Assembly: GCF_001908725.1 (NCBI RefSeq)
Contig: NZ_CP018725.1
Coordinates: 4,712,001-4,776,000 of the forward strand
DNA: 64,000 nt
DNA from: Xanthomonas vesicatoria ATCC 35937
GTDB taxonomy: Bacteria; Pseudomonadota; Gammaproteobacteria; Xanthomonadales; Xanthomonadaceae
Direction: 5' to 3'
The translations under genes were made by a program, and so were the position numbers. Each line of letters begins with the position of its first letter. Positions within the stretch are counted from its first letter, which is position 1. The notes under the pieces are model-generated. The model was given only the letters and a program-made list of their open reading frames with translations. It was not told the DNA's origin and ran no database searches. This document shows positions 1-64,000 of this stretch, one piece after another.

Positions 1-660
1 TGCATCACCGGGGAGCCTTCGTCTACCGAGCGTTTGGGCGATCTGTTGCGCGTCGGCCGCCGCGGCAGCCTGTCCGGCAATCTGATCGTCAACGGTGTCC
101 AAGGCCATGTGGCGTACCCGCACAAGGCGCGCAACCCGATCCACCTGGCGGCACCGGCGCTGGCCGAACTGATCGCGCGGCGATGGGACGATGGCTTCGA
201 AAGTTTCCCGCCCACCAGCCTGCAGATTTCCAATATCCATGCCGGCACCGGCGCCAATAACGTGATCCCCGGCGAGCTGCAGGTGGCTTTCAATCTGCGT
301 TACACCCCGCACTGGGATGCGCCGCGTCTGGAGGCAGAAATCACCGCAGTGCTGGATCGCCATGCACTGGATTACAGCGTGCGTTGGCACCGCAGTGGCG
401 AGCCGTTCTATACGCCAGAGGGGCGGCTGCGCAGTGTCGCGCGCGAGGTGTTGGGCCAGTTCGCCGGCGCGCCGCCGGAAGAGAGCACCGGCGGCGGTAC
501 CTCCGATGCGCGCTTCATCGCACCGCTGGGCGCGCAATGCATCGAAGTCGGCCCGGTCAACGCGTCGATCCACCAGGTCGACGAGCATGTGCGCGTGGCC
601 GATCTGGAGGCGCTGCCGTCGCTGTATCGCACGCTTGTCGAGCGCTTGTTGATCGGCTGA
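1..660 (+). CDS. dapE: Succinyl-diaminopimelate desuccinylase, 3' part (5' end outside window)
   Basis: This is the C-terminal part of DapE, the zinc hydrolase that converts N-succinyl-LL-diaminopimelate to LL-diaminopimelate in lysine and peptidoglycan synthesis. The frame is open from base 1, reading [14 protein letters not shown], then a [10 protein letters not shown] stretch and [14 protein letters not shown], all typical of the DapE dimerisation lid. Near the C terminus [12 protein letters not shown] and an HQVDEHV motif supply the conserved glycine-rich loop and the late metal-ligand histidine. About 219 residues are present of the usual 375 or so, so the first 40 percent of the enzyme lies upstream. 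It ends with TGA at 658-660, 72 bases before the asnB leader ORF. Confidence 0.95.
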
Positions 661-732
661 GCGAGCGCGGCGGCGCCGTCGTTGCCGCTGAAACAGTTGC
701 GCCAGCGAAAACGAACGGTTAGCGTCAACTGC

Positions 733-822
733 ATGGTCATCCGCTTCGCCAACCTCAATAACGCCAACCGCAATGCGCTGCGCGCGAATAATCGTGCGCG
801 GCCGATGCGGGTCTGCGACTAG
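733..822 (+). CDS. Asn-rich leader peptide of asnB (29 codons)
   Basis: A short ORF from ATG 733 to TAG 820-822 encodes 29 residues, seven of them Asn at positions 7, 9, 10, 12, 14, 19 and 20, including two Asn-Asn pairs. Such enrichment directly before an asparagine synthetase gene and an intrinsic terminator is the signature of a transcription-attenuation leader peptide. Codons 23-27 overlap the 13-nt segment (800-812) that can pair with the 5' arm of the terminator. No strong Shine-Dalgarno sequence precedes the ATG, so initiation may be weak or the transcript nearly leaderless. An ATG at 773, in frame with asnB, lies inside this ORF in another frame and should not be taken as the asnB start. 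The role is inferred from sequence alone. Confidence 0.72.
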   Translation: MVIRFANLNNANRNALRANNRARPMRVCD

Positions 823-885
823 GCGAAGTACACCCAAACGCCCAGGAATCAGAAAACCCGCATCGGCCGATGCGGGTTTTTTTTT
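800..885 (+). promoter_or_regulatory. asnB attenuator: antiterminator segment and intrinsic terminator
   Basis: The terminator hairpin is a perfect palindrome at 857-876 followed by nine T residues at 877-885. The segment GGCCGATGCGGGT at 800-812 is identical to the 3' arm at 865-877, so it can pair over 13-14 bp with 856-869 and block the terminator. A ribosome paused at Asn codons 19-20 (787-792) would leave 800-812 free and allow read-through. A ribosome reaching the stop codon at 820-822 would cover most of it and let the terminator form. The mutually exclusive pairing is read from the sequence; ribosome-mediated control by Asn-tRNA supply is inference. Confidence 0.72.
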
Positions 886-955
886 GGGCGTCACTTCCAT
901 GCAGCATGCTCGTCCACCGGCCACCCATCCCCGTCGTTTCATCAGGAGTGTTTCC

Positions 956-2650
956 ATGTGTTCCATCTTCGGCATTTTCGGCCTGCAACCCGGCGACGAT
1001 CTGCAGGCCCTGCGCCGGCAGGCGCTGGAATGTTCGCAGCGGCAGCGGCATCGTGGCCCGGACTGGAGCGGCGTGTATGTCGACGCTGGTGCGATCCTGG
1101 TGCACGAACGCCTGGCCATCGTCGATCCGGCCGGCGGCTCGCAACCATTGCTCTCGGAAGATGGGCAGCTGACATTGGCGGTGAATGGCGAAATCTATAA
1201 CCATCGCGAACTCAAGCAGGAGCTGCAGCAGCCATACGCCTTCCAGACCGGCTCAGATTGCGAAGTGATCAACGCGCTGTACCGCGAGGATGCACCGGCC
1301 TCGTATCTCAACCGCCTCAACGGCATCTTTGCGTTCGCACTGTGGGACAAGGCGGCCGGGCGGGTGATCATCGCGCGCGACCCGATCGGCGTGGTGCCGC
1401 TGTACTGGGGACATGATCGGGAAGGCCGCCTGCGCGTGGCCTCGGAGCTGAAATCGTTGGTGGACGACTGCGCCGATGCCGCGCAGTTTCCGCCCGGTCA
1501 CTGGTACGACAGTGCCACCGGTGCCTTGAGCCGCTACTACGAGCGCGCCTGGCGCGAATACGGCGAAGTGGAAGGCGTGCAGGTGCAACTGCAGGAGTTG
1601 CGCGAGGCGTTCGAACGCGCGGTGCATCGTCAGCTGATGACCGACGTGCCGTATGGCGTGTTGCTTTCCGGCGGTCTGGATTCCTCGTTGGTCGCCGCGG
1701 TGGCTGCGCGCTATGCACGGCATCGCATCGAAGAAAACGACACCACCGAAGCATGGTGGCCGCGCCTGCATTCGTTCGCGATCGGCTTGAAAGGCTCGCC
1801 TGATCTTGCCGCTGCCGAGGTGGCCGCCGCCGCACTGGGTACCGTGCATCACGGCTTCGAATACACCTTCGAAGAAGGCCTGGACGCGTTGCCGGAAGTG
1901 ATCCGCCATATCGAAACCTACGATGTCACCACGATTCGCGCGTCCACGCCGATGTTTCTGCTGGCGCGGCGTATCAAGGCGATGGGCGTCAAGATGGTGC
2001 TGTCGGGCGAAGGCAGCGACGAAATCTTTGGTGGGTATCTGTACTTCCACAAGGCGCCGAACGCGCGCGAGTTCCATGAAGAGCTGGTGCGCAAGCTCGA
2101 CGCGCTCAACAACTACGATTGCCTTCGCGCCAACAAGTCGATGATGGCCTGGGGCGTGGAGCCGCGCGTGCCGTTCCTGGACCGCGAGTTCCTGGACGTG
2201 GCCATGCGCATGGATGCCAGCTTCAAGATGATCGACAAAACCAGCACCGGCGCCACGCGGATGGAAAAGGGCGTATTGCGCCAAGCCTTCGCCGGTTATC
2301 TGCCCGAATCGATCCTGTGGCGGCAGAAAGAACAGTTTAGCGATGGCGTGGGTTATGGCTGGATCGATGGACTCAAGGCCCACGCCGCCACGCATGTGAG
2401 CGACCGCGAACTGGCGGCGGCCGACCGGCGTTTTCCGGTCAATCCGCCGCAGACCAAGGAGGCGTATTTCTATCGCAGCCTATTCGAGCAGTTTTTCCCG
2501 AGCCAGGCGGCGGCAGAAACCGTGCCCGGCGGTAAGTCGATTGCGTGCTCGTCGCCGACTGCGATTGCCTGGGACGCGAGTTTTGCCGCGATGGCCGACC
2601 CATCGGGCCGTGCGATTGCCGGCGTGCACGAGCAGGCACTGGCTTCGTAA
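956..2650 (+). CDS. asnB: Asparagine synthetase B (glutamine-hydrolysing)
   Basis: The enzyme makes asparagine from aspartate, glutamine and ATP. The start ATG 956 gives MCSIFGIFG, placing Cys next to the initiator Met as the required N-terminal glutaminase nucleophile, and it has AGGAG at 944-948. The 564-residue length fits E. coli AsnB (554). An N-terminal class II amidotransferase domain (about 1-200) carries the RHRGPDWSG and NGEIYNH motifs. The synthetase domain has the pyrophosphate loop SGGLDSS near residue 240 and the SGEGSDEIFGGY motif. The nearest upstream gene is dapE, but an Asn-rich leader and terminator separate them, so expression is probably attenuated in response to asparagine. 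A GC-rich hairpin at 2667-2701 follows the stop. Confidence 0.96.
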   Translation: MCSIFGIFGLQPGDDLQALRRQALECSQRQRHRGPDWSGVYVDAGAILVHERLAIVDPAGGSQPLLSEDGQLTLAVNGEIYNHRELKQELQQPYAFQTGSDCEVINALYREDAPASYLNRLNGIFAFALWDKAAGRVIIARDPIGVVPLYWGHDREGRLRVASELKSLVDDCADAAQFPPGHWYDSATGALSRYYERAWREYGEVEGVQVQLQELREAFERAVHRQLMTDVPYGVLLSGGLDSSLVAAVAARYARHRIEENDTTEAWWPRLHSFAIGLKGSPDLAAAEVAAAALGTVHHGFEYTFEEGLDALPEVIRHIETYDVTTIRASTPMFLLARRIKAMGVKMVLSGEGSDEIFGGYLYFHKAPNAREFHEELVRKLDALNNYDCLRANKSMMAWGVEPRVPFLDREFLDVAMRMDASFKMIDKTSTGATRMEKGVLRQAFAGYLPESILWRQKEQFSDGVGYGWIDGLKAHAATHVSDRELAAADRRFPVNPPQTKEAYFYRSLFEQFFPSQAAAETVPGGKSIACSSPTAIAWDASFAAMADPSGRAIAGVHEQALAS

Positions 2651-2666
2651 CGCAGGTTTCAAGGGC

Positions 2667-2701
2667 AGCGGCCGGCGCGCGCCCACGCATTGCCGGCCGC
2701 T
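2667..2701. terminator. GC-rich hairpin between convergent asnB and beta-helix gene
   Basis: AGCGGCCGGC at 2667-2676 is the exact inverted complement of GCCGGCCGCT at 2692-2701, with a 15-nt loop. It sits between convergent stop codons at 2650 and 2717. No long T tract follows on either strand, so it may act as a weak bidirectional terminator or an mRNA 3'-end stabiliser. Confidence 0.5.
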
Positions 2702-2716
2702 CTCTATCGCCCGTGT

Positions 2717-3769
2717 TTATTGCTCGTGGCGCACGCAATAGCCGTAGCGCTGCGGCTCAATATCTACACCGGCCACATCGGCCTGGTTGTTGCGCCACAG
2801 ATTCGGCTTGAAGTCGGCCGCGGTGCAGTTGGCCGCGCGGTCCACACCGATGGTGTAGGTGAACGGCGTATTGGAGAAACGGTTGTTCTCGAACACGTTG
2901 TCCTGACTCATGCTGTTGTCCCAGCACAGGATTTCCGGCGTGCGGTAGCGAATGGCGCAGGCCAGGAACACGCCGGCCACCTTGTTGCCATCGAACTGGT
3001 TGTTGCTGAAGCGGTTACGTCGCGCATCGGATAGATAAATGCCCTGGCTGCCGTTGCGCTCGAAGCGGTTGTTACGGATCTCGCTGTCTTCCAGATGTTC
3101 GGTGGTCAACCCGGCCGCCACGTTGTCGTGGATGTAGTTGTTGACCATGGTGACCTTGGCCGTGCGGTTGAATGACACGCCGTCCCAGATTGCGCCGGAG
3201 ACATCGTTGTTTTCGATGGTGATCTCGCGCGTGTCGTATTCGCTCAACAGGCAGGCGCTACGGCATTTGTTGACCTGTAACCCGGCCAGACGAATGCCCT
3301 GGCCGGAGCGCACCACCACCGCGCTGTTGCTCAGGTATGGGCGCTCGGGCATGAATTCCTTGTCGCCGGTGCTGGCGACGATCTGCATGTCTTCGATGCT
3401 GACATTGCGGATCACGCCGGTCGGCTGCTGGTTTTCGTAGTCGCCTACCACCAGTGCGGGTTGTTGCACGCCATCGGCCATGCGCAGCACCGTGCTCGGG
3501 CCTTTGCCGCGCAGGGTCAGGTTGCCGCGGTGGATCGACACCAGCCCACTCAGCGGAAATTCGCCTTTTTCAAGACACAACACCGACGGCGTGTCGCTCT
3601 GCGGAAGTTTGTCGATGGCCTTCTGCAGATCCTGGCCTGGCTTCACCTTGGCGGTGCAGCTGGCGACAGGCGCATCTGGCGGGCCGGATTTGGCTGGGGG
3701 CGCGGCCGAGCAGGCGGCTGCAAACACCAGGGGTAACAGGGCAGAAACGGAGCGGGCAAGCTGAGGCAT
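2717..3769 (-). CDS. Right-handed parallel beta-helix repeat lipoprotein
   Basis: The 350-residue protein has a lipoprotein-type signal peptide with the lipobox VFAAAC and its Cys near residue 20, so it is probably membrane anchored in the envelope. The body shows the short Asn- and Gly-rich coils of parallel beta-helix (PbH1/NosD-like) proteins, for example TIENNDVSG, VNNYIHDN, IRNNRFERN and FSNNQFDGN. Such folds occur in polysaccharide lyases, epimerases and surface proteins, and I see no catalytic motif that decides between them. Several Cys pairs in the last third may form disulphides. The frame extends upstream of 3769, but the signal peptide marks the true start. Its nearest upstream neighbour on the same strand is a TonB-dependent receptor 290 bases away. 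Confidence 0.85.
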   Translation of the reverse strand: MPQLARSVSALLPLVFAAACSAAPPAKSGPPDAPVASCTAKVKPGQDLQKAIDKLPQSDTPSVLCLEKGEFPLSGLVSIHRGNLTLRGKGPSTVLRMADGVQQPALVVGDYENQQPTGVIRNVSIEDMQIVASTGDKEFMPERPYLSNSAVVVRSGQGIRLAGLQVNKCRSACLLSEYDTREITIENNDVSGAIWDGVSFNRTAKVTMVNNYIHDNVAAGLTTEHLEDSEIRNNRFERNGSQGIYLSDARRNRFSNNQFDGNKVAGVFLACAIRYRTPEILCWDNSMSQDNVFENNRFSNTPFTYTIGVDRAANCTAADFKPNLWRNNQADVAGVDIEPQRYGYCVRHEQ

Positions 3770-4060
3770 GCGGATTCCGGTCAGTGAGGGGAGAGGGGCG
3801 GTCGCTGTGGAGATATCTCGGATCGCGACGGCCTCTAGTGTGTCCCACTGAACGTTAAGTTCCAGCCCATGAGAGCCTGCGCGATTCGGCGCAGGTTCAT
3901 TGCGTGGCAATCGAGCGCACCGCAAGTGTGCGTCAAGGCGCAGTTGCGGTCGTGGGTGAGTGCAGGTGAGACGCACGCAAGCATGCAGGTGATGCTTACC
4001 GGATGGCGACACAGGCGCCGTCACCATGCCCACTGCAGCTGCTTGGACGATCGACCACAC
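3770..4060. other. Intergenic region, no gene recognised
   Basis: These 291 bases separate two minus-strand genes. They presumably hold the promoter of the beta-helix lipoprotein. I find no convincing small ORF, RNA or terminator here. Confidence 0.5.
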
Positions 4061-6193
4061 TCAGAAGGTGTAAGCCAACTGCGCATAGATGCGCCGCGGT
4101 TCGCCCGGGAAGTGCCCGCCACGCGCGTTGAAGCCGCTCACGGCATACACCTTGTCGAACAGGTTCTTGACGTTGATCTGCAGCTTCCATGCATCCCATT
4201 GCGTTTGCCAGCTGATGTCGTAGATGGCGTATGGCTTGACGCGTTGTCCATCCAGACTGACGCGCTCGCCCACGTAGTCGGCGCCGAACGCAATCGCCGA
4301 GCGCCAGGCCGGCAGGTCGTAGCGGGTCCACAGTCCGAGCGTGTTGCGCGGTGCATTGGCGAAGCGATCGCCCGATGCATTGGTGATGCCGTCGCTGCCG
4401 GCATCGAGCACGCGCGCATCGTTGTAGGCGTAGGTGAGATTGAGCACCCAGCGCTGGGTCAGGTCGGCCAGCAGGTCGACCTCCAGCCCTTCGCTGCGCA
4501 CCAGGCCCAGTGCGGACAATTGGTTGACGCCATCGACGACGCTGCCATTGGCTTGCACGATGTTGCTGCGTTCGATGCGATACAGCGCGGTGTTGAGGGT
4601 CAGGCCGCCATCGTTGAGCGCGGTCTTCAGACCAAGCTCCCATTGCTTGCTGCGCTCCGGGTCGAACGGCCCGCCGACGCTCGCATCCTGATTTGCCGCG
4701 TCCTGCGGCACAAAACCGCTGGCGTAGCTCGCATAGGCATTGACGCCGTCGCGCAGCACGAAGGTGCTGCCCACGCGCCAGCTGAGGTCGTTGCCGGTGA
4801 TGCGCGAGCCATCCAGCAGGTTGTCGTCCTTGAAGCCGTCCCAGCGCAGTCCGGCCATCGCGTACCAGCGCGGCGTCAGCGTCAGTTCGTCCTGCAGATA
4901 CGCGCCGTAGCGCAGGCTGCGCGTGCTGGTGGCACGCCACGGGAGCGTGTCCAGACCATAATCGTAGAAGCCGCTGCGCCCGTAGACCGGGTTGAACAAA
5001 TTGATGCCAGGCACCGGCCCGCGCACGCGTCCGGTATCCGCGGTATTGGCCGTTTGCGCCCGGAAATCGGCGTCCAGGCGATAGTAATCGGCGCCCATCA
5101 GCAGCTTGTGTGCGATGGTACCGGTGCTGGTGCGGAACACCGCATTGACGTTGCCGGAAATCGCGTCGTTGTCGCGGTACTGGTTGCGCAACTGCCGCGT
5201 CATCCACTCGGCAGTGCCGTCGCGATCGCGGTCGATCAAGCCCATCGGCTCGTGATAGATCTGATGCTCATCGTTCTTGAACCAGCGCAGCGCCATGTCC
5301 ACATCCCACGCACTGGACGGCGAAAACCGATACTGCGCGAAGGCGACCTTGGCGCGCATGTCGAGAAAATCGGTAGGCTCGTTGTGGTTCCAGCGGCGGT
5401 CGGTGAGGAAGTTGCCGTTGTCATCGACCGGCACGCCGCGCAGGCGATTGCCGCCCAGGTTTTGGGTGATATCGGTGTATTGCAGGGTGAGTTCACCGGT
5501 GTCGCCGACATCGAAGGCCAAAGACGCATCGCCGATCTGGCTCTGGCTATCGGTGTTCCAGCGAAAGCCGTCCTCGCCATCGGCATAGGCGCCGATGCGA
5601 TAGCGGATACGGCCGTCGTCGCGCGCAGGTCCTGTGGCTTCGAAGGACGCGGCGCCGAACGATTGATTGCCCAGTTGCAGCTCCACCCGCCGCTGCGCCT
5701 GGTGTGCAGGTTTGCGGGTGACGTAGTTGATGACGCCGCCGGGCTCGCCGGCACCATACAACGCACCTGCCGGGCCCTTAAGCACTTCAACGCGTTCGAT
5801 GTTGAACAACTGCGGCACGGAGAAGCCTGCATACGGGTCGCCACGCAGACCGTCATACAGCACGTTTTCCTGGCGAAAACCGCGCAAGGTAACCCCGGCG
5901 TAGCTGAAGAAACTGATGCCGCTGATGCTTCGATACAGATCGGTGATCTGGCGCGCGGCCTGGTCGTCGATCAACTCGCGCGGCAGCACCTGCACCGATT
6001 GCGGCACCAGCGAGAGCGGCGTGTCGGTGCGCGTGGCCACGGCGGCGTCTTCGGATTTGTAGAGCGTCTGCGCACGACCGACGACATCCACGCCATCCAG
6101 CTCGGTGACGGCCGCTGTTGTGATGTGTTGAGCGAAAGCAGGTTGCAGAGCGAGCGCAGCGGCGAGCGCGGTGACAAGGAGCGTGGGTCGCAT
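4061..6193 (-). CDS. TonB-dependent siderophore receptor (FhuE/FpvA type)
   Basis: This 710-residue outer-membrane receptor probably imports a ferric siderophore. It starts with a Sec signal peptide ending near AFAQ. The plug domain includes PLSLVPQSVQVLP, the LRGFRQENVLYDG stretch and VEVLKGPAGALYGAGEPGG followed by INYVTRKP, all hallmarks of the siderophore-receptor subfamily. The rest is a 22-strand barrel ending in AQLAYTF, with the terminal aromatic residue needed for BAM-dependent assembly. A TonB-box-like segment can be expected just after the signal peptide. A Fur-box-like sequence at 6202-6219 lies directly upstream of the ATG, so iron repression is likely. The siderophore ligand cannot be told from sequence. 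Confidence 0.93.
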   Translation of the reverse strand: MRPTLLVTALAAALALQPAFAQHITTAAVTELDGVDVVGRAQTLYKSEDAAVATRTDTPLSLVPQSVQVLPRELIDDQAARQITDLYRSISGISFFSYAGVTLRGFRQENVLYDGLRGDPYAGFSVPQLFNIERVEVLKGPAGALYGAGEPGGVINYVTRKPAHQAQRRVELQLGNQSFGAASFEATGPARDDGRIRYRIGAYADGEDGFRWNTDSQSQIGDASLAFDVGDTGELTLQYTDITQNLGGNRLRGVPVDDNGNFLTDRRWNHNEPTDFLDMRAKVAFAQYRFSPSSAWDVDMALRWFKNDEHQIYHEPMGLIDRDRDGTAEWMTRQLRNQYRDNDAISGNVNAVFRTSTGTIAHKLLMGADYYRLDADFRAQTANTADTGRVRGPVPGINLFNPVYGRSGFYDYGLDTLPWRATSTRSLRYGAYLQDELTLTPRWYAMAGLRWDGFKDDNLLDGSRITGNDLSWRVGSTFVLRDGVNAYASYASGFVPQDAANQDASVGGPFDPERSKQWELGLKTALNDGGLTLNTALYRIERSNIVQANGSVVDGVNQLSALGLVRSEGLEVDLLADLTQRWVLNLTYAYNDARVLDAGSDGITNASGDRFANAPRNTLGLWTRYDLPAWRSAIAFGADYVGERVSLDGQRVKPYAIYDISWQTQWDAWKLQINVKNLFDKVYAVSGFNARGGHFPGEPRRIYAQLAYTF

Positions 6194-6201
6194 TGGTCAC
6201 T

Positions 6202-6219
6202 AATGGGAATCGTTATCAA
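6202..6219 (-). promoter_or_regulatory. Putative Fur box upstream of the siderophore receptor
   Basis: Read on the minus strand, TTGATAACGATTCCCATT resembles the Fur 7-1-7 consensus TGATAAT-N-ATTATCA, with a near-perfect left half and a weaker right half. It lies 9-26 bases before the receptor start codon, overlapping the likely promoter or early transcript, as expected for iron repression. Confidence 0.6.
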
Positions 6220-6394
6220 GTGCATCTTAGCATGATGTGTTTGCGCAATTGCAGAGGTCGCTACCGCATGGACGCGGTGCGTTATGCGATGTGCTTGTGG
6301 GCGTGTGCGCGCAGGGATGCAGACATGCGAGACGCGAAGAATCGAGTGCGGGAATGCAGTAGTGCAGAAGGCAATGCGGGGAGGCAGCATCGGC

Positions 6395-6440
6395 TTCCTT
6401 CTCCCACCGGGAAGGGGCCGAAGGGCGGATGAGGGGGCGA
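6395..6440 (+). repeat. Dispersed intergenic repeat, copy 1
   Basis: The segment begins CCTTCTCCCACCGGGAAG and ends GGGCGGATGAGGG. A divergent copy in opposite orientation lies at 60266-60308. It has a short hairpin-forming core CTTCTCCC...GGGAAG typical of REP-like intergenic elements. Confidence 0.6.
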
Positions 6441-6533
6441 GCAAAGTCACGTGTCATCGCGTCTGCATGCGCATTTGTAGGAACGCATGGAGAGTAGCGT
6501 CGCTTGGCCGGCAGCATTGCTAATGCGGCGTAT

Positions 6534-6568
6534 CCCTCACCCCAACCCCTCTCCCGAGGGGAGAAGGG
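6534..6568 (+). repeat. Dispersed intergenic hairpin repeat, copy 2
   Basis: The sequence starts CCCTCACCCCAACCCC and continues into the hairpin CTCTCCCGAGGGGAGA. It matches the other repeats in this window in overall design (CCCTC edge plus CTCCC/GGGAG core) and is probably a REP-like element or a degenerate terminator. Confidence 0.5.
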
Positions 6569-6778
6569 TTTTTGCAGCGCGGTTATGCTTTCCGATTCTT
6601 TTCCACGCCTGCGTCGAGCGCTGTCGATGCGTAGGGCAGTGCAGCCTAGTCTGCTGTCCGGCACGGCGTAATGCGTCGTACCCGCAGTCCAGCATCTGTC
6701 CCGACGACAAAGGGGCTTGCACGGTGGCGATGCCGGATCTTTCTGTGTTCTGCTTCCAGAGCAGCGTGCCAGCCACTT

Positions 6779-9178
6779 CTACTGCGGACGCAATTCCAGC
6801 ATGTAACGCGTGGCAGTGGGCAGAAAAGGTGTGGGTCGCCCATGCACCCAATCCTCGTGTCCTGCCCCCCAGAACGGCGACAGCGGGTGGCCGCTCTGAC
6901 CGCCGGGCATGTGCACGATGCCGTCCTGTTCGTGGCCAGGCGACACCACCATGCGTTCGGAGGCGCCGAAGGCCGGGCCCTGCACGCGCGGCATATCGCG
7001 GTCGCCTGGGAGTTGGTCGGCGGGCATGCATAGCCAGCGTTTGGCGAAATCGGGCAGTGCGCGGGCGATCGGGTGGCAGATGGCGGCGGTATTGCGCTCG
7101 CCCCAGGTGCGCGTGTCCAGTGGCTGGCCTGGGTCTGCCTGTGCAGCTAGCTCGGCCTGCGCACTGCTTGCGGCATCGCTCAGCAACTGCTCCCAGCTCG
7201 CAAATGTGGGTGGCAGCAAGTTGGCGGGGCGCTGCTGCAAGAGCGGCCAGACGATGCCTTCCAGCTGCGCGCGGCGCGGTGCCAGGAACTGCTCGCCCAA
7301 CGCGGCTTGGGCCGGCGCCAGCAGGCCAGCTTCTACTTTATCGATGGTCTTGCTACGGAACTCGCGCACGATGCGGTAGCTGGCCGAGGTGGTGGATGCA
7401 TGGCCATCCCACTGGCGCGTTGCCTGTTCGATCTGCTGCAACGCCGGGTCCTTGCTGTGCTCGACCACCCCGCGCAGGAGCTGCCACCACCGCGTCAACA
7501 ACAGCGCGCGATCGTCCAGCTGGATCGCCAACAGATCGCGCTCGTTGAAGCGCTGCTTCGCGAACAGGTCGTCGCGGATCTGCTGCGCACGCGCGCCGAG
7601 GTCGTAGCCGGCGTTGCCGAGCGTGGCCAGCTGCTGCGTATCGACCACGCGGCTATTGGCCGTCCATAGCCGATGCGAGGACGGGTCAATCAACGCCGGC
7701 GCCGCGTCGCTGCGCACCGGCCATGGCGTGCAGCCGGACGCTTGCGGGTCCCTCTGGGCAGGGGGCGATGCCGATGGCGGTGCAGCGGTCGCAAGTTCGG
7801 CAATGCCGGTGGGGCCGCACCCGGGATTGCGTGCCGGGCGCGCGCCGATCAGCCGCCAGGCGATGCGCCCGCTGCGATCGGCGAGCAACAGGTTTTGAGC
7901 CGGAATGCCCGAGCGGTCGGCGACCTCGAATGCGCTCTGCAGGTCGCGTGCGCTGCTCATCTGTGCGAAGTCCAGGCGGATCGCGCCCGGCAGCTGCGCG
8001 GCCCAGCGCAGCGCCAGGAGGCTGCCATCCGGGTTTTCATGCAGGATCGGCCCCCAAGCCGCCTCGCGCACATCCAGGCGCACTGGCGCAGCGCCCGCGA
8101 CACGAATCGTTTCGACATGCGTGGTCAGCGCCTGTGGATGACCCGGCGTGGCAGCGGGAATCCGCGCAAAGTCGGCGGTGTCGATATAGCTGTTGGTGAA
8201 CGCCCAGGCCACGTGGCCATTGCTGCCGACCACGACCGCGGGCAGGCCGGGCAGGGTGAAGCCGGTGACGTCCACCTTGCCCCCTGCCGCAGCGGTGTCG
8301 GGGTAGCGCAGCCGCGCGCGGAACCAGATGTTGGGTGCGCGCAGCCCCAGATGCATGTCGTCGGCGACGATGGCGCGGCCGTCGGCGGTGAGGCTGCCAT
8401 CCACCGCAAAATTGTTGCTGCCCGGCGTGGGTTGCTCGGCAGGTGGCGCCGCGGGTGGATGCGGCAGGCGACGCAGATCCAGCGCAGCCGCATCGGGCAA
8501 CACGGCATTGCCGTGCGCCGGGCCGAACAGCGGCGCGTCCCAGCTGGAGCCTTGATGGTCGAGCAGCGCCGCCAGGGCGGGCGGCACCACGGCGCGGATG
8601 CGCGCGGCGGCCAGTTCGGTCTGGTTGTCGCTGTCCTGCAGGTCTGCGTACATCGCCAGGCCGGTGAGGATGGAGTCGTCCAGCGTCCAGGCGCGCGGGG
8701 TCTGGCGCAGCAGCAAATAGGGCCAGGGCCGCACCGGCAGCGCGGCCAGCCCGGCATTCACGCCGTCGGTGTAGGCCTGCAGGGCAGCGCGCTGGCTGCC
8801 GGCGGCGGTATCCAGGTTGGCATGCACGCGTGCGCGCAGCCGATGCACGCGATTGCGCTTGTCCAGGTCCATCGCCTTGGGGCCGAACAGGTCGGATAAT
8901 TCGCCGGCAGGCGCGCGGCGCATCAAATCCATCTCGAAATAGCGGTCTTGCGCATGCACGTAGCCGAGCGCGCGCATCGCATCGGTCTGGCTTTTCGCAT
9001 CGATGGTGACCACGCCGTTGTGGTCGCGCTGCACGCTGACGGCAGCGGCCAGGCCACTCAACCGCGTGTCGCCATCCAACTGCGCCAGGCTGCCGCGCAG
9101 CAGCAGATACAGCGTCAGGCCGGCGGCGAGCACCAGCACCACAGTTGCCAGCATCAGCCGGGCCAGCCATTTGCGCAT
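6779..9178 (-). CDS. Penicillin acylase family protein (Ntn hydrolase), membrane anchored
   Basis: This 799-residue protein belongs to the penicillin amidase / acyl-homoserine lactone acylase family (peptidase S45), whose precursors self-cleave to expose a catalytic serine. The motif PTPGSNNFAVDG places the new N-terminal Ser at residue 254, with alpha chain upstream and beta chain downstream. Downstream DDMHLGLRAPNIWF is the conserved substrate-side motif. The N terminus has one hydrophobic segment (about 7-28) that may be an uncleaved anchor or signal peptide. Substrates in this family range from beta-lactams to N-acyl amino acids and quorum signals, and sequence alone does not settle which applies. 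The gene stands alone; an upstream gap of about 250 bases separates it from divergent bfr. Confidence 0.92.
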   Translation of the reverse strand: MRKWLARLMLATVVLVLAAGLTLYLLLRGSLAQLDGDTRLSGLAAAVSVQRDHNGVVTIDAKSQTDAMRALGYVHAQDRYFEMDLMRRAPAGELSDLFGPKAMDLDKRNRVHRLRARVHANLDTAAGSQRAALQAYTDGVNAGLAALPVRPWPYLLLRQTPRAWTLDDSILTGLAMYADLQDSDNQTELAAARIRAVVPPALAALLDHQGSSWDAPLFGPAHGNAVLPDAAALDLRRLPHPPAAPPAEQPTPGSNNFAVDGSLTADGRAIVADDMHLGLRAPNIWFRARLRYPDTAAAGGKVDVTGFTLPGLPAVVVGSNGHVAWAFTNSYIDTADFARIPAATPGHPQALTTHVETIRVAGAAPVRLDVREAAWGPILHENPDGSLLALRWAAQLPGAIRLDFAQMSSARDLQSAFEVADRSGIPAQNLLLADRSGRIAWRLIGARPARNPGCGPTGIAELATAAPPSASPPAQRDPQASGCTPWPVRSDAAPALIDPSSHRLWTANSRVVDTQQLATLGNAGYDLGARAQQIRDDLFAKQRFNERDLLAIQLDDRALLLTRWWQLLRGVVEHSKDPALQQIEQATRQWDGHASTTSASYRIVREFRSKTIDKVEAGLLAPAQAALGEQFLAPRRAQLEGIVWPLLQQRPANLLPPTFASWEQLLSDAASSAQAELAAQADPGQPLDTRTWGERNTAAICHPIARALPDFAKRWLCMPADQLPGDRDMPRVQGPAFGASERMVVSPGHEQDGIVHMPGGQSGHPLSPFWGAGHEDWVHGRPTPFLPTATRYMLELRPQ

Positions 9179-9435
9179 CGTCGATTCCTTGGAGCGTGGT
9201 GCGTGGGTGGCCTACAGACCGGGGCAAGCACGAGCAGCGGCACCGACGCGTCAGGCGCGGTGCCTGCCGATCCCGCACGCTTGCCGCTGCGCGGTGCTGG
9301 TATCGGCGGTTTCAGTGTGGCTGCGGATGATGACCGCGAGGGGTCTGGCCGCAAGCGCAACTGAAAGTGATTCCGATTAGATCATTGCCCGCCGGCTTAG
9401 TGCACCATGCGCGCATTGCGTCGCTGGAGCACACC

Positions 9436-9921
9436 ATGAAAGGCCATCCCGAAGTCGTCGATTACCTCAAGCAGCTGCTACGCGGCGAACTGGCGGCACG
9501 CGATCAGTACTTCCTGCATTCGCGCCGTTACGAGGATCAGGGCCTGATGGCGCTGTACGAGCGCATCAACCACGAGATGCAGGAAGAAACCGAGCATGCC
9601 GATGCGTTGCTGCGGCGCATCCTGTTCCTGGAAGGCGACCCGGATATGCGTCCGGCCGAGTTTGCACCAGGCAAGACGGTGGTCGAGATGCTGGAGCGCG
9701 ATCTGGTAGTGGAATACGAAGTACGCGCGGCGCTCGCTGCCGGCATGAAGCTGTGCGAAGAGCACGGCGATTACGTCAGCCGCGACATGCTGCTCAAGCA
9801 ACTGCAGGACACCGAAGAAGACCATGCCTGGTGGCTGGAGCAGCAGCTCGGCTTGATCAAGCGGATCGGCCTGGAGCTGTACCAGACCTCGAAGATCGAC
9901 AAGGGCCACGTCGCCGGTTGA
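9436..9921 (+). CDS. bfr: Bacterioferritin-type ferritin, haem-ligand Met replaced
   Basis: The 161-residue protein matches bacterioferritin in length and in the start [15 protein letters not shown]. The dinuclear ferroxidase ligands are all visible: Glu18, Glu51, His54, Glu93, Glu127 and His130. It therefore should oxidise and store iron in a 24-mer shell. The residue equivalent to Met52, which binds haem between subunits in E. coli Bfr, is Thr52 here (EETEHAD). Met48 is one turn away. The subunit may thus be haem-free, like non-haem FtnA/Bfr subunits that pair with a haem-binding partner elsewhere. Start ATG 9436 was chosen by family alignment; GGAG at 9426-9429 precedes it. A terminator follows at 10078-10101. 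Confidence 0.93.
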
Positions 9922-10077
9922 GTGCAGGATTGCTGGACTGGCGTGCGGTGCAAGACTGCACGCTGGTGGCTGAGGCCGCCATGAGATGTGTGCCTTGAGG
10001 CCCGCACCCGCGGATTGCATTGGCTTACCTCGAAGTGCCGAGCGTCGTGGTTACGCCATGGCTCAACCGCTGCAGAT

Positions 10078-10101
10078 CGCCGGCTCGATGCCGGCGTTTT
10101 T
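10078..10101 (+). terminator. Intrinsic terminator downstream of bfr
   Basis: CGCCGGC (10078-10084) pairs with GCCGGCG (10090-10096) around a 5-nt loop, followed by five T residues. It ends the bfr transcript about 160 bases after the stop codon. Confidence 0.7.
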
Positions 10102-10153
10102 CATTGCGTTTTCCTGGCGCCAGGCTGACATGACAGAACGGGTCTCGACACAG

Positions 10154-10810
10154 TCAGCGACGTTGCAGGCGATACACCACGGTCGATAGCGCGGTGACGC
10201 CCTCGGCCCGGAAGCGTGGTTCCTGATCCAGGATGTCGCGCTGTTCCAACTGCTGCACCTGCCATTGCGCCTGAAACAGCGCCTGCACTTGCGCAGCATC
10301 CACCGCAAAAGGCGGGCCGGCCTTTTCGGCTTGCGGATACTCCAGTGTGATCAGCAGCCCACGACACGTTGCAGGCAAGCGCGCATAGGTGGTTTCCAGA
10401 TACCGCCGGCGCAGGTCCGCCGGCAGGGCCACCAGCGCGGCGCGGTCGTAGACCGCCTTGCACTCGGCCAACACCTGCGCGTCCAGCGCGAAGGCATCGC
10501 CGCAGATGATCTCGATCGGGCCGGCGACGAAATGTTCCCCAGCACGGCTGGTGTGGCGCTGCGGTTGCAGGTTGGCGTCATCGAAAAACTGCGTCACCGC
10601 CAGCGGCGAGAGTTCCACGCCCAGGACACGATGGCCTTGGGCAGCCAGCCAATGCATATCCAGCGTCTTACCGCAGAGCGGCACCAACACGCGTGCGGCG
10701 CTTGGCAGCTGCAGTGCAGGCCAATGCTTCTGCAGCAGGGGCATCACCTCGTCCTGATGAAAGCCGGTCTGTCCGTCCTGCCAGCGTTGTAGCCAGAAGT
10801 CTGTGTCCAT
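10154..10810 (-). CDS. tpm: Thiopurine S-methyltransferase
   Basis: The 218-residue protein begins MDTDFWLQRWQDGQTGFH, the diagnostic N terminus of the bacterial TPMT family, which methylates thiopurines and also tellurite or selenite oxyanions using S-adenosylmethionine. The SAM-binding core includes RVLVPLCGKTLDMHWLA and VLGVELSPLAV, followed by ICGDAFAL and VYDRAALVALP. An in-frame Met 21 bases upstream exists, but family alignment supports 10810. The frame closes near the convergent bfr terminator. The physiological substrate in plant-associated bacteria is unclear. Confidence 0.93.
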   Translation of the reverse strand: MDTDFWLQRWQDGQTGFHQDEVMPLLQKHWPALQLPSAARVLVPLCGKTLDMHWLAAQGHRVLGVELSPLAVTQFFDDANLQPQRHTSRAGEHFVAGPIEIICGDAFALDAQVLAECKAVYDRAALVALPADLRRRYLETTYARLPATCRGLLITLEYPQAEKAGPPFAVDAAQVQALFQAQWQVQQLEQRDILDQEPRFRAEGVTALSTVVYRLQRR

Positions 10811-11064
10811 GGTCTCGTCGTGTTGGTGCAACGCGGTGCGGCATCGCGCTTACGAAAAAATCGCGCCATGTGCGCAGCGTGGCAGGGTGGCTCAGCGTTG
10901 CGGGTGATGGAGTTCGTTTCGCAGCCAAGCGCATCAATCAAATCGCCAGCTGCGCGGTTGCATGCAAGGAGGAGGGCCCACTAAACCATGGCCGGTGCTT
11001 TAGCCCAGACGCTACAGCAATTGCTGGACTCAAGCCGCGCCATTGACGGACGTGACTGGGCGAT

Positions 11065-11304
11065 TCAACTGCCTGGCAGACGTGCGATGAGCAGCAGTCC
11101 CTCTGCATCGGCAGAGACCTGATCGTAATGAACCAGGCCACCAAAATCCGTGTCGACCATGATGCCGTGGCCAAGATAGCTCCAGCTCTCATGGCCCGGA
11201 AGATCATCGGCCGTGTCCATGCAGGCGACGACCTTCCCCCGGTATTGCCCGTCGATCTCGATGAGATCACCGGCTTTTGATTCTTGACGACCCGCGTACA
11301 GCAT
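11065..11304 (-). CDS. Small conserved-looking hypothetical protein (79 aa)
   Basis: I do not recognise a named domain. The protein is short, acidic and soluble, with no signal or membrane segment. It begins MLYAGRQESKAGDLIEIDG and later has GKVVACMDTAD, SWSYLGHGIMVDTDFGGL and VHYDQ. This layout resembles a family of 70-80 residue bacterial proteins of unknown function that I recall from many proteobacteria. GGAGG lies four bases before the ATG at 11304, which favours this start over an upstream GTG at 11325. It lies between tpm and parC, all on the minus strand. Confidence 0.6.
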   Translation of the reverse strand: MLYAGRQESKAGDLIEIDGQYRGKVVACMDTADDLPGHESWSYLGHGIMVDTDFGGLVHYDQVSADAEGLLLIARLPGS

Positions 11305-11418
11305 TGAACCTCCCAGCCAATACACCGCAACGCGGTGCGTTGGTGATTGATCGCGATGGAAGATCCCGTCCTCCTAGCTTCCGCCGCGCTTCGGTGAAAC
11401 GCGGTGGCGACAAGGCCG

Positions 11419-11485
11419 GTCGCGTCGCCGCGCGCCGATCGGATGACAGGCCATTACTGCACTTCCAGGCCGTCCACCTTCTGCC
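11419..11485. repeat. Partial duplicate of the parC 3' end
   Basis: Bases 11456-11485 are an exact 30-nt copy of 11556-11585, the last codons of parC, shifted by exactly 100 bases. The flank at 11419-11436 also matches 11519-11536 with 16 of 18 bases identical. The copy still encodes the final residues QKVDGLEVQ on the minus strand but ends in TAA rather than TGA. It is a relic of a local tandem duplication. Confidence 0.8.
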
Positions 11486-11553
11486 GCGCCTCAGCAGCCT
11501 GAGGCGATAGCAATGTCAGTCGCGCCGCTGCGCGCCAGACGAGTGAATCACCG

Positions 11554-13797
11554 TCACTGCACTTCCAGGCCGTCCACCTTCTGCCACCCGCGCGGCAACA
11601 ACGATCCACGGCTCGCACGTGCGCCCACATACGTGTCCAGATCCTTGAACGACAGGCTCATGGTGCGCGCGCCGCTGCGCACCAGCAGCGTGTTGCCCGG
11701 TGCCACCGCGACCACCGCCACCACGCGTTCGGTGCCGAGCTTGGCCTTGGGGATCTCGATGATCTTGTTGCCTTTGCCCTTGTCCAGCTCGGGCACATCG
11801 GTGGCCGGCACCGCCAGCAGGTTGCCGGCGCTGGTGACCGCGACGATGCGGTCGGTCTGCGGGTTGCTTACCTGCGCGGGACTCAACACGTGCGAGCCGG
11901 CGGTCAGGTTGAGCATGGCCTTGCCGGCCTTGTTGCGGCCGGTGAGATTTTCGAAGCGGGTCACGAAGCCATAGCCGTGCGAGGACGCCAGCACGAAGCG
12001 GGTCGCGTTGTCGGCGCTGGCCATGACCTGGAACGACGCACCCGAGCCGGGCGAGAAGCGTCCGGTCAAGGGTTCGCCGTTGCCGCGCGCCGAGGGCAGG
12101 GTGTGCACGGCGGTGGAGTAGGCGCGGCCCTCCGAATCCAGGAACGCCACCTGATGCGTGCTACGGCTACGCACCGCAGCCAGCAGGCTGTCGCCGTCGC
12201 GATACGACATGCCGGCCGGATCGACCTCGTGGCCCTTGGCCGCGCGCACCCAACCCTTTTCCGACAACACCACGGTCATCGGTTCGCTGGCGACCATCTC
12301 GGTCTCGTCGATGGCCTGCGCGGCGCCACGCTGCACCAGCGGCGAGCGACGCGCATCGCCGAACTTCTTGGCGTCGGCGGTGAGCTCATCCTTGATCAGC
12401 TTCTTCAGCTTGGTCTTGCTTTCCAGGATCGCCATGATCTGCGCGCGTTCCTTGGCCAGCGCTTCCTGCTCGCCACGGATCTTCATTTCTTCCAGGCGCG
12501 CCAACTGACGCAGCTTGGTTTCCAGAATGTATTCGGCCTGTTCCTCGCTGAGCGCGAAACGGGAGATCAATACCGGCTTGGGTTCGTCTTCGCTGCGGAC
12601 GATGCGGATCACTTCGTCCAGATTGAGGAAGGCGATCAACAGGCCTTCCAGCAGGTGCAGGCGACGCTCGACCTTCTGCAGGCGATGGTTGAGGCGGCGG
12701 GTGACGGTGTCGCTGCGGAAGGTCAGCCATTCGCTCAACAGCTGGCGCAGGTTCTTGACCTGCGGCCGGCCGTCCAGGCCGATCACGTTGAGGTTGACGC
12801 GGTAGCTGCGTTCCAGGTCGGTGGTGACGAACAGGTGGCCCATCAACTGCTCGGCATCCACGCGATTGGAGCGCGGCACCAGCACCACTCGCACCGGGCT
12901 GGTGTGGTCGGACTCGTCGCGGATGTCTTCCAGCCAAGGCAGCTTCTTGGCGCGCATCTGCTGGGCGATCTGCTCGATCACCTTGGACGGCGACACCTGG
13001 TACGGCAACGCGTCGATGACGATGTTGGCGTGTTCTTTTTTATAGGTGGCACGTGCGCGCACGCTGCCATGGCCGGTCTCGTAGATGTTGCGCAGGTCGG
13101 CGGCCGGGGTGATGATTTCCGCGGTGGTCGGGTAGTCCGGGCCCAGCACGTGCTCGCACAGCTCGGCGACCGTGGCATCGGGGTTGTCGAGCAGGCGCAG
13201 CAGCGCGCTGACGATCTCGTTGAGGTTGTGCGGCGGCACGTCGGTCGCCATGCCGACCGCGATGCCGGTGGTGCCGTTGAGCAACAGGTGCGGCAGGCGC
13301 GCCGGCAACCAGGTGGGTTCTTCCAGGGTGCCGTCGAAGTTGGCCGCCCAGTCGGTGGTGCCCTGGCTGATTTCGCCCAGCAGCACTTCGGCGATCGGGG
13401 TCAGCTTGGATTCGGTGTAGCGCATCGCCGCAAACGACTTGGGGTCGTCGGTGGAGCCGAAGTTGCCCTGGCCTTCGATCAGCGGATAGCGGTACGAGAA
13501 CGGCTGCGCCATCAGCACCAGCGCTTCGTAGCAGGCGCTGTCGCCGTGCGGATGGTACTTGCCGATGACATCTCCCACGGTGCGCGCGGATTTCTTCGGC
13601 TTGGCGGCGGCGTTCAGGCCGAGCTCGCTCATCGCGAAGATGATGCGGCGCTGCACCGGTTTCAGGCCATCGCCCAGGAACGGCAGGGCGCGGTCGAGCA
13701 CCACGTACATCGAATAGTCGAGATAGGCGCGTTCGGCGTACTCGCGCAGCGGCAGCTGCTCGAAGCCGTGGAAGGTGGGGCGGGTCAGATCGGTCAT
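11554..13797 (-). CDS. parC: DNA topoisomerase IV subunit A
   Basis: The 747-residue protein is the breakage-reunion subunit of topoisomerase IV, which decatenates daughter chromosomes with ParE. The catalytic Tyr is Tyr127 in [10 protein letters not shown], preceded by the [10 protein letters not shown] stretch. The quinolone-resistance region reads [13 protein letters not shown], with Ser87 and Glu91 equivalent to E. coli Ser80 and Glu84, so the sensitive residues are present. The N-terminal winged-helix/tower domain is followed by a coiled-coil (about 350-480) and a C-terminal beta-pinwheel with degenerate repeats. Length matches E. coli ParC (752). The 3' end is partly duplicated 100 bases downstream. 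Confidence 0.97.
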
Positions 13798-13857
13798 GTA
13801 AAGCCAGGTCCTGCGAAAGAAGAACCCGCACCAGCGCGCGGACTCGAAGAGCGCCGA

Positions 13858-14709
13858 TTATCCGGATGCGGCGGGGGATGCCAAGCCGCGTGCGTGGCCG
13901 GCCGCCAGATAACGGGTGGGCGGGGCGCCGAAATGGCGGTGAAACACACTGACGAAGGCACTGGGGCTGCTATAGCCGAGCTGGTCGGCGACAGCAGCCA
14001 CCGCGCTGCCCTGGCTGAGCCGGCGCAGGCCCTCGGCCAGCCGTGCCTGCTGCCGCCATTGCGCAAAACTCAAACCGGTCTCGTCGCGAAAATGCCGGCT
14101 CAGGCTGCGCGGCGATAGTCCACCCCAGTCTGCCCAGTCTTCCAGCGAGCGCGGATCGGCAGGGGTCTCGAGCAGCTGGCGGGCGATACGCAGCAGGCGA
14201 CGATCGACCGGCATCGGCAAGTGCAGGTGGTCGATCTGGACCTGGCAGAGCTCGTCCAGCAGCACCGCGGCCAGTCGTTGCTGGGCGGTGTCCAGCGGCT
14301 GGTCGAGTGGCCAGCCGGCGGCGCGCATGATCGCTTCGCGGGCCAGCCCGGTCAGCCGGATCACCCCACCTTGCGCGGGTAGGGCGGCGCAGGCGTCCGG
14401 CCGCACTACCACGCCCCAGCCGCGCATCGGGCCGGCCAGCTCAACGGTGTGCTGCTGGCCGGGCGGCATCCAGCCGGCGCAGCCCGGCGGCAGCGACAGC
14501 GTGCCCTGTTCGGTATGCACGGTCAGCACGCCTTGCTCGACAAACATCAGCTGCCCGCGCACATGCGCGTGCCAGGCGGTTTCCGGCGCCCACACCGCGC
14601 GCAGGTCTGCCAGGAAGGCGATCAGCAGCGGGCCGTCGGCCCATTCGAAGCTGCCGCGCACACCGGGCGGTAGCGCGTCCACCGTCGTTGGCGGGTTTTC
14701 GATAGTCAT
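13858..14709 (-). CDS. AraC-family transcriptional regulator with cupin-like N domain
   Basis: The 283-residue protein has a cupin-like ligand domain at the N terminus (about 20-110, with WHAHVRGQLMFVEQGVL and PPGQQHTVEL) and two C-terminal helix-turn-helix motifs (about 170-270, with LSPRSLSRHFRDETGLSF and VADQLGYSSPSAFVSVFHR). This matches the AraC subfamily that often controls efflux or detoxification genes. It is divergent from the marR-efflux operon across 113 bases, so the two may share a control region. The inducer is unknown. Confidence 0.9.
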   Translation of the reverse strand: MTIENPPTTVDALPPGVRGSFEWADGPLLIAFLADLRAVWAPETAWHAHVRGQLMFVEQGVLTVHTEQGTLSLPPGCAGWMPPGQQHTVELAGPMRGWGVVVRPDACAALPAQGGVIRLTGLAREAIMRAAGWPLDQPLDTAQQRLAAVLLDELCQVQIDHLHLPMPVDRRLLRIARQLLETPADPRSLEDWADWGGLSPRSLSRHFRDETGLSFAQWRQQARLAEGLRRLSQGSAVAAVADQLGYSSPSAFVSVFHRHFGAPPTRYLAAGHARGLASPAASG

Positions 14710-14782
14710 TGGCCTGATTGTATTACCGGGCCAGCCAGGGCGGCGCGTATGGTGGCGATCCTTGCGGGCGGTTTAATCCCGG

Positions 14783-14810
14783 TTGAGATATTTGCGTTGA
14801 CAAATATATT
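14783..14810 (+). promoter_or_regulatory. Promoter with embedded palindromic MarR operator
   Basis: ATATTTG-cgttga-CAAATAT at 14788-14807 is a perfect 7-bp inverted repeat with a 6-bp spacer. It lies between a -35-like TTGAGA (14783-14788) and a -10-like TATATT (14805-14810) spaced 16 bp. A repressor bound there would block RNA polymerase. The first gene downstream encodes a MarR protein, so autoregulation of the efflux operon is likely. Confidence 0.65.
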
Positions 14811-14822
14811 TTTCGGAAGAAA

Positions 14823-15272
14823 ATGTGCGGCATGAATTCATCGTCCACCGCGCCGCCGTCGTTCGGATTGTTGTTGCGCCAGGTGCGCGACGCGCTGATG
14901 CGCCAGCTCGATGCCGAGATGAAGGGCGAGCTGCCCGACTTCGGGTTCAGCCACTACGTCGGTCTGAAGATCCTGGCCGTGCGGTCGCCCTGCACGGCCA
15001 ACGAACTGGCGCAGGCGCTGGACCAGACCCCGAGCGCGGTGACCCGCCTGCTCGACAAGCTCGAAGCACTGGGCGCGGTGCGGCGCGAGCCGCATGCCCA
15101 GGACCGGCGCGCGCTGCAGATCGTCATGACCGAGCAGGGCGTGGCGCTTTGGGAACGGCTGCGCCTGCGCGGGGAACGTGCGATCGAGCATGGCCTGCGC
15201 GACCTGGATGCCCCTGAGCGCGAGCAACTCACCTCCCTTCTTATCCGTGTCCGCGATGCACTCAACTCATGA
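14823..15272 (+). CDS. MarR-family repressor of the adjacent efflux operon
   Basis: The 149-residue protein is a MarR-type winged-helix dimer. The recognition region reads TANELAQALDQTPSAVTRLLDKLEALGAVRREPHAQDRRALQI, in pieces matching the canonical helix and wing with the DRR tip. It heads an operon with an outer-membrane factor, a membrane-fusion protein and an MFS pump, the same logic as E. coli emrRAB. Its stop codon overlaps the next start as ATGA. The predicted promoter leaves only about 6 bases before ATG 14823, so initiation may be leaderless or may use the second ATG at 14832. Confidence 0.92.
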   Translation: MCGMNSSSTAPPSFGLLLRQVRDALMRQLDAEMKGELPDFGFSHYVGLKILAVRSPCTANELAQALDQTPSAVTRLLDKLEALGAVRREPHAQDRRALQIVMTEQGVALWERLRLRGERAIEHGLRDLDAPEREQLTSLLIRVRDALNS

Positions 15273-16783
15273 ACGCTGCTAGTTCCTCTCTCCAGACGCT
15301 GCGCCCGCGCCCGATGCGCCTGGCGCGGCCACTTGTTGTCGCCGCCCTGACGCTGGCGCTCGCCGCCTGCGCCAGCAGCCGCGGCCTGTCGCCGCAAGGC
15401 ACGGTGCTCGACGCCAACCAGCTGCACGCCGAGCGCACCCTCGCACAGGCCGGACTGAGCCCGGCGGCCTGGCCGGCCAGCGATTGGTGGCGCGCCTTGG
15501 GCGATGCGCAATTGAATGCGCTGATCGGCGAAGGCCTGCAGCACAGCCCCAGCCTTGACGCGGCCGACGCACGTCTGCGCCAGGCGCAGGCGCGCATCGG
15601 TACCGCGCAGGCCGATCGCGGCCCCAGCCTGTCGGTTTCAGGCGGCTACGCAGGCGTGCAGTTGCCGGAATCGGTGGCTGGCGAGGAACGTGGCGGACGC
15701 TTCGGCGGCAATGGTCAGCTGGTGGTGGATTTCCGCTATGGCGTGGACTTGTGGGGCGGCAAGCGCGCCGCCTGGGAAGCGGCGGTGGACACCGCGCACG
15801 CAGCCGAAGTGGATGCGCAGGCCGCGCGCCTGAACCTGTCTGCGGCGATCGCCGAAGCCTATGCGCAGCTCGACTACGCCTGGCGTCTACACGATGTAGC
15901 CGACGAGGAACTGGTGCGCTCGCGCAAGACCGTGGAGCTGACCCAGCAGCGTCGCAGTGCCGGCATCGACAGCGACCTGCAGCTGCGTCAGGCGCAGGCC
16001 CGGGTGCCGGCCGCGCAGCAGCAGGTGCAATCGGCGCAGCAACAGATCGATGAGGCACGCAATGCGCTGGCGGCGTTGCTCGGCCAGGGCCCGGACCGCG
16101 GGCTGGACATCGCACGCCCGGTGCTGGGCGCGACCATCGCCGCGCAGCTGCCGAGTAACCTGCCGGCCGATCTGCTTGGCCGTCGCCCGGACGTGGTGGC
16201 TGCGCGCTGGCGCGTGGAGGCGGCCGACAAGGACATCACCACGGCCAAAACCCGTTTCTATCCCAGCTTCAACATCACCGCCCTGGGGGGCGTGGTGAAC
16301 CGCGATATGGGCCAGTTGCTGGAAAGCGCGTCGGTCTTCGGCTTGGTCGCCCCGGCATTGAGCCTGCCGATCTTCGACGGCGGCAAGCTGCGCGCCAATC
16401 TGGCCGGCAGCGATGCGCAGTACGACCTTGCGGTGGCCGACTACAACCAGAAAGTGATCGCAGCACTGCGCGAAGTGGCCGACCAGGTCAATGCCGTGCG
16501 TTCGCTGGAGCAGCGCGCACGTGCGCAGGACGATGCCGTGCAGACCGCCACTGCTGCATTCGATCTGGCCGAGCAGCGCTACCGCGCCGGCATCGGCGGC
16601 TATCTGGAAGTGCTCAGCGTGCAGGAGCAGTTGCTCGTCGCACGCCAGCGCATGGCTGGGCTGCAGTCGCAACAACTTTTGGCCTCGGTGAGGTTGCAGC
16701 GTGCGTTGGGCGGCGGATTCACGCCGGAGCCCGCACGCGACACCGCACACACCGCGCCCACTTCCGCACAACCGAATTCCTGA
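15269..16783 (+). CDS. NodT-family outer-membrane efflux lipoprotein
   Basis: This 504-residue protein is a TolC-like outer-membrane channel of the RND/NodT type. A lipoprotein signal ends in LALAACAS, with the acylated Cys near residue 34. Two outer-membrane efflux repeats follow, with the typical SDWWRALGDAQLNALI start, long Ala- and Gln-rich helices (RLRQAQARIGTAQADRGPS) and the PADLLGRRPDVVAARWRVEA motif between repeats. It overlaps the marR stop by four bases and precedes emrA by 10, so the four genes form one transcript. It should complete a tripartite envelope-spanning pump with the next two products. Confidence 0.93.
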   Translation: MNAASSSLQTLRPRPMRLARPLVVAALTLALAACASSRGLSPQGTVLDANQLHAERTLAQAGLSPAAWPASDWWRALGDAQLNALIGEGLQHSPSLDAADARLRQAQARIGTAQADRGPSLSVSGGYAGVQLPESVAGEERGGRFGGNGQLVVDFRYGVDLWGGKRAAWEAAVDTAHAAEVDAQAARLNLSAAIAEAYAQLDYAWRLHDVADEELVRSRKTVELTQQRRSAGIDSDLQLRQAQARVPAAQQQVQSAQQQIDEARNALAALLGQGPDRGLDIARPVLGATIAAQLPSNLPADLLGRRPDVVAARWRVEAADKDITTAKTRFYPSFNITALGGVVNRDMGQLLESASVFGLVAPALSLPIFDGGKLRANLAGSDAQYDLAVADYNQKVIAALREVADQVNAVRSLEQRARAQDDAVQTATAAFDLAEQRYRAGIGGYLEVLSVQEQLLVARQRMAGLQSQQLLASVRLQRALGGGFTPEPARDTAHTAPTSAQPNS

Positions 16784-16793
16784 GACATCGACG

Positions 16794-17987
16794 ATGAGCC
16801 AGACGACTCCAACTTCTTCCCAACCCGCGCCGGCCGCACCCAGCAAGCGCCGTGCGGCGCTGCGCATCGTGGCCATTGTGGTGATCCTGGCGATCATCGG
16901 TATCCTGACCTGGTACGTCCTGGTCGGCCGCTGGTACGAGGACACCGACGACGCATACGTGCAGGGCAACCAGGTGCAGATCACGCCGATGGTCGGCGGC
17001 ACCGTGGTGAGCATCGGTGCCGAAGACGGCATGCGCGTGGAGCGCGGCCAGTTGCTGGTGCAGCTGGACCCGGCCGATACCGCGGTAGCGTTGCAGCAGG
17101 CCGAAGCCAATCTGGCCAAGACCGTGCGCCAGGTGCGCGGTCTGTACCGCAGCGTGGAAGGTGCGCAGGCTGAAGTGTCCGCGCGCGAAGTGACGCTGCG
17201 CAGCGCCCGTGCCGACTTTGCCCGCCGCAAGAATCTGGCCGCCAGCGGTGCCATTTCCAACGAAGAACTGGCGCATGCCCGCGAAGAACTGGCGGCCGCC
17301 GAAGCCGCGGTGAGCGGCTCGCGTGAGAGCTTCGAGCGGAATCGTGCGTTGGTGGACGACAGCGACCTGGCCAGCCAGCCGGATGTGCAGACCGCCGCCG
17401 CGCAGGTGCGTCAGGCTTATCTCAACCATGCGCGCACCGGTGTGGTGGCGCCAGTGTCCGGCTATGTGGCGCGGCGTTCGGCGCAGGTCGGCCAGCGCGT
17501 GCAGCCGGGCAGCGTGCTGATGGCTGTGGTGCCGCTGGAGCAGGTGTGGGTGGAAGCCAACTTCAAGGAAACCCAGCTCAAGCACATGCGCCTGGGCCAG
17601 GAAGTGGAGCTGCATTCGGATCTGTACGGCGGTGGCGTGAACTACACCGGTCGCATCGAGAGCCTGGGGCTGGGCACCGGCAGCGCGTTTTCGCTATTGC
17701 CGGCGCAAAACGCCAGCGGCAACTGGATCAAGATCGTGCAGCGCGTGCCGGTGCGCATTGCGGTGGACAGCAAGCAACTGGCCGACAATCCGCTGCGCAT
17801 TGGTTTGTCGATGAAGGTCGACGTCAATCTGCATGACCAGCAGGGCAGCGTGCTGCCGACCAAGCTGGCGACCGGTTCGGTGTTCTCCACCGAGGTGTAT
17901 GCGCAGCAGTTGCAGGCTGCCGATGCCGACATCCATCGCATCATCCAGGACAACCTGCCATCGCAGGCTGCCAGCAAGGCGGGCTAA
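16794..17987 (+). CDS. emrA: EmrA/HlyD-type membrane-fusion protein
   Basis: The 397-residue periplasmic adaptor has a short cytoplasmic N terminus, one transmembrane helix (about 22-44) and the EmrA signature WYVLVGRWYEDTDDAYVQGN just after it. A biotinyl-lipoyl-like domain is split around a long alpha-hairpin (about 100-210), followed by RTGVVAPVSGYVARRSAQVG and the beta-barrel domain. It links the MFS pump EmrB to the outer-membrane factor. The ATG at 16794 lies 10 bases after the previous stop and 6 bases separate its stop from emrB. Confidence 0.94.
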   Translation: MSQTTPTSSQPAPAAPSKRRAALRIVAIVVILAIIGILTWYVLVGRWYEDTDDAYVQGNQVQITPMVGGTVVSIGAEDGMRVERGQLLVQLDPADTAVALQQAEANLAKTVRQVRGLYRSVEGAQAEVSAREVTLRSARADFARRKNLAASGAISNEELAHAREELAAAEAAVSGSRESFERNRALVDDSDLASQPDVQTAAAQVRQAYLNHARTGVVAPVSGYVARRSAQVGQRVQPGSVLMAVVPLEQVWVEANFKETQLKHMRLGQEVELHSDLYGGGVNYTGRIESLGLGTGSAFSLLPAQNASGNWIKIVQRVPVRIAVDSKQLADNPLRIGLSMKVDVNLHDQQGSVLPTKLATGSVFSTEVYAQQLQAADADIHRIIQDNLPSQAASKAG

Positions 17988-17993
17988 GCCAGC

Positions 17994-19574
17994 ATGTCTT
18001 CGCAAGCTCCCACCGCGCCGGGCGGCCCTTCGGCACCTGCGCCCGCCGCCGGCTTTCGCCCGGCGAGCGTGGCGCTGTGCACCATGGGCCTGGCCATGGC
18101 CTCGTTCATGCAGGTGCTGGATACCACCATCGCCAACGTCTCGCTGCCGACCATCGCCGGTAACCTCGGCGCCAGTTCGCAGCAGGCCACCTGGGTCATC
18201 ACCTCGTTCGCGGTGAGCACGGCGATCGCGTTGCCGCTGACAGGTTGGCTGAGCCGGCGCTTCGGCGAGACCAAGTTGTTCGTGTGGTCCACGCTGGCCT
18301 TCACCATCGCCTCGCTGCTGTGCGGACTTGCCCAGAGCATGGGCATGCTGGTGGTCGCACGCGCGCTGCAGGGGTTTGTCGCCGGGCCGATGTATCCCAT
18401 CACCCAGAGCTTGCTGGTGTCGATCTACCCCCGCGAAAAACGCGGGCAGGCACTCGCATTGCTGGCGATGATCACCGTGGTCGCGCCGATTGCCGGGCCG
18501 ATCCTGGGCGGCTGGATCACCGACAACTACAGCTGGGAATGGATCTTCCTGATCAACGTGCCGCTGGGCATCATCGCCAGCAGCATCGTGGGCTCGCAGC
18601 TGCGGCATCGTCCCGAACAGCTCGAAAAACCACGCATGGATTACATCGGTCTGATCCTGCTGGTGGTCGGCGTGGGCGCGTTGCAGCTGGTGCTGGATCT
18701 GGGCAACGACGAGGACTGGTTCTCCTCCGACAAGATCGTGGTGCTGGCCTGCGTCGCCGCCGTGGCGCTGGTGGTGTTCGTTATCTGGGAACTCACCGAC
18801 AAGGACCCCATCGTCGATCTCAAACTGTTCCGGCATCGCAACTTCCGCGCCGGCACATTGGCCATGGTGGTGGCGTATGCGGCGTTCTTCAGCGTGAGCC
18901 TGTTGATCCCGCAGTGGCTGCAACGCGACATGGGCTATACCGCGATCTGGGCGGGCCTGGCCACTGCACCGATCGGTATCCTGCCGGTATTGATGACGCC
19001 GTTCGTTGGCAAGTATGCATTGCGGTTCGATCTGCGCATGCTGGCCACCGTCGCCTTTATCTTCCTGTCGTTCACCAGCTTCCTGCGCTCCAACTTCAAT
19101 CTGCAGGTGGACTTCAGCCACGTGGCGACCGTGCAGTTGGTGATGGGCGTCGGCGTGGCGTTGTTTTTCATGCCGGTGCTGCAAATTTTGCTCTCGGACC
19201 TGGATGGGCGCGAGATCGCGGCAGGCTCCGGCCTGGCCACCTTCCTGCGTACCCTGGGCGGCAGCTTCGCCGCGTCGTTGACTACGTATCTGTGGGCGCG
19301 TCGCACGCAGGTGCACCACGCGCACATCACCGAACACATCTCGGTGTACACGCCCGGCATGCAGGAACAGGTCACCGCGATGGGGCAGGGCGATCTGCAA
19401 CGCGGCGCGGCTTCGCTCAACAACATGATCAACCACCAGGCCTCGCAGATGGGCTTCAACGACATCTTCTACCTGCTCGGCTGGACCTTCCTGGCGATCA
19501 TCTTTTTCCTGTGGCTGGCCAAGCCGCCGTTCGGCGCAGGTGCCGGTGGTGCAGCGGCAGCTGGGGGGCATTGA
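17994..19574 (+). CDS. emrB: DHA2-family MFS multidrug exporter, EmrB type
   Basis: The 526-residue protein has about 14 transmembrane helices. It carries the DHA2 motifs LDTTIANVSLPTIAGNLGAS in helix 1 and the PLTGWLSRRFG loop (motif A), plus GWITDNYSWEWIFLINVPLG at helix 6. It exports drugs by proton antiport and needs the EmrA adaptor and an outer-membrane channel, both encoded just upstream. It is the last gene of the marR-led operon. A weak hairpin at 19591-19619 may end the transcript. Confidence 0.95.
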   Translation: MSSQAPTAPGGPSAPAPAAGFRPASVALCTMGLAMASFMQVLDTTIANVSLPTIAGNLGASSQQATWVITSFAVSTAIALPLTGWLSRRFGETKLFVWSTLAFTIASLLCGLAQSMGMLVVARALQGFVAGPMYPITQSLLVSIYPREKRGQALALLAMITVVAPIAGPILGGWITDNYSWEWIFLINVPLGIIASSIVGSQLRHRPEQLEKPRMDYIGLILLVVGVGALQLVLDLGNDEDWFSSDKIVVLACVAAVALVVFVIWELTDKDPIVDLKLFRHRNFRAGTLAMVVAYAAFFSVSLLIPQWLQRDMGYTAIWAGLATAPIGILPVLMTPFVGKYALRFDLRMLATVAFIFLSFTSFLRSNFNLQVDFSHVATVQLVMGVGVALFFMPVLQILLSDLDGREIAAGSGLATFLRTLGGSFAASLTTYLWARRTQVHHAHITEHISVYTPGMQEQVTAMGQGDLQRGAASLNNMINHQASQMGFNDIFYLLGWTFLAIIFFLWLAKPPFGAGAGGAAAAGGH

Positions 19575-19590
19575 GCGTCTTCACCCAAAC

Positions 19591-19622
19591 GAGAAAGCCC
19601 CGCCAGGAGCAGGGTTCTCTTT
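19591..19622 (+). terminator. Possible terminator after the efflux operon
   Basis: GAGAAagCCCC pairs imperfectly with AGGGTTCTC across a GCCAGGAGC loop and is followed by a short T run. The two-base bulge makes this a weak candidate. Confidence 0.4.
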
Positions 19623-19843
19623 GTGTGCTAGCAGGCAAGCGAATGCTGGAACCTATTGGGATTGCGGTGTTGCTTGGAGAAGCTGCAGCGGCACACAGCC
19701 GATAACGCATGCCTTGGCCGATGCAAGGGCGCGTAGGGTAGGATGCGCCGCAGCGATGCTGACCGTCCACGGGTTGCTGGTTGAGCCACTTGTCAGGTCG
19801 AGCTGCATCGCTCATGTTCTATGCACATCACAAGGAAGCCCTG

Positions 19844-20305
19844 ATGCGTTTTTATTCCACCGTGCGTCGTGTGACCGCGACCGCCTTGCTCTTCCCATAT
19901 CTTTGCTTCGGCAGCGTCTCGCTGGCAAATGCAGCGGCTGCGCGTCCAGAAGTCGCCAAGCAGGCCAAGGTCTATAGTTCGAGCGATGGAGCCAAGGTGT
20001 CGACCTTGCGCTACGGTCCGCGCGAGAAGAATCAGGCATTGGTGCAGGTCATCGGGGCCGATAGCGAGATCGACGACAAGATCCTGTTGGCGACGACCAG
20101 TGCCACGCAGAAGGACACGCGTTATACGGTCCAGCTGAAAGGGCAACCCTACGTACTGTTGATTCTCAACGACGGTAGCGGCGAGTTGTATTTGCCAGGC
20201 GCACCGAAGCCGGCGCGGGTCGGGTACGACAGCGGCGCCTCCGAGCAGATCAATCCCGAGCACTATTTGACGGACTATCAAGCGCAGACGGCTGCCGGTA
20301 AGTAA
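19844..20305 (+). CDS. Exported hypothetical protein (153 aa)
   Basis: I recognise no named family. AAGGAAG at 19831-19837 precedes ATG 19844. The first 30 or so residues (FYSTVRRVTATALLFPYLCF to LANAAA) form a Sec signal peptide, so the product is periplasmic or secreted. The mature part is small, has no Cys and looks beta-rich, with alternating polar and hydrophobic segments such as KVSTLRYGPREK, YTVQLKGQPYVLLIL and GSGELYLPG. It stands alone between the efflux operon and a gene-poor stretch next to tRNA-Leu. Confidence 0.75.
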   Translation: MRFYSTVRRVTATALLFPYLCFGSVSLANAAAARPEVAKQAKVYSSSDGAKVSTLRYGPREKNQALVQVIGADSEIDDKILLATTSATQKDTRYTVQLKGQPYVLLILNDGSGELYLPGAPKPARVGYDSGASEQINPEHYLTDYQAQTAAGK

Positions 20306-21039
20306 GTGCAGCACGTGCATGCAGGTCCGCGTGATCGGGCCTGCTAGCTGCACTTGGTTCGATAGGTAGCTGTCCCTTGCAAACCGTCATCTGCAGACAG
20401 GGGCTAGCGCTCATGGCCAGACGGCGCAGTCGCTGGGCGCGTGCGGTGGGCATTCGCAATCGTGCGTGCAACTTGCTTCTCGGCGCGGCGCGCCCGACGG
20501 ATGCTTGCTGCATTTGCCGGCCGTTCCGATACGCTGGCGATGCGTCACCGGCCATGCCGTGCCATCGATGTTGTCTTTATTTCCATGGGGTGCGGCAACG
20601 CAACCGTCTCAACGCTAGCGATGTCTTTCAATCAAAGATACGTGTGCGAGCGGGCGCGGCGACGGTGTTGGGATCTTTATCCGGCAATGCATCGAGCAGC
20701 TGCACTGCGTGGCCTCGATGGCGTTGCGACAGGGCTGCAAGGCGCTTAGCCTGCGCGCCTCGCTGCATAACGTGGACAGTGTTGAGGTTAGCGCCTAGTG
20801 CGATAAGGCGCTTGGGTGTCTGTAAAGCGCGGCGGAGGCGCGCCCCGATGTGGTGTTGAGTGGCAACGCATCGCGATGGATCACTGCTGCTGTGGGTGCT
20901 GCTCGGCGTGAGCTTCGCCGACGCTCAGTGGGCCCATACGATGATGCAGCAACCAATCGCTGGAACCGCTGCCGGAGACCGCCCGCAACAGGCCACGGCT
21001 CCGTCGCAAAGTAGTGCGCGAGCGCAAATACCCAAACGC
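20306..21039. other. Gene-poor interval beside tRNA-Leu
   Basis: About 730 bases contain no frame with a convincing ribosome site or natural composition. The longer frames translate to Arg- and Cys-rich shadow-like sequence. A GTG-started frame at 20860-21081 runs through the tRNA terminator and is judged false. No copy of the tRNA 3' end is visible, so there is no sign of an integrated element. Confidence 0.55.
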
Positions 21040-21067
21040 AAAAAACCCCGCCGAAGCGAGGTTTTTT
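21040..21067 (-). terminator. Intrinsic terminator of tRNA-Leu
   Basis: On the minus strand AAAAAACCTCGC pairs with GCGGGGTTTTTT around TTCG, giving a stable hairpin with A and T tracts on both sides. It lies 19 bases beyond the tRNA 3' end. Confidence 0.8.
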
Positions 21068-21085
21068 ACGATCTACCGTGAGTCG

Positions 21086-21172
21086 TGGTGCCCAGGAGAG
21101 GACTCGAACCTCCACGAAGTTGCCCCCGCTAGCACCTGAAGCTAGTGCGTCTACCAATTCCGCCACCTGGGC
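21086..21172 (-). tRNA. tRNA-Leu (CAG anticodon)
   Basis: The minus strand reads GCCCAGGTGGCGGAATTGG at the 5' end, an anticodon arm CTAGC-TTCAGGT-GCTAG with anticodon CAG, a long variable arm as required for class II Leu tRNAs, the T arm GGTTCGAGTCC and acceptor strand CCTGGGC with discriminator A and encoded CCA. The 87-nt length including CCA fits tRNA-Leu. It decodes CUG, the main Leu codon in this GC-rich genome. Confidence 0.95.
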
Positions 21173-21314
21173 GACTCAGGGTGCGAATTGTGCAAGTTGC
21201 GCGCGAAGCTGTCAACGCATCTCGGACAAATTCTTCGTGGTGGCTGGTACTGCGCGGCCACGTGAGAAAACGGCGCGGCGGGCGCGCGCATTGCACGCCC
21301 GCCGCGACATGTAC

Positions 21315-23561
21315 TTAAGGCAGCTGCGTCGCCTGCAGGCTGACCTCCGCACTCTGCACCGGCTCGCTTGCCGAGCGTGCCAGCTGCACGCGATAGGTGC
21401 CGGCGGCGATCTTCCAATGACGTGCCTTGGCATCGAAATCGGCCAGCGTCTTGGGCTCTGCCACCACCTGCACGCTGCGTTTTTCGCCGGGCTTGAGCGT
21501 GAGCTTTTGCCAGCCGATCAAGCGCAGCGGTGTGGCATGACCATCGGGCAAGGTGACATAGAGCTGTGGCACGGCCGCCCCTTCGCGCGGGCCGGTGTTC
21601 TCGACCTCGAAGCGGGCGGTGAGGGTGCTGCCTTGCGCATCCACCTGCAGGCCACCCATGCGGAACTGCGTATACGACAAGCCGTGGCCGAACGGATAAC
21701 GCGGGGTCAGCTTGCGTGCGGCAAACCACTTGTAGCCAACGTTGGCGCCTTCGATGGCGTAGTCGATGGTGTCCTCGCCCGGCTTGGCCGGCTTGAAGCC
21801 CAGCCCCGGAATCGAGGGCCGCGGCAGCTGCGACTCGTCCACCGGCCAGGTCACCGGCAGATGGCCGGAAGGATTCACCGCGCCGGTCAGCAGGTTGGCG
21901 ATTGCCTCGCCGCCGCCGATGCCCGGGTACCACGCCTGCAGCACCGCCGGCACGCGCTCGGCCCATGGCATGCGCACGGGGCCGTTGGTTTCCAGCACCA
22001 CGGTGGTCTTTGGGTTGGCTTTGGCCACTGCGTCGATCAAGGCATCCTGGTTGTTGGGCAGCTGCATGTCCGGCAGGTCCACCGATTCGGCCGACCACTG
22101 GGTGGCGAACACGATCGCCACATCGGCGGCCTTGGCCGCGCGTGCGGCGGCAGCGCGGTCCTTGCCGTCGACATAATCGATCTGCACGTTCGGCAATGCG
22201 GCGCGCAGTGCCTGCAATGGCGAAGACGGATGGATGATCACCGGGCCCGGCCAGGTGGTCGGGGTAAGCCCGGGCACCGCATTGCCGCCGTTGATGGTGT
22301 AGTCCACCCGCGAAGAGCCGCCGCCGGACATCACGCCCTTGTCGGCGTAGCCGCCGATCACCGCAATGCGGCGCACATCCTTGGAGAGCGGCAAGGTGGC
22401 CTGCTCGTTACGCAGCAGCACGCTGCCTTCTTCGGCGACATGCTGCGCAGCCAGTTGCCCGGCCTTGCCATCGATAGGTTGGCGTTGGGTGGGGTGATCG
22501 AACCCGCCATGCGCGAACAGGCTGCGCAATACGCGCTTGACCATGTCGTCGAAGCGCGCGCGCGGCACTACGCCGGCACTTACCGCCATGCGCAACGGTG
22601 CGTCGAAGAACACTGCCGCATCGAACACTTCGCCGGCCGATTGCTGGTCCAGTCCGGCCAGCGCGGCCTTGGAGCCGCTGTGCACGCCGCCCCAGTCGGA
22701 CATCACATAGCCGGGGTATTTCCATTCCTGCTTGAGTACCTGGTTGAGCAGGTAATCGTGCTCGCAGCCGTAGACGCCGTTGATCTTGTTGTACGAGCAC
22801 ATCACCGACGCCGGGTCGCCGATTTTCAGCGCAATCTCGAAGGCCAGCAGGTCCGACTCGTGCATTGCCTGCTCGCCAATCTCGGCGCTGTGGAAGTTGC
22901 GCCGGGTTTCCATGTCGTTGAGCGCGTAGTGCTTCATCGTCGACAGCACGTGTTCGCTCTGCACGCCACGGATGGATTCGCCGACCATGATGCCGGCCAG
23001 TAGCGGGTCTTCGCCGGCATATTCGAAATTGCGCCCATTGCGCGGGTCGCGCTGCAGGTTGACGCTGCCGGCCAGCAGCACGTTGAAGCCCTGCTGCCAG
23101 GATTCGCGGCCCATGGTCTTGCCGCCGGCAAAGGCCAGCTGCGGGTTCCAGCTGGACGCCGTAGACGGGCCCGAAGGCATCGCGGTGGCGAAGTCGCCCT
23201 TGCGGATACCGCCCGGATTGGTGACGCCCACGCCGGCATCGGCCAGCTGCTGCGCCGGGATGCCCAGGCGCGGAATGCCGGGCACATAGCCGGCCGATCC
23301 CAGCGCGCCTTCCGGCTTGGGAATCTTGTCGGTGCCCAGGCCGAAATAGCTGCGCAGCATCTGGAATTTTTCGTCGTCGGTCATCTGCGCCAGCAGCCGG
23401 TCTGCACGCTGGTCGGCGGTCAACGCGGTGTCCATCCACGGCTGCGATGCAGGTGCGGATTGTGCGAGTGCCAATGGCGCAGCCAATGCAATGCCCAGGC
23501 CCAAGGCCACCGCCAGGACGAGCGGGCGAGGACGATGGGGAGTCGTTGTAAAGGTTTTCAT
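21315..23561 (-). CDS. Glycoside hydrolase family 3 beta-glucosidase, exported
   Basis: The 748-residue enzyme has a signal peptide ending ALAQ (about residue 34), so it acts in the periplasm or outside. The GH3 N-terminal TIM barrel contains MKHYALNDMETRR and the catalytic nucleophile Asp289 in YVMSDWGGVHSG. The GH3 C-terminal domain (about 390-620) and a fibronectin-III-like domain at the end (FGHGLSYTQFRM through EPVQSAEVSLQ) complete the usual BglX/XynB-like layout. It should release terminal glucose, or possibly xylose, from plant cell-wall oligosaccharides. An in-frame Met lies 15 bases upstream; 23561 is preferred from the signal peptide. An M14 peptidase gene lies upstream on the same strand. 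Confidence 0.94.
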   Translation of the reverse strand: MKTFTTTPHRPRPLVLAVALGLGIALAAPLALAQSAPASQPWMDTALTADQRADRLLAQMTDDEKFQMLRSYFGLGTDKIPKPEGALGSAGYVPGIPRLGIPAQQLADAGVGVTNPGGIRKGDFATAMPSGPSTASSWNPQLAFAGGKTMGRESWQQGFNVLLAGSVNLQRDPRNGRNFEYAGEDPLLAGIMVGESIRGVQSEHVLSTMKHYALNDMETRRNFHSAEIGEQAMHESDLLAFEIALKIGDPASVMCSYNKINGVYGCEHDYLLNQVLKQEWKYPGYVMSDWGGVHSGSKAALAGLDQQSAGEVFDAAVFFDAPLRMAVSAGVVPRARFDDMVKRVLRSLFAHGGFDHPTQRQPIDGKAGQLAAQHVAEEGSVLLRNEQATLPLSKDVRRIAVIGGYADKGVMSGGGSSRVDYTINGGNAVPGLTPTTWPGPVIIHPSSPLQALRAALPNVQIDYVDGKDRAAAARAAKAADVAIVFATQWSAESVDLPDMQLPNNQDALIDAVAKANPKTTVVLETNGPVRMPWAERVPAVLQAWYPGIGGGEAIANLLTGAVNPSGHLPVTWPVDESQLPRPSIPGLGFKPAKPGEDTIDYAIEGANVGYKWFAARKLTPRYPFGHGLSYTQFRMGGLQVDAQGSTLTARFEVENTGPREGAAVPQLYVTLPDGHATPLRLIGWQKLTLKPGEKRSVQVVAEPKTLADFDAKARHWKIAAGTYRVQLARSASEPVQSAEVSLQATQLP

Positions 23562-23683
23562 ATCGGGATGTGGCACGGGATTTCCTTGTGGTGCTGGGTC
23601 ATTACGAAAGTGGGGCAGGCAGATGCCCGAATGAGCGGCGTGGAAAGGCGCCGCCCGGTCGCTCGCCTAAGACGGCGGCGCGG

Positions 23684-25453
23684 TTAGAAGTCGGTCTGCA
23701 CGGTACGCAGCACCGGATACAGCTGGTAGCGCTCGTCCCAGGAAGAGTGCCGCTTGGCGAAGAACTCCAGGCGCGCTTGGGGGCTCTTGGCAAACGCCGG
23801 GTCGGTGGCGATGCGCTGTTCGAACTGCGCCTGCAGCGCCGCGTCGTTGGCCAACATCTCGCGCGCCACGTCTTCGGCCACGTAGGCCTCCATGTATTCC
23901 TTGCGCTCGAAGGCCGCGTTGAAAAAGCCCCATTGCAGCAACGAGTCCGGTGCTTGCGGCTCCAGCATCGCCATCACCAGACGGGCCTTGGGTTGGGCAA
24001 TCGGCACGAACAGCGAACCGGCCGGCACGGCGCGCGTTTCATCGCGCCACTGCCCCACGACGTCCAGCGTCTGATGGCCTTCGTTCGAGCGCGGGGCAAA
24101 GCTGGCGGTGTCGGCGCGGAAGGTTTGCACCGGGTGTTCGGCCGCACTGGCGATCATGCGGAATTCAATACCGTGCAGGCGCAATTTTTCAGCGACGAAG
24201 GCAGCGTTCGCAGCCGGCACCAGATACCCGCCGCGCGGTGAATCGACCACCAGATCGGGCTTGATCTGGTCGCGCAGCGGTATCTTCCAGATCTGCGGTT
24301 TGCTCTCGTCGTAACGCGTCATCAAGGCGCCGGAAATCGGCGAGGGCGTTCGCGTATAGGCATAACCGCGAAATGCCACGGTGCGTGCGGCAGGGCCGGC
24401 GGCAAAGCTGAGCGGCTCGGGCATGCCGGCCAGCTGGCTCGCACGTTGATCGGCCGCCAGCGCATCGGCGCGCCAGGCGTTGCCGTGTTTTGCGGCCTGC
24501 TGCAGTACCGACACGATGGCATTGCGGGTCACCCTGACCCGCGTGGGGTAGTCCTTCCACGAGTGGGTTTCCACCAACATGCCGAAGCGGTTGCGCAATA
24601 AAAAGTAGCCATGCGAAAACCGCGGCGGCGACACGTCGTCGGCAAAGCCGGAGCTGGGGTCGTCTTCGTGCACAAAGGACGGGTAGTACGGCAGCGGCAG
24701 CGAACCTTGCTTGGCTAGATCGCTCAGCACCGCATCGCGCCAACGCGTGCCGTCGCGCTGCAGCGTGCTGTCGCCGGCATGCACCGGCTCCACCTGTACC
24801 GAGACGTCGTGCTCGAACTTGGCGCCGTCGGTGACATGCAGGTCCACGTACATCAGCGGGTCCCACTGCTGCACCAGCCGCAGCATGGCCTGCATCTCCG
24901 GCGCGTCGGCCTTGACGTAGTCGCGGTTGAGGTTGAGGTTCTGCGCGGTGACGCGCCAGCCCATCTGCTCGGGGCCCCGCTGGTTGGGGCGGTTCCAGGC
25001 GCCAAAGCGCTCATGCCCATCCACGTTGAACACCGGCACGAACACCCACACCACCGTGTCGAGCACGCCTTTGCCCGCCTTGCCATCGAGCAGTTGGTGC
25101 AAGGCCAGGAAGCCCGCGTCCTTGCCATCGATCTCGCCGGCATGGATGCCGCCCTGGATCAACACCACCGGCAGCTTGCGCTGCGCGGCGCTGGCCGCAT
25201 CCAACGCACCGCTGGTGGAGGCGATCAATGCCTTCATTGGGCGGCCTTCCGGTGTGGTGCCGAACTCCACGCAGCGCACCGCCTGCGGGTAGCGCTGTGC
25301 AAAGGCATCGCACAGCGCAATGACTTCGTCGTAGCGGCCGGTCTGCACAAAGCCGCTGCGCTCGGCCTGCGTGGTCAGCGGTTCGGCGGCTAGCGCGGCA
25401 GGGGCACAGGTCAATAGCAACAGGCTCAGGGCCAGGCGGGTGAAGCGGGGCAT
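23684..25453 (-). CDS. M14-family zinc carboxypeptidase, exported
   Basis: The 589-residue protein has a signal peptide (MPRFTRLALSLLLLTCAPAA to LAAE). The M14 zinc-binding pair is His104 and Glu107 in GGIHAGEIDGKDAG, and the later DLHVTDGAKFEHD supplies a third metal-ligand candidate. LVETHSWKDY probably includes the catalytic Glu. The peptidase domain fills the first 350 residues; the rest is a family-specific extension. It should trim C-terminal residues from peptides in the periplasm. The neighbouring POT transporter, divergent across 284 bases, could import the products. A near-palindrome GAAAACGTTTGC at 25474-25485 lies 20 bases before the ATG. Confidence 0.9.
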   Translation of the reverse strand: MPRFTRLALSLLLLTCAPAALAAEPLTTQAERSGFVQTGRYDEVIALCDAFAQRYPQAVRCVEFGTTPEGRPMKALIASTSGALDAASAAQRKLPVVLIQGGIHAGEIDGKDAGFLALHQLLDGKAGKGVLDTVVWVFVPVFNVDGHERFGAWNRPNQRGPEQMGWRVTAQNLNLNRDYVKADAPEMQAMLRLVQQWDPLMYVDLHVTDGAKFEHDVSVQVEPVHAGDSTLQRDGTRWRDAVLSDLAKQGSLPLPYYPSFVHEDDPSSGFADDVSPPRFSHGYFLLRNRFGMLVETHSWKDYPTRVRVTRNAIVSVLQQAAKHGNAWRADALAADQRASQLAGMPEPLSFAAGPAARTVAFRGYAYTRTPSPISGALMTRYDESKPQIWKIPLRDQIKPDLVVDSPRGGYLVPAANAAFVAEKLRLHGIEFRMIASAAEHPVQTFRADTASFAPRSNEGHQTLDVVGQWRDETRAVPAGSLFVPIAQPKARLVMAMLEPQAPDSLLQWGFFNAAFERKEYMEAYVAEDVAREMLANDAALQAQFEQRIATDPAFAKSPQARLEFFAKRHSSWDERYQLYPVLRTVQTDF

Positions 25454-25473
25454 CCAGCGGTCCAGTGTTCCAG

Positions 25474-25485
25474 GAAAACGTTTGC
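25474..25485. promoter_or_regulatory. LacI-like near-palindrome upstream of the M14 peptidase
   Basis: GAAAACGTTTGC is a near-perfect 12-bp palindrome centred on CG, 20 bases before the peptidase start. It resembles operators of LacI-family repressors and the perfect palindrome at 58981-58992. Function is a guess. Confidence 0.3.
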
Positions 25486-25737
25486 AATGTAGCCGAGGCG
25501 AGCTGGCAGGCCAATCTGCACTGCGGCATTGCTGCCGGCTTCAAGCGGACGCGAGCGACTTGAAATTCCCGGTTTTTGCTGGGTATCGATGCGTTTTGCG
25601 CGTGGCCGCATTTGGCGTCGAATGCGCGCACGGCGATGCACCTGGCGCGCGACGCCAGCCGCGCATCGCTCCTGCATGGCGGCCGGCCTCTCGGGGCCGT
25701 TACGATAGGGGTTGTTTTCCGTTCGACCGGACCGCCT

Positions 25738-27303
25738 TTGACCACCTCCACCTTGCCGGGCCCCACGGCTGGCGCGCGACTGCCGCGACAGATTCCTTTC
25801 ATCATCGGCAACGAAGCCTGCGAGCGTTTCAGCTTCTACGGGATGCGCAACATCCTGGTGCAGTTTCTGATCACCTCGATGCTGCTGCAGGAGGTTGGCG
25901 GGCCGGGCCGCGAGGCGGAAGCCAAGCACGTCCTGCACAGCTTCATGATCGGCGTGTTTTTCTTCCCGCTGCTGGGCGGCTGGCTGGCCGATCGGCTGTT
26001 CGGCAAATACAACACCATTCTGTGGTTCAGCCTGATCTATTGCGCAGGCCACGCGTGTCTGGCGATGTTCGAGGGCAGCCGTCACGGCTTCTTCGTGGGA
26101 CTAAGCCTCATCGCGTTGGGTGCGGGCGGCATCAAACCGCTGGTGGCCTCGTTCATGGGCGACCAGTTCGACCAGTCCAACAAGCACATGGCCAAGGTGG
26201 TGTTCGACGCCTTCTACTGGATCATCAACTTCGGCTCGCTGTTCGCCTCGTTGCTGATCCCGCTGGCGCTGAAGAATCTGGGCCCGTCTTGGGCGTTCGG
26301 CATCCCCGGCATCTTGATGTTCGTGGCCACGCTGGTGTTCTGGCTGGGCCGCAAGCGCTATGTGCTGGTGACATTGCCACCGAAGGACCCGCACGGGTTC
26401 GGTGCGGTGCTGCGTACGGCGTTGCTGGCACGTGCGCCAGGGCAGGGGCGGCCTGGGCTGGCGCTGGCAATCATCGCGGTGGTCGCTGCACTGGCCTGCA
26501 TGGCGCTGATCGAGCCGCTGGGCATCGTCATCTGTCTGTGCATGGCGCTAGTGCTGCTGCTGGCCGGGATCGGCGGCGGCACCTGGTGGCAGTTGGAACG
26601 CGCGCGCGGCACGCATCCGGATGAAGCGGTCGAGGGCGTGCGGGCATTGCTGCGGGTGCTAGTGATCTTCGCGCTGGTGACGCCATTCTTTTCGTTGTTC
26701 GATCAGAAGGCCTCGACCTGGGTGCTGCAGGGACGCGAGATGACCATGCCGGTGTGGTTCACCGCCTCGCAGATGCAGGCGCTCAACCCGCTGCTGGTGA
26801 TGCTGCTGATCCCCTTCAACAACCTGGTGCTGTACCCACTGTTGCGCCGCCGTGGTTGGGAGCCGACGCCGTTGCGCCGCATGACCAGCGGTATCGCCTT
26901 CAGTGGCGTGGCGTGGATTGCGGTCGGCGCGATCCAGGTCGTGATGGACGGCGGCGAGCCGATGCACATCGCCTGGCAGATGCTGCCCTATGCCTTGCTC
27001 ACCTTCGGCGAGGTGCTGGTGTCGGCCACCGGCATCGAGTTCGCCTACAGCCAGGCGCCGCCGTCGATGAAGGGCGTCGTGATGAGCTTCTGGTATCTGA
27101 CCACCACGGTGGGCAATCTGTGGGTGCTGCTATCGAACGTGGCGGTGCGCAACGCCACGGTGACCTCGCATATCGCCGATACTGGGCTCAGCGAAGCAGC
27201 ATTTCTGATGTTCTTCTTCGCGGCCTTCGCATTCCTGGCAGCCCTGGCCTTTGGCCTGTACGCACGCCGTTATCGCATGGTCGACAATTACCGCTCTGCC
27301 TGA
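25738..27303 (+). CDS. Proton-dependent oligopeptide transporter (POT family)
   Basis: The 521-residue membrane protein carries the POT signature GNEACERFSFYGMRNILVQF at its N terminus, with about 14 hydrophobic segments. Later features include FYWIINFGSL, the PTR2 second signature region, and EFAYSQAPPSMKG. It imports di- and tripeptides by proton symport. No ATG sits at the expected place, and a TTG at 25738 gives the best N terminus. Upstream in-frame Met codons would add sequence of poor quality. The rhomboid gene starts 7 bases after the stop. Confidence 0.9.
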   Translation: MTTSTLPGPTAGARLPRQIPFIIGNEACERFSFYGMRNILVQFLITSMLLQEVGGPGREAEAKHVLHSFMIGVFFFPLLGGWLADRLFGKYNTILWFSLIYCAGHACLAMFEGSRHGFFVGLSLIALGAGGIKPLVASFMGDQFDQSNKHMAKVVFDAFYWIINFGSLFASLLIPLALKNLGPSWAFGIPGILMFVATLVFWLGRKRYVLVTLPPKDPHGFGAVLRTALLARAPGQGRPGLALAIIAVVAALACMALIEPLGIVICLCMALVLLLAGIGGGTWWQLERARGTHPDEAVEGVRALLRVLVIFALVTPFFSLFDQKASTWVLQGREMTMPVWFTASQMQALNPLLVMLLIPFNNLVLYPLLRRRGWEPTPLRRMTSGIAFSGVAWIAVGAIQVVMDGGEPMHIAWQMLPYALLTFGEVLVSATGIEFAYSQAPPSMKGVVMSFWYLTTTVGNLWVLLSNVAVRNATVTSHIADTGLSEAAFLMFFFAAFAFLAALAFGLYARRYRMVDNYRSA

Positions 27304-27310
27304 GGTCTGC

Positions 27311-27919
27311 ATGATTACCCTGATCCTGATCGCCATCACTGGCATCGTCTCGTGGATGGCGTTCAACAACCGCAAGCTGGCCGACCGACTCATCCTGTGG
27401 CCGCCAGCGCTGGATAAACAGCGCCAGTACGACCGCCTAGTGACCTACGGCTTCATCCATGCCGACGTGGGGCACCTGGTCTTCAACATGATCACGCTGT
27501 TCTTTTTTGGACGGGTGATCGAAAACGTGATGACGCAGCTGACCGGCAGCATGCTGACCTACCCGTTGTTCTATCTGGCCGCGCTGGTGGTGTCGATCCT
27601 GCCCAGCTATCTGAAGAACCAGAACAACCCCAATTATTTGAGCCTGGGCGCCTCCGGTGCGGTGTCGGCGGTGCTGTTCGCCTTTATCCTGCTGCAGCCG
27701 TGGACCATCATCCTGGTGCTGTTCATTCCGGCACCGGCGATCATCTATGCGGTGTTCTATGTCGGCTACAGCCTGTGGATGGACCGCCGCGGCGGCGATC
27801 GCATCAACCACAGCGCGCACCTGGCCGGTGCGGCATTCGGGGTGATGTTCATGCTGATCATGGAGCCGCGGGTGTGGCAGGTCTTCCTGGAGCAGCTGTC
27901 CAATCCGCGCTTCGGCTGA
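27311..27919 (+). CDS. Rhomboid-family intramembrane serine protease
   Basis: The 202-residue protein has six predicted transmembrane helices. The catalytic Ser115 lies in LGASGAVSAVLF (GxSG) and the partner His170 in HSAHLAGAAFG. HADVGHLVFNM in helix 2 carries the oxyanion-site His/Asn residues of active rhomboids. It should cleave membrane proteins within or near the bilayer. It follows the POT gene by 7 bases, so the two are probably cotranscribed. A hairpin at 28005-28039 lies downstream. Confidence 0.9.
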   Translation: MITLILIAITGIVSWMAFNNRKLADRLILWPPALDKQRQYDRLVTYGFIHADVGHLVFNMITLFFFGRVIENVMTQLTGSMLTYPLFYLAALVVSILPSYLKNQNNPNYLSLGASGAVSAVLFAFILLQPWTIILVLFIPAPAIIYAVFYVGYSLWMDRRGGDRINHSAHLAGAAFGVMFMLIMEPRVWQVFLEQLSNPRFG

Positions 27920-28004
27920 GGGCGCTGGCAGGTCCGGACGTTCGGATACCGGCTAGCCGGCGCTGCGGTAATGCGTCAGTGCAGCGGTTGCGTGCGGCAA
28001 CCGG

Positions 28005-28039
28005 GCCAGGACCGACGCCACGGCGTCACGGGTCCTGGC
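28005..28039. terminator. Hairpin between rhomboid and a convergent small gene
   Basis: GCCAGGACC (28005-28013) and GGTCCTGGC (28031-28039) pair exactly, with an inner ACGCC/GGCGT stem. There is no T tract, so it may be a weak bidirectional terminator. Confidence 0.45.
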
Positions 28040-28058
28040 AGATGGAGCGACAACGGCA

Positions 28059-28259
28059 TCAGGCCGCGCTGCGTTCCCGGTCGGTGCTGAGCGCCGAGCC
28101 CGATACCGCGCCGTAGGCCTGCTGCAGGCGCTCGTAGACGGTATCGTTGAGCTGTGCGAAGTCGGGGTTGTGGGTGTCGCCGTTGATGGCGAACTGGAAC
28201 AAGCCTTCCAGCAGCGAGCTGTCGCTGTCGGTGCCGTTTCCTGCCGAATCGTTGTGCAT
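28059..28259 (-). CDS. Small acidic hypothetical protein (66 aa)
   Basis: No family is recognised. GAGGAG (minus strand, 28267-28272) lies seven bases before the ATG, a strong ribosome site that supports a real gene. The 66-residue product is rich in Asp, Ser and Asn, has no Cys, no signal and no transmembrane helix. Its middle reads LLEGLFQFAINGDTHNPDFA and probably forms a short helix. It converges with the rhomboid gene and is divergent from a GNAT-type gene. Confidence 0.65.
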   Translation of the reverse strand: MHNDSAGNGTDSDSSLLEGLFQFAINGDTHNPDFAQLNDTVYERLQQAYGAVSGSALSTDRERSAA

Positions 28260-28471
28260 GCGGTGACTCCTCGTTGGTAAGGCGAGGGCGGTTGCCAGGC
28301 CGGAGACCGGTTGCAGCGAGCGCCTTCGAGTCAGCTATCGGCGCTCCCCGAGCGAACTTGAGCACCTCTTCGCCAAGCCGAGCGGGCGGTCACAGCGTGG
28401 ATTCATTTTCACGCAGGCGCGGCGTCGCGCTGGTCACACTTGCCGCATATTCCCGGCCCGGCGCAGACGAG

Positions 28472-28753
28472 ATGGCAGCGACAATGCACGCCGAACACGA
28501 TCCATCACAGCAGCGCTTTGTGGTTGACAGCGAAGGACATCGTGCCGAACTGGTCTATCGCATCGAGAGTGCGCGCATGACCATCACGCATACGCTGGTG
28601 CCGGATGCGATTGCAGGGCGCGGCATTGCCGCCGTTCTGGTCGAGGCTGCTTTGCAGCATGCGCGCGACGCCGGCCTGAAGGTCGTGCCGGCGTGCAGCT
28701 ACGCCGCCGCCTACGTGCGCCGGCATCAACAGTTTCAGGATCTGCTGGCCTGA
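28472..28753 (+). CDS. GNAT-like N-acetyltransferase of the YjdJ type
   Basis: The 93-residue protein is a minimal GNAT domain (GNAT_YjdJ family). RAELVYRIESARMTITHTLVPDA forms the first strands, AIAGRGIAAVLVEAALQHAR holds the Q/RxxGxG/A-like acetyl-CoA loop, and the end VVPACSYAAAYVRRH is the conserved C-terminal motif. Its acetyl acceptor is unknown. A second Met at 28484 is an alternative start; I saw no strong ribosome site for either. Confidence 0.85.
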   Translation: MAATMHAEHDPSQQRFVVDSEGHRAELVYRIESARMTITHTLVPDAIAGRGIAAVLVEAALQHARDAGLKVVPACSYAAAYVRRHQQFQDLLA

Positions 28754-28793
28754 TGGACAGCAGTGGGTGGTTCGATCAGGGGAGCAGGTGGGA

Positions 28794-29636
28794 ATGGGGC
28801 GGTTGCGTGGATTCAATGGTGTACGGGCTCTGCTGATGCTGGCCCTGTTGGCGGGCTGTACGCAGCGCGAACCCAACGCGGTCGAGCAGCCTGAGCCGGC
28901 TGCCGATGCGGCTACCGCAACGCCGGCTCCGGAACCGCTGATGGTGCAGAGCGGCCCGCTGGAAGATGTGATCGAACATGCGCCGGCGTATATGGTCGGT
29001 ATCAGTTATCCGCGTGGGCTGGATGCGTATCCGGAGCTCACTGCGCTGATTCGCAAATATGCACAGGATGCCCGCAGTGAACTGATGGAAGCCGTCTCCG
29101 GTCTGGGCAACGACAAACCGGCGGCTCCCTATGAATTGTCGCTGGCATTCGAAAAGCTGTTGCAGACCGCCGACCTGATCGTTATCTCCGCCGATGGCAG
29201 CCGCTATACCGGCGGTGCGCATGGCGAGCCGTTGGTGGCGCGTTTCGTGTGGCTAATCAAGGAACGCAGGCAACTGACCGCGCAGGCACTGATTCCCGAT
29301 GCGGCTGGATGGGAGAAGATCGGTCACGACGTCGCTGCGCAGTTGCACGCTGCTGCCACCCAGCGTGTGGAAGCTGATCGTGTGCCGGTCGAAGAACAGG
29401 CCGAGCAAGTCGCATCGGCCGACCGCATGATTGCAGAAGGCACTGCAGCGCAAGTGGACAACTTTGCGCAGTTCGTCCCGGTGTTGAATGCGGCCGGTCA
29501 GATCACTGCGGTGCGCTTCGTGTTTCCGCCGTATCAGGTCGGGCCATATTCGGATGGCACGCAAACGGCCGAGGTCGCTGCATCCACCTTGATGCCGTGG
29601 GTCGCGCCGGAATATGTACATCTTTTCGCTCGTTGA
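28794..29636 (+). CDS. DUF3298/DUF4163-type lipoprotein
   Basis: The 280-residue protein has a lipoprotein signal with lipobox LLAGC (Cys near residue 22) and a Pro/Ala-rich linker. The DUF4163-like part (about 60-170) contains ISYPRGLDAYPELTALI and ISADGSRYTGGAHGEP; the DUF3298-like part ends with IRFVFPPYQVGPYSDGTQ-type sequence (here AVRFVFPPYQVGPY). These domains occur in RsiV and PdaC and bind lysozyme or modify peptidoglycan, but function here is open. GGGGAGCAGG upstream supports ATG 28794. Confidence 0.85.
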   Translation: MGRLRGFNGVRALLMLALLAGCTQREPNAVEQPEPAADAATATPAPEPLMVQSGPLEDVIEHAPAYMVGISYPRGLDAYPELTALIRKYAQDARSELMEAVSGLGNDKPAAPYELSLAFEKLLQTADLIVISADGSRYTGGAHGEPLVARFVWLIKERRQLTAQALIPDAAGWEKIGHDVAAQLHAAATQRVEADRVPVEEQAEQVASADRMIAEGTAAQVDNFAQFVPVLNAAGQITAVRFVFPPYQVGPYSDGTQTAEVAASTLMPWVAPEYVHLFAR

Positions 29637-29701
29637 GGTGTGGCCCCGCAGGTGATGTGATTGAATAGCTTGGCCATTCAGTAATGTAATCAAACGGTGA
29701 T

Positions 29702-30202
29702 ATGAGTAGTTTCGATCCAACCGCAAACCGCGTGGACCACACCTGCGCGCGCTATCCAGCCTTTCCGCGGGAGCCCGCTGTCCTGGTGAGGTTGATCAAG
29801 CATCTCTACAAGCGGCTGCATACCATCAGTTGTGTGCGACTCAAGCCGTACGGGATCAGTCCGCCGGAATACGAAATCCTGATGATGTTGTATGGCACGC
29901 CGGAGCAGGCGATTACCCCGACCGAAGCGGCCGAGGCGGCGAGCGAGAAGCCGGCCAACATTACCCGGCTCACCGACCAGCTGTGCGAAAAAGGCTTGAT
30001 CGCACGTGGCAGCAGCCCCGACGATCGTCGCAAGATCATGCTCACCCTGCAGCCGGCCGGGCTCGCACTGATCGAACATGTGTTGCCAGAAGCCTGCACG
30101 CTGTTGCACGAGCAGACGGTGGACATCAGCGACGCCGAGCAGGTCCGTCTGGAAAAATTATTGAAGAAATTGCTCAATGGCGTGGATGCCATTGAGTCCT
30201 GA
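29702..30202 (+). CDS. MarR-family transcriptional regulator
   Basis: The 166-residue protein has a MarR winged helix: TPTEAAEAASEKPANITRLTDQ is the recognition region and SPDDRRKIML the wing with the DRR tip. The N-terminal extension contains two His/Cys residues. It stands alone, with an intrinsic terminator after it (30241-30278). TGAAT and ATTCA arms at 29662-29680, just before the gene, could be its own operator. The target is unknown; the genes around it do not form an obvious operon. Confidence 0.88.
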   Translation: MSSFDPTANRVDHTCARYPAFPREPAVLVRLIKHLYKRLHTISCVRLKPYGISPPEYEILMMLYGTPEQAITPTEAAEAASEKPANITRLTDQLCEKGLIARGSSPDDRRKIMLTLQPAGLALIEHVLPEACTLLHEQTVDISDAEQVRLEKLLKKLLNGVDAIES

Positions 30203-30240
30203 CGGGTTACCCAGCAGTTGCCGCGCAGGCCGATCCCAAA

Positions 30241-30278
30241 CGACAACGCCGCCCGGATCGCTCCGGGCGGCGTTGTCG
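30241..30278. terminator. Strong bidirectional terminator hairpin
   Basis: Seventeen bases at 30241-30257 pair perfectly with 30262-30278 around the loop TCGC. It lies between convergent marR (ends 30202) and dcp (ends 30292). Confidence 0.8.
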
Positions 30279-30291
30279 TGATGCAGGCCGA

Positions 30292-32490
30292 TTACGGCTT
30301 GGACTGCGGTGCTTCCGGAGTGGCACCATCGCCGCCGTTCGCACTCAGGCCGCGTTTTTCGAGCAAGGGCTCGATCTGCGGTGCGTGCCCGGCAAAGTTC
30401 TGGAACAGCTCCATTGCATCCACGCTGCCGCCACGCGACAGCAACGTCTGGCGGAAACGGTCGCCGTTGGCCCGGCTCAACCCACCATGCTGCTTGAACC
30501 ATTGCTGGGTGTTGGCATCCAGGACTTCGGACCAAATGTAGGCGTAGTAGCCCGCTGCATAGCCGCCCATGATGTGGCTGAAATACGGGGTCTTGTAGCG
30601 CGGCGGCACCGGCGCGTAGGCAATGCCGTCCTGCTGCAGGGCCTTGGCTTCGAATGCCATGACGCCGGCGGGGTCGGGCACCTGGCTGGCGCTGATCTGG
30701 TGCCAGTTCTGGTCAAGCATTGCCGCACCCAGATACTCGGTGGTGGCAAAACCCTGGTTGAACTTGGAAGCGGCGATTACCTTGTCCAGCAATGCCTGCG
30801 GCATTGGCGTGCCATTCTGATAATGCTTGGCGTAGTTCTTCAGGATGGAAGGCTCGTCTGCCCACATTTCGTTGACCTGCGAGGGGAACTCGACAAAGTC
30901 GCGCGGCACGCTGGTGCCGGAGAAGTACGGGTATTTGACGTCCGAAAACATGCCGTGCAGCGCATGCCCGAACTCATGGAACATGGTGGTCACCTCGTCC
31001 CAGGTCAGCAGCGTCGGCTGGCCGGCCGGCGGCTTGGGGATGTTGAGGTGGTTGGCCACCACCGGCTTGAAACCGGTTAGGTCCGACTGCGACACGTACG
31101 AGTTCATCCACGCACCGCCGCGCTTGGACTCGCGTGCGTACATGTCGGCAATGAAGATTGCCAGCTGCTTGCCATCGGCGTCGAACACGTCATAGACGGT
31201 GATGTCGTCGCGGTAGGTGGGCAGGTCGGTGCGCTGCTTGAAGGTCAGGCCGTATTCCTGGTTGGCCGCGTAAAACACGCCGTTTTCCAGCACGTTCTTG
31301 AGCTCGAAGTACGGCTTGAGCTGCGACTCGTCGAAGTTGTACTTGGCCTGGCGCACCTTCTCGCTGTAGTAGGCCCAATCCCAGGCTTCGAGCTTGAAGG
31401 TGGGCTTGCGTGCGGCTTTTTGTTCCTTGTCGATCATCGCCTGCAGATCGGCTGCCTCGCGCTTGGCATTGGCGACCGCCGCTGGTGCCAGCTTGCCCAG
31501 CATCGCGTTGACCGCTTCAGGGGTCTTGGCGGTCTGGTTTTCCAGCGAGTACGCGGCGTAGGTCGGGAAGCCGAGCAGCTTGGCCTTGTCGGCGCGCAGC
31601 TTCATGATGCGCGACACCAGCGCGGTGTTGTCGTACTGACCGCCGTGGCTGCCGCGCGAGACCGAGGCGTCGTAGATCTTCTTGCGCAACTCGCGGTTCT
31701 TCAGCTGGGTCAGCGGCGGCTGGCCGGTGGTGTTGAGTAGCGCGATCACGTACTTGCCATCGAGCTTGCGCGTCTTGGCCGCTTCGGCAGCAGCGGCGAT
31801 CTGTTCTTCGGACAGGCCGTCGAGCTGCTTGACGTCATCCACAACAACTGCTGCTGCATTGACCTCGGCCAGCACGTTCTGGCTGAAAGTGGTGCCCAGG
31901 TTGGCCAGTTCGGCATTCATCGCCTTGAGCGTGGTCTTGTCGGCATCGGAGAGCTTGGCGCCATCGCGGACGAAGTCGCTGTAATACTTCTCGACCAGGC
32001 GCAGGCCTTGCGCGTCCAGGCCCAGCTTGGCGCGTTGGTCGTACAAGCTTTGGATGCGCGCGAACAGTTTGCCGTTGAGCGAAATCGCATCGCGATGCGC
32101 GGCAAACTTTGCCGAATAATCGGCCTGCAGTTTCTTGCGTGCATCATTGGTGTCGGCACCCACCAGATTGAAGAACACCGTGGTGGCGCGATCGAGCGTG
32201 GCGCCGCTCTTCTCCAGCGCGACGATGGTGTTCTCGAAGCTCGGCTTGGCTTTCTGGTTGGCGATCTTGTCCACCTCCTTCAATTGCTCGGCCATGCCGG
32301 CGTCGAAGGCGGGTGCGAAGTCGCTGTCTTTGATCTTGTCGAACTGCGGGTAGTGCAGCGGCAGTGTGCTGTCTGCGAAAAACGGGTTGCCTTGGGTGGC
32401 GGCCTGCGTGGTGGCGGGCGCGGCGATGCTATAGGACGGCATGGCGAGTCCCAGGGAAGCGGCCAGGGCGAAAGCGAGACGGGTGGTCAA
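30292..32490 (-). CDS. dcp: Peptidyl-dipeptidase Dcp (M3 family), exported
   Basis: The approximately 732-residue protein is an M3 metallopeptidase with the zinc motif MFHEFGHALHGMFS and a downstream Glu ligand region (FVEFPSQVNEMW). It removes C-terminal dipeptides. A signal peptide (LAFALAASLGLAMPSYSIAAP) suggests periplasmic export, seen also in related Dcp proteins of this group. A TTG at 32490 gives the best start; there is no nearby ATG apart from one inside the signal region. The frame stays open far upstream, but that part is low quality. It converges with marR. Confidence 0.92.
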   Translation of the reverse strand: MTTRLAFALAASLGLAMPSYSIAAPATTQAATQGNPFFADSTLPLHYPQFDKIKDSDFAPAFDAGMAEQLKEVDKIANQKAKPSFENTIVALEKSGATLDRATTVFFNLVGADTNDARKKLQADYSAKFAAHRDAISLNGKLFARIQSLYDQRAKLGLDAQGLRLVEKYYSDFVRDGAKLSDADKTTLKAMNAELANLGTTFSQNVLAEVNAAAVVVDDVKQLDGLSEEQIAAAAEAAKTRKLDGKYVIALLNTTGQPPLTQLKNRELRKKIYDASVSRGSHGGQYDNTALVSRIMKLRADKAKLLGFPTYAAYSLENQTAKTPEAVNAMLGKLAPAAVANAKREAADLQAMIDKEQKAARKPTFKLEAWDWAYYSEKVRQAKYNFDESQLKPYFELKNVLENGVFYAANQEYGLTFKQRTDLPTYRDDITVYDVFDADGKQLAIFIADMYARESKRGGAWMNSYVSQSDLTGFKPVVANHLNIPKPPAGQPTLLTWDEVTTMFHEFGHALHGMFSDVKYPYFSGTSVPRDFVEFPSQVNEMWADEPSILKNYAKHYQNGTPMPQALLDKVIAASKFNQGFATTEYLGAAMLDQNWHQISASQVPDPAGVMAFEAKALQQDGIAYAPVPPRYKTPYFSHIMGGYAAGYYAYIWSEVLDANTQQWFKQHGGLSRANGDRFRQTLLSRGGSVDAMELFQNFAGHAPQIEPLLEKRGLSANGGDGATPEAPQSKP

Positions 32491-32861
32491 GAGGATGGCT
32501 CCAAAGTGCGAACCGCCGAGGCTAACCCAGCGTGCCGGGACAAGCGTGTGACAAAAGGCATGGCTGACTGACGGACGCGACCATGCGCCAGGTGACGCGA
32601 CAATCCAGGGCGACAGCGCGCTGTGACCTGGCCGGGACAGCCGCCAATGGCTCGGCGACACATCCGGACAGCCGGCAGCGCCTGCCCAGCGAGCGCGCGG
32701 CCAGAGTGGTGCTGGAGACAGGCATGCAAACAGCCATCGATGCGCGACCGGAGCGCAGCGCGTCCGTGTCGCATGAGCGGAGGTGGCAGTTCTGCCAACG
32801 GACGGCGTGGCGGGCCGATACGACTGGGGTAGGCTGGCGCCTTCCCTGTCGAGAGCTGCCG
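32491..32861. other. Divergent intergenic region dcp / glutathione peroxidase
   Basis: The 371 bases must hold promoters for both divergent genes. I find no clear regulatory motif or small ORF. The frame open upstream of the peroxidase is not convincing coding sequence. Confidence 0.5.
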
Positions 32862-33347
32862 ATGACTGCGCTATCCACCTTTGAATTCACCGATCTGGAC
32901 GGTTACCCGCATGCCTTGGCCGACTACGCCGGCAAAGTCTTGCTGGTGGTCAATGTGGCGTCCAAATGCGGCTTCACTCCGCAGTACGCGGGATTGCAGG
33001 CGCTGTGGCAGCGCTATCGCGAGCGCGGGCTGGTGGTGATCGGTTTCCCCTGCGATCAGTTCGGTCACCAGGAGCCGGGCGATGCGGCACAAATCCGGCA
33101 GTTTTGTTCGCTCGACTATGCGGTGGATTTTCCGCTGGCGTCCAAGGTCGAGGTCAACGGCAGCGACGCGCATCCGCTGTGGAAATGGCTCAAGCACGAA
33201 CAACGCGGCCTGCTTGGCTCCGAGGCGATCAAGTGGAATTTCACCAAGTTCCTGATCGGCCGCGACGGCACCGTGCTGGAGCGCTATGCGCCGACCACCA
33301 AGCCGGAGGCCCTGGCCGACGATATCGAGCGTGCGCTGGACGTCTGA
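32862..33347 (+). CDS. Glutathione/thioredoxin peroxidase (GPx family)
   Basis: The 161-residue protein has the three GPx motifs: NVASKCGFTPQY with peroxidatic Cys36, GFPCDQFGHQEPG with Cys64, and IKWNFTKFLIGRDG. The catalytic Gln and Trp are present. Cys82 (RQFCSLDYAVDFPLASK) fits the resolving Cys of thioredoxin-dependent GPx enzymes, so thioredoxin rather than glutathione may be the reductant. It reduces H2O2 and organic peroxides in the cytoplasm. The gene is monocistronic by spacing. Confidence 0.93.
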   Translation: MTALSTFEFTDLDGYPHALADYAGKVLLVVNVASKCGFTPQYAGLQALWQRYRERGLVVIGFPCDQFGHQEPGDAAQIRQFCSLDYAVDFPLASKVEVNGSDAHPLWKWLKHEQRGLLGSEAIKWNFTKFLIGRDGTVLERYAPTTKPEALADDIERALDV

Positions 33348-33525
33348 TATCGCCAACGCACCCAACCTCATCAACGCGCCCGGATCATCTGAGCGCACCC
33401 GGGCGCGACGAGGCGTTACCGAGGATGTGAGGCCTTATGCCAAGGATGAGGCGTTACTGGGAGTGCTTCATCGCGCCCAAGGGCGCTGCTACGACGGTGC
33501 GGTAGCGGCGACCCCGCACGCTGCA

Positions 33526-34305
33526 TCACTTCTCGACGAAGGCGCGTTCGAACACGTAATGCCCCGGCGTGCCAATACGCGGCGAGGTCTGGAAACCGCG
33601 CGCGTCCAGCAAGGTGCGCAGGTCGGCCAGCATCTGCGGGCTGCCGCAGATCATGAAGCGGTCATTGGCCGGGTCCAGGGTCGGCAGGCCCAGGGTCTGC
33701 TGCATGCGGCCATCGGCCATCAGCTCGGTCAGCCGGCCCTGGTTGGCAAACGCTTCGCGGGTGACCGCCGGGTAATACAGCAGTTTTTCGCGCAGCAGAT
33801 CGCCGAGGAATTCGTGCTGCGGCAGCTCGCGTTCGAAGTAGTCGCGGTACGCCAGATCCTGCACGAAGCGCACGCCCTGGGTCAGGATCACCTTGTCGAA
33901 ACGCTCGTAGGTTTCCGGGTCCTTGATGATCGACAACCACGGCGCCAGGCCGGTGCCGGTGCCCAGCAAATACAGGTTGCGGCCCGGGTGCAGGTCGCTG
34001 ATCAGCAGCGTGCCGGTGGGCTTCTTGCCGACCAGCACCTTGTCGCCCGGCTGGATGTGCTGCAGCCGCGAGGTCAGCGGGCCGTCCGGCACCTTGATGC
34101 TGAAGAACTCCAGATGCTCTTCCCAGTTGGCGCTGGCGATCGAATACGCACGCAGCAACGGCCGGGTTTCGGTTTCCAGCCCGATCATCACGAACTGGCC
34201 GTTCTCGAAGCGGAAACCGGCATCGCGGGTGGTGGTGAAGCTGAAGTAGGCATCGGTCCAGTGGCGGACCTCAAGCACCGTTTCGGCGCCAAAAGCGGAA
34301 GACAT
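33526..34305 (-). CDS. fpr: Ferredoxin-NADP reductase
   Basis: The 259-residue flavoenzyme carries the FAD motif LLRAYSIASANW (RxYSxx), the NADP-binding GTGTGLAPWLSI and the MICGSPQML motif, ending VFERAFVEK. It matches bacterial subclass I Fpr (about 258 residues) found in proteobacteria. It shuttles electrons between NADPH and ferredoxin or flavodoxin and takes part in oxidative-stress and iron metabolism. The start ATG 34305 is fixed by family length. Confidence 0.94.
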   Translation of the reverse strand: MSSAFGAETVLEVRHWTDAYFSFTTTRDAGFRFENGQFVMIGLETETRPLLRAYSIASANWEEHLEFFSIKVPDGPLTSRLQHIQPGDKVLVGKKPTGTLLISDLHPGRNLYLLGTGTGLAPWLSIIKDPETYERFDKVILTQGVRFVQDLAYRDYFERELPQHEFLGDLLREKLLYYPAVTREAFANQGRLTELMADGRMQQTLGLPTLDPANDRFMICGSPQMLADLRTLLDARGFQTSPRIGTPGHYVFERAFVEK

Positions 34306-34381
34306 ACCGGTTTAGTGTCGTGGGAGGAGTACCCGGCAATTCTACCTCAAGCCAGCCAAATGAGATGAACTCTCATTTGGC

Positions 34382-34412
34382 GGGAATGGAGAATCGGGAA
34401 TCGGGAATGGGG
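34382..34412 (+). repeat. GGGAATCGGGAAT-type intergenic repeat, left arm
   Basis: The stretch is a tandem-like run of GGGAATGG and GGGAATCG units. An inverted counterpart lies at 34489-34510. The same style of simple, dispersed repeat is common in Xanthomonas intergenic DNA. Confidence 0.5.
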
Positions 34413-34488
34413 TGCAGTGCCGAAAGATCTGTGCCTCTTCAGGATCCGCAGGCTCAGTGCCTGTCAGCCGCAGGAGCGCCGCTTCTAA

Positions 34489-34510
34489 CGATTCCCCATT
34501 CCCCATTCCC
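34489..34510 (-). repeat. GGGAAT-type intergenic repeat, right arm (inverted)
   Basis: On the minus strand this reads GGGAATGGGGAATGG and then GGAATCG, an inverted version of 34382-34412. Together the arms could form a long imperfect hairpin between fpr and the ABC transporter gene. Confidence 0.5.
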
Positions 34511-34514
34511 AGCC

Positions 34515-36395
34515 TCACCGATACCCCGCCGCCTGCAGCTCGAACAGCTCCGCATAGCGCCCGCCTTGGGCCATCAGCTCTTCGTGGGTGCCGTTGGCCT
34601 CGATGCGCCCCGCCACCAGCACCAGGATGCGGTCGGCCATGCGCACGCTGGAGAAGCGGTGCGAGATCAACACCGCGGTGCGGTTGTCGGAGAGCTCCTT
34701 GAAGCGCTGAAACACCTCGAATTCGCTGCGCGCATCCAGTGCTGCGGTGGGTTCGTCCAGGATCATCAGTTGCGCATCGCGCATGTAGGCGCGTGCGATG
34801 GCGATTTTCTGCCACTGCCCACCGGACAGGTCCACGCTGTTCTTGAAACGGCGGCCGATCAATTGGGCGTAGCCATCGGGCAGGCTGTCGATGAGTGCGC
34901 CGGCCATCGCGCGCTGCGCAGCGGCCTGGATCCGCGGCGCATCGTCCATCGCATCCACCTGGCCCACGCCGATGTTCTCGCCCACGCTGAGGTGGTAGCG
35001 CACGAAGTCCTGAAAGATCACTCCCAGGTTGGCGCGCAGATCGTCCAGATCGTAGTCGCGCAGGTCGTGACCATCGAGCAGGATGCGGCCCTCGTCAGGG
35101 TCGTACAGCCGCGCCAGCAGCTTGACTAGCGTGGTCTTGCCGGCGCCGTTTTCGCCGACCAGTGCCAGCACTTCGCCAGCGCGCAGTTCGAAATCCAGAT
35201 GCCGGACCGTCCACGTCTCTGCGTCCGGATAACGGAAGCCCACATCCTCGAACACGAACCCCTGGCGGATCGGCCGCGGCACCGGCAAGGCGTTGGGGCG
35301 CGAGCGGATTTCCGGCACGATGTTGAAGAACGAATACAGATCGTCCAGATACAAGGCTTGGCCGGCGACCTGCGAAAACCCGATCAACAGGCCTTCCAGC
35401 AATTGACGCAGACGCAGGAAACTGCCGGCCAGAAAGGTCAGGTCGCCGATGCTGAAATCGCCGCGCACCGTGCGCCAGGCGATGTAGCCATAGGCCATGT
35501 AATAGCCCAGCGTGCCCAGCGCCGCCAGCACCGCACCCCAGAACGCACGCTTGCGCGCCAGTGCGCGGTTGGCCTGGAAGAACTTGTCGGCCAGGCGCCG
35601 GTAACGCGCAATCAGAAAGCGATGCAGGTTGAGGATTTTGACTTCTTTTGCGGTCTCTACGCTGGCGCCGACCTGGCGCAGATAATCGAGCTGGCGGCGC
35701 TCCGGCGTCCACTGGAAGTTGAGCGAATAGCCCAGTGCATTGAAGTGCGCCTCGCCAATGAAGGCCGGGATCAGCGCCACTGCCAGCAGCACGATCAACC
35801 AGGGTGCGTACACCACCAGGCCCACTGCTAGGCTGACCACGGTGATCGCATCCTGCACCTGGCCAAACAACTGGCTCATCAGGTTCATGCGGTTCATGGT
35901 CTGACGGCGTGCGCGATCCAGCTTGTCCTGCCGGTCGGGGTCTTCGAAATCTTCCAGATCCAGCTGCGCGGCATGCTCCATCAGGCGCACGCTGGCGGCG
36001 TTGTTGAACAGCTCCGACAACAGCGCATCGGCATAACCGACCATGCGCCCGAGTAGGTCAGAGCCGATCGCCAGCGCCAGTTCCAACGCCAGCAACTCCA
36101 GTAAGCGGTTCAAACGCCCGCTGCCCAGCGCCTGCGTAAAGGACTCGAATGCCGGCGGCTGGCCGACCAGGTGGATCGCCTCGTCGATGATCAATTTGCC
36201 GATGTAGAGCGTGGCCACCGGCATCAACGCGCGAAGCACGCGCAGGCCGATGCTGCTGGCGCTCAGCCAGCGGCTGGTCTGCCAGATCTGGCGCAGGAAC
36301 GGTGGCAGGTTGCGTAGCGCATCCAGGCGCTCGCGCAGGGTGGGGCCGGTACGGGGAGCGGCGGGCGCGGCGGCGCCGGAACGGGAAGCTGACAT
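34515..36395 (-). CDS. ABC transporter, fused permease and ATPase (exporter type)
   Basis: The 626-residue protein has an N-terminal membrane domain with about six helices (40-340) and a C-terminal ATPase: Walker A GENGAGKTTLV near residue 412, signature DLSGGQWQK near 521 and Walker B LMILDEPTAALD near 541. This is a half-transporter that should dimerise; export of a lipid, drug or peptide is likely. ATG 36395 (MSASRSGAAAP) is preferred to an upstream Met. A MarR-family gene lies 93 bases upstream on the same strand, suggesting drug-type regulation. Confidence 0.93.
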   Translation of the reverse strand: MSASRSGAAAPAAPRTGPTLRERLDALRNLPPFLRQIWQTSRWLSASSIGLRVLRALMPVATLYIGKLIIDEAIHLVGQPPAFESFTQALGSGRLNRLLELLALELALAIGSDLLGRMVGYADALLSELFNNAASVRLMEHAAQLDLEDFEDPDRQDKLDRARRQTMNRMNLMSQLFGQVQDAITVVSLAVGLVVYAPWLIVLLAVALIPAFIGEAHFNALGYSLNFQWTPERRQLDYLRQVGASVETAKEVKILNLHRFLIARYRRLADKFFQANRALARKRAFWGAVLAALGTLGYYMAYGYIAWRTVRGDFSIGDLTFLAGSFLRLRQLLEGLLIGFSQVAGQALYLDDLYSFFNIVPEIRSRPNALPVPRPIRQGFVFEDVGFRYPDAETWTVRHLDFELRAGEVLALVGENGAGKTTLVKLLARLYDPDEGRILLDGHDLRDYDLDDLRANLGVIFQDFVRYHLSVGENIGVGQVDAMDDAPRIQAAAQRAMAGALIDSLPDGYAQLIGRRFKNSVDLSGGQWQKIAIARAYMRDAQLMILDEPTAALDARSEFEVFQRFKELSDNRTAVLISHRFSSVRMADRILVLVAGRIEANGTHEELMAQGGRYAELFELQAAGYR

Positions 36396-36488
36396 CGCAT
36401 TAGTGTGCAGCGCTTCGCGTCGGCGCGGGGTGTTGGAGTACTCGCCGGGCAGGGCTCGCCCTTGCCGCTGGCCGGCAAGCTGCACCGG

Positions 36489-36938
36489 TCAGCGCAACGC
36501 CTCGGCCAGCCGCAGCAGCAGCGCCGACACCGCCTGCGGGTCGAGCGGGGCCGCGGCGGCCTGCAGGCGCGTTTCTGCAGTGGCGACTATGCCGGAGGCC
36601 TTTTTCAGGGCGGCGCGGCCCTTGGACGTGAGTTCGGTCTTCTGTACGCGGCCGTGCTCGGGATGCGGCATGCGTGCGATGAAACCGGCGCGTTCGAGCG
36701 TTACCAAAATCGCCTGCATGGTCTGCGGGGTCACGAACGCGCGCCGGGCGAGGGCAGCGTTCGATGCGCCCGGCTCGCCTTTCAAATAGGTGAGCACCGC
36801 ATATTGGGGCGTGGTCAGGCCGATGTCGCGCAGGTCGGTATCCATGCGCGTGCGCAGGGCCTGCTGTGCCAGCTTCAACGCATAGCCGATAGTCGCGTAT
36901 GGGTCGCGCATCTGCGGTTCACTTCCGGGATCTGTCAT
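36489..36938 (-). CDS. MarR-family regulator upstream of the ABC exporter
   Basis: The 149-residue protein is a MarR winged-helix regulator. TTPQYAVLTYLKGEPGASNAALARRAFVTPQ leads into the recognition helix, split here to QTMQAILVTLERAGFIAR, and the wing reads HPEHGRVQKTEL; the DxR tip is replaced by EHGR. It lies upstream of the ABC exporter in the same direction and is divergent from a VOC-family gene. A TATCAG...CTGATA inverted repeat (36937-36974) spans its start region and could be its operator. Confidence 0.9.
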   Translation of the reverse strand: MTDPGSEPQMRDPYATIGYALKLAQQALRTRMDTDLRDIGLTTPQYAVLTYLKGEPGASNAALARRAFVTPQTMQAILVTLERAGFIARMPHPEHGRVQKTELTSKGRAALKKASGIVATAETRLQAAAAPLDPQAVSALLLRLAEALR

Positions 36939-36974
36939 ATCAGTGCCCTTACATAATTGTCAGTGTGCTGATAT
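36937..36974. promoter_or_regulatory. Candidate MarR operator in divergent marR / VOC region
   Basis: ATATCAG (36937-36943) and CTGATAT (36968-36974) form a 7-bp inverted repeat separated by 24 bases, overlapping the marR start codon and lying upstream of the VOC gene. A site here could control both directions. The wide spacing makes the call tentative. Confidence 0.35.
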
Positions 36975-37006
36975 TTTAGGCCTTCCCAATCACAGTGCGT
37001 CCAGCC

Positions 37007-37378
37007 ATGCCCCATCTGATCGGCCCCGACTTCGTCGGCATTCAAACCCCGGATCTTGACGCAGCACGCAGCTTCTACACCGAGGTGGTCGGGCTCACGC
37101 CTGCAGCCCACAGCCCGCCGGGCGCGGTGGTGTTCGACACCCGGCCGATCCCGTTTGCCATCCGTATGCCGGTGGTCGAGCTGACCAATACCGACCGGTT
37201 GGGCGAGGGCATCGCGCTGTGGTTCGGCTGCGATGATGCCGACGCCTTGCATGCGCATCTTGCCGACCACGGCACAGAGATCGCGTTTGCGCCGAAGGAC
37301 GGGCCATTTGGCCGGTATTTCGCGTTCCGCGATCCGTTCGGCTACACCATCACCGCTCACAATGTGACGCACGCCTGA
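37007..37378 (+). CDS. VOC-family (glyoxalase/bleomycin-resistance-like) protein
   Basis: The 123-residue protein is a two-module vicinal-oxygen-chelate fold. IGPDFVGIQTPDLDAARSFY is the first beta-alpha unit and RYFAFRDPFGYTITAHN the C-terminal one, containing the usual DPFG turn. Such proteins act as dioxygenases, isomerases or antibiotic-binding resistance proteins. It is divergent from the marR-ABC exporter pair, so a role in the same stress or drug response is plausible. ATG 37007 gives a normal VOC N terminus. Confidence 0.87.
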   Translation: MPHLIGPDFVGIQTPDLDAARSFYTEVVGLTPAAHSPPGAVVFDTRPIPFAIRMPVVELTNTDRLGEGIALWFGCDDADALHAHLADHGTEIAFAPKDGPFGRYFAFRDPFGYTITAHNVTHA

Positions 37379-37653
37379 GCACGCGCGGTTGGCGCGACCG
37401 AAGCAACAGTGCGTATTTCGCAGCGTGTGCCAACCGAGCAGGCGGGCAGGGCTGCGGCCTGGCATGGCGCGTGGCAGTACCGCGGTGAGGCGGTCATTGC
37501 GGTCCGCACTCCCTGCGTCACCGCGCCATCCTGCTACCCGGCAAGCCGCAACGCATGCTTCGGTCAATCGTTTCCATAGACGCCCCATCCGGCTGCGGCC
37601 GCGGTTTGCTCTAAAATGTGCGGATTGCACCCCCGCCAGCCGTAGAGCCAGCC

Positions 37654-39171
37654 GTGACCTCGATCAAGCAGGAAGACCTCATCCAGTCCGTCGCCGATGC
37701 GCTGCAGTACATCAGCTACTACCACCCGGTCGACTACATCAAGAACCTGTCGGCTGCCTACGAGCGCGAAGAATCGCCCGCCGCTAAGGACGCGATTGCG
37801 CAGATCCTGATCAATTCGCGCATGTGCGCTGAAGGCCATCGCCCGATCTGCCAGGACACCGGCATCGTCACCGTGTTTCTGGAAATCGGCATGAACGTGC
37901 GTTGGGACGACGCCACCATGGGCGTGGAAGATATGGTCAACGAAGGCGTGCGCCGCGCCTACAACCATCCGGACAACAAATTGCGTGCCAGCGTGCTGGC
38001 CGATCCGGCCGGCAAGCGTGCCAACACCAAGGACAACACCCCGGCGGTGGTCAACGTGAAGATCGTCCCGGGCGACACGGTCGACGTTATCGTCGCGGCC
38101 AAGGGCGGCGGTTCGGAGGCCAAGAGCAAGTTCGCCATGCTCAACCCCTCTGATTCCATCGTCGACTGGGTGCTCAAGACCGTGCCGACCATGGGCGCGG
38201 GCTGGTGCCCGCCGGGCATGCTCGGCATCGGCATCGGCGGCACCGCCGAGAAGGCGATGCTGCTGGCCAAGGAAGCGCTGATGGAGCCGATCGACATCGT
38301 CGACCTGCAGGCGCGCGGCGCCTCCAATCGTGCCGAAGAACTGCGCCTGGAGCTGTACGAAAAGGTCAATGCGCTCGGTATCGGCGCACAGGGCCTGGGC
38401 GGCCTGACCACGGTGCTGGACATCAAGGTCAAGGATTACCCGACCCATGCTGCCAACCTGCCGGTGGCCTTGATCCCCAATTGCGCCGCCACCCGCCACG
38501 CCCACTTCACCCTGGACGGCAGCGGCCCGGTGATGCTGGACCCGCCGTCGCTGGAAGACTGGCCCAAGCTCACCTACAACCCGACCAATGCGCTCCGGGT
38601 GAATCTGGACACCATCACCCGCGAAGAAGTCGCCAGCTTCAAGCCGGGCGAAGTGGTGCTGCTCAACGGCAAGCTGCTGACCGGCCGCGACGCCGCGCAC
38701 AAGCGCATGATCGACATGCTCAACAAGGGCGAGCCCTTGCCGGTGGATTTCACCAACCGCTTCATCTACTACGTTGGCCCGGTCGACCCGGTGCGCGACG
38801 AAGTGGTCGGCCCGGCCGGCCCGACTACCGCCACGCGCATGGACAAGTTCACCCGTCAGATGCTCGAACAAACCGGCCTGCTGGGCATGGTCGGCAAGTC
38901 CGAGCGTGGCGATGCGGCAATCGATGCAATCCGTGACAACAAGGCCGTGTACCTGATGGCGGTCGGCGGCTCGGCATACCTGGTGTCCAAGGCGATCAAG
39001 GCCGCGCGCGTGCTGGCGTTCGAAGACCTTGGCATGGAGGCGATCTACGAATTCGAGGTCAAGGACATGCCGGTGACCGTGGCGGTGGATTCCACCGGCG
39101 AATCGGTGCACAAGACCGGCCCGCGGCAGTGGCAGTCGCGCATTGGCAAGATTCCGGTGGTAGTGGAGTAA
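37654..39171 (+). CDS. Fumarate hydratase class I (Fe-S)
   Basis: The 505-residue enzyme is a single-chain class I fumarase, which interconverts fumarate and malate in the citric acid cycle using an oxygen-sensitive 4Fe-4S cluster. The N-terminal alpha part has SRMCAEGHRPICQDTGIVTV with a cluster Cys, and GAGWCPPGMLGIGIGGTAEK; the next Cys region is IPNCAATRHAHF. The beta part ends with FTRQMLEQTGLLGMVGKSER and GGSAYLVSKAIKAARVLAF. The start is a GTG at 37654 reading MTSIKQEDLIQSVADAL. Upstream in-frame codons encode no recognisable sequence. It stands alone. Confidence 0.94.
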   Translation: MTSIKQEDLIQSVADALQYISYYHPVDYIKNLSAAYEREESPAAKDAIAQILINSRMCAEGHRPICQDTGIVTVFLEIGMNVRWDDATMGVEDMVNEGVRRAYNHPDNKLRASVLADPAGKRANTKDNTPAVVNVKIVPGDTVDVIVAAKGGGSEAKSKFAMLNPSDSIVDWVLKTVPTMGAGWCPPGMLGIGIGGTAEKAMLLAKEALMEPIDIVDLQARGASNRAEELRLELYEKVNALGIGAQGLGGLTTVLDIKVKDYPTHAANLPVALIPNCAATRHAHFTLDGSGPVMLDPPSLEDWPKLTYNPTNALRVNLDTITREEVASFKPGEVVLLNGKLLTGRDAAHKRMIDMLNKGEPLPVDFTNRFIYYVGPVDPVRDEVVGPAGPTTATRMDKFTRQMLEQTGLLGMVGKSERGDAAIDAIRDNKAVYLMAVGGSAYLVSKAIKAARVLAFEDLGMEAIYEFEVKDMPVTVAVDSTGESVHKTGPRQWQSRIGKIPVVVE

Positions 39172-39494
39172 CCGGATTACCAACTGACTGCGCAGCCCGT
39201 CGGCAGGGCGGGCTGGGCCAGCGCCCGATTCATGCGGTGAGGCGCATTTCTTCGCACCGCGTGCGTACAACGATGGCGCGAGACGGCGTGGTGCTCAGTT
39301 GGTCGGAAGTAGCGAGGCGATGGAACGCCTCGTGGTTTGCTGTAGATAAAACGGGCAGAGCGGGACGCTTGCCGGCAGCGGAGCAACTGCGTCGGTGGAG
39401 AGAGCATCGGTGATCTCTCCGCAGAGAAGGCCGGCGCTGCCACGCGCGAACCGGCTATGCTCGACGCACTGGCCGCTAATCCAAGGAGAAAGGA
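39172..39494. other. Intergenic region after fumarase
   Basis: These 323 bases contain a small GAGGCG...CGCCTC hairpin near 39314-39331 without a T tract, and the ribosome site of the next gene. No gene is seen. Confidence 0.45.
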
Positions 39495-39920
39495 ATGCTC
39501 CGACTCGTCTGTAGCGCGTTGTCGTTGTGCCTGAGCCTGAGTGCGGCGGCGCAGCAGCAAAAGGCACCCACGGTGTTGTTTCCTTCGCGCAACTACGCAC
39601 CGCCGCCTGCCGCCCCCGTGCCGTTTGCAGAGCGCAAGTCACTTAAGACAAACGACACCACAACACGATTCGACGGGCCTTCGGCCACGGACCGGTGCAT
39701 CGCACAGTGCAACAGCAGCGCCCGACAATGCCGCGCCGACCGACCCAGCGAGTCCAGTTGCAGCAGCAGGGCTGCGCCGCGTGGAAAGCGCTGCGACGAC
39801 GTACAAAATCCGGCGCAACAGGCCAACTGCATGGCGCAGGTCTTCGACTGCACCCAGCAGAGCGACGACACTCGCTGCGAACCGCGCAAGCTCGCCTGCC
39901 TGCGCGCCTGTACCAACTGA
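39495..39920 (+). CDS. Exported Cys-rich hypothetical protein (141 aa)
   Basis: No family is recognised. AAGGAGAAAGG just before ATG 39495 is a strong ribosome site. A signal peptide (LVCSALSLCLSLSAAAQ) marks export. After a Pro/Lys-rich linker the C-terminal half holds ten Cys residues in RCIAQC, RQC, SSC, KRC, ANC, FDC, TRC, LAC and RAC settings, an even number that suggests a disulphide-bonded periplasmic or secreted domain. It precedes a GST gene by 12 bases and may share its transcript. Confidence 0.8.
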   Translation: MLRLVCSALSLCLSLSAAAQQQKAPTVLFPSRNYAPPPAAPVPFAERKSLKTNDTTTRFDGPSATDRCIAQCNSSARQCRADRPSESSCSSRAAPRGKRCDDVQNPAQQANCMAQVFDCTQQSDDTRCEPRKLACLRACTN

Positions 39921-39932
39921 CCGAGAACCCGC

Positions 39933-40568
39933 ATGGCCGCCACGCTCTACCACACCCCCAGTACTGCCGCCCTGGTCGTCCATTGGCTGCTGATCGAACT
40001 GGACATCGCACATGTGCTGCATCCGCTGGATTTCGAACGCGGCGAGCAGAAGGCGCCGGACTATCTGGCACTCAATCCGGCCGGCGTAGTGCCCACCCTG
40101 GTGCTGGACGGGCAAGTACTGACGGAAGCGGCCGCCATCGTCATGCATCTGGCCGATCTCTACCCGCATGCCGGGCTCGCGCCGCCGGTCGCCACGCCCG
40201 AGCGCGCGGCCTACTACCGCTGGATGTTTTTCTGCGCCAACACCTTGCAGCCGGCCTATCGCGCCTGGTTCTACCCGCACGAGCCGGCCGGCGCTTCCCA
40301 CCTCGATGCGGCGCAGACCCAGGCACGTAACAAGCTGGAAGCGGCCTGGGCCCAGGTCGATGCGCATTTGCACGCGCATGGACCCTATCTGCTCGGCAAG
40401 ACCCTATCGGCCGCCGATTTCATGCTGACCATGTTGATGCGCTGGTCGCGCAACATGCCTAGACCTACCGACAGCTGGCCGGCCCTGCAGGCGCATGCGC
40501 AACGGATGAAGGCCCGGCCCGCCTTCCAGGAAACCTACCGGCGAGAAGGATTGACCGACTGGGCCTGA
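39933..40568 (+). CDS. Glutathione S-transferase
   Basis: The 211-residue protein has a thioredoxin-like N domain (about 1-80) with NPAGVVPTLVLDGQVLTEAAAI, where cis-Pro and the E/S(A) glutathione contact are visible, and an all-helical C domain (YLLGKTLSAADFMLTMLMRW). STAALVVHW at 10-18 marks the active-site loop, with Ser the likely catalytic residue. It conjugates or reduces electrophiles using glutathione. Gene 39495-39920 lies just upstream. Confidence 0.9.
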   Translation: MAATLYHTPSTAALVVHWLLIELDIAHVLHPLDFERGEQKAPDYLALNPAGVVPTLVLDGQVLTEAAAIVMHLADLYPHAGLAPPVATPERAAYYRWMFFCANTLQPAYRAWFYPHEPAGASHLDAAQTQARNKLEAAWAQVDAHLHAHGPYLLGKTLSAADFMLTMLMRWSRNMPRPTDSWPALQAHAQRMKARPAFQETYRREGLTDWA

Positions 40569-40680
40569 CCGTGGCATCCCGGTGAGCGAAGTTCTGTTTC
40601 GATAGCAACGGTCGAGTCCGTTGGGTTATGCCCTGCGGGGTGTACGATCGCGCGACATACCAGAGAACAGGGGCTCTACC

Positions 40681-41394
40681 ATGTTGCAGTCCGTATCCCG
40701 TCGCAAGCTATTGCAATGCGCGTGTTGTGCACCGGTGGCCGCCGCCGCTGCGTCGTTGCCGTTCTCGCTGCGCGCCGCGCCCGGCAAGAAGACCGACCTC
40801 AGCGCCGATCAGGCGCTGCAGGTATTGCGCGACGGCAATATTGCCTTTGTGCAGAACCGTCCCAAAAAGGTGATTTCCGACGGCAAACGGCGCCTGGAAC
40901 TGGCGCTTGGCCAGACGCCCTTCGTGATCCTGGTGTCCTGTTCTGACTCGCGCGTGCCGCCGGAGCTGCTGTTCGGACGTGGCCTGGGCGAGATGTTCAT
41001 CGTGCGCAATGCCGGCAACACGGTGGACACCACGGCGCTCGGCTCGATCGAATATGCGGTGAGCCAGCTCGGTGTGCCGCTGGTAGTGGTGATGGGCCAC
41101 GAAAGTTGCGGTGCAGTCGCCGCGGCGGTGTCGGTTGTCGAACAGAACGCCTTTTTCCCGGGCGCGATCGGCGCCATGATCGAGCCCATCGTCCCGGCCG
41201 TGCTGGCTGCCAAGAGCAAGGGCGGCGATGACCTGCTGGCCGCCTCGGTAAAGGCCAACGTCAAGCGCACTGTGGATCGCCTGCGTGGCGCGTCCGAACC
41301 TGCCCTGCTGGAGCCTTTGCGCAATGGGGTCTGCAAGGTGGTCGGTGCTTATTACGCGTTGAAAGATGGCAAGGTCGATTTCTTCGACGTGTGA
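40681..41394 (+). CDS. Beta-class carbonic anhydrase with Tat-like signal
   Basis: The 237-residue enzyme hydrates CO2. The zinc ligands are Cys87, Asp89 (CSDSR), His140 and Cys143 (GHESCGAV), the beta-class pattern. GNTVDTTALGSIEYAV fits the family. The N terminus has SRRKLLQ followed by a hydrophobic stretch (CACCAPVAAAAASLPFSL), a twin-arginine export motif, so this copy may fold in the cytoplasm and work in the periplasm. A terminator follows at 41461-41492. Confidence 0.92.
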   Translation: MLQSVSRRKLLQCACCAPVAAAAASLPFSLRAAPGKKTDLSADQALQVLRDGNIAFVQNRPKKVISDGKRRLELALGQTPFVILVSCSDSRVPPELLFGRGLGEMFIVRNAGNTVDTTALGSIEYAVSQLGVPLVVVMGHESCGAVAAAVSVVEQNAFFPGAIGAMIEPIVPAVLAAKSKGGDDLLAASVKANVKRTVDRLRGASEPALLEPLRNGVCKVVGAYYALKDGKVDFFDV

Positions 41395-41460
41395 TTCGAT
41401 GTTCTGACTAGCGTCGGTTGGAGAGGCACGCGCCTAGGGCGGGCCTCCTCATCCGGCCAC

Positions 41461-41492
41461 AAAAAAGCCGGCAGCAATGCCGGCTTTTTTTT
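41461..41492. terminator. Bidirectional intrinsic terminator
   Basis: GCCGGCA-gcaa-TGCCGGC flanked by A6 and T8 tracts forms a strong hairpin able to stop transcription from carbonic anhydrase (plus) and phospholipase (minus). Confidence 0.85.
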
Positions 41493-41604
41493 GTGGCGAT
41501 CTTCTATGTAGCGAAGCCGCGGTTGCATCGTGGCCGCGACAGCCTGCCAGGGTGCCAAGTGCGCCTGCCTGCGCTCAATGCAAACCGACCCGGCTCTCGA
41601 TACC

Positions 41605-42741
41605 TTAGAACCACTCCAGCAACGACACGCCCAGGCCGATGTAGGTGGCCTTGTGGTTGTAGTCGATCAGGCTCTCGCCGTAGCCGTCGAACACCTGCAC
41701 ATGGCCGCGTAACAGGTTGGTGATGGGGAAGCCGTAATCCAGCTGCACCGACCCGTGCGAGCGGTCGCCGCCACGCAGCGAATGCCGTGCGATCAACGCA
41801 AATTCGTGGCCGTCCTTGTTATAGACCAGGGTCGCGTCGCCGCGGCCCATGTAATCCTCGATGTCAGGATTATTGTCGTCGGCGCGATCTTCCTTGATGC
41901 GGAACCACGGGCGCAACGTGAGCGCCCAGTTCTCGCGATCCAGGCCGATGTTGAGGATGACCCGGTTCCAGGAGCGCGACAGCGGATCTTCGCGGCCGTT
42001 GGACATGTGGTTGAGGCTGATGCCGCTCATGCGGCCCTTCCAGCCGAACAGGCTGTAATTGTTGCGGAACACCAGCATGGCTTCCGGCTCGTAGTTGGTC
42101 TCGCGGAACGGGCGCGATGCATCGGAGTTGTAGGCCTGCCACCGCGAGCTCTGGGTGTAGCCCATCCAGATGTCGCCGTTGTCGCCAAACAGATCTTCGA
42201 CAACCTTGGTCTTGAAGCTCAGCTGGAACTTCAGCTCGGCGCTGTCCAGCTGCTGCGGTGTGCTGACCGAATTGGCCGGATTCGGCGATTGCGGGGTCCG
42301 GTTGGTGTCGCTGGTCCAGAATGCCGGCAGCAGATAGACCGGCTTGTAGCCACGCAGTTGGAACGTGCCCAGTTTGGAATCCTTGGCCAGTTCCCAGCGG
42401 CTATCGAGTAATGAACCGCGGCCGGCGTTGGCGACCGCTTCTTCCTTCGGCTGGTCCTGGTCCTGTCCGTCGGCGCGGAAGAAATCGCCCACCCGGCTGC
42501 TCTTGCGGCTGTCGTCAGTCTTGGCGGCTTGCTTGGCCAATTGGGCTGCGGCATCTGCCTCTTGCACGGCCTGCGGGGTGTGGCCCAACGCCTGGTCGTA
42601 GCAGGCCAGGCGGGCGGCATCCGAGGTCACGGACGTGCAGGCCTGCGGCGACGCCGGCTGCGGAGCGATTTCCTGCCCATGCGCCAGCGGCGCGGCGGCC
42701 AGGGCGATCAGCATCAGGGGGCGGGTGCGGTACTTGGGCAT
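41605..42741 (-). CDS. pldA: Outer-membrane phospholipase A (OMPLA)
   Basis: The 378-residue protein has a signal peptide (PLMLIALAAAPLAHGQ) and a C-terminal 12-strand barrel ending in LLEWF. The catalytic triad is visible in SLNHMSNGREDPLSRSWNR: His245, Ser247 and Asn259, equal to E. coli His142, Ser144 and Asn156. It hydrolyses phospholipids that reach the outer leaflet, with calcium and dimerisation. An N-terminal extension (about 25-110), rich in Ala, Gln and Asp, is longer than in E. coli. ATG 42741 is chosen from the signal peptide; the frame extends upstream without support. Confidence 0.92.
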   Translation of the reverse strand: MPKYRTRPLMLIALAAAPLAHGQEIAPQPASPQACTSVTSDAARLACYDQALGHTPQAVQEADAAAQLAKQAAKTDDSRKSSRVGDFFRADGQDQDQPKEEAVANAGRGSLLDSRWELAKDSKLGTFQLRGYKPVYLLPAFWTSDTNRTPQSPNPANSVSTPQQLDSAELKFQLSFKTKVVEDLFGDNGDIWMGYTQSSRWQAYNSDASRPFRETNYEPEAMLVFRNNYSLFGWKGRMSGISLNHMSNGREDPLSRSWNRVILNIGLDRENWALTLRPWFRIKEDRADDNNPDIEDYMGRGDATLVYNKDGHEFALIARHSLRGGDRSHGSVQLDYGFPITNLLRGHVQVFDGYGESLIDYNHKATYIGLGVSLLEWF

Positions 42742-42950
42742 GGGCAGTCTGGCCGAATGTTGGCGCCAGGCAGGCGCGTCGGCGCGTAGCTTAACGGTCG
42801 CGTCTGCATACGCCGTGTGTACACGGCGGCATAACATCTGGTGAGTCAGTCAGGTGGGTATGGCGGAGCCAATGAGGCCGACGCTGCAGCGCGATCTTTA
42901 CGGCGGGTGCGACAGCGGCCGCACTGGCTCGGGGCGCGCTTGCTGAGGCA

Positions 42951-43436
42951 TCAGAAAAACCAGGCGATCGCAAACACGCCCAGCATGCACAGACCCAGCG
43001 CCAGCTTGGTGGCCGTTCCCAGCATGATGCCGACCCAGGTACCGAAACCCACCTTGGTGGCCTGACCGGTCTTGCGGGTCTGGTAATACTCTCCCAGCCA
43101 CGCACCGGCGAACGGGCCGACAAACAAGCCGATCGGCATGAAGAAAATGCCAGCGATGGCACCGATCACCGAGCCCCACATCGCCATCTTGCTCGCCCCC
43201 ACACGCTGCGCGCCATACAGAGTGGCAAGGAAATCGATCAAGAAGGAGAGGGCGGTGATCAGCCCGAGAATCACCAGCGCGACCCAGCCCACGTGGTTGA
43301 ACCCGTCTGCCCAAGCGGCCACCAGCAGTCCCGCAAAGACCAACGGCAAGCCGGGTAGGGCAGGCAGGATGACGCCGGCAAGGCCTACCAGCACCAAGAT
43401 GCCAGCCAGCACGTAATAAACGATGGTCGTGTCCAT
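42951..43436 (-). CDS. DUF456 membrane protein
   Basis: The 161-residue protein belongs to the DUF456 family, with four to five transmembrane segments rich in Gly and Pro (for example GLAGVILPALPGLPLVFAGL and GIFFMPIGLFVGPFAGAW). Its biochemical role is unknown. The gene is isolated: pldA is 200 bases away on the same strand and the cold-shock gene is divergent. Confidence 0.9.
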   Translation of the reverse strand: MDTTIVYYVLAGILVLVGLAGVILPALPGLPLVFAGLLVAAWADGFNHVGWVALVILGLITALSFLIDFLATLYGAQRVGASKMAMWGSVIGAIAGIFFMPIGLFVGPFAGAWLGEYYQTRKTGQATKVGFGTWVGIMLGTATKLALGLCMLGVFAIAWFF

Positions 43437-43464
43437 GATGGTTTAGAAATGTCCTGTTTCAGGC

Positions 43465-43517
43465 TTGACAAAAATACGCAAGAGGTGCTTGAAAATTGGT
43501 TTTGTGCGGGTTAAGTT
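43465..43517 (+). promoter_or_regulatory. Candidate promoter of the cold-shock gene
   Basis: TTGAAA (43489-43494) and TAAGTT (43512-43517) are spaced 17 bp, and a second -35-like TTGACA sits at 43465-43470. This places the start of transcription about 140 bases before the csp ATG, giving the long 5' leader typical of cold-shock mRNAs. Confidence 0.35.
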
Positions 43518-43663
43518 GCAGCCGCTGCTGTTTGCAAAGGTCACCGTGAATCGTGGCCTGATGCGGTAGATCGCCCGATCCGCTACATCCTTGTACCTCG
43601 CTTCCTCCTTGCAATCACAGCGCCACCGCCAGTCCATCACAGTGTCGTAGGGAGTCAGTCGAG

Positions 43664-43879
43664 ATGTCCAACATCGAACGCGAGAATGGTGTCGTGAAGT
43701 GGTTCAACGATGCCAAGGGCTTTGGATTCATCAGTCGCGAAAACGGCGAAGACGTCTTCGTCCATTTCCGCGCCATCCAGATCCAGGGCTTCAAGAGTCT
43801 CAAGGAAGGGCAGAAGGTCAGTTTTACCGTCGTGCAAGGGCAAAAAGGCCTGCAGGCCGACGCGGTGCAGGTGGTCTGA
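43664..43879 (+). CDS. Cold-shock domain protein
   Basis: The 71-residue protein is a single cold-shock domain with RNP1 KGFGFI (18-23) and RNP2 VFVHF (31-35). It binds single-stranded RNA and DNA as an RNA chaperone. The long 5' untranslated region could hold thermosensitive structure as in cspA. A bidirectional terminator follows at 43913-43938. Confidence 0.96.
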
Positions 43880-43912
43880 GCCACTGCGCGGGGGATGCAT
43901 CACACAGCCAGC

Positions 43913-43938
43913 AAAAAGGCCCGTCACCGGGCCTTTTT
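43913..43938. terminator. Bidirectional terminator between csp and glycine-zipper gene
   Basis: AAAAAGGCCCG-tcac-CGGGCCTTTTT is a perfect hairpin with A and T tracts, serving both convergent genes. Confidence 0.88.
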
Positions 43939-43967
43939 GTTGCCTGCACGCTGCCGGCAGCCGCTGC

Positions 43968-44450
43968 TCAGCGCAGCACCACCTTGCCGTTGACCACGCG
44001 CACGTAGGCATTTTCGCGCACGCCGGCCAGGTCGCGCTGGTTCACCACGATGACGCGGCCATCGTCCATGCGCACCTGCACGTCGAAGCTGTCGCTGGTG
44101 ACATTGTTCTGGATGGCGTTACCTGCCAGCGCGCCGGCGGCGGCGCCGGCCACGGCCGAGACATTCTTATTTCCCTTGCTACCGCCGGTGTCCTTGGAAA
44201 TCTGGCGGCCGGCCACGGCGCCGACGATGCCGCCGAGCACCGCGCCGGTGCCCGTGGGCGCGGTGCGGGTCGGGCCGACTTCGTCGATGCGGGTCACGAT
44301 GCCGCAATCCACGCAGCGCGGCGCCTGCTGCGAATAGCCCTGGTCGTAGCCACGGTCGCCGCGATAGCTGCCGTACTGGGGCTGGGACGTGGCGCAGCCG
44401 ACCAGGGTCGCGGTTGCAGCCAGGCCAATAACAAGCAGTCGGGTCTTCAT
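43968..44450 (-). CDS. SlyB-like glycine-zipper outer-membrane lipoprotein
   Basis: The 160-residue protein has lipobox LVGC (Cys near residue 19) and a glycine-zipper 2TM domain with GTGAVLGGIVGAVAGRQIS and VAGAAAGALAGNAIQ, as in the SlyB/17-kDa antigen family. The C-terminal part is a small beta domain (DVQVRMDDGRVIVVN). It likely sits in the outer membrane and supports envelope integrity. A Cys pair CVDC precedes the zipper. Confidence 0.9.
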   Translation of the reverse strand: MKTRLLVIGLAATATLVGCATSQPQYGSYRGDRGYDQGYSQQAPRCVDCGIVTRIDEVGPTRTAPTGTGAVLGGIVGAVAGRQISKDTGGSKGNKNVSAVAGAAAGALAGNAIQNNVTSDSFDVQVRMDDGRVIVVNQRDLAGVRENAYVRVVNGKVVLR

Positions 44451-44581
44451 GAGGTGTCTCCGGAGGGTTTCTGAAGGCGGTCAGGGCCGCGGCGACGTCA
44501 TCCTGTGTTGGTCCAGGTGAACGGTCTGCCAACTGGCTCACTCCAGGCTTAACGAAACCCGAGCGCCGCCTTCATCCAACT

Positions 44582-45010
44582 TCATCGAAAATCGCGATGG
44601 CAGGCCTCGCAGGCGTCTGAAATCTGCCGTTTGATCGGCGCGAACGCGGCGCAACTGGACGGCGCGCTGCGCCGTGCCTGCTCCAGTACGACGCGCAGTG
44701 CCTGGGCATGTTCGCCGAAGCGGCGATCCTCGCCGATCTGCGGAAATGCCGGTTCCAGTTCGTTGGCCAGCAAGTGAAGCGATTGCAGTCGCGCCTGCTG
44801 CTGCGCGGCTGTGCACATCGCCCCGGGTTGCGGCTGCAGGGCGCGCAATTGATAGTCCAATACGTGCATCAGGCTGTCGGGCAGCGGGTCGCGCCGCGCC
44901 TGCAACACGCGCGCCACCATCACTGTCGTGATCAGCCCGATCAACAGGCCCAGTACCAGCATGAAGGCGTAACGCGCCGCGCGTGATTGGTGGGGAGGTG
45001 TGGCGGACAT
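44582..45010 (-). CDS. Membrane-anchored monohaem cytochrome with C-terminal CxxCH
   Basis: The 142-residue protein has one N-terminal transmembrane helix (about 14-35, AFMLVLGLLIGLITTVMVA) and ends with CEACHRDFR, a CxxCH haem-c motif at residues 134-138. Haem attachment at the extreme C terminus of a helical domain is the layout of cytochrome c-prime/c556 proteins, which form a four-helix bundle. It faces the periplasm. Two extra Cys residues in the domain may pair. The redox partner is unknown. It is divergent from tcdA across 68 bases. Confidence 0.8.
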   Translation of the reverse strand: MSATPPHQSRAARYAFMLVLGLLIGLITTVMVARVLQARRDPLPDSLMHVLDYQLRALQPQPGAMCTAAQQQARLQSLHLLANELEPAFPQIGEDRRFGEHAQALRVVLEQARRSAPSSCAAFAPIKRQISDACEACHRDFR

Positions 45011-45078
45011 GGCGAGCTGCTCCGGCAAAGGCGTGCGGTGGGCGGACGCGCGGGAGGTGGCGCGCGTAAAATAGGCCG

Positions 45079-45909
45079 ATGAAAGCACAATGGCGTGAAC
45101 GCTTTGCCGGTATCGACCGGCTGTACGGAGTCGGCACGGTGGAGCGGTTGTCTGCTTGCCGCGTGGCGGTGGTGGGCATGGGCGGTGTGGGCTCGTGGGT
45201 GGTGGAGGCGCTGGCACGCACCGGCGTCGGCCATCTCCGCCTGATCGATGCCGACGACCTGTGCGTGTCCAATACCAATCGACAATTGCCGGCGCTGGCC
45301 GGGCAGTACGGACGCAACAAGGCGCGCGCCATGGCCGAGCGCTGCGTGGCGATCAACCCGGAAATCGAGGTCGATGCGGTGGAGGCGTTTCTCACCACCG
45401 GCAATATCGAAACCCTGCTGGGCGACGGCCTGGATCTGGTGATCGATGCCTGCGACAGCTTCCGGGTCAAGGTGGAGACCATCGCCTGGTGTCGGCGCCG
45501 CAAGCTGCCGCTGCTGACCGTCGGCGCCGCCGGCGGGCGCACCGATCCCACCCTGGTGCGCGTGCGCGATGTCTCGCGTACCGAGCACGATGCGATGCTG
45601 GCGCTGATTCGCAAGAAGCTGCGCAGCGACTTCAATTTCCCCAAGAATGCGCAGCGCTATTTCGGCGTGCCGGCGGTGTACTCGCTGGAAAACGTCAAAT
45701 ACCCGCAGGCTGACGGCAGCGTGTGCGGCATTCGCCCGCAACTGGATGCCGATGCCACGCTCAAGCTGGATTGCGGTGCCGGGCTGGGCGCGGCCACGCA
45801 TATCACCGGCACGTTCGCATTTGTGGCGGTGGGCAAGGCGCTGGAAATGTTGCTTAAGCCCAAGGTGGCCGCAGCCAGGCCTGCTGGCGAAGCTGCCTCA
45901 ACGGGGTGA
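45079..45909 (+). CDS. tcdA: tRNA threonylcarbamoyladenosine dehydratase
   Basis: The 276-residue protein is an E1-like ThiF-family enzyme of the TcdA/CsdL group, which cyclises t6A to ct6A at position 37 of ANN-decoding tRNAs using ATP. VVGMGGVGSWVVEALARTGVG is the nucleotide-binding loop, SNTNRQLPA and GRNKARAMAERCVAINP follow, and VIDACDSFRVKVE holds the typical D-A-x-D motif. It matches YgdL length. The zinc-free ThiF subtype is suggested by the lack of CxxC pairs. Confidence 0.94.
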   Translation: MKAQWRERFAGIDRLYGVGTVERLSACRVAVVGMGGVGSWVVEALARTGVGHLRLIDADDLCVSNTNRQLPALAGQYGRNKARAMAERCVAINPEIEVDAVEAFLTTGNIETLLGDGLDLVIDACDSFRVKVETIAWCRRRKLPLLTVGAAGGRTDPTLVRVRDVSRTEHDAMLALIRKKLRSDFNFPKNAQRYFGVPAVYSLENVKYPQADGSVCGIRPQLDADATLKLDCGAGLGAATHITGTFAFVAVGKALEMLLKPKVAAARPAGEAASTG

Positions 45910-45949
45910 GTGCGCAGGTTGATACGTCATGCAGCAACGTGCGGTGCGA

Positions 45950-46717
45950 TCAACCCGGCAACCCGAACAAGCGCCGCGCATTGGCGGTGGTCTGCGCGGC
46001 GATGTGCTCGGCCGCCTGGCCGCGTAGCTGTGCGATGCAGTCCAGCACCGTGCGCAGGTAGGACGGCTCGTTGCGTTGCCCGCGCATGCTGGCGTCGGGC
46101 TGGTCCGGCGCATCGGTCTCCAGCAGCAGCCATTCCAACGGCATCGTCGCAGCCAGGCCGCGCAGGCGATTGGCGCGCGGATAAGTGACCGGGCCGCCCA
46201 GGCCGAGCATGAAATCCAGCTTCCACAATTGCTGCGCCTGCTCAGGGCTGCCGGCAAAGCTGTGCACCACGCCGCGCAGGCCACCGACGGCCTTGATGCG
46301 GGCGATGACTTCTTCGGTGGCGCGGCGCGCGTGCACGATCAGCGGCAGGTCGAAGCGCTTGGCCAGGCGCAACTGGCCATCGAAATAGTCGCGCTGGGCC
46401 TGCGCGTCCAGGCCCTCCAGGTAGAAGTCCAGGCCGCATTCGCCGATCGCGCAGGGGCGCTCGCGCTCGATCCACTCGGCCAACAGCTCCAGGTGCTCGG
46501 GGCGGTGCTGATCGAGAAAGATCGGGTGCAAGCCATAGGCCGGATGCAACCCGGGCGCCTGGGCGCACACTGCGCGCAGGCCCGGCCAGCTGGCGGCGGT
46601 GACGGCCGGCACCACCTGCTGCACGACCCCGGCCTCGCGCGCGCGCGCAATCACCGCAGGGCGGTCGTGGTCGAATTCGCCTGCGTCCAGATGGCAATGG
46701 CTGTCGATCAACTGCAT
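45950..46717 (-). CDS. TatD-family metal-dependent DNase
   Basis: The 255-residue TIM-barrel hydrolase has MQLIDSHCHLD (HxH metal pair), GECGLDFY, PLIVHARRATEEV and LLLETDAPDQP, the four TatD metal motifs. It likely acts as a 3'-5' exonuclease or deoxyribonuclease in DNA repair. Its start overlaps the stop of the upstream DUF6116-like gene as TGATG, pointing to translational coupling. Confidence 0.94.
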   Translation of the reverse strand: MQLIDSHCHLDAGEFDHDRPAVIARAREAGVVQQVVPAVTAASWPGLRAVCAQAPGLHPAYGLHPIFLDQHRPEHLELLAEWIERERPCAIGECGLDFYLEGLDAQAQRDYFDGQLRLAKRFDLPLIVHARRATEEVIARIKAVGGLRGVVHSFAGSPEQAQQLWKLDFMLGLGGPVTYPRANRLRGLAATMPLEWLLLETDAPDQPDASMRGQRNEPSYLRTVLDCIAQLRGQAAEHIAAQTTANARRLFGLPG

Positions 46718-46932
46718 CAGTCGCGGCGCACCGGTGCCGGCAGGGGCGCCTTGCGCGTCTTCCAGTTGGCCAGCAGTAGCGTGGTCAGGCCGAACAGCAG
46801 TTCGTCAACGAATGGCACAAAATCCGGCACCAGCACATCCACCACAAACAGCGCGGCTGCCAGCTTGAACAACGTGGGATAGCGAAGCTTGGCCGCCCAC
46901 TCCAAGGCGCGTGCGGTGAGAAGATTTCGCAT
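46717..46932 (-). CDS. Small membrane protein upstream of tatD (DUF6116-like)
   Basis: The 71-residue protein has two hydrophobic segments (TLFKLAAALFVVDVLVPDFV and LFGLTTLLLANW) with a basic tail. It resembles small DUF6116 proteins that sit next to tatD in this bacterial group. Its stop overlaps the tatD start by one base. Function is unknown. Confidence 0.75.
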   Translation of the reverse strand: MRNLLTARALEWAAKLRYPTLFKLAAALFVVDVLVPDFVPFVDELLFGLTTLLLANWKTRKAPLPAPVRRD

Positions 46933-47076
46933 GCAAGAGCTCCGGCTGTTAGAAGTGCATGAAGTAACCGCTAGCTGAACTTAACCGTGGCGTTCATGAG
47001 CGAGGGCGTTTTCGTTCAGGGTTCCCGTGCTGGAATCACGCCGTCAACAACGCGGTGCGTCCGCAGGGAGCTGGTT

Positions 47077-47868
47077 ATGAAGAGCAACACGACAACTATA
47101 CTGGTCGCTGCCGGTGCCTTGCTGGTGGGAGGCGTGGCCACTGCCGCCTTCATGAACAATCGCCCGTCGTCGGGTGACTTCGTCGCCAACGGCGAGCCGG
47201 CGCCGCGGGGCCTCGAGTACGCCGACGTGGTCAAGGTCGCACCGATCACCCAGCGTGAGCCGCAGTACGCGCAGGTCGTCAACAGCGCTGCCATTCGCGA
47301 AACCACCACCAACTCCTCGCCGCGCGAAGTGTGCCGCGACGTGGTGGTGCAGGAACGTCTGCCCGAGCGTGATGGCAACGTCGGCGGCACCGTCGCCGGT
47401 GCCGTGATCGGCGGCCTGCTGGGCAACCAGGTGGGTGGCGGCAACGGCCGCAAACTGGCCACGGTGGCCGGCGCGGTCGGTGGCGGCATGGTCGGCAATC
47501 GCGTAGATCGCAATCATGTGGGCGGCCGTGTGGTGGATCGCACCGAGCGCCAGTGCCACACCGAGAACGCCAATTCGAGCTCCTCGCGCGTGGTGGGCTA
47601 CGACGTGACCTACCGCAATGCCGATGGCACCACAGGCACGATGCGCATGGACAGCAAGCCGGGCGAGCGTATTTCGCTGGGCGACGCCGACAACGTGGTG
47701 GCTTACGACGTGACCTACCGCTACGACGGTTTCGAGAAGACCGTGCGTATGAACGACAAGCCGGCGAGCGATCGCCTGCCGGTGGTCGACGGCCAGCTGG
47801 TGACCCAGACCGCGTCGACGGCTGGTGACCGGGGCGTTCCCGTGAATTCGGCCAGCACGCGTCAGTAA
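47077..47868 (+). CDS. Glycine-zipper 2TM envelope protein with two repeated beta units
   Basis: The 263-residue protein has an N-terminal hydrophobic helix (about 8-26, ILVAAGALLVGGVATAAF) and a glycine zipper (GTVAGAVIGGLLGNQVG and LATVAGAVGGGMVGNRVDR), as in Rick_17kDa_Anti proteins. The C-terminal half has two similar units, VGYDVTYRNADGTTGTMRMDSKPGE and VAYDVTYRYDGFEKTVRMNDKPA in part, showing internal duplication. An earlier CRDV and a later QCHTE could form a disulphide. CAGGGAG supports ATG 47077. A strong terminator follows. Confidence 0.88.
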   Translation: MKSNTTTILVAAGALLVGGVATAAFMNNRPSSGDFVANGEPAPRGLEYADVVKVAPITQREPQYAQVVNSAAIRETTTNSSPREVCRDVVVQERLPERDGNVGGTVAGAVIGGLLGNQVGGGNGRKLATVAGAVGGGMVGNRVDRNHVGGRVVDRTERQCHTENANSSSSRVVGYDVTYRNADGTTGTMRMDSKPGERISLGDADNVVAYDVTYRYDGFEKTVRMNDKPASDRLPVVDGQLVTQTASTAGDRGVPVNSASTRQ

Positions 47869-47907
47869 ACCGCTGGCAGCCATCCGCCCGGATCGCTGCG
47901 TCAGCAA

Positions 47908-47940
47908 GAAAAGAGCCGGCAATGCCGGCTCTTTTCGTTT
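47908..47940 (+). terminator. Intrinsic terminator after the glycine-zipper gene
   Basis: GAAAAGAGCCGGC pairs exactly with GCCGGCTCTTTTC around AAT, followed by a T-rich tail. Confidence 0.85.
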
Positions 47941-48038
47941 CGGGCGCCAGCGGTCAATCCCGTGCACCGAACACGTCGGCTGCCATGTTCGGCCGGTAAC
48001 TGGCTGATAATCGCCGCTTCTCCTGAGTGGAAGCCGAC

Positions 48039-49202
48039 ATGCCGGTGCGTCCCGATGATCTGTTCGATGTCCGTGCGCTGCTGACCGACGAAGAGCGGGC
48101 GGTGCAGGATGCAGTGGCGCGCTTCACCGATATGCGGGTGCTGCCGGCGATCGGCGACGCCTTCGACGCGGGGCGGTTCCCTCGCGAATGGGTGCCGGAA
48201 CTGGCGCAGCTGGGATTGCTGGGTGCGAGCCTGCCGGTCGACGATGGCGGTGCGGGTCTGGGGGCGGTGTCCTACGGGCTGATCTGCCAGGAACTGGAGC
48301 GCGGCGACAGCGGCCTGCGTAGTTTCGTCAGCGTGCAATCCTCGCTGTGCATGTATCCCATCCATGCCTATGGCAGCGACGCGCAACGCCAACGCTGGTT
48401 GCCGGAGATGGCTGCAGGCCGCGTGATCGGCTGCTTCGGCCTGAGCGAGGCGCAAGGCGGCTCGGACCCGGCGGCGATGACCACGCGTGCGGTGCGCGAT
48501 GGGGACGGTTGGCGCTTGAACGGCGGCAAGATGTGGATCACCAACGGCAGCATCGCCAACCTGGCGATCATCTGGGCGCATACCGACGATGGCGTGTGCG
48601 GCTTCCTGGTGGAGACCGATAGCCCCGGCTTCTCTGCGCAGGACATCACCCACAAGATGAGCCTGCGCGCCTCGGTGACCTCGGCGTTGTTCCTCGATAA
48701 CGTGTTCGTGCCCGAACAGATGCGCCTGCCGAGCGCGGCGGGCATGAAGGCGCCACTGGGCTGTCTCAACCAGGCCCGCTACGGCATCGCCTGGGGCGCG
48801 ATCGGGGCGGCGGTGGCTTGCCTGCGCGAGGCGCTGGCCTATGCAGGCGAACGCATCCTGTTCGGGCGGCCGCTGGCGGCCACCCAGAGCGCGCAGATCA
48901 AGCTGGCGGATATGGCGCGGCGGATTTCCACCGCGCAGTTGCTGGCGCTGCAACTTGGCCGTTTGAAGGAGGCCGGGACGCTGCGGCCGGAACAGATATC
49001 CCTGGCAAAGTGGAATAATTGCCGCATGGCGCTGGACGTGGCGCGCCAATGCCGCGACCTGCTGGGGGCGGCCGGCATCACCACCGAACACGTGGCCATC
49101 CGGCATGCGCTCAACCTGGAATCGGTGATCACCTACGAGGGCACCGAAACCGTGCATCAGTTGGTGGTGGGACGTGCGCTGACGGGACTCAACGCGTTTT
49201 GA
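48039..49202 (+). CDS. Acyl-CoA dehydrogenase (glutaryl-CoA dehydrogenase-like)
   Basis: The 387-residue flavoenzyme has the three acyl-CoA dehydrogenase domains. CFGLSEAQGGSDPAAM and KMWITNGSIANLAIIW are family signatures, and YEGTETVHQLVVGRAL near the C terminus carries the catalytic Glu in the glutaryl-CoA dehydrogenase position. It oxidises acyl-CoA using FAD and passes electrons to ETF; glutaryl-CoA from lysine or tryptophan breakdown is the likely substrate, but short-chain acyl-CoA is possible. ATG 48039 is chosen over an upstream GTG. The next gene starts 11 bases later. Confidence 0.93.
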   Translation: MPVRPDDLFDVRALLTDEERAVQDAVARFTDMRVLPAIGDAFDAGRFPREWVPELAQLGLLGASLPVDDGGAGLGAVSYGLICQELERGDSGLRSFVSVQSSLCMYPIHAYGSDAQRQRWLPEMAAGRVIGCFGLSEAQGGSDPAAMTTRAVRDGDGWRLNGGKMWITNGSIANLAIIWAHTDDGVCGFLVETDSPGFSAQDITHKMSLRASVTSALFLDNVFVPEQMRLPSAAGMKAPLGCLNQARYGIAWGAIGAAVACLREALAYAGERILFGRPLAATQSAQIKLADMARRISTAQLLALQLGRLKEAGTLRPEQISLAKWNNCRMALDVARQCRDLLGAAGITTEHVAIRHALNLESVITYEGTETVHQLVVGRALTGLNAF

Positions 49203-49212
49203 CGAGGAGCAG

Positions 49213-51834
49213 GTGTTGATCGGCAAGGATGTGGTAAGACGCCTGAGAGGCGTGTTCTGGATGGTATGCGGGGTCTGCGCGATTGCCGCAATCGCGATAT
49301 CACCGTCGCAGGCAAACGAGGCGCCGAGCATGGCGCCGGCGCCGGCATGGGTGGTCGCCGATGCGGTGCCCGACAGCGTGCCGGGCGCGAGCGGATTGCG
49401 CTATGAGCTGGTGTCCGATCAGGTCGATCTCACCGGCCCTGCCGTGCGCGCATATCGGCGGTTGAGTTATACGGTGCAGCGGGCCAAAAGCCTGGACGAG
49501 GCCGGGCAGATTTCCCTCGACTACCAGCCGCAGTATCAGACGCTGCAGCTCAACAGCCTGGATGTCTGGCGCGCGGGCCAACGCATCGACATGCGTGCCC
49601 GCGCGCACTACGCCAAGCTGCGCCGCGAAAGCGGCCTGGAAGACGGCCTCATCGATGGCGCGCTGACGCTGTCGATCACCTTGCCGGACCTGCGCGTCGG
49701 CGATCGGGTGGATTACGGGGTGACCATCACCGGCAGCAACCCGGTGTTCGGCAAGGGCTATTACGACATCTTCGACGCGCGTTACGGCGTGCCGCTGGGC
49801 GAACGCCGGGTCCGTGTGCGCTATCCCGCCGACATGACCTTGCAGTGGCGCATCAGCGCGCCGGGCTTCAGCCGCAATGTGAGCAAGGCCGATGGGGTCG
49901 CGCTGTTGAACATCGGGGCAAGCAACCTCGCTGCCGTGCAGGAGGAAAAAGGCGCGCCCGACGATATAGACCCGTACGGCCTGATCGAAGTGTCCACCGC
50001 CGGCAACTGGGCGAGTGTGGCGGCGTGGGCCGCGCAGTTGTATCCGGCGGCATTCAAGGATGCGCAGGTGGCTGCCAGCATGAGGCAGAGCCTGCGTCTG
50101 CGTAGCGACGATGCACAGGGCGCATTGTTGCGCGCGGTGGCCTTCGTGCAGGGCGAGATCCGCTACGTCGGCCTGGACATGGGCGAGAACTCGCATGCAC
50201 CGCATGCGCCGGAACTGACCTTGCGCAACCGCTATGGCGATTGCAAGGACAAGGCAACCTTGTTGATTGCGCTACTGCAGCTGGCCGGCATCCGCGCCGA
50301 GCCGGTGCTGGTCAACAGCGACAAGGGCGCCACGTTGGACAAGCGCCTGCCCAGCCCCTATGCCTTCGACCATGTGGTGGTGCGCGCACATCTGCCGCAG
50401 GGCGATGTGTGGGTGGATGCCACGCGCGACCGCGAGGACGGCCCGCTTGCGCAGCGCCGGCCGCTGCCGTTCGTGCGCGGATTGCCGGTCCTGGCCGGGC
50501 AGGACGCCCTGGTCGACGTACCGGCGCCGATGCCGACCATGCCGCAGGTAGAGGTGATCGAAGACATCGCGATTTCGCTGCGCAAACCGCAGCGCGTGGC
50601 GACCTTCAGCGTGGACACCACCTACCGGCAGGGACGTGGCGAGCGGGTGGCATCGAGTTTTGAAAACGATGGCGCGCAAGCGATGGGCGAGCGCTATCTG
50701 GAGTTCATGCAGCAGTACTACACCGCGCTGACACAGGTCGATGAGCCGACCATCGACGATAGCGATGCATTGAATGTGCGCACGCACGAAACCTACCGCT
50801 TGGAATGGCCGGTGGCAGAAGGCGACGAAGTGGGTTTCCCGCTATTCCAGCTAGGCGACTGGATGGATAGCTTGTCCAAGGAGGCGCGCAAGAGCCCGTT
50901 GGTGTTGCGCGGGCCGCAGCTGGCGCGGCAGACGGTGCGCGTGCAGACCGACCCGGCAACGACAGTGGACGCAGACACGCAGATCGTGTCCAACCCCTGG
51001 TTTCGCTTCTCGCGCACGATCGCGATGCGCGATGGTCGCATCGAAATTGTTGGTGAATGGCGGCGCTTCACCGACCGCATTCCCGCCGATGGGGTGGCAC
51101 GTGCGGCGGCCGACATGGAGCGTGCGCGCGACCTGCTGTACTTCAATCACGACCTCAAGCCGCAGCGGCGCAGGCAACCCACCGATTGGCGGGCACTGAG
51201 CTACCCACTGGTCGGGCTGCTGGCCTTGATCGTGCTCGTGCTGGGGTGCCTGGCCTGGTGGCGTGGCGGCGGGCTGGGCGGGCTGCTGTTCGACCCGCAC
51301 GGCACGGTGCAGCGCATGCCGCAGCAGCTCGGTCTGCGCCGCAGCGCATGGGCGGTGTTTGCGGTGACCACGCTGGTGTCGGCGTGGATGTGGCTGCATG
51401 CGTTGCCGTGGTGGATGCAGCTGGCCGGTGCTGTGGCGGTGGGGGTGGTGCTGGTGCTGGGCTGCGTGCTGCTCAAACAGCTGTTGCGCTGGATGGGCAG
51501 CGCGGCGCAGGTCACACGGCTGCTGCCGGCGATGGCGGGCAGCGTCTTGCCATGGCTGGTGTGCGTGCTCGCCGGGCTGGTGGCGCTCAAGGGCAAGCCG
51601 GCCCTGCTGCAGAGCGGTGCCAGCGATCCGGCCGGCATGGCGCAGTTGTCGCTGTGCGTGCTGTTGTTGATGCTCGGGGGCCTGTGGTGGTCGGTGTGCT
51701 CGGTTCAGGCCGTTGCCGGTGCTACCGGGTGCGCGCGCACGCGCGCCTTTGGCGCCTGGGCGTTGACGCTGTCGCTGCTGGGCGTGGTGATTGCGGTATT
51801 GGGCGTACCTGTGGCGATTGTCGCGGCGGCCTGA
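49213..51834 (+). CDS. DUF3857 and transglutaminase-like membrane protein
   Basis: The 873-residue protein has a signal or anchor segment (about 12-30), a DUF3857 domain (about 60-230), and a transglutaminase-like domain with Cys344 in RYGDCKDKATLLIALL, His near 387 in FDHVVVRAH and Asp near 402 in WVDATRD, so the Cys-His-Asp triad is intact. The last 220 residues contain about six transmembrane helices. Enzyme domains face the periplasm. Such proteins may modify or cleave envelope peptides; no substrate is known. GAGGAG at 49203-49208 before TTG 49213 supports a TTG start; a later ATG at 49261 has no such site. Confidence 0.88.
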   Translation: MLIGKDVVRRLRGVFWMVCGVCAIAAIAISPSQANEAPSMAPAPAWVVADAVPDSVPGASGLRYELVSDQVDLTGPAVRAYRRLSYTVQRAKSLDEAGQISLDYQPQYQTLQLNSLDVWRAGQRIDMRARAHYAKLRRESGLEDGLIDGALTLSITLPDLRVGDRVDYGVTITGSNPVFGKGYYDIFDARYGVPLGERRVRVRYPADMTLQWRISAPGFSRNVSKADGVALLNIGASNLAAVQEEKGAPDDIDPYGLIEVSTAGNWASVAAWAAQLYPAAFKDAQVAASMRQSLRLRSDDAQGALLRAVAFVQGEIRYVGLDMGENSHAPHAPELTLRNRYGDCKDKATLLIALLQLAGIRAEPVLVNSDKGATLDKRLPSPYAFDHVVVRAHLPQGDVWVDATRDREDGPLAQRRPLPFVRGLPVLAGQDALVDVPAPMPTMPQVEVIEDIAISLRKPQRVATFSVDTTYRQGRGERVASSFENDGAQAMGERYLEFMQQYYTALTQVDEPTIDDSDALNVRTHETYRLEWPVAEGDEVGFPLFQLGDWMDSLSKEARKSPLVLRGPQLARQTVRVQTDPATTVDADTQIVSNPWFRFSRTIAMRDGRIEIVGEWRRFTDRIPADGVARAAADMERARDLLYFNHDLKPQRRRQPTDWRALSYPLVGLLALIVLVLGCLAWWRGGGLGGLLFDPHGTVQRMPQQLGLRRSAWAVFAVTTLVSAWMWLHALPWWMQLAGAVAVGVVLVLGCVLLKQLLRWMGSAAQVTRLLPAMAGSVLPWLVCVLAGLVALKGKPALLQSGASDPAGMAQLSLCVLLLMLGGLWWSVCSVQAVAGATGCARTRAFGAWALTLSLLGVVIAVLGVPVAIVAAA

Positions 51835-51983
51835 GATGGGCCATCGCTGCTGCAGCGCGACTGGCGATTGCAACGCACGCAACGGCGGCGGCAGACGGCT
51901 GCGGTTGCGCGCAAAGGGCTTTGCAAAGGCACGCGGGGCTGTGACACTGCCAGCCCCCTCGTCGTTGCCGCGGAGCCAGCTTG

Positions 51984-52622
51984 ATGTCCACCGTGCGTCC
52001 CCCGTTGACCGTGCATGGCATGTCCAGTTCCGGCAACTGCTACAAGGTGCGTCTGCTGCTGGAGCAACTCGGTAGCCGCTATCACTGGGTCGAAGTGGAC
52101 AGCGTGGCCGGGCAGACCCGCACCCCGGAATACCTGGCCAAGAATCCCAACGGCAAGGTGCCGATGGTGGAACGCGACGACGGCCGCGTGCTGACCGAAT
52201 CCAACGCGATCCTGTTCTGGCTGGCCGAGGGCACGCCCTACCTGCCCACCGACGCGTGGCAACGCGCGCAGGCGCTGAGCTGGATGTTCTTCGAGCAATA
52301 CAGCCATGAGCCGTATGTGGCGGTGGCACGTTTCATCAGCCTGTGGACCCCGCGCGATGCATCGCGCCGCGCCGAGCTGCCGCAGCTGCGCGTGCGCGGC
52401 GAGCAGGCGCTGGCGGTAATGGAGCAGCATCTGCAGCAGCACGCCTGGTTTACCGGGAGCGACTACGGCATCGCCGACATCGCGCTGTTTGCGTACACCC
52501 ACTGCGCCGAAGACGGCGGCTTCGATCTGGAGCGCTGGCCGGCGATCGGTGCCTGGCTGCAACGCGTGCAGGCGCTGCCGGGCTTCGTTCCGATGCCCGC
52601 CGCGTCGGCGGTGGCGGCATGA
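51984..52622 (+). CDS. Glutathione S-transferase family protein
   Basis: The 212-residue protein has the GST N domain with SSSGNCYKVRLLLEQL, where Ser/Cys at 15-19 mark the active site, and the KNPNGKVPMVERDDGRVLTESNAIL motif, split here by the cis-Pro and the Glu-Ser glutathione contact. The C domain includes WFTGSDYGIADIALFAY. Cys in the SGNCYK loop fits the omega/beta-like thiol-transferase type. It lies 19 bases before an asparagine-synthetase-like gene and may be cotranscribed. Confidence 0.9.
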   Translation: MSTVRPPLTVHGMSSSGNCYKVRLLLEQLGSRYHWVEVDSVAGQTRTPEYLAKNPNGKVPMVERDDGRVLTESNAILFWLAEGTPYLPTDAWQRAQALSWMFFEQYSHEPYVAVARFISLWTPRDASRRAELPQLRVRGEQALAVMEQHLQQHAWFTGSDYGIADIALFAYTHCAEDGGFDLERWPAIGAWLQRVQALPGFVPMPAASAVAA

Positions 52623-52641
52623 GTCGGCAGGAGCGCTGAGC

Positions 52642-54582
52642 ATGTGCGGATTGGCAGGAATGCTGCTGGCGTCGCCGCGTCTGCATGGCGAGCAGCTCGA
52701 TGCGCTGGTGCGACCGATGGGCGCGGCCCTGCGCCATCGCGGCCCGGACGATGCGGGCACCTGGTGCGACGCGCAGGCCGGTGTGGCGTTGGCGCACCAA
52801 CGGCTGAGCATTCTGGATCTATCGCCACTAGGCCATCAGCCGATGCGCTCGGCCGACGGCCGCTACGTGCTGGCTTACAACGGCGAGGTCTACAACTTCG
52901 CGCAACTGCGCGCTGCCCTCGCTGCGCTGGGTCACCGCTTCCGCGGGCATTCCGATACCGAGGTGCTGTTGGCGGCGGTGGTGGAGTGGGGGCTGGACGA
53001 CACCCTGACGCGCTGCAACGGCATGTTTGCCATCGCGCTCTGGGACGAGCGCGACAACTGCCTGTTCCTGGCGCGCGACCGCGTCGGCAAGAAGCCGCTG
53101 TACTACGGTTGGGCCGGCGATACGCTGGTGTTCGGTTCCGAACTCAAGGCGTTGTGGCAGCACCCTGACTTCGACAACGGGGTCGATCGCGATGCGCTGA
53201 CCTTGCTGCTGCGGCTGGGCTATATCCCGGCGCCGGCCTGCATCCATGAACGCACCTTCAAGCTGATGCCCGGCCGCGTGTTGCGGGTGGATGCGCAAGC
53301 CGTGGCGGCAGGTGCGGCGGCGCACCGTCCCGACCAGGCGCAACAGCCGTTCTGGAATGCGCGCGAAGCGATGCAGCGCGCGCTGGCAGCGCCGTTCACC
53401 GGCACCGATGCGCAGGCCGAAGAGCAACTGGACAGCGTGCTACGCGATGCGGTGGCGCTGCGCATGGTGGCCGACGTGCCGGTGGGCGTGTTCCTGTCCG
53501 GCGGCACCGACTCGTCCATCGTCACCGCGATGATGCAGGCGCAAAGCAGCCAGCCGGTGCACACCTTCAGCATCGGCTTCGAAGGCTCGCATCACGACGA
53601 AGCGCCGCTGGCGCGCGAAGTGGCCACGCATCTGCACACCGACCACACCGAGCTGTACGTCAGCGGTGCCGATGCGCTGGCGGTGGTGCCGACCTTGCCG
53701 GACATGTTCGACGAACCCTTCGCCGATGCCTCGCAGGTGCCCACCGCATTGGTCGCGCGGCTGGCGCGCGGCGGGGTGACGGTTGCGCTATCCGGCGATG
53801 GCGGCGACGAACTGTTTTTCGGCTATGGCCGCTACCAGCGCGCGCTACGCAACTGGCGCATGCACGGCCTGGTGCCAGGCCCATTGCGCCGCTTGATGGC
53901 GGTGGCGGCGCGCAGCAACGGCGAGTCCTCGCGCACCGGCGGGCTGGCTGCGTTGGTGGCGGAAGCCGGCGCACGCGGAATCGGCGATATCTACCGCAAC
54001 CGCATTTCGCGCTGGCGCGACCCGGCCGCGGTGGTGCTGGGCGCCACCGAACCAGACAGTTTCTACAGCCTGGCCGATCCGTTGCACGGCTCCGGCACCC
54101 CGGCCGACGCGATGATGCTGGCCGACTTCGCGGCGTATCTGCCCGACGATCTGCTGTGCAAGGTGGACCGCACCACCATGGCGGTTGGGCTGGAAGCGCG
54201 CGCGCCGCTGCTGGACTGGCGCGTGGCTGAATTCGCCTGGTCGCTGCCGCTGTCGCTCAAGTACCGCGACGGAGTCAGCAAGTACCTGCTCAAGCGCGTG
54301 CTATGCCGGTATCTGCCCGAGCCGATGGTCTACCGCGGCAAGCGTGGCTTCGGCGCGCCGGTCAGCGCCTGGTTGCGCGGCGATCTGCATGGCTGGGCGG
54401 ACGACCTGCTCGCGCACGGCACCTTGGAGCGTGAGGGCGTGTTCGCTGCCGACGCCGTGGCCGGGCTATGGCGCGCCTTCAACGGTGGCGAACGCAAATG
54501 GCATACGCACCTGTGGACGGTGCTGATGTTCCAGGCCTGGCAGGCGCATTGGCGCGCGCAACGCGCGGCGATGACGCGCTGA
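52642..54582 (+). CDS. Asparagine-synthetase-like amidotransferase, second copy
   Basis: The 646-residue protein begins MCGLAGMLLAS, so Cys becomes the N-terminal glutaminase nucleophile. The amidotransferase domain has RHRGPDDAGTW and YNGEVYNF; the synthetase domain has SGGTDSSIV near residue 286 and LSGDGGDELFFGYGRY. It is longer than and different from asnB at 956-2650, and resembles AsnB/AsnO enzymes of the exopolysaccharide or exosortase-linked group, which amidate sugar or protein carboxylates rather than making free asparagine. No polysaccharide genes lie nearby, so the substrate is open. It follows a GST gene. Confidence 0.9.
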   Translation: MCGLAGMLLASPRLHGEQLDALVRPMGAALRHRGPDDAGTWCDAQAGVALAHQRLSILDLSPLGHQPMRSADGRYVLAYNGEVYNFAQLRAALAALGHRFRGHSDTEVLLAAVVEWGLDDTLTRCNGMFAIALWDERDNCLFLARDRVGKKPLYYGWAGDTLVFGSELKALWQHPDFDNGVDRDALTLLLRLGYIPAPACIHERTFKLMPGRVLRVDAQAVAAGAAAHRPDQAQQPFWNAREAMQRALAAPFTGTDAQAEEQLDSVLRDAVALRMVADVPVGVFLSGGTDSSIVTAMMQAQSSQPVHTFSIGFEGSHHDEAPLAREVATHLHTDHTELYVSGADALAVVPTLPDMFDEPFADASQVPTALVARLARGGVTVALSGDGGDELFFGYGRYQRALRNWRMHGLVPGPLRRLMAVAARSNGESSRTGGLAALVAEAGARGIGDIYRNRISRWRDPAAVVLGATEPDSFYSLADPLHGSGTPADAMMLADFAAYLPDDLLCKVDRTTMAVGLEARAPLLDWRVAEFAWSLPLSLKYRDGVSKYLLKRVLCRYLPEPMVYRGKRGFGAPVSAWLRGDLHGWADDLLAHGTLEREGVFAADAVAGLWRAFNGGERKWHTHLWTVLMFQAWQAHWRAQRAAMTR

Positions 54583-54837
54583 TCTTGGTCACCGCGTTGA
54601 TCTTGTGCGCGGCGACCCACGGTTGCGTCGTGTGCGAGCCCGCGTTGCAGTTGCCAAGTTGATGCTGATGCTCGACGACGCAGCTCGGCATCAGGCCGGA
54701 TGGGGGCGTCAGCACTTGCAGACTGAGGCGCCCCATTTGCGTGCGTCGACGGTTGATGGGTCGGCGCCGGGTGGCACTTCACCGGCTCTAGGCATCGTGC
54801 TGGGTAGGGTGGGGCCCTGTTTCCACGGAGCGTCCCC

Positions 54838-55392
54838 ATGAGCAAGATCACCATCGCCGTCCTGGTCGGCAGCCTGCGCGCAGAGTCGTACAACCGTCAA
54901 CTGGCGCGCGCACTGGAGCATCTGGCTGGCGAAAAGGCCGTGTTCGAGTATGTGGAGATCGGCGATATCCCGCTGTACAACCAGGACCGCGACAGCGACT
55001 ACCCGGCAGAGGGCACGCGCCTGAAGCAGCAGATCCGCGCGGCCGATGCGGTGTTGTTCGTCACCCCCGAGTACAACCGCTCGATCCCCGGCGTGCTCAA
55101 GAACGCCATCGATACCGGCTCACGGCCTTACGGCGACAGCGCATTTAGCGGAAAGCCGGCGGCGGTGGTAGGCATCTCGGTCGGTGCGATCGGCACGGCC
55201 ACCGCCCAGCAGCATCTGCGCAACGTACTGGCCTACCTGAACATGCATGTGCTCGGCCAGCCGGAAGTGTTCCTCCAGTACAAGGAGGGCCTGTTCGGGC
55301 CGGACGATCAGATCGCCAATGCCGACAGCCGCAAGTTCCTGCAAGGCTTTGTCAACGCGTTTCTTGGCCTGGTCACGCACCTCAAGCAGTGA
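54838..55392 (+). CDS. NADPH-dependent FMN reductase (ChrR/azoreductase-like)
   Basis: The 184-residue flavodoxin-fold protein starts MSKITIAVLVGSLRAESYNRQ, with the FMN-phosphate loop GSLRAESYN, and later has FVTPEYNRSIPGVLKNAIDT, the family hallmark. It reduces quinones, chromate or azo compounds by two electrons and protects against redox cycling. Spacing to the neighbours is more than 200 bases on each side, so it is probably monocistronic. Confidence 0.92.
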   Translation: MSKITIAVLVGSLRAESYNRQLARALEHLAGEKAVFEYVEIGDIPLYNQDRDSDYPAEGTRLKQQIRAADAVLFVTPEYNRSIPGVLKNAIDTGSRPYGDSAFSGKPAAVVGISVGAIGTATAQQHLRNVLAYLNMHVLGQPEVFLQYKEGLFGPDDQIANADSRKFLQGFVNAFLGLVTHLKQ

Positions 55393-55528
55393 GTTGATCA
55401 CAGCGTCGTCCCGGCGGGCGTGCGCCTGCCGGGCAGCCGTGTCGGGGCGATGAAAGCCAGGCAGGGCAAGGGTCGCGGCTGTTGCGACAGCGTTTGCGTA
55501 CAAGGGTGATGCACTGGCTGTCCACCAG

Positions 55529-55537
55529 TTATCCACA
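55529..55537. promoter_or_regulatory. DnaA box upstream of dnaB
   Basis: TTATCCACA matches the consensus DnaA box exactly, 77 bases before the dnaB start codon. A related TGTCCACCA lies just upstream. DnaA could couple helicase expression to replication initiation; chance occurrence of one 9-mer cannot be excluded. Confidence 0.5.
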
Positions 55538-55613
55538 GAGTTGTGCATGGTCGTCGGCGCTGTCGATGACTATGCTTCCTGCCCTCGTCTCCCCGCGTCA
55601 GGTTTGTTTGTCC

Positions 55614-57044
55614 ATGTCCGCTCGTCCTGGTTTCCGTTCCAAGCGTAATCGCGATCGCGACGACGAAGATTACGATCGTCCCGAGCCGCGTCTGGACCAG
55701 TTGCGTGTGCCGCCGCACTCGGTCGAGGCCGAGCAGGCGGTACTCGGCGGGCTGATGCTGGCGCCGGATGCATTCGACCGGGTCAACGACCAGCTCACCG
55801 AAAACGACTTCTATCGACGCGACCACCGGCTGATCTATCGCGCCATTCGCGAGCTCTCCGAAAAGGATCGCCCGTTCGATGCGGTTACGCTGGGCGAGTG
55901 GTTCGAATCGCAGGGCAAGCTGGAGCAGGTCGGTGATGGTGCGTACCTGATCGAGCTGGCCAGCACCACGCCGTCGGCTGCCAATATCGCCGCGTATGCC
56001 GAAATCGTGCGCGACAAGGCGGTGCTGCGGCAGCTCATCGAAGTGGGCACCACCATCGTCAACGATGGCTTCCAGCCGGAAGGCCGCGAGAGCGTGGAGT
56101 TGCTGGCATCGGCGGAAAAAGCGGTGTTCAAGATCGCCGAAGCCGGCGCGCGCGGACGCACCGATTTCGTGGCGATGCCGGGCGCCTTGAAGGACGCGTT
56201 CGAAGAGCTGCGCAACCGTTTCGAAAACGGCGGCAACATCACCGGCCTGCCGACCGGCTACACCGACTTCGATGCGATGACCGCCGGCCTGCAACCGACC
56301 GATCTGATCATCCTGGCCGCGCGTCCGGCGATGGGCAAAACCACGCTGGCGTTGAACATTGCCGAATACGCTGCGATCAAGTCCAAGAAGGGCGTGGCGG
56401 TGTTTTCGATGGAAATGTCGGCATCGCAGCTGGCGATGCGTCTGATCTCTTCCAACGGACGCATCAATGCGCAGCGTCTGCGTACCGGTGCACTGGAAGA
56501 CGAGGATTGGGCGCGCGTGACCGGCGCGATCAAGATGCTGAAGGAAACCAAGATCTTCATCGACGATACGCCAGGCGTGTCGCCGGAAGTGCTGCGTTCC
56601 AAGTGCCGCCGGCTCAAGCGCGAACACGACCTGGGCCTGATCGTCATCGACTACCTGCAGCTGATGTCGGTGCCGGGCAACAGTGAAAACCGCGCAACCG
56701 AAATTTCGGAAATCTCGCGTGGTCTCAAGGGCCTGGCCAAGGAACTCAACGTGCCGGTGATCGCGCTGTCGCAGCTCAACCGCTCGCTGGAAACGCGTAC
56801 CGACAAGCGCCCGGTGATGGCGGACCTGCGCGAATCCGGCGCGATCGAGCAGGACGCGGACATGATCGTCTTCATCTACCGCGACGATTACTACAACAAG
56901 GAAAACTCGCCGGACAAGGGCCTGGCCGAGATCATCATCGGCAAGCACCGAGGCGGCCCGACCGGCTCGTGCAAACTCAAGTTCTTCGGCGAATACACCC
57001 GCTTCGACAATCTGGCGCATGATTCGGTGGGCAGCTTCGAATAA
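55614..57044 (+). CDS. dnaB: Replicative DNA helicase
   Basis: The 476-residue hexameric helicase has an N-terminal DnaG-interacting domain (HSVEAEQAVLGGLML and AFDRVNDQL) and a RecA-like C domain: Walker A AARPAMGKTTLALNI near residue 236, Walker B LIVIDYLQLM and the arginine-finger region. It unwinds duplex DNA at the replication fork. The first 25 residues are basic and disordered (PGFRSKRNRDRDDEDYDRP). ATG 55614 is chosen from family length. A DnaA box lies upstream. Confidence 0.97.
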   Translation: MSARPGFRSKRNRDRDDEDYDRPEPRLDQLRVPPHSVEAEQAVLGGLMLAPDAFDRVNDQLTENDFYRRDHRLIYRAIRELSEKDRPFDAVTLGEWFESQGKLEQVGDGAYLIELASTTPSAANIAAYAEIVRDKAVLRQLIEVGTTIVNDGFQPEGRESVELLASAEKAVFKIAEAGARGRTDFVAMPGALKDAFEELRNRFENGGNITGLPTGYTDFDAMTAGLQPTDLIILAARPAMGKTTLALNIAEYAAIKSKKGVAVFSMEMSASQLAMRLISSNGRINAQRLRTGALEDEDWARVTGAIKMLKETKIFIDDTPGVSPEVLRSKCRRLKREHDLGLIVIDYLQLMSVPGNSENRATEISEISRGLKGLAKELNVPVIALSQLNRSLETRTDKRPVMADLRESGAIEQDADMIVFIYRDDYYNKENSPDKGLAEIIIGKHRGGPTGSCKLKFFGEYTRFDNLAHDSVGSFE

Positions 57045-57298
57045 CGGCCTTGCGACTGCTCTGCAGTCGGTCGCATGTAGTAGTTGGACGCCGGTTGCAC
57101 GGTATCGCATGCGCCTTGTCGATTAGCAGGCGTGTAGGCATCGCCGCTAAGGTAGTGCCTGAGCGATCCACTGCGACACAACGTCGACCGATGCCCGTCG
57201 CAGGACGATGCATTTGCACGGCAGGCAGGCCTGGCGTCGCGCCATCGTTGCGTTCGCTGGCTTATGCTGCGCAGCCTTGCCGCCGTCGCCGAGTTCGC

Positions 57299-58717
57299 AT
57301 GTCTTACGCCATCGTCTGGTTTCGTCGCGATCTGCGTCTGCAGGACAACCCGGCCCTGCGTGCCGCGCTCGATGCCGGGCACGACCCGATTCCGCTCTAC
57401 ATCGACGCACCGCATGAAGAGGGCGAGTGGGCGCCTGGCGCGGCCTCGCGCAGCTGGCGGCATCGCTCGCTGGCGGCGCTGGACGACACGCTGCGTGCGC
57501 TGGGGAGCGGCCTGGTCATCCGTGCCGGCGACAGTGCGCAGGTGCTGGATGAGGTCATCGCGCAGACCGGCGCGGTGGCGGTGTACTGGAATCGCAAATA
57601 CGAACCAGCCACCCAGCCGCGCGATGCGCAGATCAAGCGCAACCTACGTGAGCGCGGCATCGAGGTGCAAAGCTGCAATGCTGCATTGCTGTTCGAACCC
57701 TGGCAGTTGTCCACCCAACAGGGCGGCCCGTACAAGGTCTTCACTCCGTTCTGGCGTAACGCGCTCACCCAGTTGCAGTTGCCCGCCGCCGTGCCTGCGC
57801 CACGCAGTTTGCCGCCGTTGCCGGCAACGCTGGAGACCGTTGCGCTGGAGTCGCTGGCGTTGCTGCCGCGCTTGGATTGGGACCACGGGTTCTGGGAGCA
57901 CTGGCAGCCCGGTGAGGCCGGTGCGCATGAAATGCTGGAGATCTTCATCGACGGTGCGCTCGACGGGTATCGCGAAAACCGCGACCGGCCCGACCGCGTC
58001 GGTACCTCGCAGCTATCGCCGCATCTGCACTTCGGCGAGATCGCACCGTGGCGGATCGCCAGCACGCTGGAAGCGCAGCGCAACGCGCGCAATGCTGCCG
58101 AGATCGATGGCTATATCCGCCAATTGGGCTGGCGCGATTTTTCGTATCACCTGCTGCATCACTTCCCGGACACCACCAACCAGAATCTCAATCCGCGTTT
58201 CGAAGGATTCGACTGGGCCAAGGCCGATCCGGTCGCGCTACAGGCCTGGCAACGCGGGCGCACCGGCATTCCCATCGTCGATGCCGGCATGCGTCAGCTC
58301 TGGCACACCGGCTGGATGCACAACCGCGTGCGCATGATCGTGGCCAGCTTGCTGTGCAAGCACTTACGCGTGCACTGGCTGGACGGCGCCCGCTGGTTCT
58401 GGGACACGCTGGTTGACGCGGACCTGGCCAACAACACCATGGGCTGGCAATGGGTCGCCGGCACCGGTGCCGATGCCGCGCCGTATTTCCGGGTCTTCAA
58501 CCCAGTGACGCAGGCAGAAAAGTTCGATCCGCAGGCCACCTACATCACCCGCTGGGTGCCCGAGCTCGGCAAGCTGGCAGTGAAGGAACGCTTTGCCCCC
58601 TGGCTGCATCCGTTGTCGCTGGCGCGTCTGGCGCCGGAGTATCCGCGCTCGCCCATCATCGGGCTGGCCGAGGGGCGCGATGCGGCCCTGGCGGCGTATG
58701 CGAAGACACGTGGGTAG
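57299..58717 (+). CDS. phrB: Deoxyribodipyrimidine photolyase
   Basis: The 472-residue flavoprotein repairs cyclobutane pyrimidine dimers using light. The N-terminal antenna domain starts YAIVWFRRDLRLQDNPAL. The FAD domain has TSQLSPHLHFGEIAPW, GWRDFSYHLLHHFPD, TGWMHNRVRMIVASLLCKHL and ANNTMGWQWVAGTGADAAPYFRVFNP in part, all class I CPD photolyase motifs. The start ATG 57299 is set by family alignment; the frame is open upstream without coding quality. Confidence 0.94.
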   Translation: MSYAIVWFRRDLRLQDNPALRAALDAGHDPIPLYIDAPHEEGEWAPGAASRSWRHRSLAALDDTLRALGSGLVIRAGDSAQVLDEVIAQTGAVAVYWNRKYEPATQPRDAQIKRNLRERGIEVQSCNAALLFEPWQLSTQQGGPYKVFTPFWRNALTQLQLPAAVPAPRSLPPLPATLETVALESLALLPRLDWDHGFWEHWQPGEAGAHEMLEIFIDGALDGYRENRDRPDRVGTSQLSPHLHFGEIAPWRIASTLEAQRNARNAAEIDGYIRQLGWRDFSYHLLHHFPDTTNQNLNPRFEGFDWAKADPVALQAWQRGRTGIPIVDAGMRQLWHTGWMHNRVRMIVASLLCKHLRVHWLDGARWFWDTLVDADLANNTMGWQWVAGTGADAAPYFRVFNPVTQAEKFDPQATYITRWVPELGKLAVKERFAPWLHPLSLARLAPEYPRSPIIGLAEGRDAALAAYAKTRG

Positions 58718-59112
58718 TGCATCTGAGCCGCGTGCGTGGTTGGCTGCGCAAGCGCCGCTGCACACGCTTGCCACATTGATGCACACAACGTCGATACCGC
58801 GGATTTGATCAGTGCCTGGTTGGAGTCGCGGTGGTCGTCTTGGAATCCAACTTCTAGAAGATGCGTGAGCTGCACGCAGTCTGGAGTGCAGTCGCTCAAC
58901 ATCCGAAGTTTTCTGCGCTGTTTCTTTGCCCGATGGCTGCGCGCATGCGCGCTGCTGATCGCTTTTCGATACGTTTTGCCGAAAACGTTTTCCTGAATGG
59001 TGAGCCAGCCACGTGCCTCCAACGCGCGTTTTCATCATGTGCCAGTCGCGTGGCGCTGTTTATCCTCGCCTCCACGATTGAGTGCCGGACGATCCGGCGA
59101 TAGGAGAACACC
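58718..59112. other. Intergenic region with nested palindromes
   Basis: Nearly 400 bases upstream of the OmpA-like lipoprotein gene contain no convincing ORF. Two overlapping palindromes (58971-58992) are the notable feature. AGGAG near 59102 is the ribosome site of the next gene. Confidence 0.55.
58971..58992. promoter_or_regulatory. Nested palindromes, candidate operator
   Basis: ACGTTTT-GCCG-AAAACGT (58971-58988) overlaps GAAAACGTTTTC (58981-58992), both perfect inverted repeats. They lie about 120 bases upstream of the OmpA lipoprotein gene. The centred ACGT core is like LacI-family operators. Confidence 0.4.
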
Positions 59113-59838
59113 ATGTCCTCAGCAGTCACCAAGAGTCTTGCCGTTGCGCTGGCCAGCGCCATCGCGTTGTCCGCCTGCGCGACCGGCGGCTCGTATGTGC
59201 AGCGCGACCAATACGGCGACCAGACGCAACAGCAGAACCGGACCGGCCGCAATGCGCTGATCGGTACCGCGATCGGGGTGGCTGCAGGTCTGCTGACTGG
59301 CGACAGCGCTACCGAGCGTCGTCAGCACGCCATGGTCGGCGCCGGTATTGGCGCACTCAGCGGTGCGGCCGTGGGCCAGTACCAGGACCGCCAGGAACGC
59401 GCGTTGCGCGAGCGCACGGCCAACACCGGTATCGACGTACAGCGCCAGGGCGACAACATCACCTTGAATCTGCCCGACGGCATCACGTTCGACTTCGGCA
59501 AGTCTGCATTGAAGCCGCAGTTCTACAGCGCACTCAACGGTGTTGCCTCCACGCTGCGCGAGTACAACCAGACGATGGTAGAAGTGGTGGGCCATACCGA
59601 TAGTGTCGGCAGCGACGCGGTAAACCAGCGCCTGTCCGAAGAGCGCGCCGGCGCGGTCGCACAATATTTGACCGCACAGGGCGTGCAGCGCGAACGCATG
59701 GAGACCATGGGCGCCGGCAAGCGCTACCCGATTGCCGACAACAGCACCGACGCCGGCCGCGCGCAGAATCGTCGGGTCGAGATCCGTCTGATTCCGCTGC
59801 GCGCGGAAGGCGCTGCCAGCAATACCGGCATGCGTTGA
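59113..59838 (+). CDS. OmpA-family lipoprotein with glycine zipper (YiaD-like)
   Basis: The 241-residue protein has a lipoprotein signal with lipobox LSAC, a glycine-zipper segment (GTAIGVAAGLLTG and GAGIGALSGAAVGQY) and a C-terminal OmpA peptidoglycan-binding domain (TFDFGKSAL, VVGHTDSVGSDAVNQRLSEERA and NRRVEIRL). This is the YiaD layout. It should tie the outer membrane to peptidoglycan. AGGAG precedes the ATG, and a terminator follows at 59891-59921. Confidence 0.93.
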   Translation: MSSAVTKSLAVALASAIALSACATGGSYVQRDQYGDQTQQQNRTGRNALIGTAIGVAAGLLTGDSATERRQHAMVGAGIGALSGAAVGQYQDRQERALRERTANTGIDVQRQGDNITLNLPDGITFDFGKSALKPQFYSALNGVASTLREYNQTMVEVVGHTDSVGSDAVNQRLSEERAGAVAQYLTAQGVQRERMETMGAGKRYPIADNSTDAGRAQNRRVEIRLIPLRAEGAASNTGMR

Positions 59839-59890
59839 GCACGAGGCAATGACTTGCGGCGGGTTGATTTGACTAGCCCGTGATGTATCG

Positions 59891-59921
59891 AAAAACAGGC
59901 CGCGAAAGCGGCCTGTTTTTT
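59891..59921 (+). terminator. Intrinsic terminator after the OmpA lipoprotein gene
   Basis: AAAAACAGGCCGC pairs with GCGGCCTGTTTTT around a GAAA tetraloop, with a terminal T tract. Confidence 0.88.
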
Positions 59922-60340
59922 GCCTTGCGTTTCCATGATCAAAAGCGGCTGATCGGCGTTTGGGCTGCAAGGCCTTGCCGGCCCACCCTCGCGGAACACG
60001 CTGCAAGTACGTCCCTGGAAGCTCTGGCGCGGCATCCATGCCGCTCAAGGTCCCGCGATGGTGAGCTGGCAAGGACCTGTCGAGTTAGTCGGTGCGTAGA
60101 GGTATCAAAAAAGCAGCAGCTACCTCTCTGGTGCGGTGAGGCCACCACACATTCACTAACTAGGCTTCTGATCTAAAGAGTTCCGGGACCTTTGTTGCTC
60201 ACCGGCTTGGCGCTACATCGCTTAGATGCAACACGCATTGGCATTCAACCATCGCTCGCAGACGTACCCTCGTCCGCCCGTTGGGGACCTTCTCCCGATG
60301 GGAGAAGGATTACTCCACTGAGGGACTGCTTGAATCGGTC
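59922..60340. other. Gene-free interval between convergent genes
   Basis: About 420 bases separate the OmpA terminator and the 3' end of the LysR gene. They contain one dispersed repeat (60266-60308). I see no supported ORF or RNA. Confidence 0.55.
60266..60308 (-). repeat. Dispersed intergenic repeat, copy 3 (inverted)
   Basis: Its minus strand reads CCTTCTCCCATCGGGAGA and later GGGCGGACGAGGGT, a clear relative of 6395-6440 in the opposite orientation. Confidence 0.6.
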
Positions 60341-61375
60341 TTACGCCGTGGCGTTTTCCAGAATGCGCTTGCCCTCGGCGCGCAGTTCCGCGTCTGCGCC
60401 CACTTCGACTTTCGCGTCGTTGTCGGCTTTTTGCGCGGCCAATCGTGCCGGGCATTGCGCCATCATGTAGTCCGCGTCGAAGTTCATCCGCGTTACCAGA
60501 AAGTCCACGAACGCACGCACTTTGGGCGACACCAAGCGCCCGCCGGCAAACACTGCGTTGAAGTCCACCTCCGGCCCGGTCCAACCAGCGAGCACGCGGC
60601 GCACCAGTCCCGATTGCACGAACGGTTTGGCCATCACATCACCGGTCAGCAGCAAGCCTTCGCCGCACAACACCGCGCCGTTGAGCGCGGCCGGGTCATT
60701 GGCCACCATCAGCGGATTGACCGGGAAATCGCGCACGTCGCTGCCGTCGCTGAGCGACCAGAAGAAGCGGTTGTTGTGCACGTTGCGGTTCTTGCGCAAC
60801 GCCAGCGTGCGATGGAATTGCAGCTCGTCCGGATGCAGCGGCTCGCCATAGCGTTCGATGTAGGACGGGCTGGCGAACACCTGCGTGCGCAGGCTGCCGA
60901 GCTTGCGTGCGACCAGGTTCGAATCGGGCAGGGCACCGACGCGCAGCGCCAGATCGGCTTCGCCGCCGATCAGGTCCAGTTTTTCGTTGCCCAGATGCAT
61001 GTCCAGCTGGATTTCCGGGTATTGCGCGTGGAATTCGCCCAGCAACGGTGCGATCCAGGTAATGCCCAGCGAATACGGCACGGTGAATCGCAGCCAGCCG
61101 CGTGGGCCGGACTGCAATTGCCCAACCGCGCTTTCGGCTTCTTCCAGTTCGCGCGCGATGCGCTGGCAATGCTCGTGATACACCGAGCCGGCTTCGGTCA
61201 GGCCGATGCGTCGCGTGGTTCGGTGCAGCAGGCGTGCACCCAGGCGCGTTTCCAGTTCCTGCACCTTGCGACTGACAGTGGTCTTGGGCAGGCCAAGCGC
61301 ATTGGCGGCGGCAATAAAGCTGCCTTGTTCGACCACCTTGACGAAGATGAGGGTGTCGTTGAGATCGTGTGTCAT
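60341..61375 (-). CDS. LysR-family transcriptional regulator
   Basis: The 344-residue protein has the LysR winged helix at the N terminus (DTLIFVKVVEQGSFIAAANAL and LPKTTVSRKVQELETRLGARLL) and a type 2 periplasmic-binding-like effector domain. It belongs to the AaeR/PA-type subgroup with TTRRIGLTEAG after the helix. A C-terminal extension rich in Ala, Asp and Glu goes beyond the usual 300 residues. It is divergent from the SDR/RND operon, as MexT is from mexEF, so it may activate that operon. Confidence 0.92.
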   Translation of the reverse strand: MTHDLNDTLIFVKVVEQGSFIAAANALGLPKTTVSRKVQELETRLGARLLHRTTRRIGLTEAGSVYHEHCQRIARELEEAESAVGQLQSGPRGWLRFTVPYSLGITWIAPLLGEFHAQYPEIQLDMHLGNEKLDLIGGEADLALRVGALPDSNLVARKLGSLRTQVFASPSYIERYGEPLHPDELQFHRTLALRKNRNVHNNRFFWSLSDGSDVRDFPVNPLMVANDPAALNGAVLCGEGLLLTGDVMAKPFVQSGLVRRVLAGWTGPEVDFNAVFAGGRLVSPKVRAFVDFLVTRMNFDADYMMAQCPARLAAQKADNDAKVEVGADAELRAEGKRILENATA

Positions 61376-61728
61376 GGGACTGCCTTCCGGGGGTCAGGAG
61401 GGATTAGACCGCTTACGGGACGATTATTCCCCTAAATCCGGACTAATCAAGTGCTGCTTTGAGGCCTAGCTTATGCAGCATCCCTTCAACGCAGGAGCAC
61501 GGCCATGTGGTTGTGCGATGTCTTCGGCTTGTCCTCCAACTCTCGTAGCGCCATTGAAAGCGCCTTCGATCCGGTGGTTTCCCCGGCAAGAAGCCCGCGC
61601 GGCAGCGTTTCGCGTGGCTTTGCCGCTTCGCCGAAGCGGCAGGCCGGCGGCGCACCGATGCAGCGGACTGGACTGCAAGCGCGCTGGGTGCAGCGCGGAA
61701 TTGTCCCGATGTCGGGAGTGAAAGTCCC
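61376..61728. other. Divergent control region LysR / SDR-RND operon
   Basis: The 353 bases hold a cluster of GATTA/TAATC half sites (61402-61448) and no convincing gene. A frame at 61505-61732 is Arg/Ser-rich and out of frame with the SDR gene; I do not support it. Confidence 0.55.
61402..61448. promoter_or_regulatory. Candidate LysR binding sites
   Basis: GATTAG (61402-61407), GATTAT (61422-61427) and CTAATC (61443-61448) are spaced about 20 bases, with the last two forming an inverted pair. Two-turn spacing fits LysR tetramer binding at a divergent promoter. Tentative. Confidence 0.4.
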
Positions 61729-62502
61729 ATGACCGGGATGGTCCAATCCGAAACTGTCGTGCTCGGCGGTGCGGGTAACGTGGGTGCCGGGATCGTCACC
61801 GCGCTGCTCGACGCCGGCATGCCAGTGCTGGTGATTGGACGCGATGCTGCCAAGCTCGACGCGCTGCGCGCGCAGCATGGCAATGCGCCGTTACTGGAAA
61901 CCCTGCAAGGCTCGGTGGCCGATGACGCCTCGGCGCAGGCGCTGGCCGCCGACTTGGCGCAGCGCCCGCGCCCGTTGGGTGCGGTGATCGCCAGCCTGGG
62001 TAGCCCGCTGAAGGCCGGGCGCCTGCTGGATCGGCCGGTGACAGCACTGCGTCGGCGCCTGGAGCGCGACGTGCTGCCGCATCTGGCCGCTGCACGGCAT
62101 CTGTTGCCGCTGCTGGCCGAAGCCGACGGTGGCGGCCGTTATCTGTTGCTGGGCAGCCCGTGCGCGCTCCGCGCTTGGGCGGCGCACGGCGACGTCTCGG
62201 TGGCCGCCGCCGCTATCCGCATGCTGGCCCAGGTGCTGCATGAAGAAGCCAAACCGCTGGGCGTGCGCGTGCATCTGCTCTCGGTCGAACAACCGGTGTG
62301 TACGCCGGGCCGGGCCAAGGACGCATGCCCGGAATGGATTCGCGCAGTGGACGTCGGCCGCGCTGCCGTCTCGCTCATTACCGGGCCTGGCCAGCCCGGA
62401 CAACCCATCGTGACCGTCAGCCGTCGTCTTTCTACTGCGCCGTCGGTGGATCGGCTGGCCGGTCTGCATTTGCCCATCCCCACTCGAGAGATCTCTCCAT
62501 GA
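61729..62502 (+). CDS. SDR-like Rossmann protein lacking the catalytic Tyr-Lys
   Basis: The 257-residue protein begins with an NAD(P)-binding motif VVLGGAGNVGAGIVTALLDAGM, then VIGRDAAKLDAL, as in short-chain dehydrogenases. Where SDRs have Tyr-x3-Lys it reads HGDVSVAAAAIRMLAQ, with neither residue present, though the preceding LLLGSP keeps a Ser. It may be a redox-inactive sensor or bind nucleotide only. Its stop overlaps the RND adaptor start as ATGA, so it is translated with the pump. A weak start region means ATG 61738 is also possible. Confidence 0.82.
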   Translation: MTGMVQSETVVLGGAGNVGAGIVTALLDAGMPVLVIGRDAAKLDALRAQHGNAPLLETLQGSVADDASAQALAADLAQRPRPLGAVIASLGSPLKAGRLLDRPVTALRRRLERDVLPHLAAARHLLPLLAEADGGGRYLLLGSPCALRAWAAHGDVSVAAAAIRMLAQVLHEEAKPLGVRVHLLSVEQPVCTPGRAKDACPEWIRAVDVGRAAVSLITGPGQPGQPIVTVSRRLSTAPSVDRLAGLHLPIPTREISP

Positions 62503-63689
62503 CCCCGAACGCCACCCCGTTCCGTTTTCCCATGCGTACTGTTCTGACGGGCGCCGTGCTCGCGGTCGTGCTTGCTGCCTGCGGCGGTGGCGCTGCGCAG
62601 ACCGGCGCGCCGCCACCGCCCAGCGTCAGCGTCGCTCCAGTGCTGATGAAGGAGATCAGCCAGTGGGACGAATTCAGCGGTCGCATCGAGCCGGTGCAAA
62701 GCGTCGAGTTGCGTCCACGCGTGTCCGGTTACATCGACCAGGTGAACTACACCGAAGGCGCCGAAGTAAAGAAGGGCGATGTACTGTTCACCATCGACGA
62801 TCGCAGCTACCGCGCCGATTTCGCCCGTGCCAACGCAGCACTGGTGCGGGCTCGCACGCAGGCTACGCTGGCGCGCAGCGAAGCGGCACGTGCCCGTAAA
62901 CTTTCCGACCAGCAGGCCATTTCCACCGAGACCTGGGAGCAGCGGCGCGCTGCGGCCGACCAGGCCGATGCCGATCTGCTGGCCGCACAGGCGGCGGTGG
63001 ACACCGCCAAGCTCAATCTGGACTGGAGCCGCGTGCGCGCGCCCATCGACGGCCGCGCCGGGCGTGCGATGGTCACCGCCGGCAACCTGGTCACCGCCGG
63101 CGACAGCGCCAGCGTGCTGACCACGCTGGTGTCGTTGGACAAAGTGTTCGTCTACTTCGACGCCGACGAAGGCACCTTCTTGCGCTACTCGCAGATGGCC
63201 CGCAACGGCGAGCGTCCGGACGAACGCGGCGGCGAATTGCCGGTGCGCATCGGCCTGGTCGGCGAGCAAGGTTTTCCGCACGCCGGGCGCGTGGATTTCC
63301 TGGATAACCAGGTGACCCGCAGCACCGGCACCATCCGCGTGCGTGCGGTGCTCGACAACGCGCAGCGGCAGTTCACTCCGGGCCTGTATGCGCACGTGCA
63401 GTTGCTGGGCAGCGGCCAGTTCAAGGCCATGCTGGTCGACGAAAAAGCCGTGCTGACCGACCAGGACCGCAAGTACGTGTACGTGGTCGACAAGGATGGC
63501 AAGGCGCAGCGACGCGATGTAGAGCTCGGTCGCAGTGCCGACGGGCTGCGCATCGTGCGCAAGGGTCTGGCCGCCGGCGACCGTGTCGTGGTCGACGGTG
63601 TGCAGAAGATCTTCATGCCCGGCATGCCGGTCGATGCCAAGGCCGTGGCCATGGCGCCGGCGGCGGACAAACGTACCGCCTCGAACTGA
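62499..63689 (+). CDS. RND efflux membrane-fusion lipoprotein (MexE-like)
   Basis: The 396-residue adaptor has lipobox VVLAAC (Cys near residue 28) and the RND-MFP layout: SVELRPRVSGYIDQVNYTEGAEVKKGD barrel-sandwich start, a coiled alpha-hairpin (RARTQATLARSEAARARKLSDQ) and SRVRAPIDGRAGRAMVTAGNLV. EGGGELPVRIGL-type sequence is followed by the C-terminal VYVVDKDGKAQRRDVELG. It connects the inner-membrane pump to an outer-membrane channel. It overlaps the SDR gene by four bases; the pump starts 105 bases later. MexE, AcrA or TtgA types all remain possible. Confidence 0.94.
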   Translation: MTPNATPFRFPMRTVLTGAVLAVVLAACGGGAAQTGAPPPPSVSVAPVLMKEISQWDEFSGRIEPVQSVELRPRVSGYIDQVNYTEGAEVKKGDVLFTIDDRSYRADFARANAALVRARTQATLARSEAARARKLSDQQAISTETWEQRRAAADQADADLLAAQAAVDTAKLNLDWSRVRAPIDGRAGRAMVTAGNLVTAGDSASVLTTLVSLDKVFVYFDADEGTFLRYSQMARNGERPDERGGELPVRIGLVGEQGFPHAGRVDFLDNQVTRSTGTIRVRAVLDNAQRQFTPGLYAHVQLLGSGQFKAMLVDEKAVLTDQDRKYVYVVDKDGKAQRRDVELGRSADGLRIVRKGLAAGDRVVVDGVQKIFMPGMPVDAKAVAMAPAADKRTASN

Positions 63690-63794
63690 TCCATCGCTGC
63701 ATCGCGCTTTCGACCCCCGGCCTGATGACCAGGCCGGCCCGGGGCCGCTGTGCCGCGCCGCCACCCGGCGGCAACCTCTTTCAGGACCACCCCA

Positions 63795-64000
63795 ATGGAC
63801 TTTTCCCGTTTTTTCATCGACCGGCCGATCTTTGCCGCGGTGCTGTCGATCATCATCTTCGCGGCCGGCCTGATCGCCATGCCGCTGTTGCCCATCAGCG
63901 AATACCCCGAAGTGGTACCGCCGAGCGTGCAGGTGCGCGCGGTGTATCCGGGCGCCAACCCCAAGGTCATTGCCGAGACCGTCGCCACGCCGCTTGAGGA
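63795..64000 (+). CDS. RND efflux pump permease, 5' part (continues beyond window)
   Basis: The first 68 residues are present: MDFSRFFIDRPIFAAVLSII is the canonical HAE-1 RND N terminus with the first transmembrane helix, followed by LPISEYPEVVPPSVQV and YPGANPKVIAETVATPLEE in the porter domain. The pump uses proton motive force to export drugs through the adaptor upstream. No outer-membrane gene is in the window, so it either follows or is shared. Confidence 0.95.
   Translation, partial: MDFSRFFIDRPIFAAVLSIIIFAAGLIAMPLLPISEYPEVVPPSVQVRAVYPGANPKVIAETVATPLE

Follow-up and report, generated by a model that had tools for sequence, protein, structure and literature searches.

Enterobacterial attenuators include those of the trp, his, leu, thr, ilv and pheA operons (PMC1183508). 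The element described here lies before asnB in Xanthomonas vesicatoria and resembles them in having a short leader ORF with many codons for the amino acid that is made, in its mutually exclusive antiterminator and terminator, and in the position of the terminator before the first gene. It is unlike them in its amino acid, asparagine, in its target, asnB, in its predicted leaderless leader and in having no consistent 1:2 protector. Nor does it match the enterobacterial leaders in sequence, the best Rfam leader being Thr_leader (RF00506) with 21.5 bits against a gathering score of 55.

Two alphaproteobacterial systems are also close in design. In the trpL attenuator of Sinorhizobium meliloti (rnTrpL/peTrpL), the 5' end of the transcript coincides with the ATG of the leader ORF and a small leaderless mRNA results, according to PMC7298713. 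The asnB element shares the start of the transcript at the leader ATG, here a prediction, whereas the S. meliloti system senses Trp rather than Asn and its RNA and peptide also act in trans. The uORFC-8-2 motif upstream of cysS in Rhodobacterales, described in PMC8632094, is likewise a lineage-restricted leader ORF carrying codons of the cognate amino acid, which in that case is Cys, and the controlled gene encodes an aminoacyl-tRNA synthetase.

The evidence set out below makes it very probable that the asnB element is a ribosome-mediated transcription attenuator sensing charged tRNA-Asn. What this predicted attenuator adds is a known mechanism with a new amino-acid specificity.

The asnB leader of Xanthomonas vesicatoria

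The window, meaning the whole stretch of DNA that was analysed, comprises 64,000 nucleotides of the X. vesicatoria ATCC 35937 genome. An earlier note, made from its letters, had proposed an asparagine-responsive attenuator upstream of asnB. The parts of the locus are as follows.

697..702, + strand: predicted -35 box TTGCGC of the attenuator promoter, with TTG at a fixed distance 5' of the leader ATG at most loci
720..725, + strand: predicted -10 box TAGCGT, separated by 17 nt from the -35 box and by 7 nt from the leader ATG, from the promoter model
733..822, + strand: leader ORF of 29 codons, 7 of them Asn; the A of its ATG is also the predicted transcription start (leaderless)
751..792, + strand: control region with Asn codons 7, 9, 10, 12, 14, 19 and 20, part of an Asn-rich leader found in 170/256 regions
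780..799, + strand: hairpin GCGCGCGAATAATCGTGCGC with the Asn19-Asn20 codons at its loop, a candidate segment 1 or pause hairpin, from folding
768..810, + strand: possible protector pairing of 768-772 with 806-810 around the 780-799 hairpin, from folding and uncertain
800..812, + strand: segment 2, GGCCGATGCGGGT, forming the 5' strand of the antiterminator and overlapping the leader ORF at its 3' end, from pairing, position and covariation
856..868, + strand: segment 3, shared between the antiterminator (as its 3' strand) and the terminator (as its 5' arm plus loop), from pairing and folding
865..885, + strand: segment 4 (terminator 3' arm, 865-877) and the T-run at 877-885, from sequence and fold
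944..948, + strand: Shine-Dalgarno-like AGGAG of asnB, such a 4-mer standing at -16 to -5 in 157/168 loci
956..2650, + strand: asnB, the controlled gene, encoding glutamine-hydrolysing asparagine synthase B (869.8 bits to NCBIfam NF006949, cut-off 499)

By sequence inspection, the leader ORF runs from the ATG at 733 to the TAG at 820-822 and encodes MVIRFANLNNANRNALRANNRARPMRVCD. The seven Asn codons are where the earlier note had placed them, and the ORF, whose translation is predicted, has the richness in codons of the product amino acid (7 of 29) that is typical of ribosome-mediated attenuators. Typical too are an intrinsic terminator between leader ORF and first gene (853-885), built from the stem AAAACCCGCATC (853-864) / GATGCGGGTTTT (869-880) with a GGCC loop and the run T877-T885, and a mutually exclusive antiterminator that uses the terminator 5' arm, 800-812 pairing with 856-868. 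The recurrence of segment 2 at 865-877 in the terminator 3' arm had been recognised correctly; its complement ACCCGCATCGGCC is present as well, spanning 856-868 rather than the 856-869 first given, a shift of one base. A thermodynamic fold of 780-890, proposed in the note as a check, gave -55.2 kcal/mol against -38.0 +/- 3.5 for 200 dinucleotide shuffles (z -4.9), and the real sequence folded better than all 200 of them.

These parts suggest the following course of events. RNA polymerase would begin transcription on the A of the leader ATG or one or two nucleotides away from it, and the 5'-terminal AUG of the leader mRNA would be the loading site of a ribosome. With Asn-tRNA plentiful, the ribosome would pass the Asn codons, reach the stop codon and cover segment 2; segment 3 would then pair with segment 4, the intrinsic terminator would form and asnB would not be transcribed. 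With Asn-tRNA scarce, the ribosome would stall on the Asn codons and leave segment 2 free to pair with segment 3, so that the terminator could not form and asnB would be read.

Conservation of the leader and its predicted promoter

The asnB upstream regions collected numbered 268, of which 80 came from named loci and 188 from further genomes of the genus, family and order; 12 duplicates were dropped, leaving 256 distinct regions. An asnB match was found in 35/35 genus, 106/119 family and 90/151 order genomes, and the sample is without 19 order-level genomes whose asnB is 59-63% identical and without genome G056. An ORF with at least four Asn in 14 codons stands before asnB in 173 of the 256 regions (at least five Asn in 156). 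Three of these (L060, L065 and L077) lie outside the lineage, look like chance and were set aside, giving 170 regions in which the Asn-rich leader precedes asnB. Leaders of the same kind with only three Asn occur at six more loci (L012, L021, L063, L184, L197 and L244), and in the genome of L191 the leader is displaced upstream (L301). A recognisable leader is absent in L016, L025, L041, L193 and L198 despite an asnB 74-81% identical to that of the window.

The leader-bearing loci have an asnB at least 67% identical to the window's, and the named carriers include Xanthomonas, Pseudoxanthomonas, Stenotrophomonas, Luteimonas, Thermomonas, Lysobacter, Arenimonas, Dyella, Fulvimonas, Frateuria and Rhodanobacter. 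The leader was not found at fetched loci with an asnB 59-66% identical or in the fetched members of family f9 (65-69% identical), and among 17 class-level genomes none reaches five Asn in 14 codons, while five reach four. The check by alignment across relatives that the earlier note had suggested turned out well for its proposal: the Asn runs, the place of segment 2 relative to the last Asn codon and the stop, and both helices are conserved in at least two families.

Two side observations belong here. At L217-L230, members of the same family whose asnB is 62-64% identical have no leader, and there asnB may have been replaced together with its control. AAT accounts for 525 of the 1103 Asn codons in the leaders and for 49 of the 324 in the asnB genes of named leader-bearing loci, despite the high G+C content of these genomes.

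A simpler account would be an ordinary terminator of the upstream dapE-like unit next to an ORF that is Asn-rich by chance. The upstream neighbour of the leader is indeed a dapE-like ORF ending at 660, where a terminator would be unremarkable, and ORFs of leader length are common. A like-for-like measure of chance required at least five Asn within 14 codons, in an ORF no longer than 60 aa and within the last 400 nt; 85 of 220 real regions reached it, against a mean of 0.6 of 220 in five dinucleotide shuffles. Five in 14 is also reached by Arg in 80, Ala in 62, Leu in 40 and Pro in 30 of the 220 real regions, counts that have no shuffled counterpart and concern residues common in G+C-rich frames. 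As only Asn was shuffled, the case for Asn rests on the Asn shuffles together with position and conservation, and not on a ranking of residues. Given this chance expectation, the conservation of Asn codons, promoter, repeat and terminator across many genera, and the position of the predicted promoter between dapE and the leader, a chance ORF beside a dapE terminator can for practical purposes be dismissed, and the attenuator remains the preferred reading.

An in-frame ATG precedes the first Asn of the run in 168 of the 170 leaders. Upstream of it are a -35 box of the TTG type, a spacer of 17-18 nt and a -10 box that ends 6-7 nt before the ATG. A simple promoter model, written after looking at the loci, fits an in-frame leader ATG in 162/168 loci, with a spacing of 6 or 7 in 158/168, compared with 1/719 other ATGs, 2/168 asnB ATGs and 158/19800 shuffled 45-mers. 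Among 99 representatives less than about 75% alike, which have 1.6 in-frame ATGs on average, the nearest ATG fits the model in 79 and at least one in-frame ATG does so in 94, and each of these 94 has a pyrimidine at -1. A Shine-Dalgarno-like 4-mer lies within 7 nt of the leader ATG in only 1/168 loci; at -16 to -5 one is found before 21/168 leader ATGs, against 157/168 asnB ATGs. Because the -10 box ends 6-7 nt before an ATG that has no Shine-Dalgarno sequence, the leader mRNA is probably leaderless, and it is most natural to place the start of transcription at the A of the leader AUG. Both the transcription start and the translation of the leader are inferred. The promoter-to-AUG arrangement, as read from these loci, is new here and refines the earlier proposal.

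Competing helices and the position of the ribosome

A usable terminator call was obtained in 149 of the 170 leaders, the other 21 being without one. In these 149, the bases that follow the last Asn codon pair with the 5' arm of the terminator, with a mean z of -3.4 against mononucleotide shuffles; taken singly, only 101 of the pairings rank in the best 10 of 200 such shuffles, and many of the Lysobacter type are weak. In 147 of the 149, a gapless core of at least five bases pairs with bases of segment 3 that segment 4 also uses, a few of these cores being evidently misplaced. The antiterminator strand lies directly behind the last Asn codons in nearly all leaders analysed.

Alignment A1 was drawn from 72 mutually diverse members of the 147; 70 of them (L027 and L200 being left out) plus the window make up its 71 sequences. 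Antiterminator cells are paired in 76.5% of cases, against 26.1-38.6% when the strands are slid, and terminator cells in 95.1%, against 19.9-50.8%. The antiterminator has 56 cells changed on both sides where shuffling gives 27.8 (0/500), and a covariation of 0.157 where shuffling gives 0.093 (0/500). Two other counts for this helix are not above shuffling, namely pairs changed on both sides (8 versus 6.6, 68/500) and pair types (17 versus 17.1, 339/500). Its outer four pairs are often broken and its core (columns 60-65) is mostly kept.

The antiterminator pair 62:129 is G-C in 65 of the 71 sequences, A-U in 6 and broken in none. The same segment 3 base takes part in the terminator pair 129:147, which becomes U-G in five sequences and U-A in one. 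Since 62:129 is unbroken where 129:147 is U-G, segment 2 tracks segment 3 even where segment 4 settles for a wobble. The asnB tree of this group requires six changes of the segment 2 base; in the first tree, which included a wrongly translated row (L150), at least five of them fall on well-supported branches. The tree rows have the segment 2/segment 3 bases A-U in 12 cases and G-C in 15, with L322 and L327 (arms GGCCTGC) assigned by eye. A test by independent pairs, in which L322 and L327 were misread, gave three pairs on well-supported branches, all concordant and too few for significance. Compensatory changes, which the earlier note had named as support for its proposal, are found in the covariation at 62:129 and in the asnB tree.

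The helices also bear on whether the Asn-rich nascent peptide itself, by stalling or signalling, could control asnB, instead of codon-dependent ribosome position and RNA switching. Within Xanthomonas the peptide shows good conservation, and its tail is typical of the lineage (RARPMRVCD, ASLPRAGD, GWAGV or RWRARA). This tail, however, overlaps the RNA-pairing segment and varies by lineage, whereas the Asn codons and the pairing are shared, and the codon change between PRAGD and PQAGD matches a change in the terminator arm. Control by the peptide is therefore extremely unlikely.

The effect of ribosome position on the asnB leader RNA was modelled by folding. In a decision-point model, transcription has reached only the end of segment 3 and the ribosome is represented by masking positions -15 to +12 relative to the A site; the model covers 64 of the 72 representatives, eight being left out. 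The mean probability of pairing between segments 2 and 3, P(2:3), is 0.94 at the best Asn codon (above 0.8 in 60/64) and 0.11 at the stop codon (below 0.2 in 55/64, at least 0.2 in 9/64). It is 0.74 at the last Asn codon and falls to 0.49, 0.16 and 0.03 over the next three codons, and in 56/64 the last codon that still permits the pairing is found between -1 and +2 codons from the last Asn. When the full leader of the window is folded, only A-site positions between codon 9-10 and codon 18-20 favour the antiterminator (three footprints), a stretch that contains four or five of the seven Asn codons, depending on the footprint. The stall/stop behaviour of ribosome-mediated attenuators is thus seen in the folding model at the decision point and, at full length, in the window and a minority of leaders. 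In these models a stall at Asn would free the antiterminator strand and a ribosome at the stop would cover it, as had been proposed.

Full-length equilibrium folding gave a different picture. Without a ribosome, 61 of the 71 representatives form the terminator, and a stall at Asn is enough to flip it in only 17; the core was evidently misassigned in five of the 71 rows, and L186 was skipped. Folding of this kind was dropped as a general proof of switching, and in most lineages the switch would have to be kinetic because the flip at equilibrium is so rare. Of the his/thr/leu-type logic that the earlier note had invoked, the stall geometry stands in folding models; a 1:2 protector hairpin is uncertain, and in the window it is predicted only with the whole leader folded (without a ribosome, P is 0.95 for the full-length RNA and 0.00 for RNA that stops after segment 3).

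RNA that carries no ribosome already adopts the antiterminator at the decision point in most representatives, with a mean P(2:3) of 0.75 (below 0.5 in 13/64), and the best Asn stall exceeds it by more than 0.3 in only 15/64. The arrival of the ribosome at the stop codon therefore appears to be the main terminating event, and poor translation of the leader would also give read-through. Together with the predicted leaderless start, this could mean that the element senses leader translation in general, for example leaderless initiation or stress, and not asparagine specifically. Against this, no residue is more frequent than Asn in the last 30 leader codons (21.8%), and asparagine is the product of the enzyme that asnB encodes. 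A general translation sensor is accordingly very unlikely, and attenuation through charged tRNA-Asn would still be the function of the leader.

Specificity, asparagine supply and meaning for the family

Searched against 60 family genomes, a covariance model built from A1 gave 42 matches scoring 49 bits or more, in 41 of them; some of the 41 supplied sequences to the model and match by construction. Upstream of asnB lie 41 of the 42; the remaining one (G056) is on another contig, and asnB there starts at a contig end. The 19 genomes without a match comprise 7 with no asnB match, 8 with an asnB 63-64% identical and no leader, 3 with divergent leaders (G038, G089 and G067) and 1 with none (G037). 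Among lower matches, 14 stretches were examined; three are ilv leaders (L288, L292 and L295 with 42.2, 36.4 and 35.1 bits), one is a divergent Asn leader (L296), and the others looked at are seemingly gene ends with terminators.

The three ilv leaders are branched-chain leader ORFs (e.g. ILVLVLITS) of family genomes, with terminators before ilvC (L288) and ilvD (L292, L295). They share with the asnB element the order of leader ORF, terminator and gene, and differ in their Ile/Leu/Val codons and in the genes that follow.

Rfam gave only sub-threshold matches in positions 1-3000 of the window (11 up to E 5), with no T-box riboswitch among them and Leu_leader (RF00512) at 21.0 bits against a gathering score of 50; no Rfam family reached its gathering score in six relatives. 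Three leader peptides were compared with protein families: Pfam gave no match to any of them, and NCBIfam matched one at chance level (BID domain, 11.8 bits against 45).

The literature searched, which excludes most subscription papers, yielded no Asn leader or attenuator, in agreement with the earlier note, which knew of no well-characterised one. Vitreschak et al. (2004) reportedly surveyed proteobacterial attenuators; their article is outside the literature searched, and an earlier mention of Asn is possible there. The available parts of PMC8632094, PMC1262725, PMC3771888, PMC2965389, PMC1183508, PMC7298713, PMC3766115 and PMC11857589 contain no Asn leader, and a word search of the accessible part of PMC3744752 gave no mention of one. 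Going by these searches, asparagine is not known as a sensed amino acid in this class of attenuators and would be new to it.

The genome encodes an asparaginyl-tRNA synthetase (AsnRS, 627 bits) and has no match to gatB or asnA. Charged tRNA-Asn should therefore depend on free asparagine, and asnB expression would be expected to rise in vivo when asparagine is scarce. A second asparagine-synthase-type gene lies in the window at 52642-54582 (TIGR01536, 470 bits against a cut-off of 267); it also resembles XrtA-system amidotransferases, directly follows a short ORF and has no leader. Because of this gene, asnB may not be the sole source of asparagine. As a separate observation, seven family members (G036, G041, G045, G070, G072, G080 and G087) have no asnB match at E 1e-150.

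We see an even chance that much of the order controls asnB by a leaderless Asn-codon attenuator whose untranslated state is read-through in most lineages, and whose RNA of about 150 nt may act in trans like rnTrpL. If read-through is the default, the loading of ribosomes on the 5'-terminal AUG would be what turns asnB off. The 170 natural variants, mostly with a fixed spacing from promoter to AUG, form a series for the coupling of leaderless initiation and attenuation. If the proposed mechanism is true, asparagine would become one of the few amino acids that ribosome-mediated attenuation is known to sense, and would do so in a lineage to which Xanthomonas, Stenotrophomonas and Lysobacter belong; asnB would be tied directly to the charging of tRNA-Asn in a genome with no match to GatB or AsnA.
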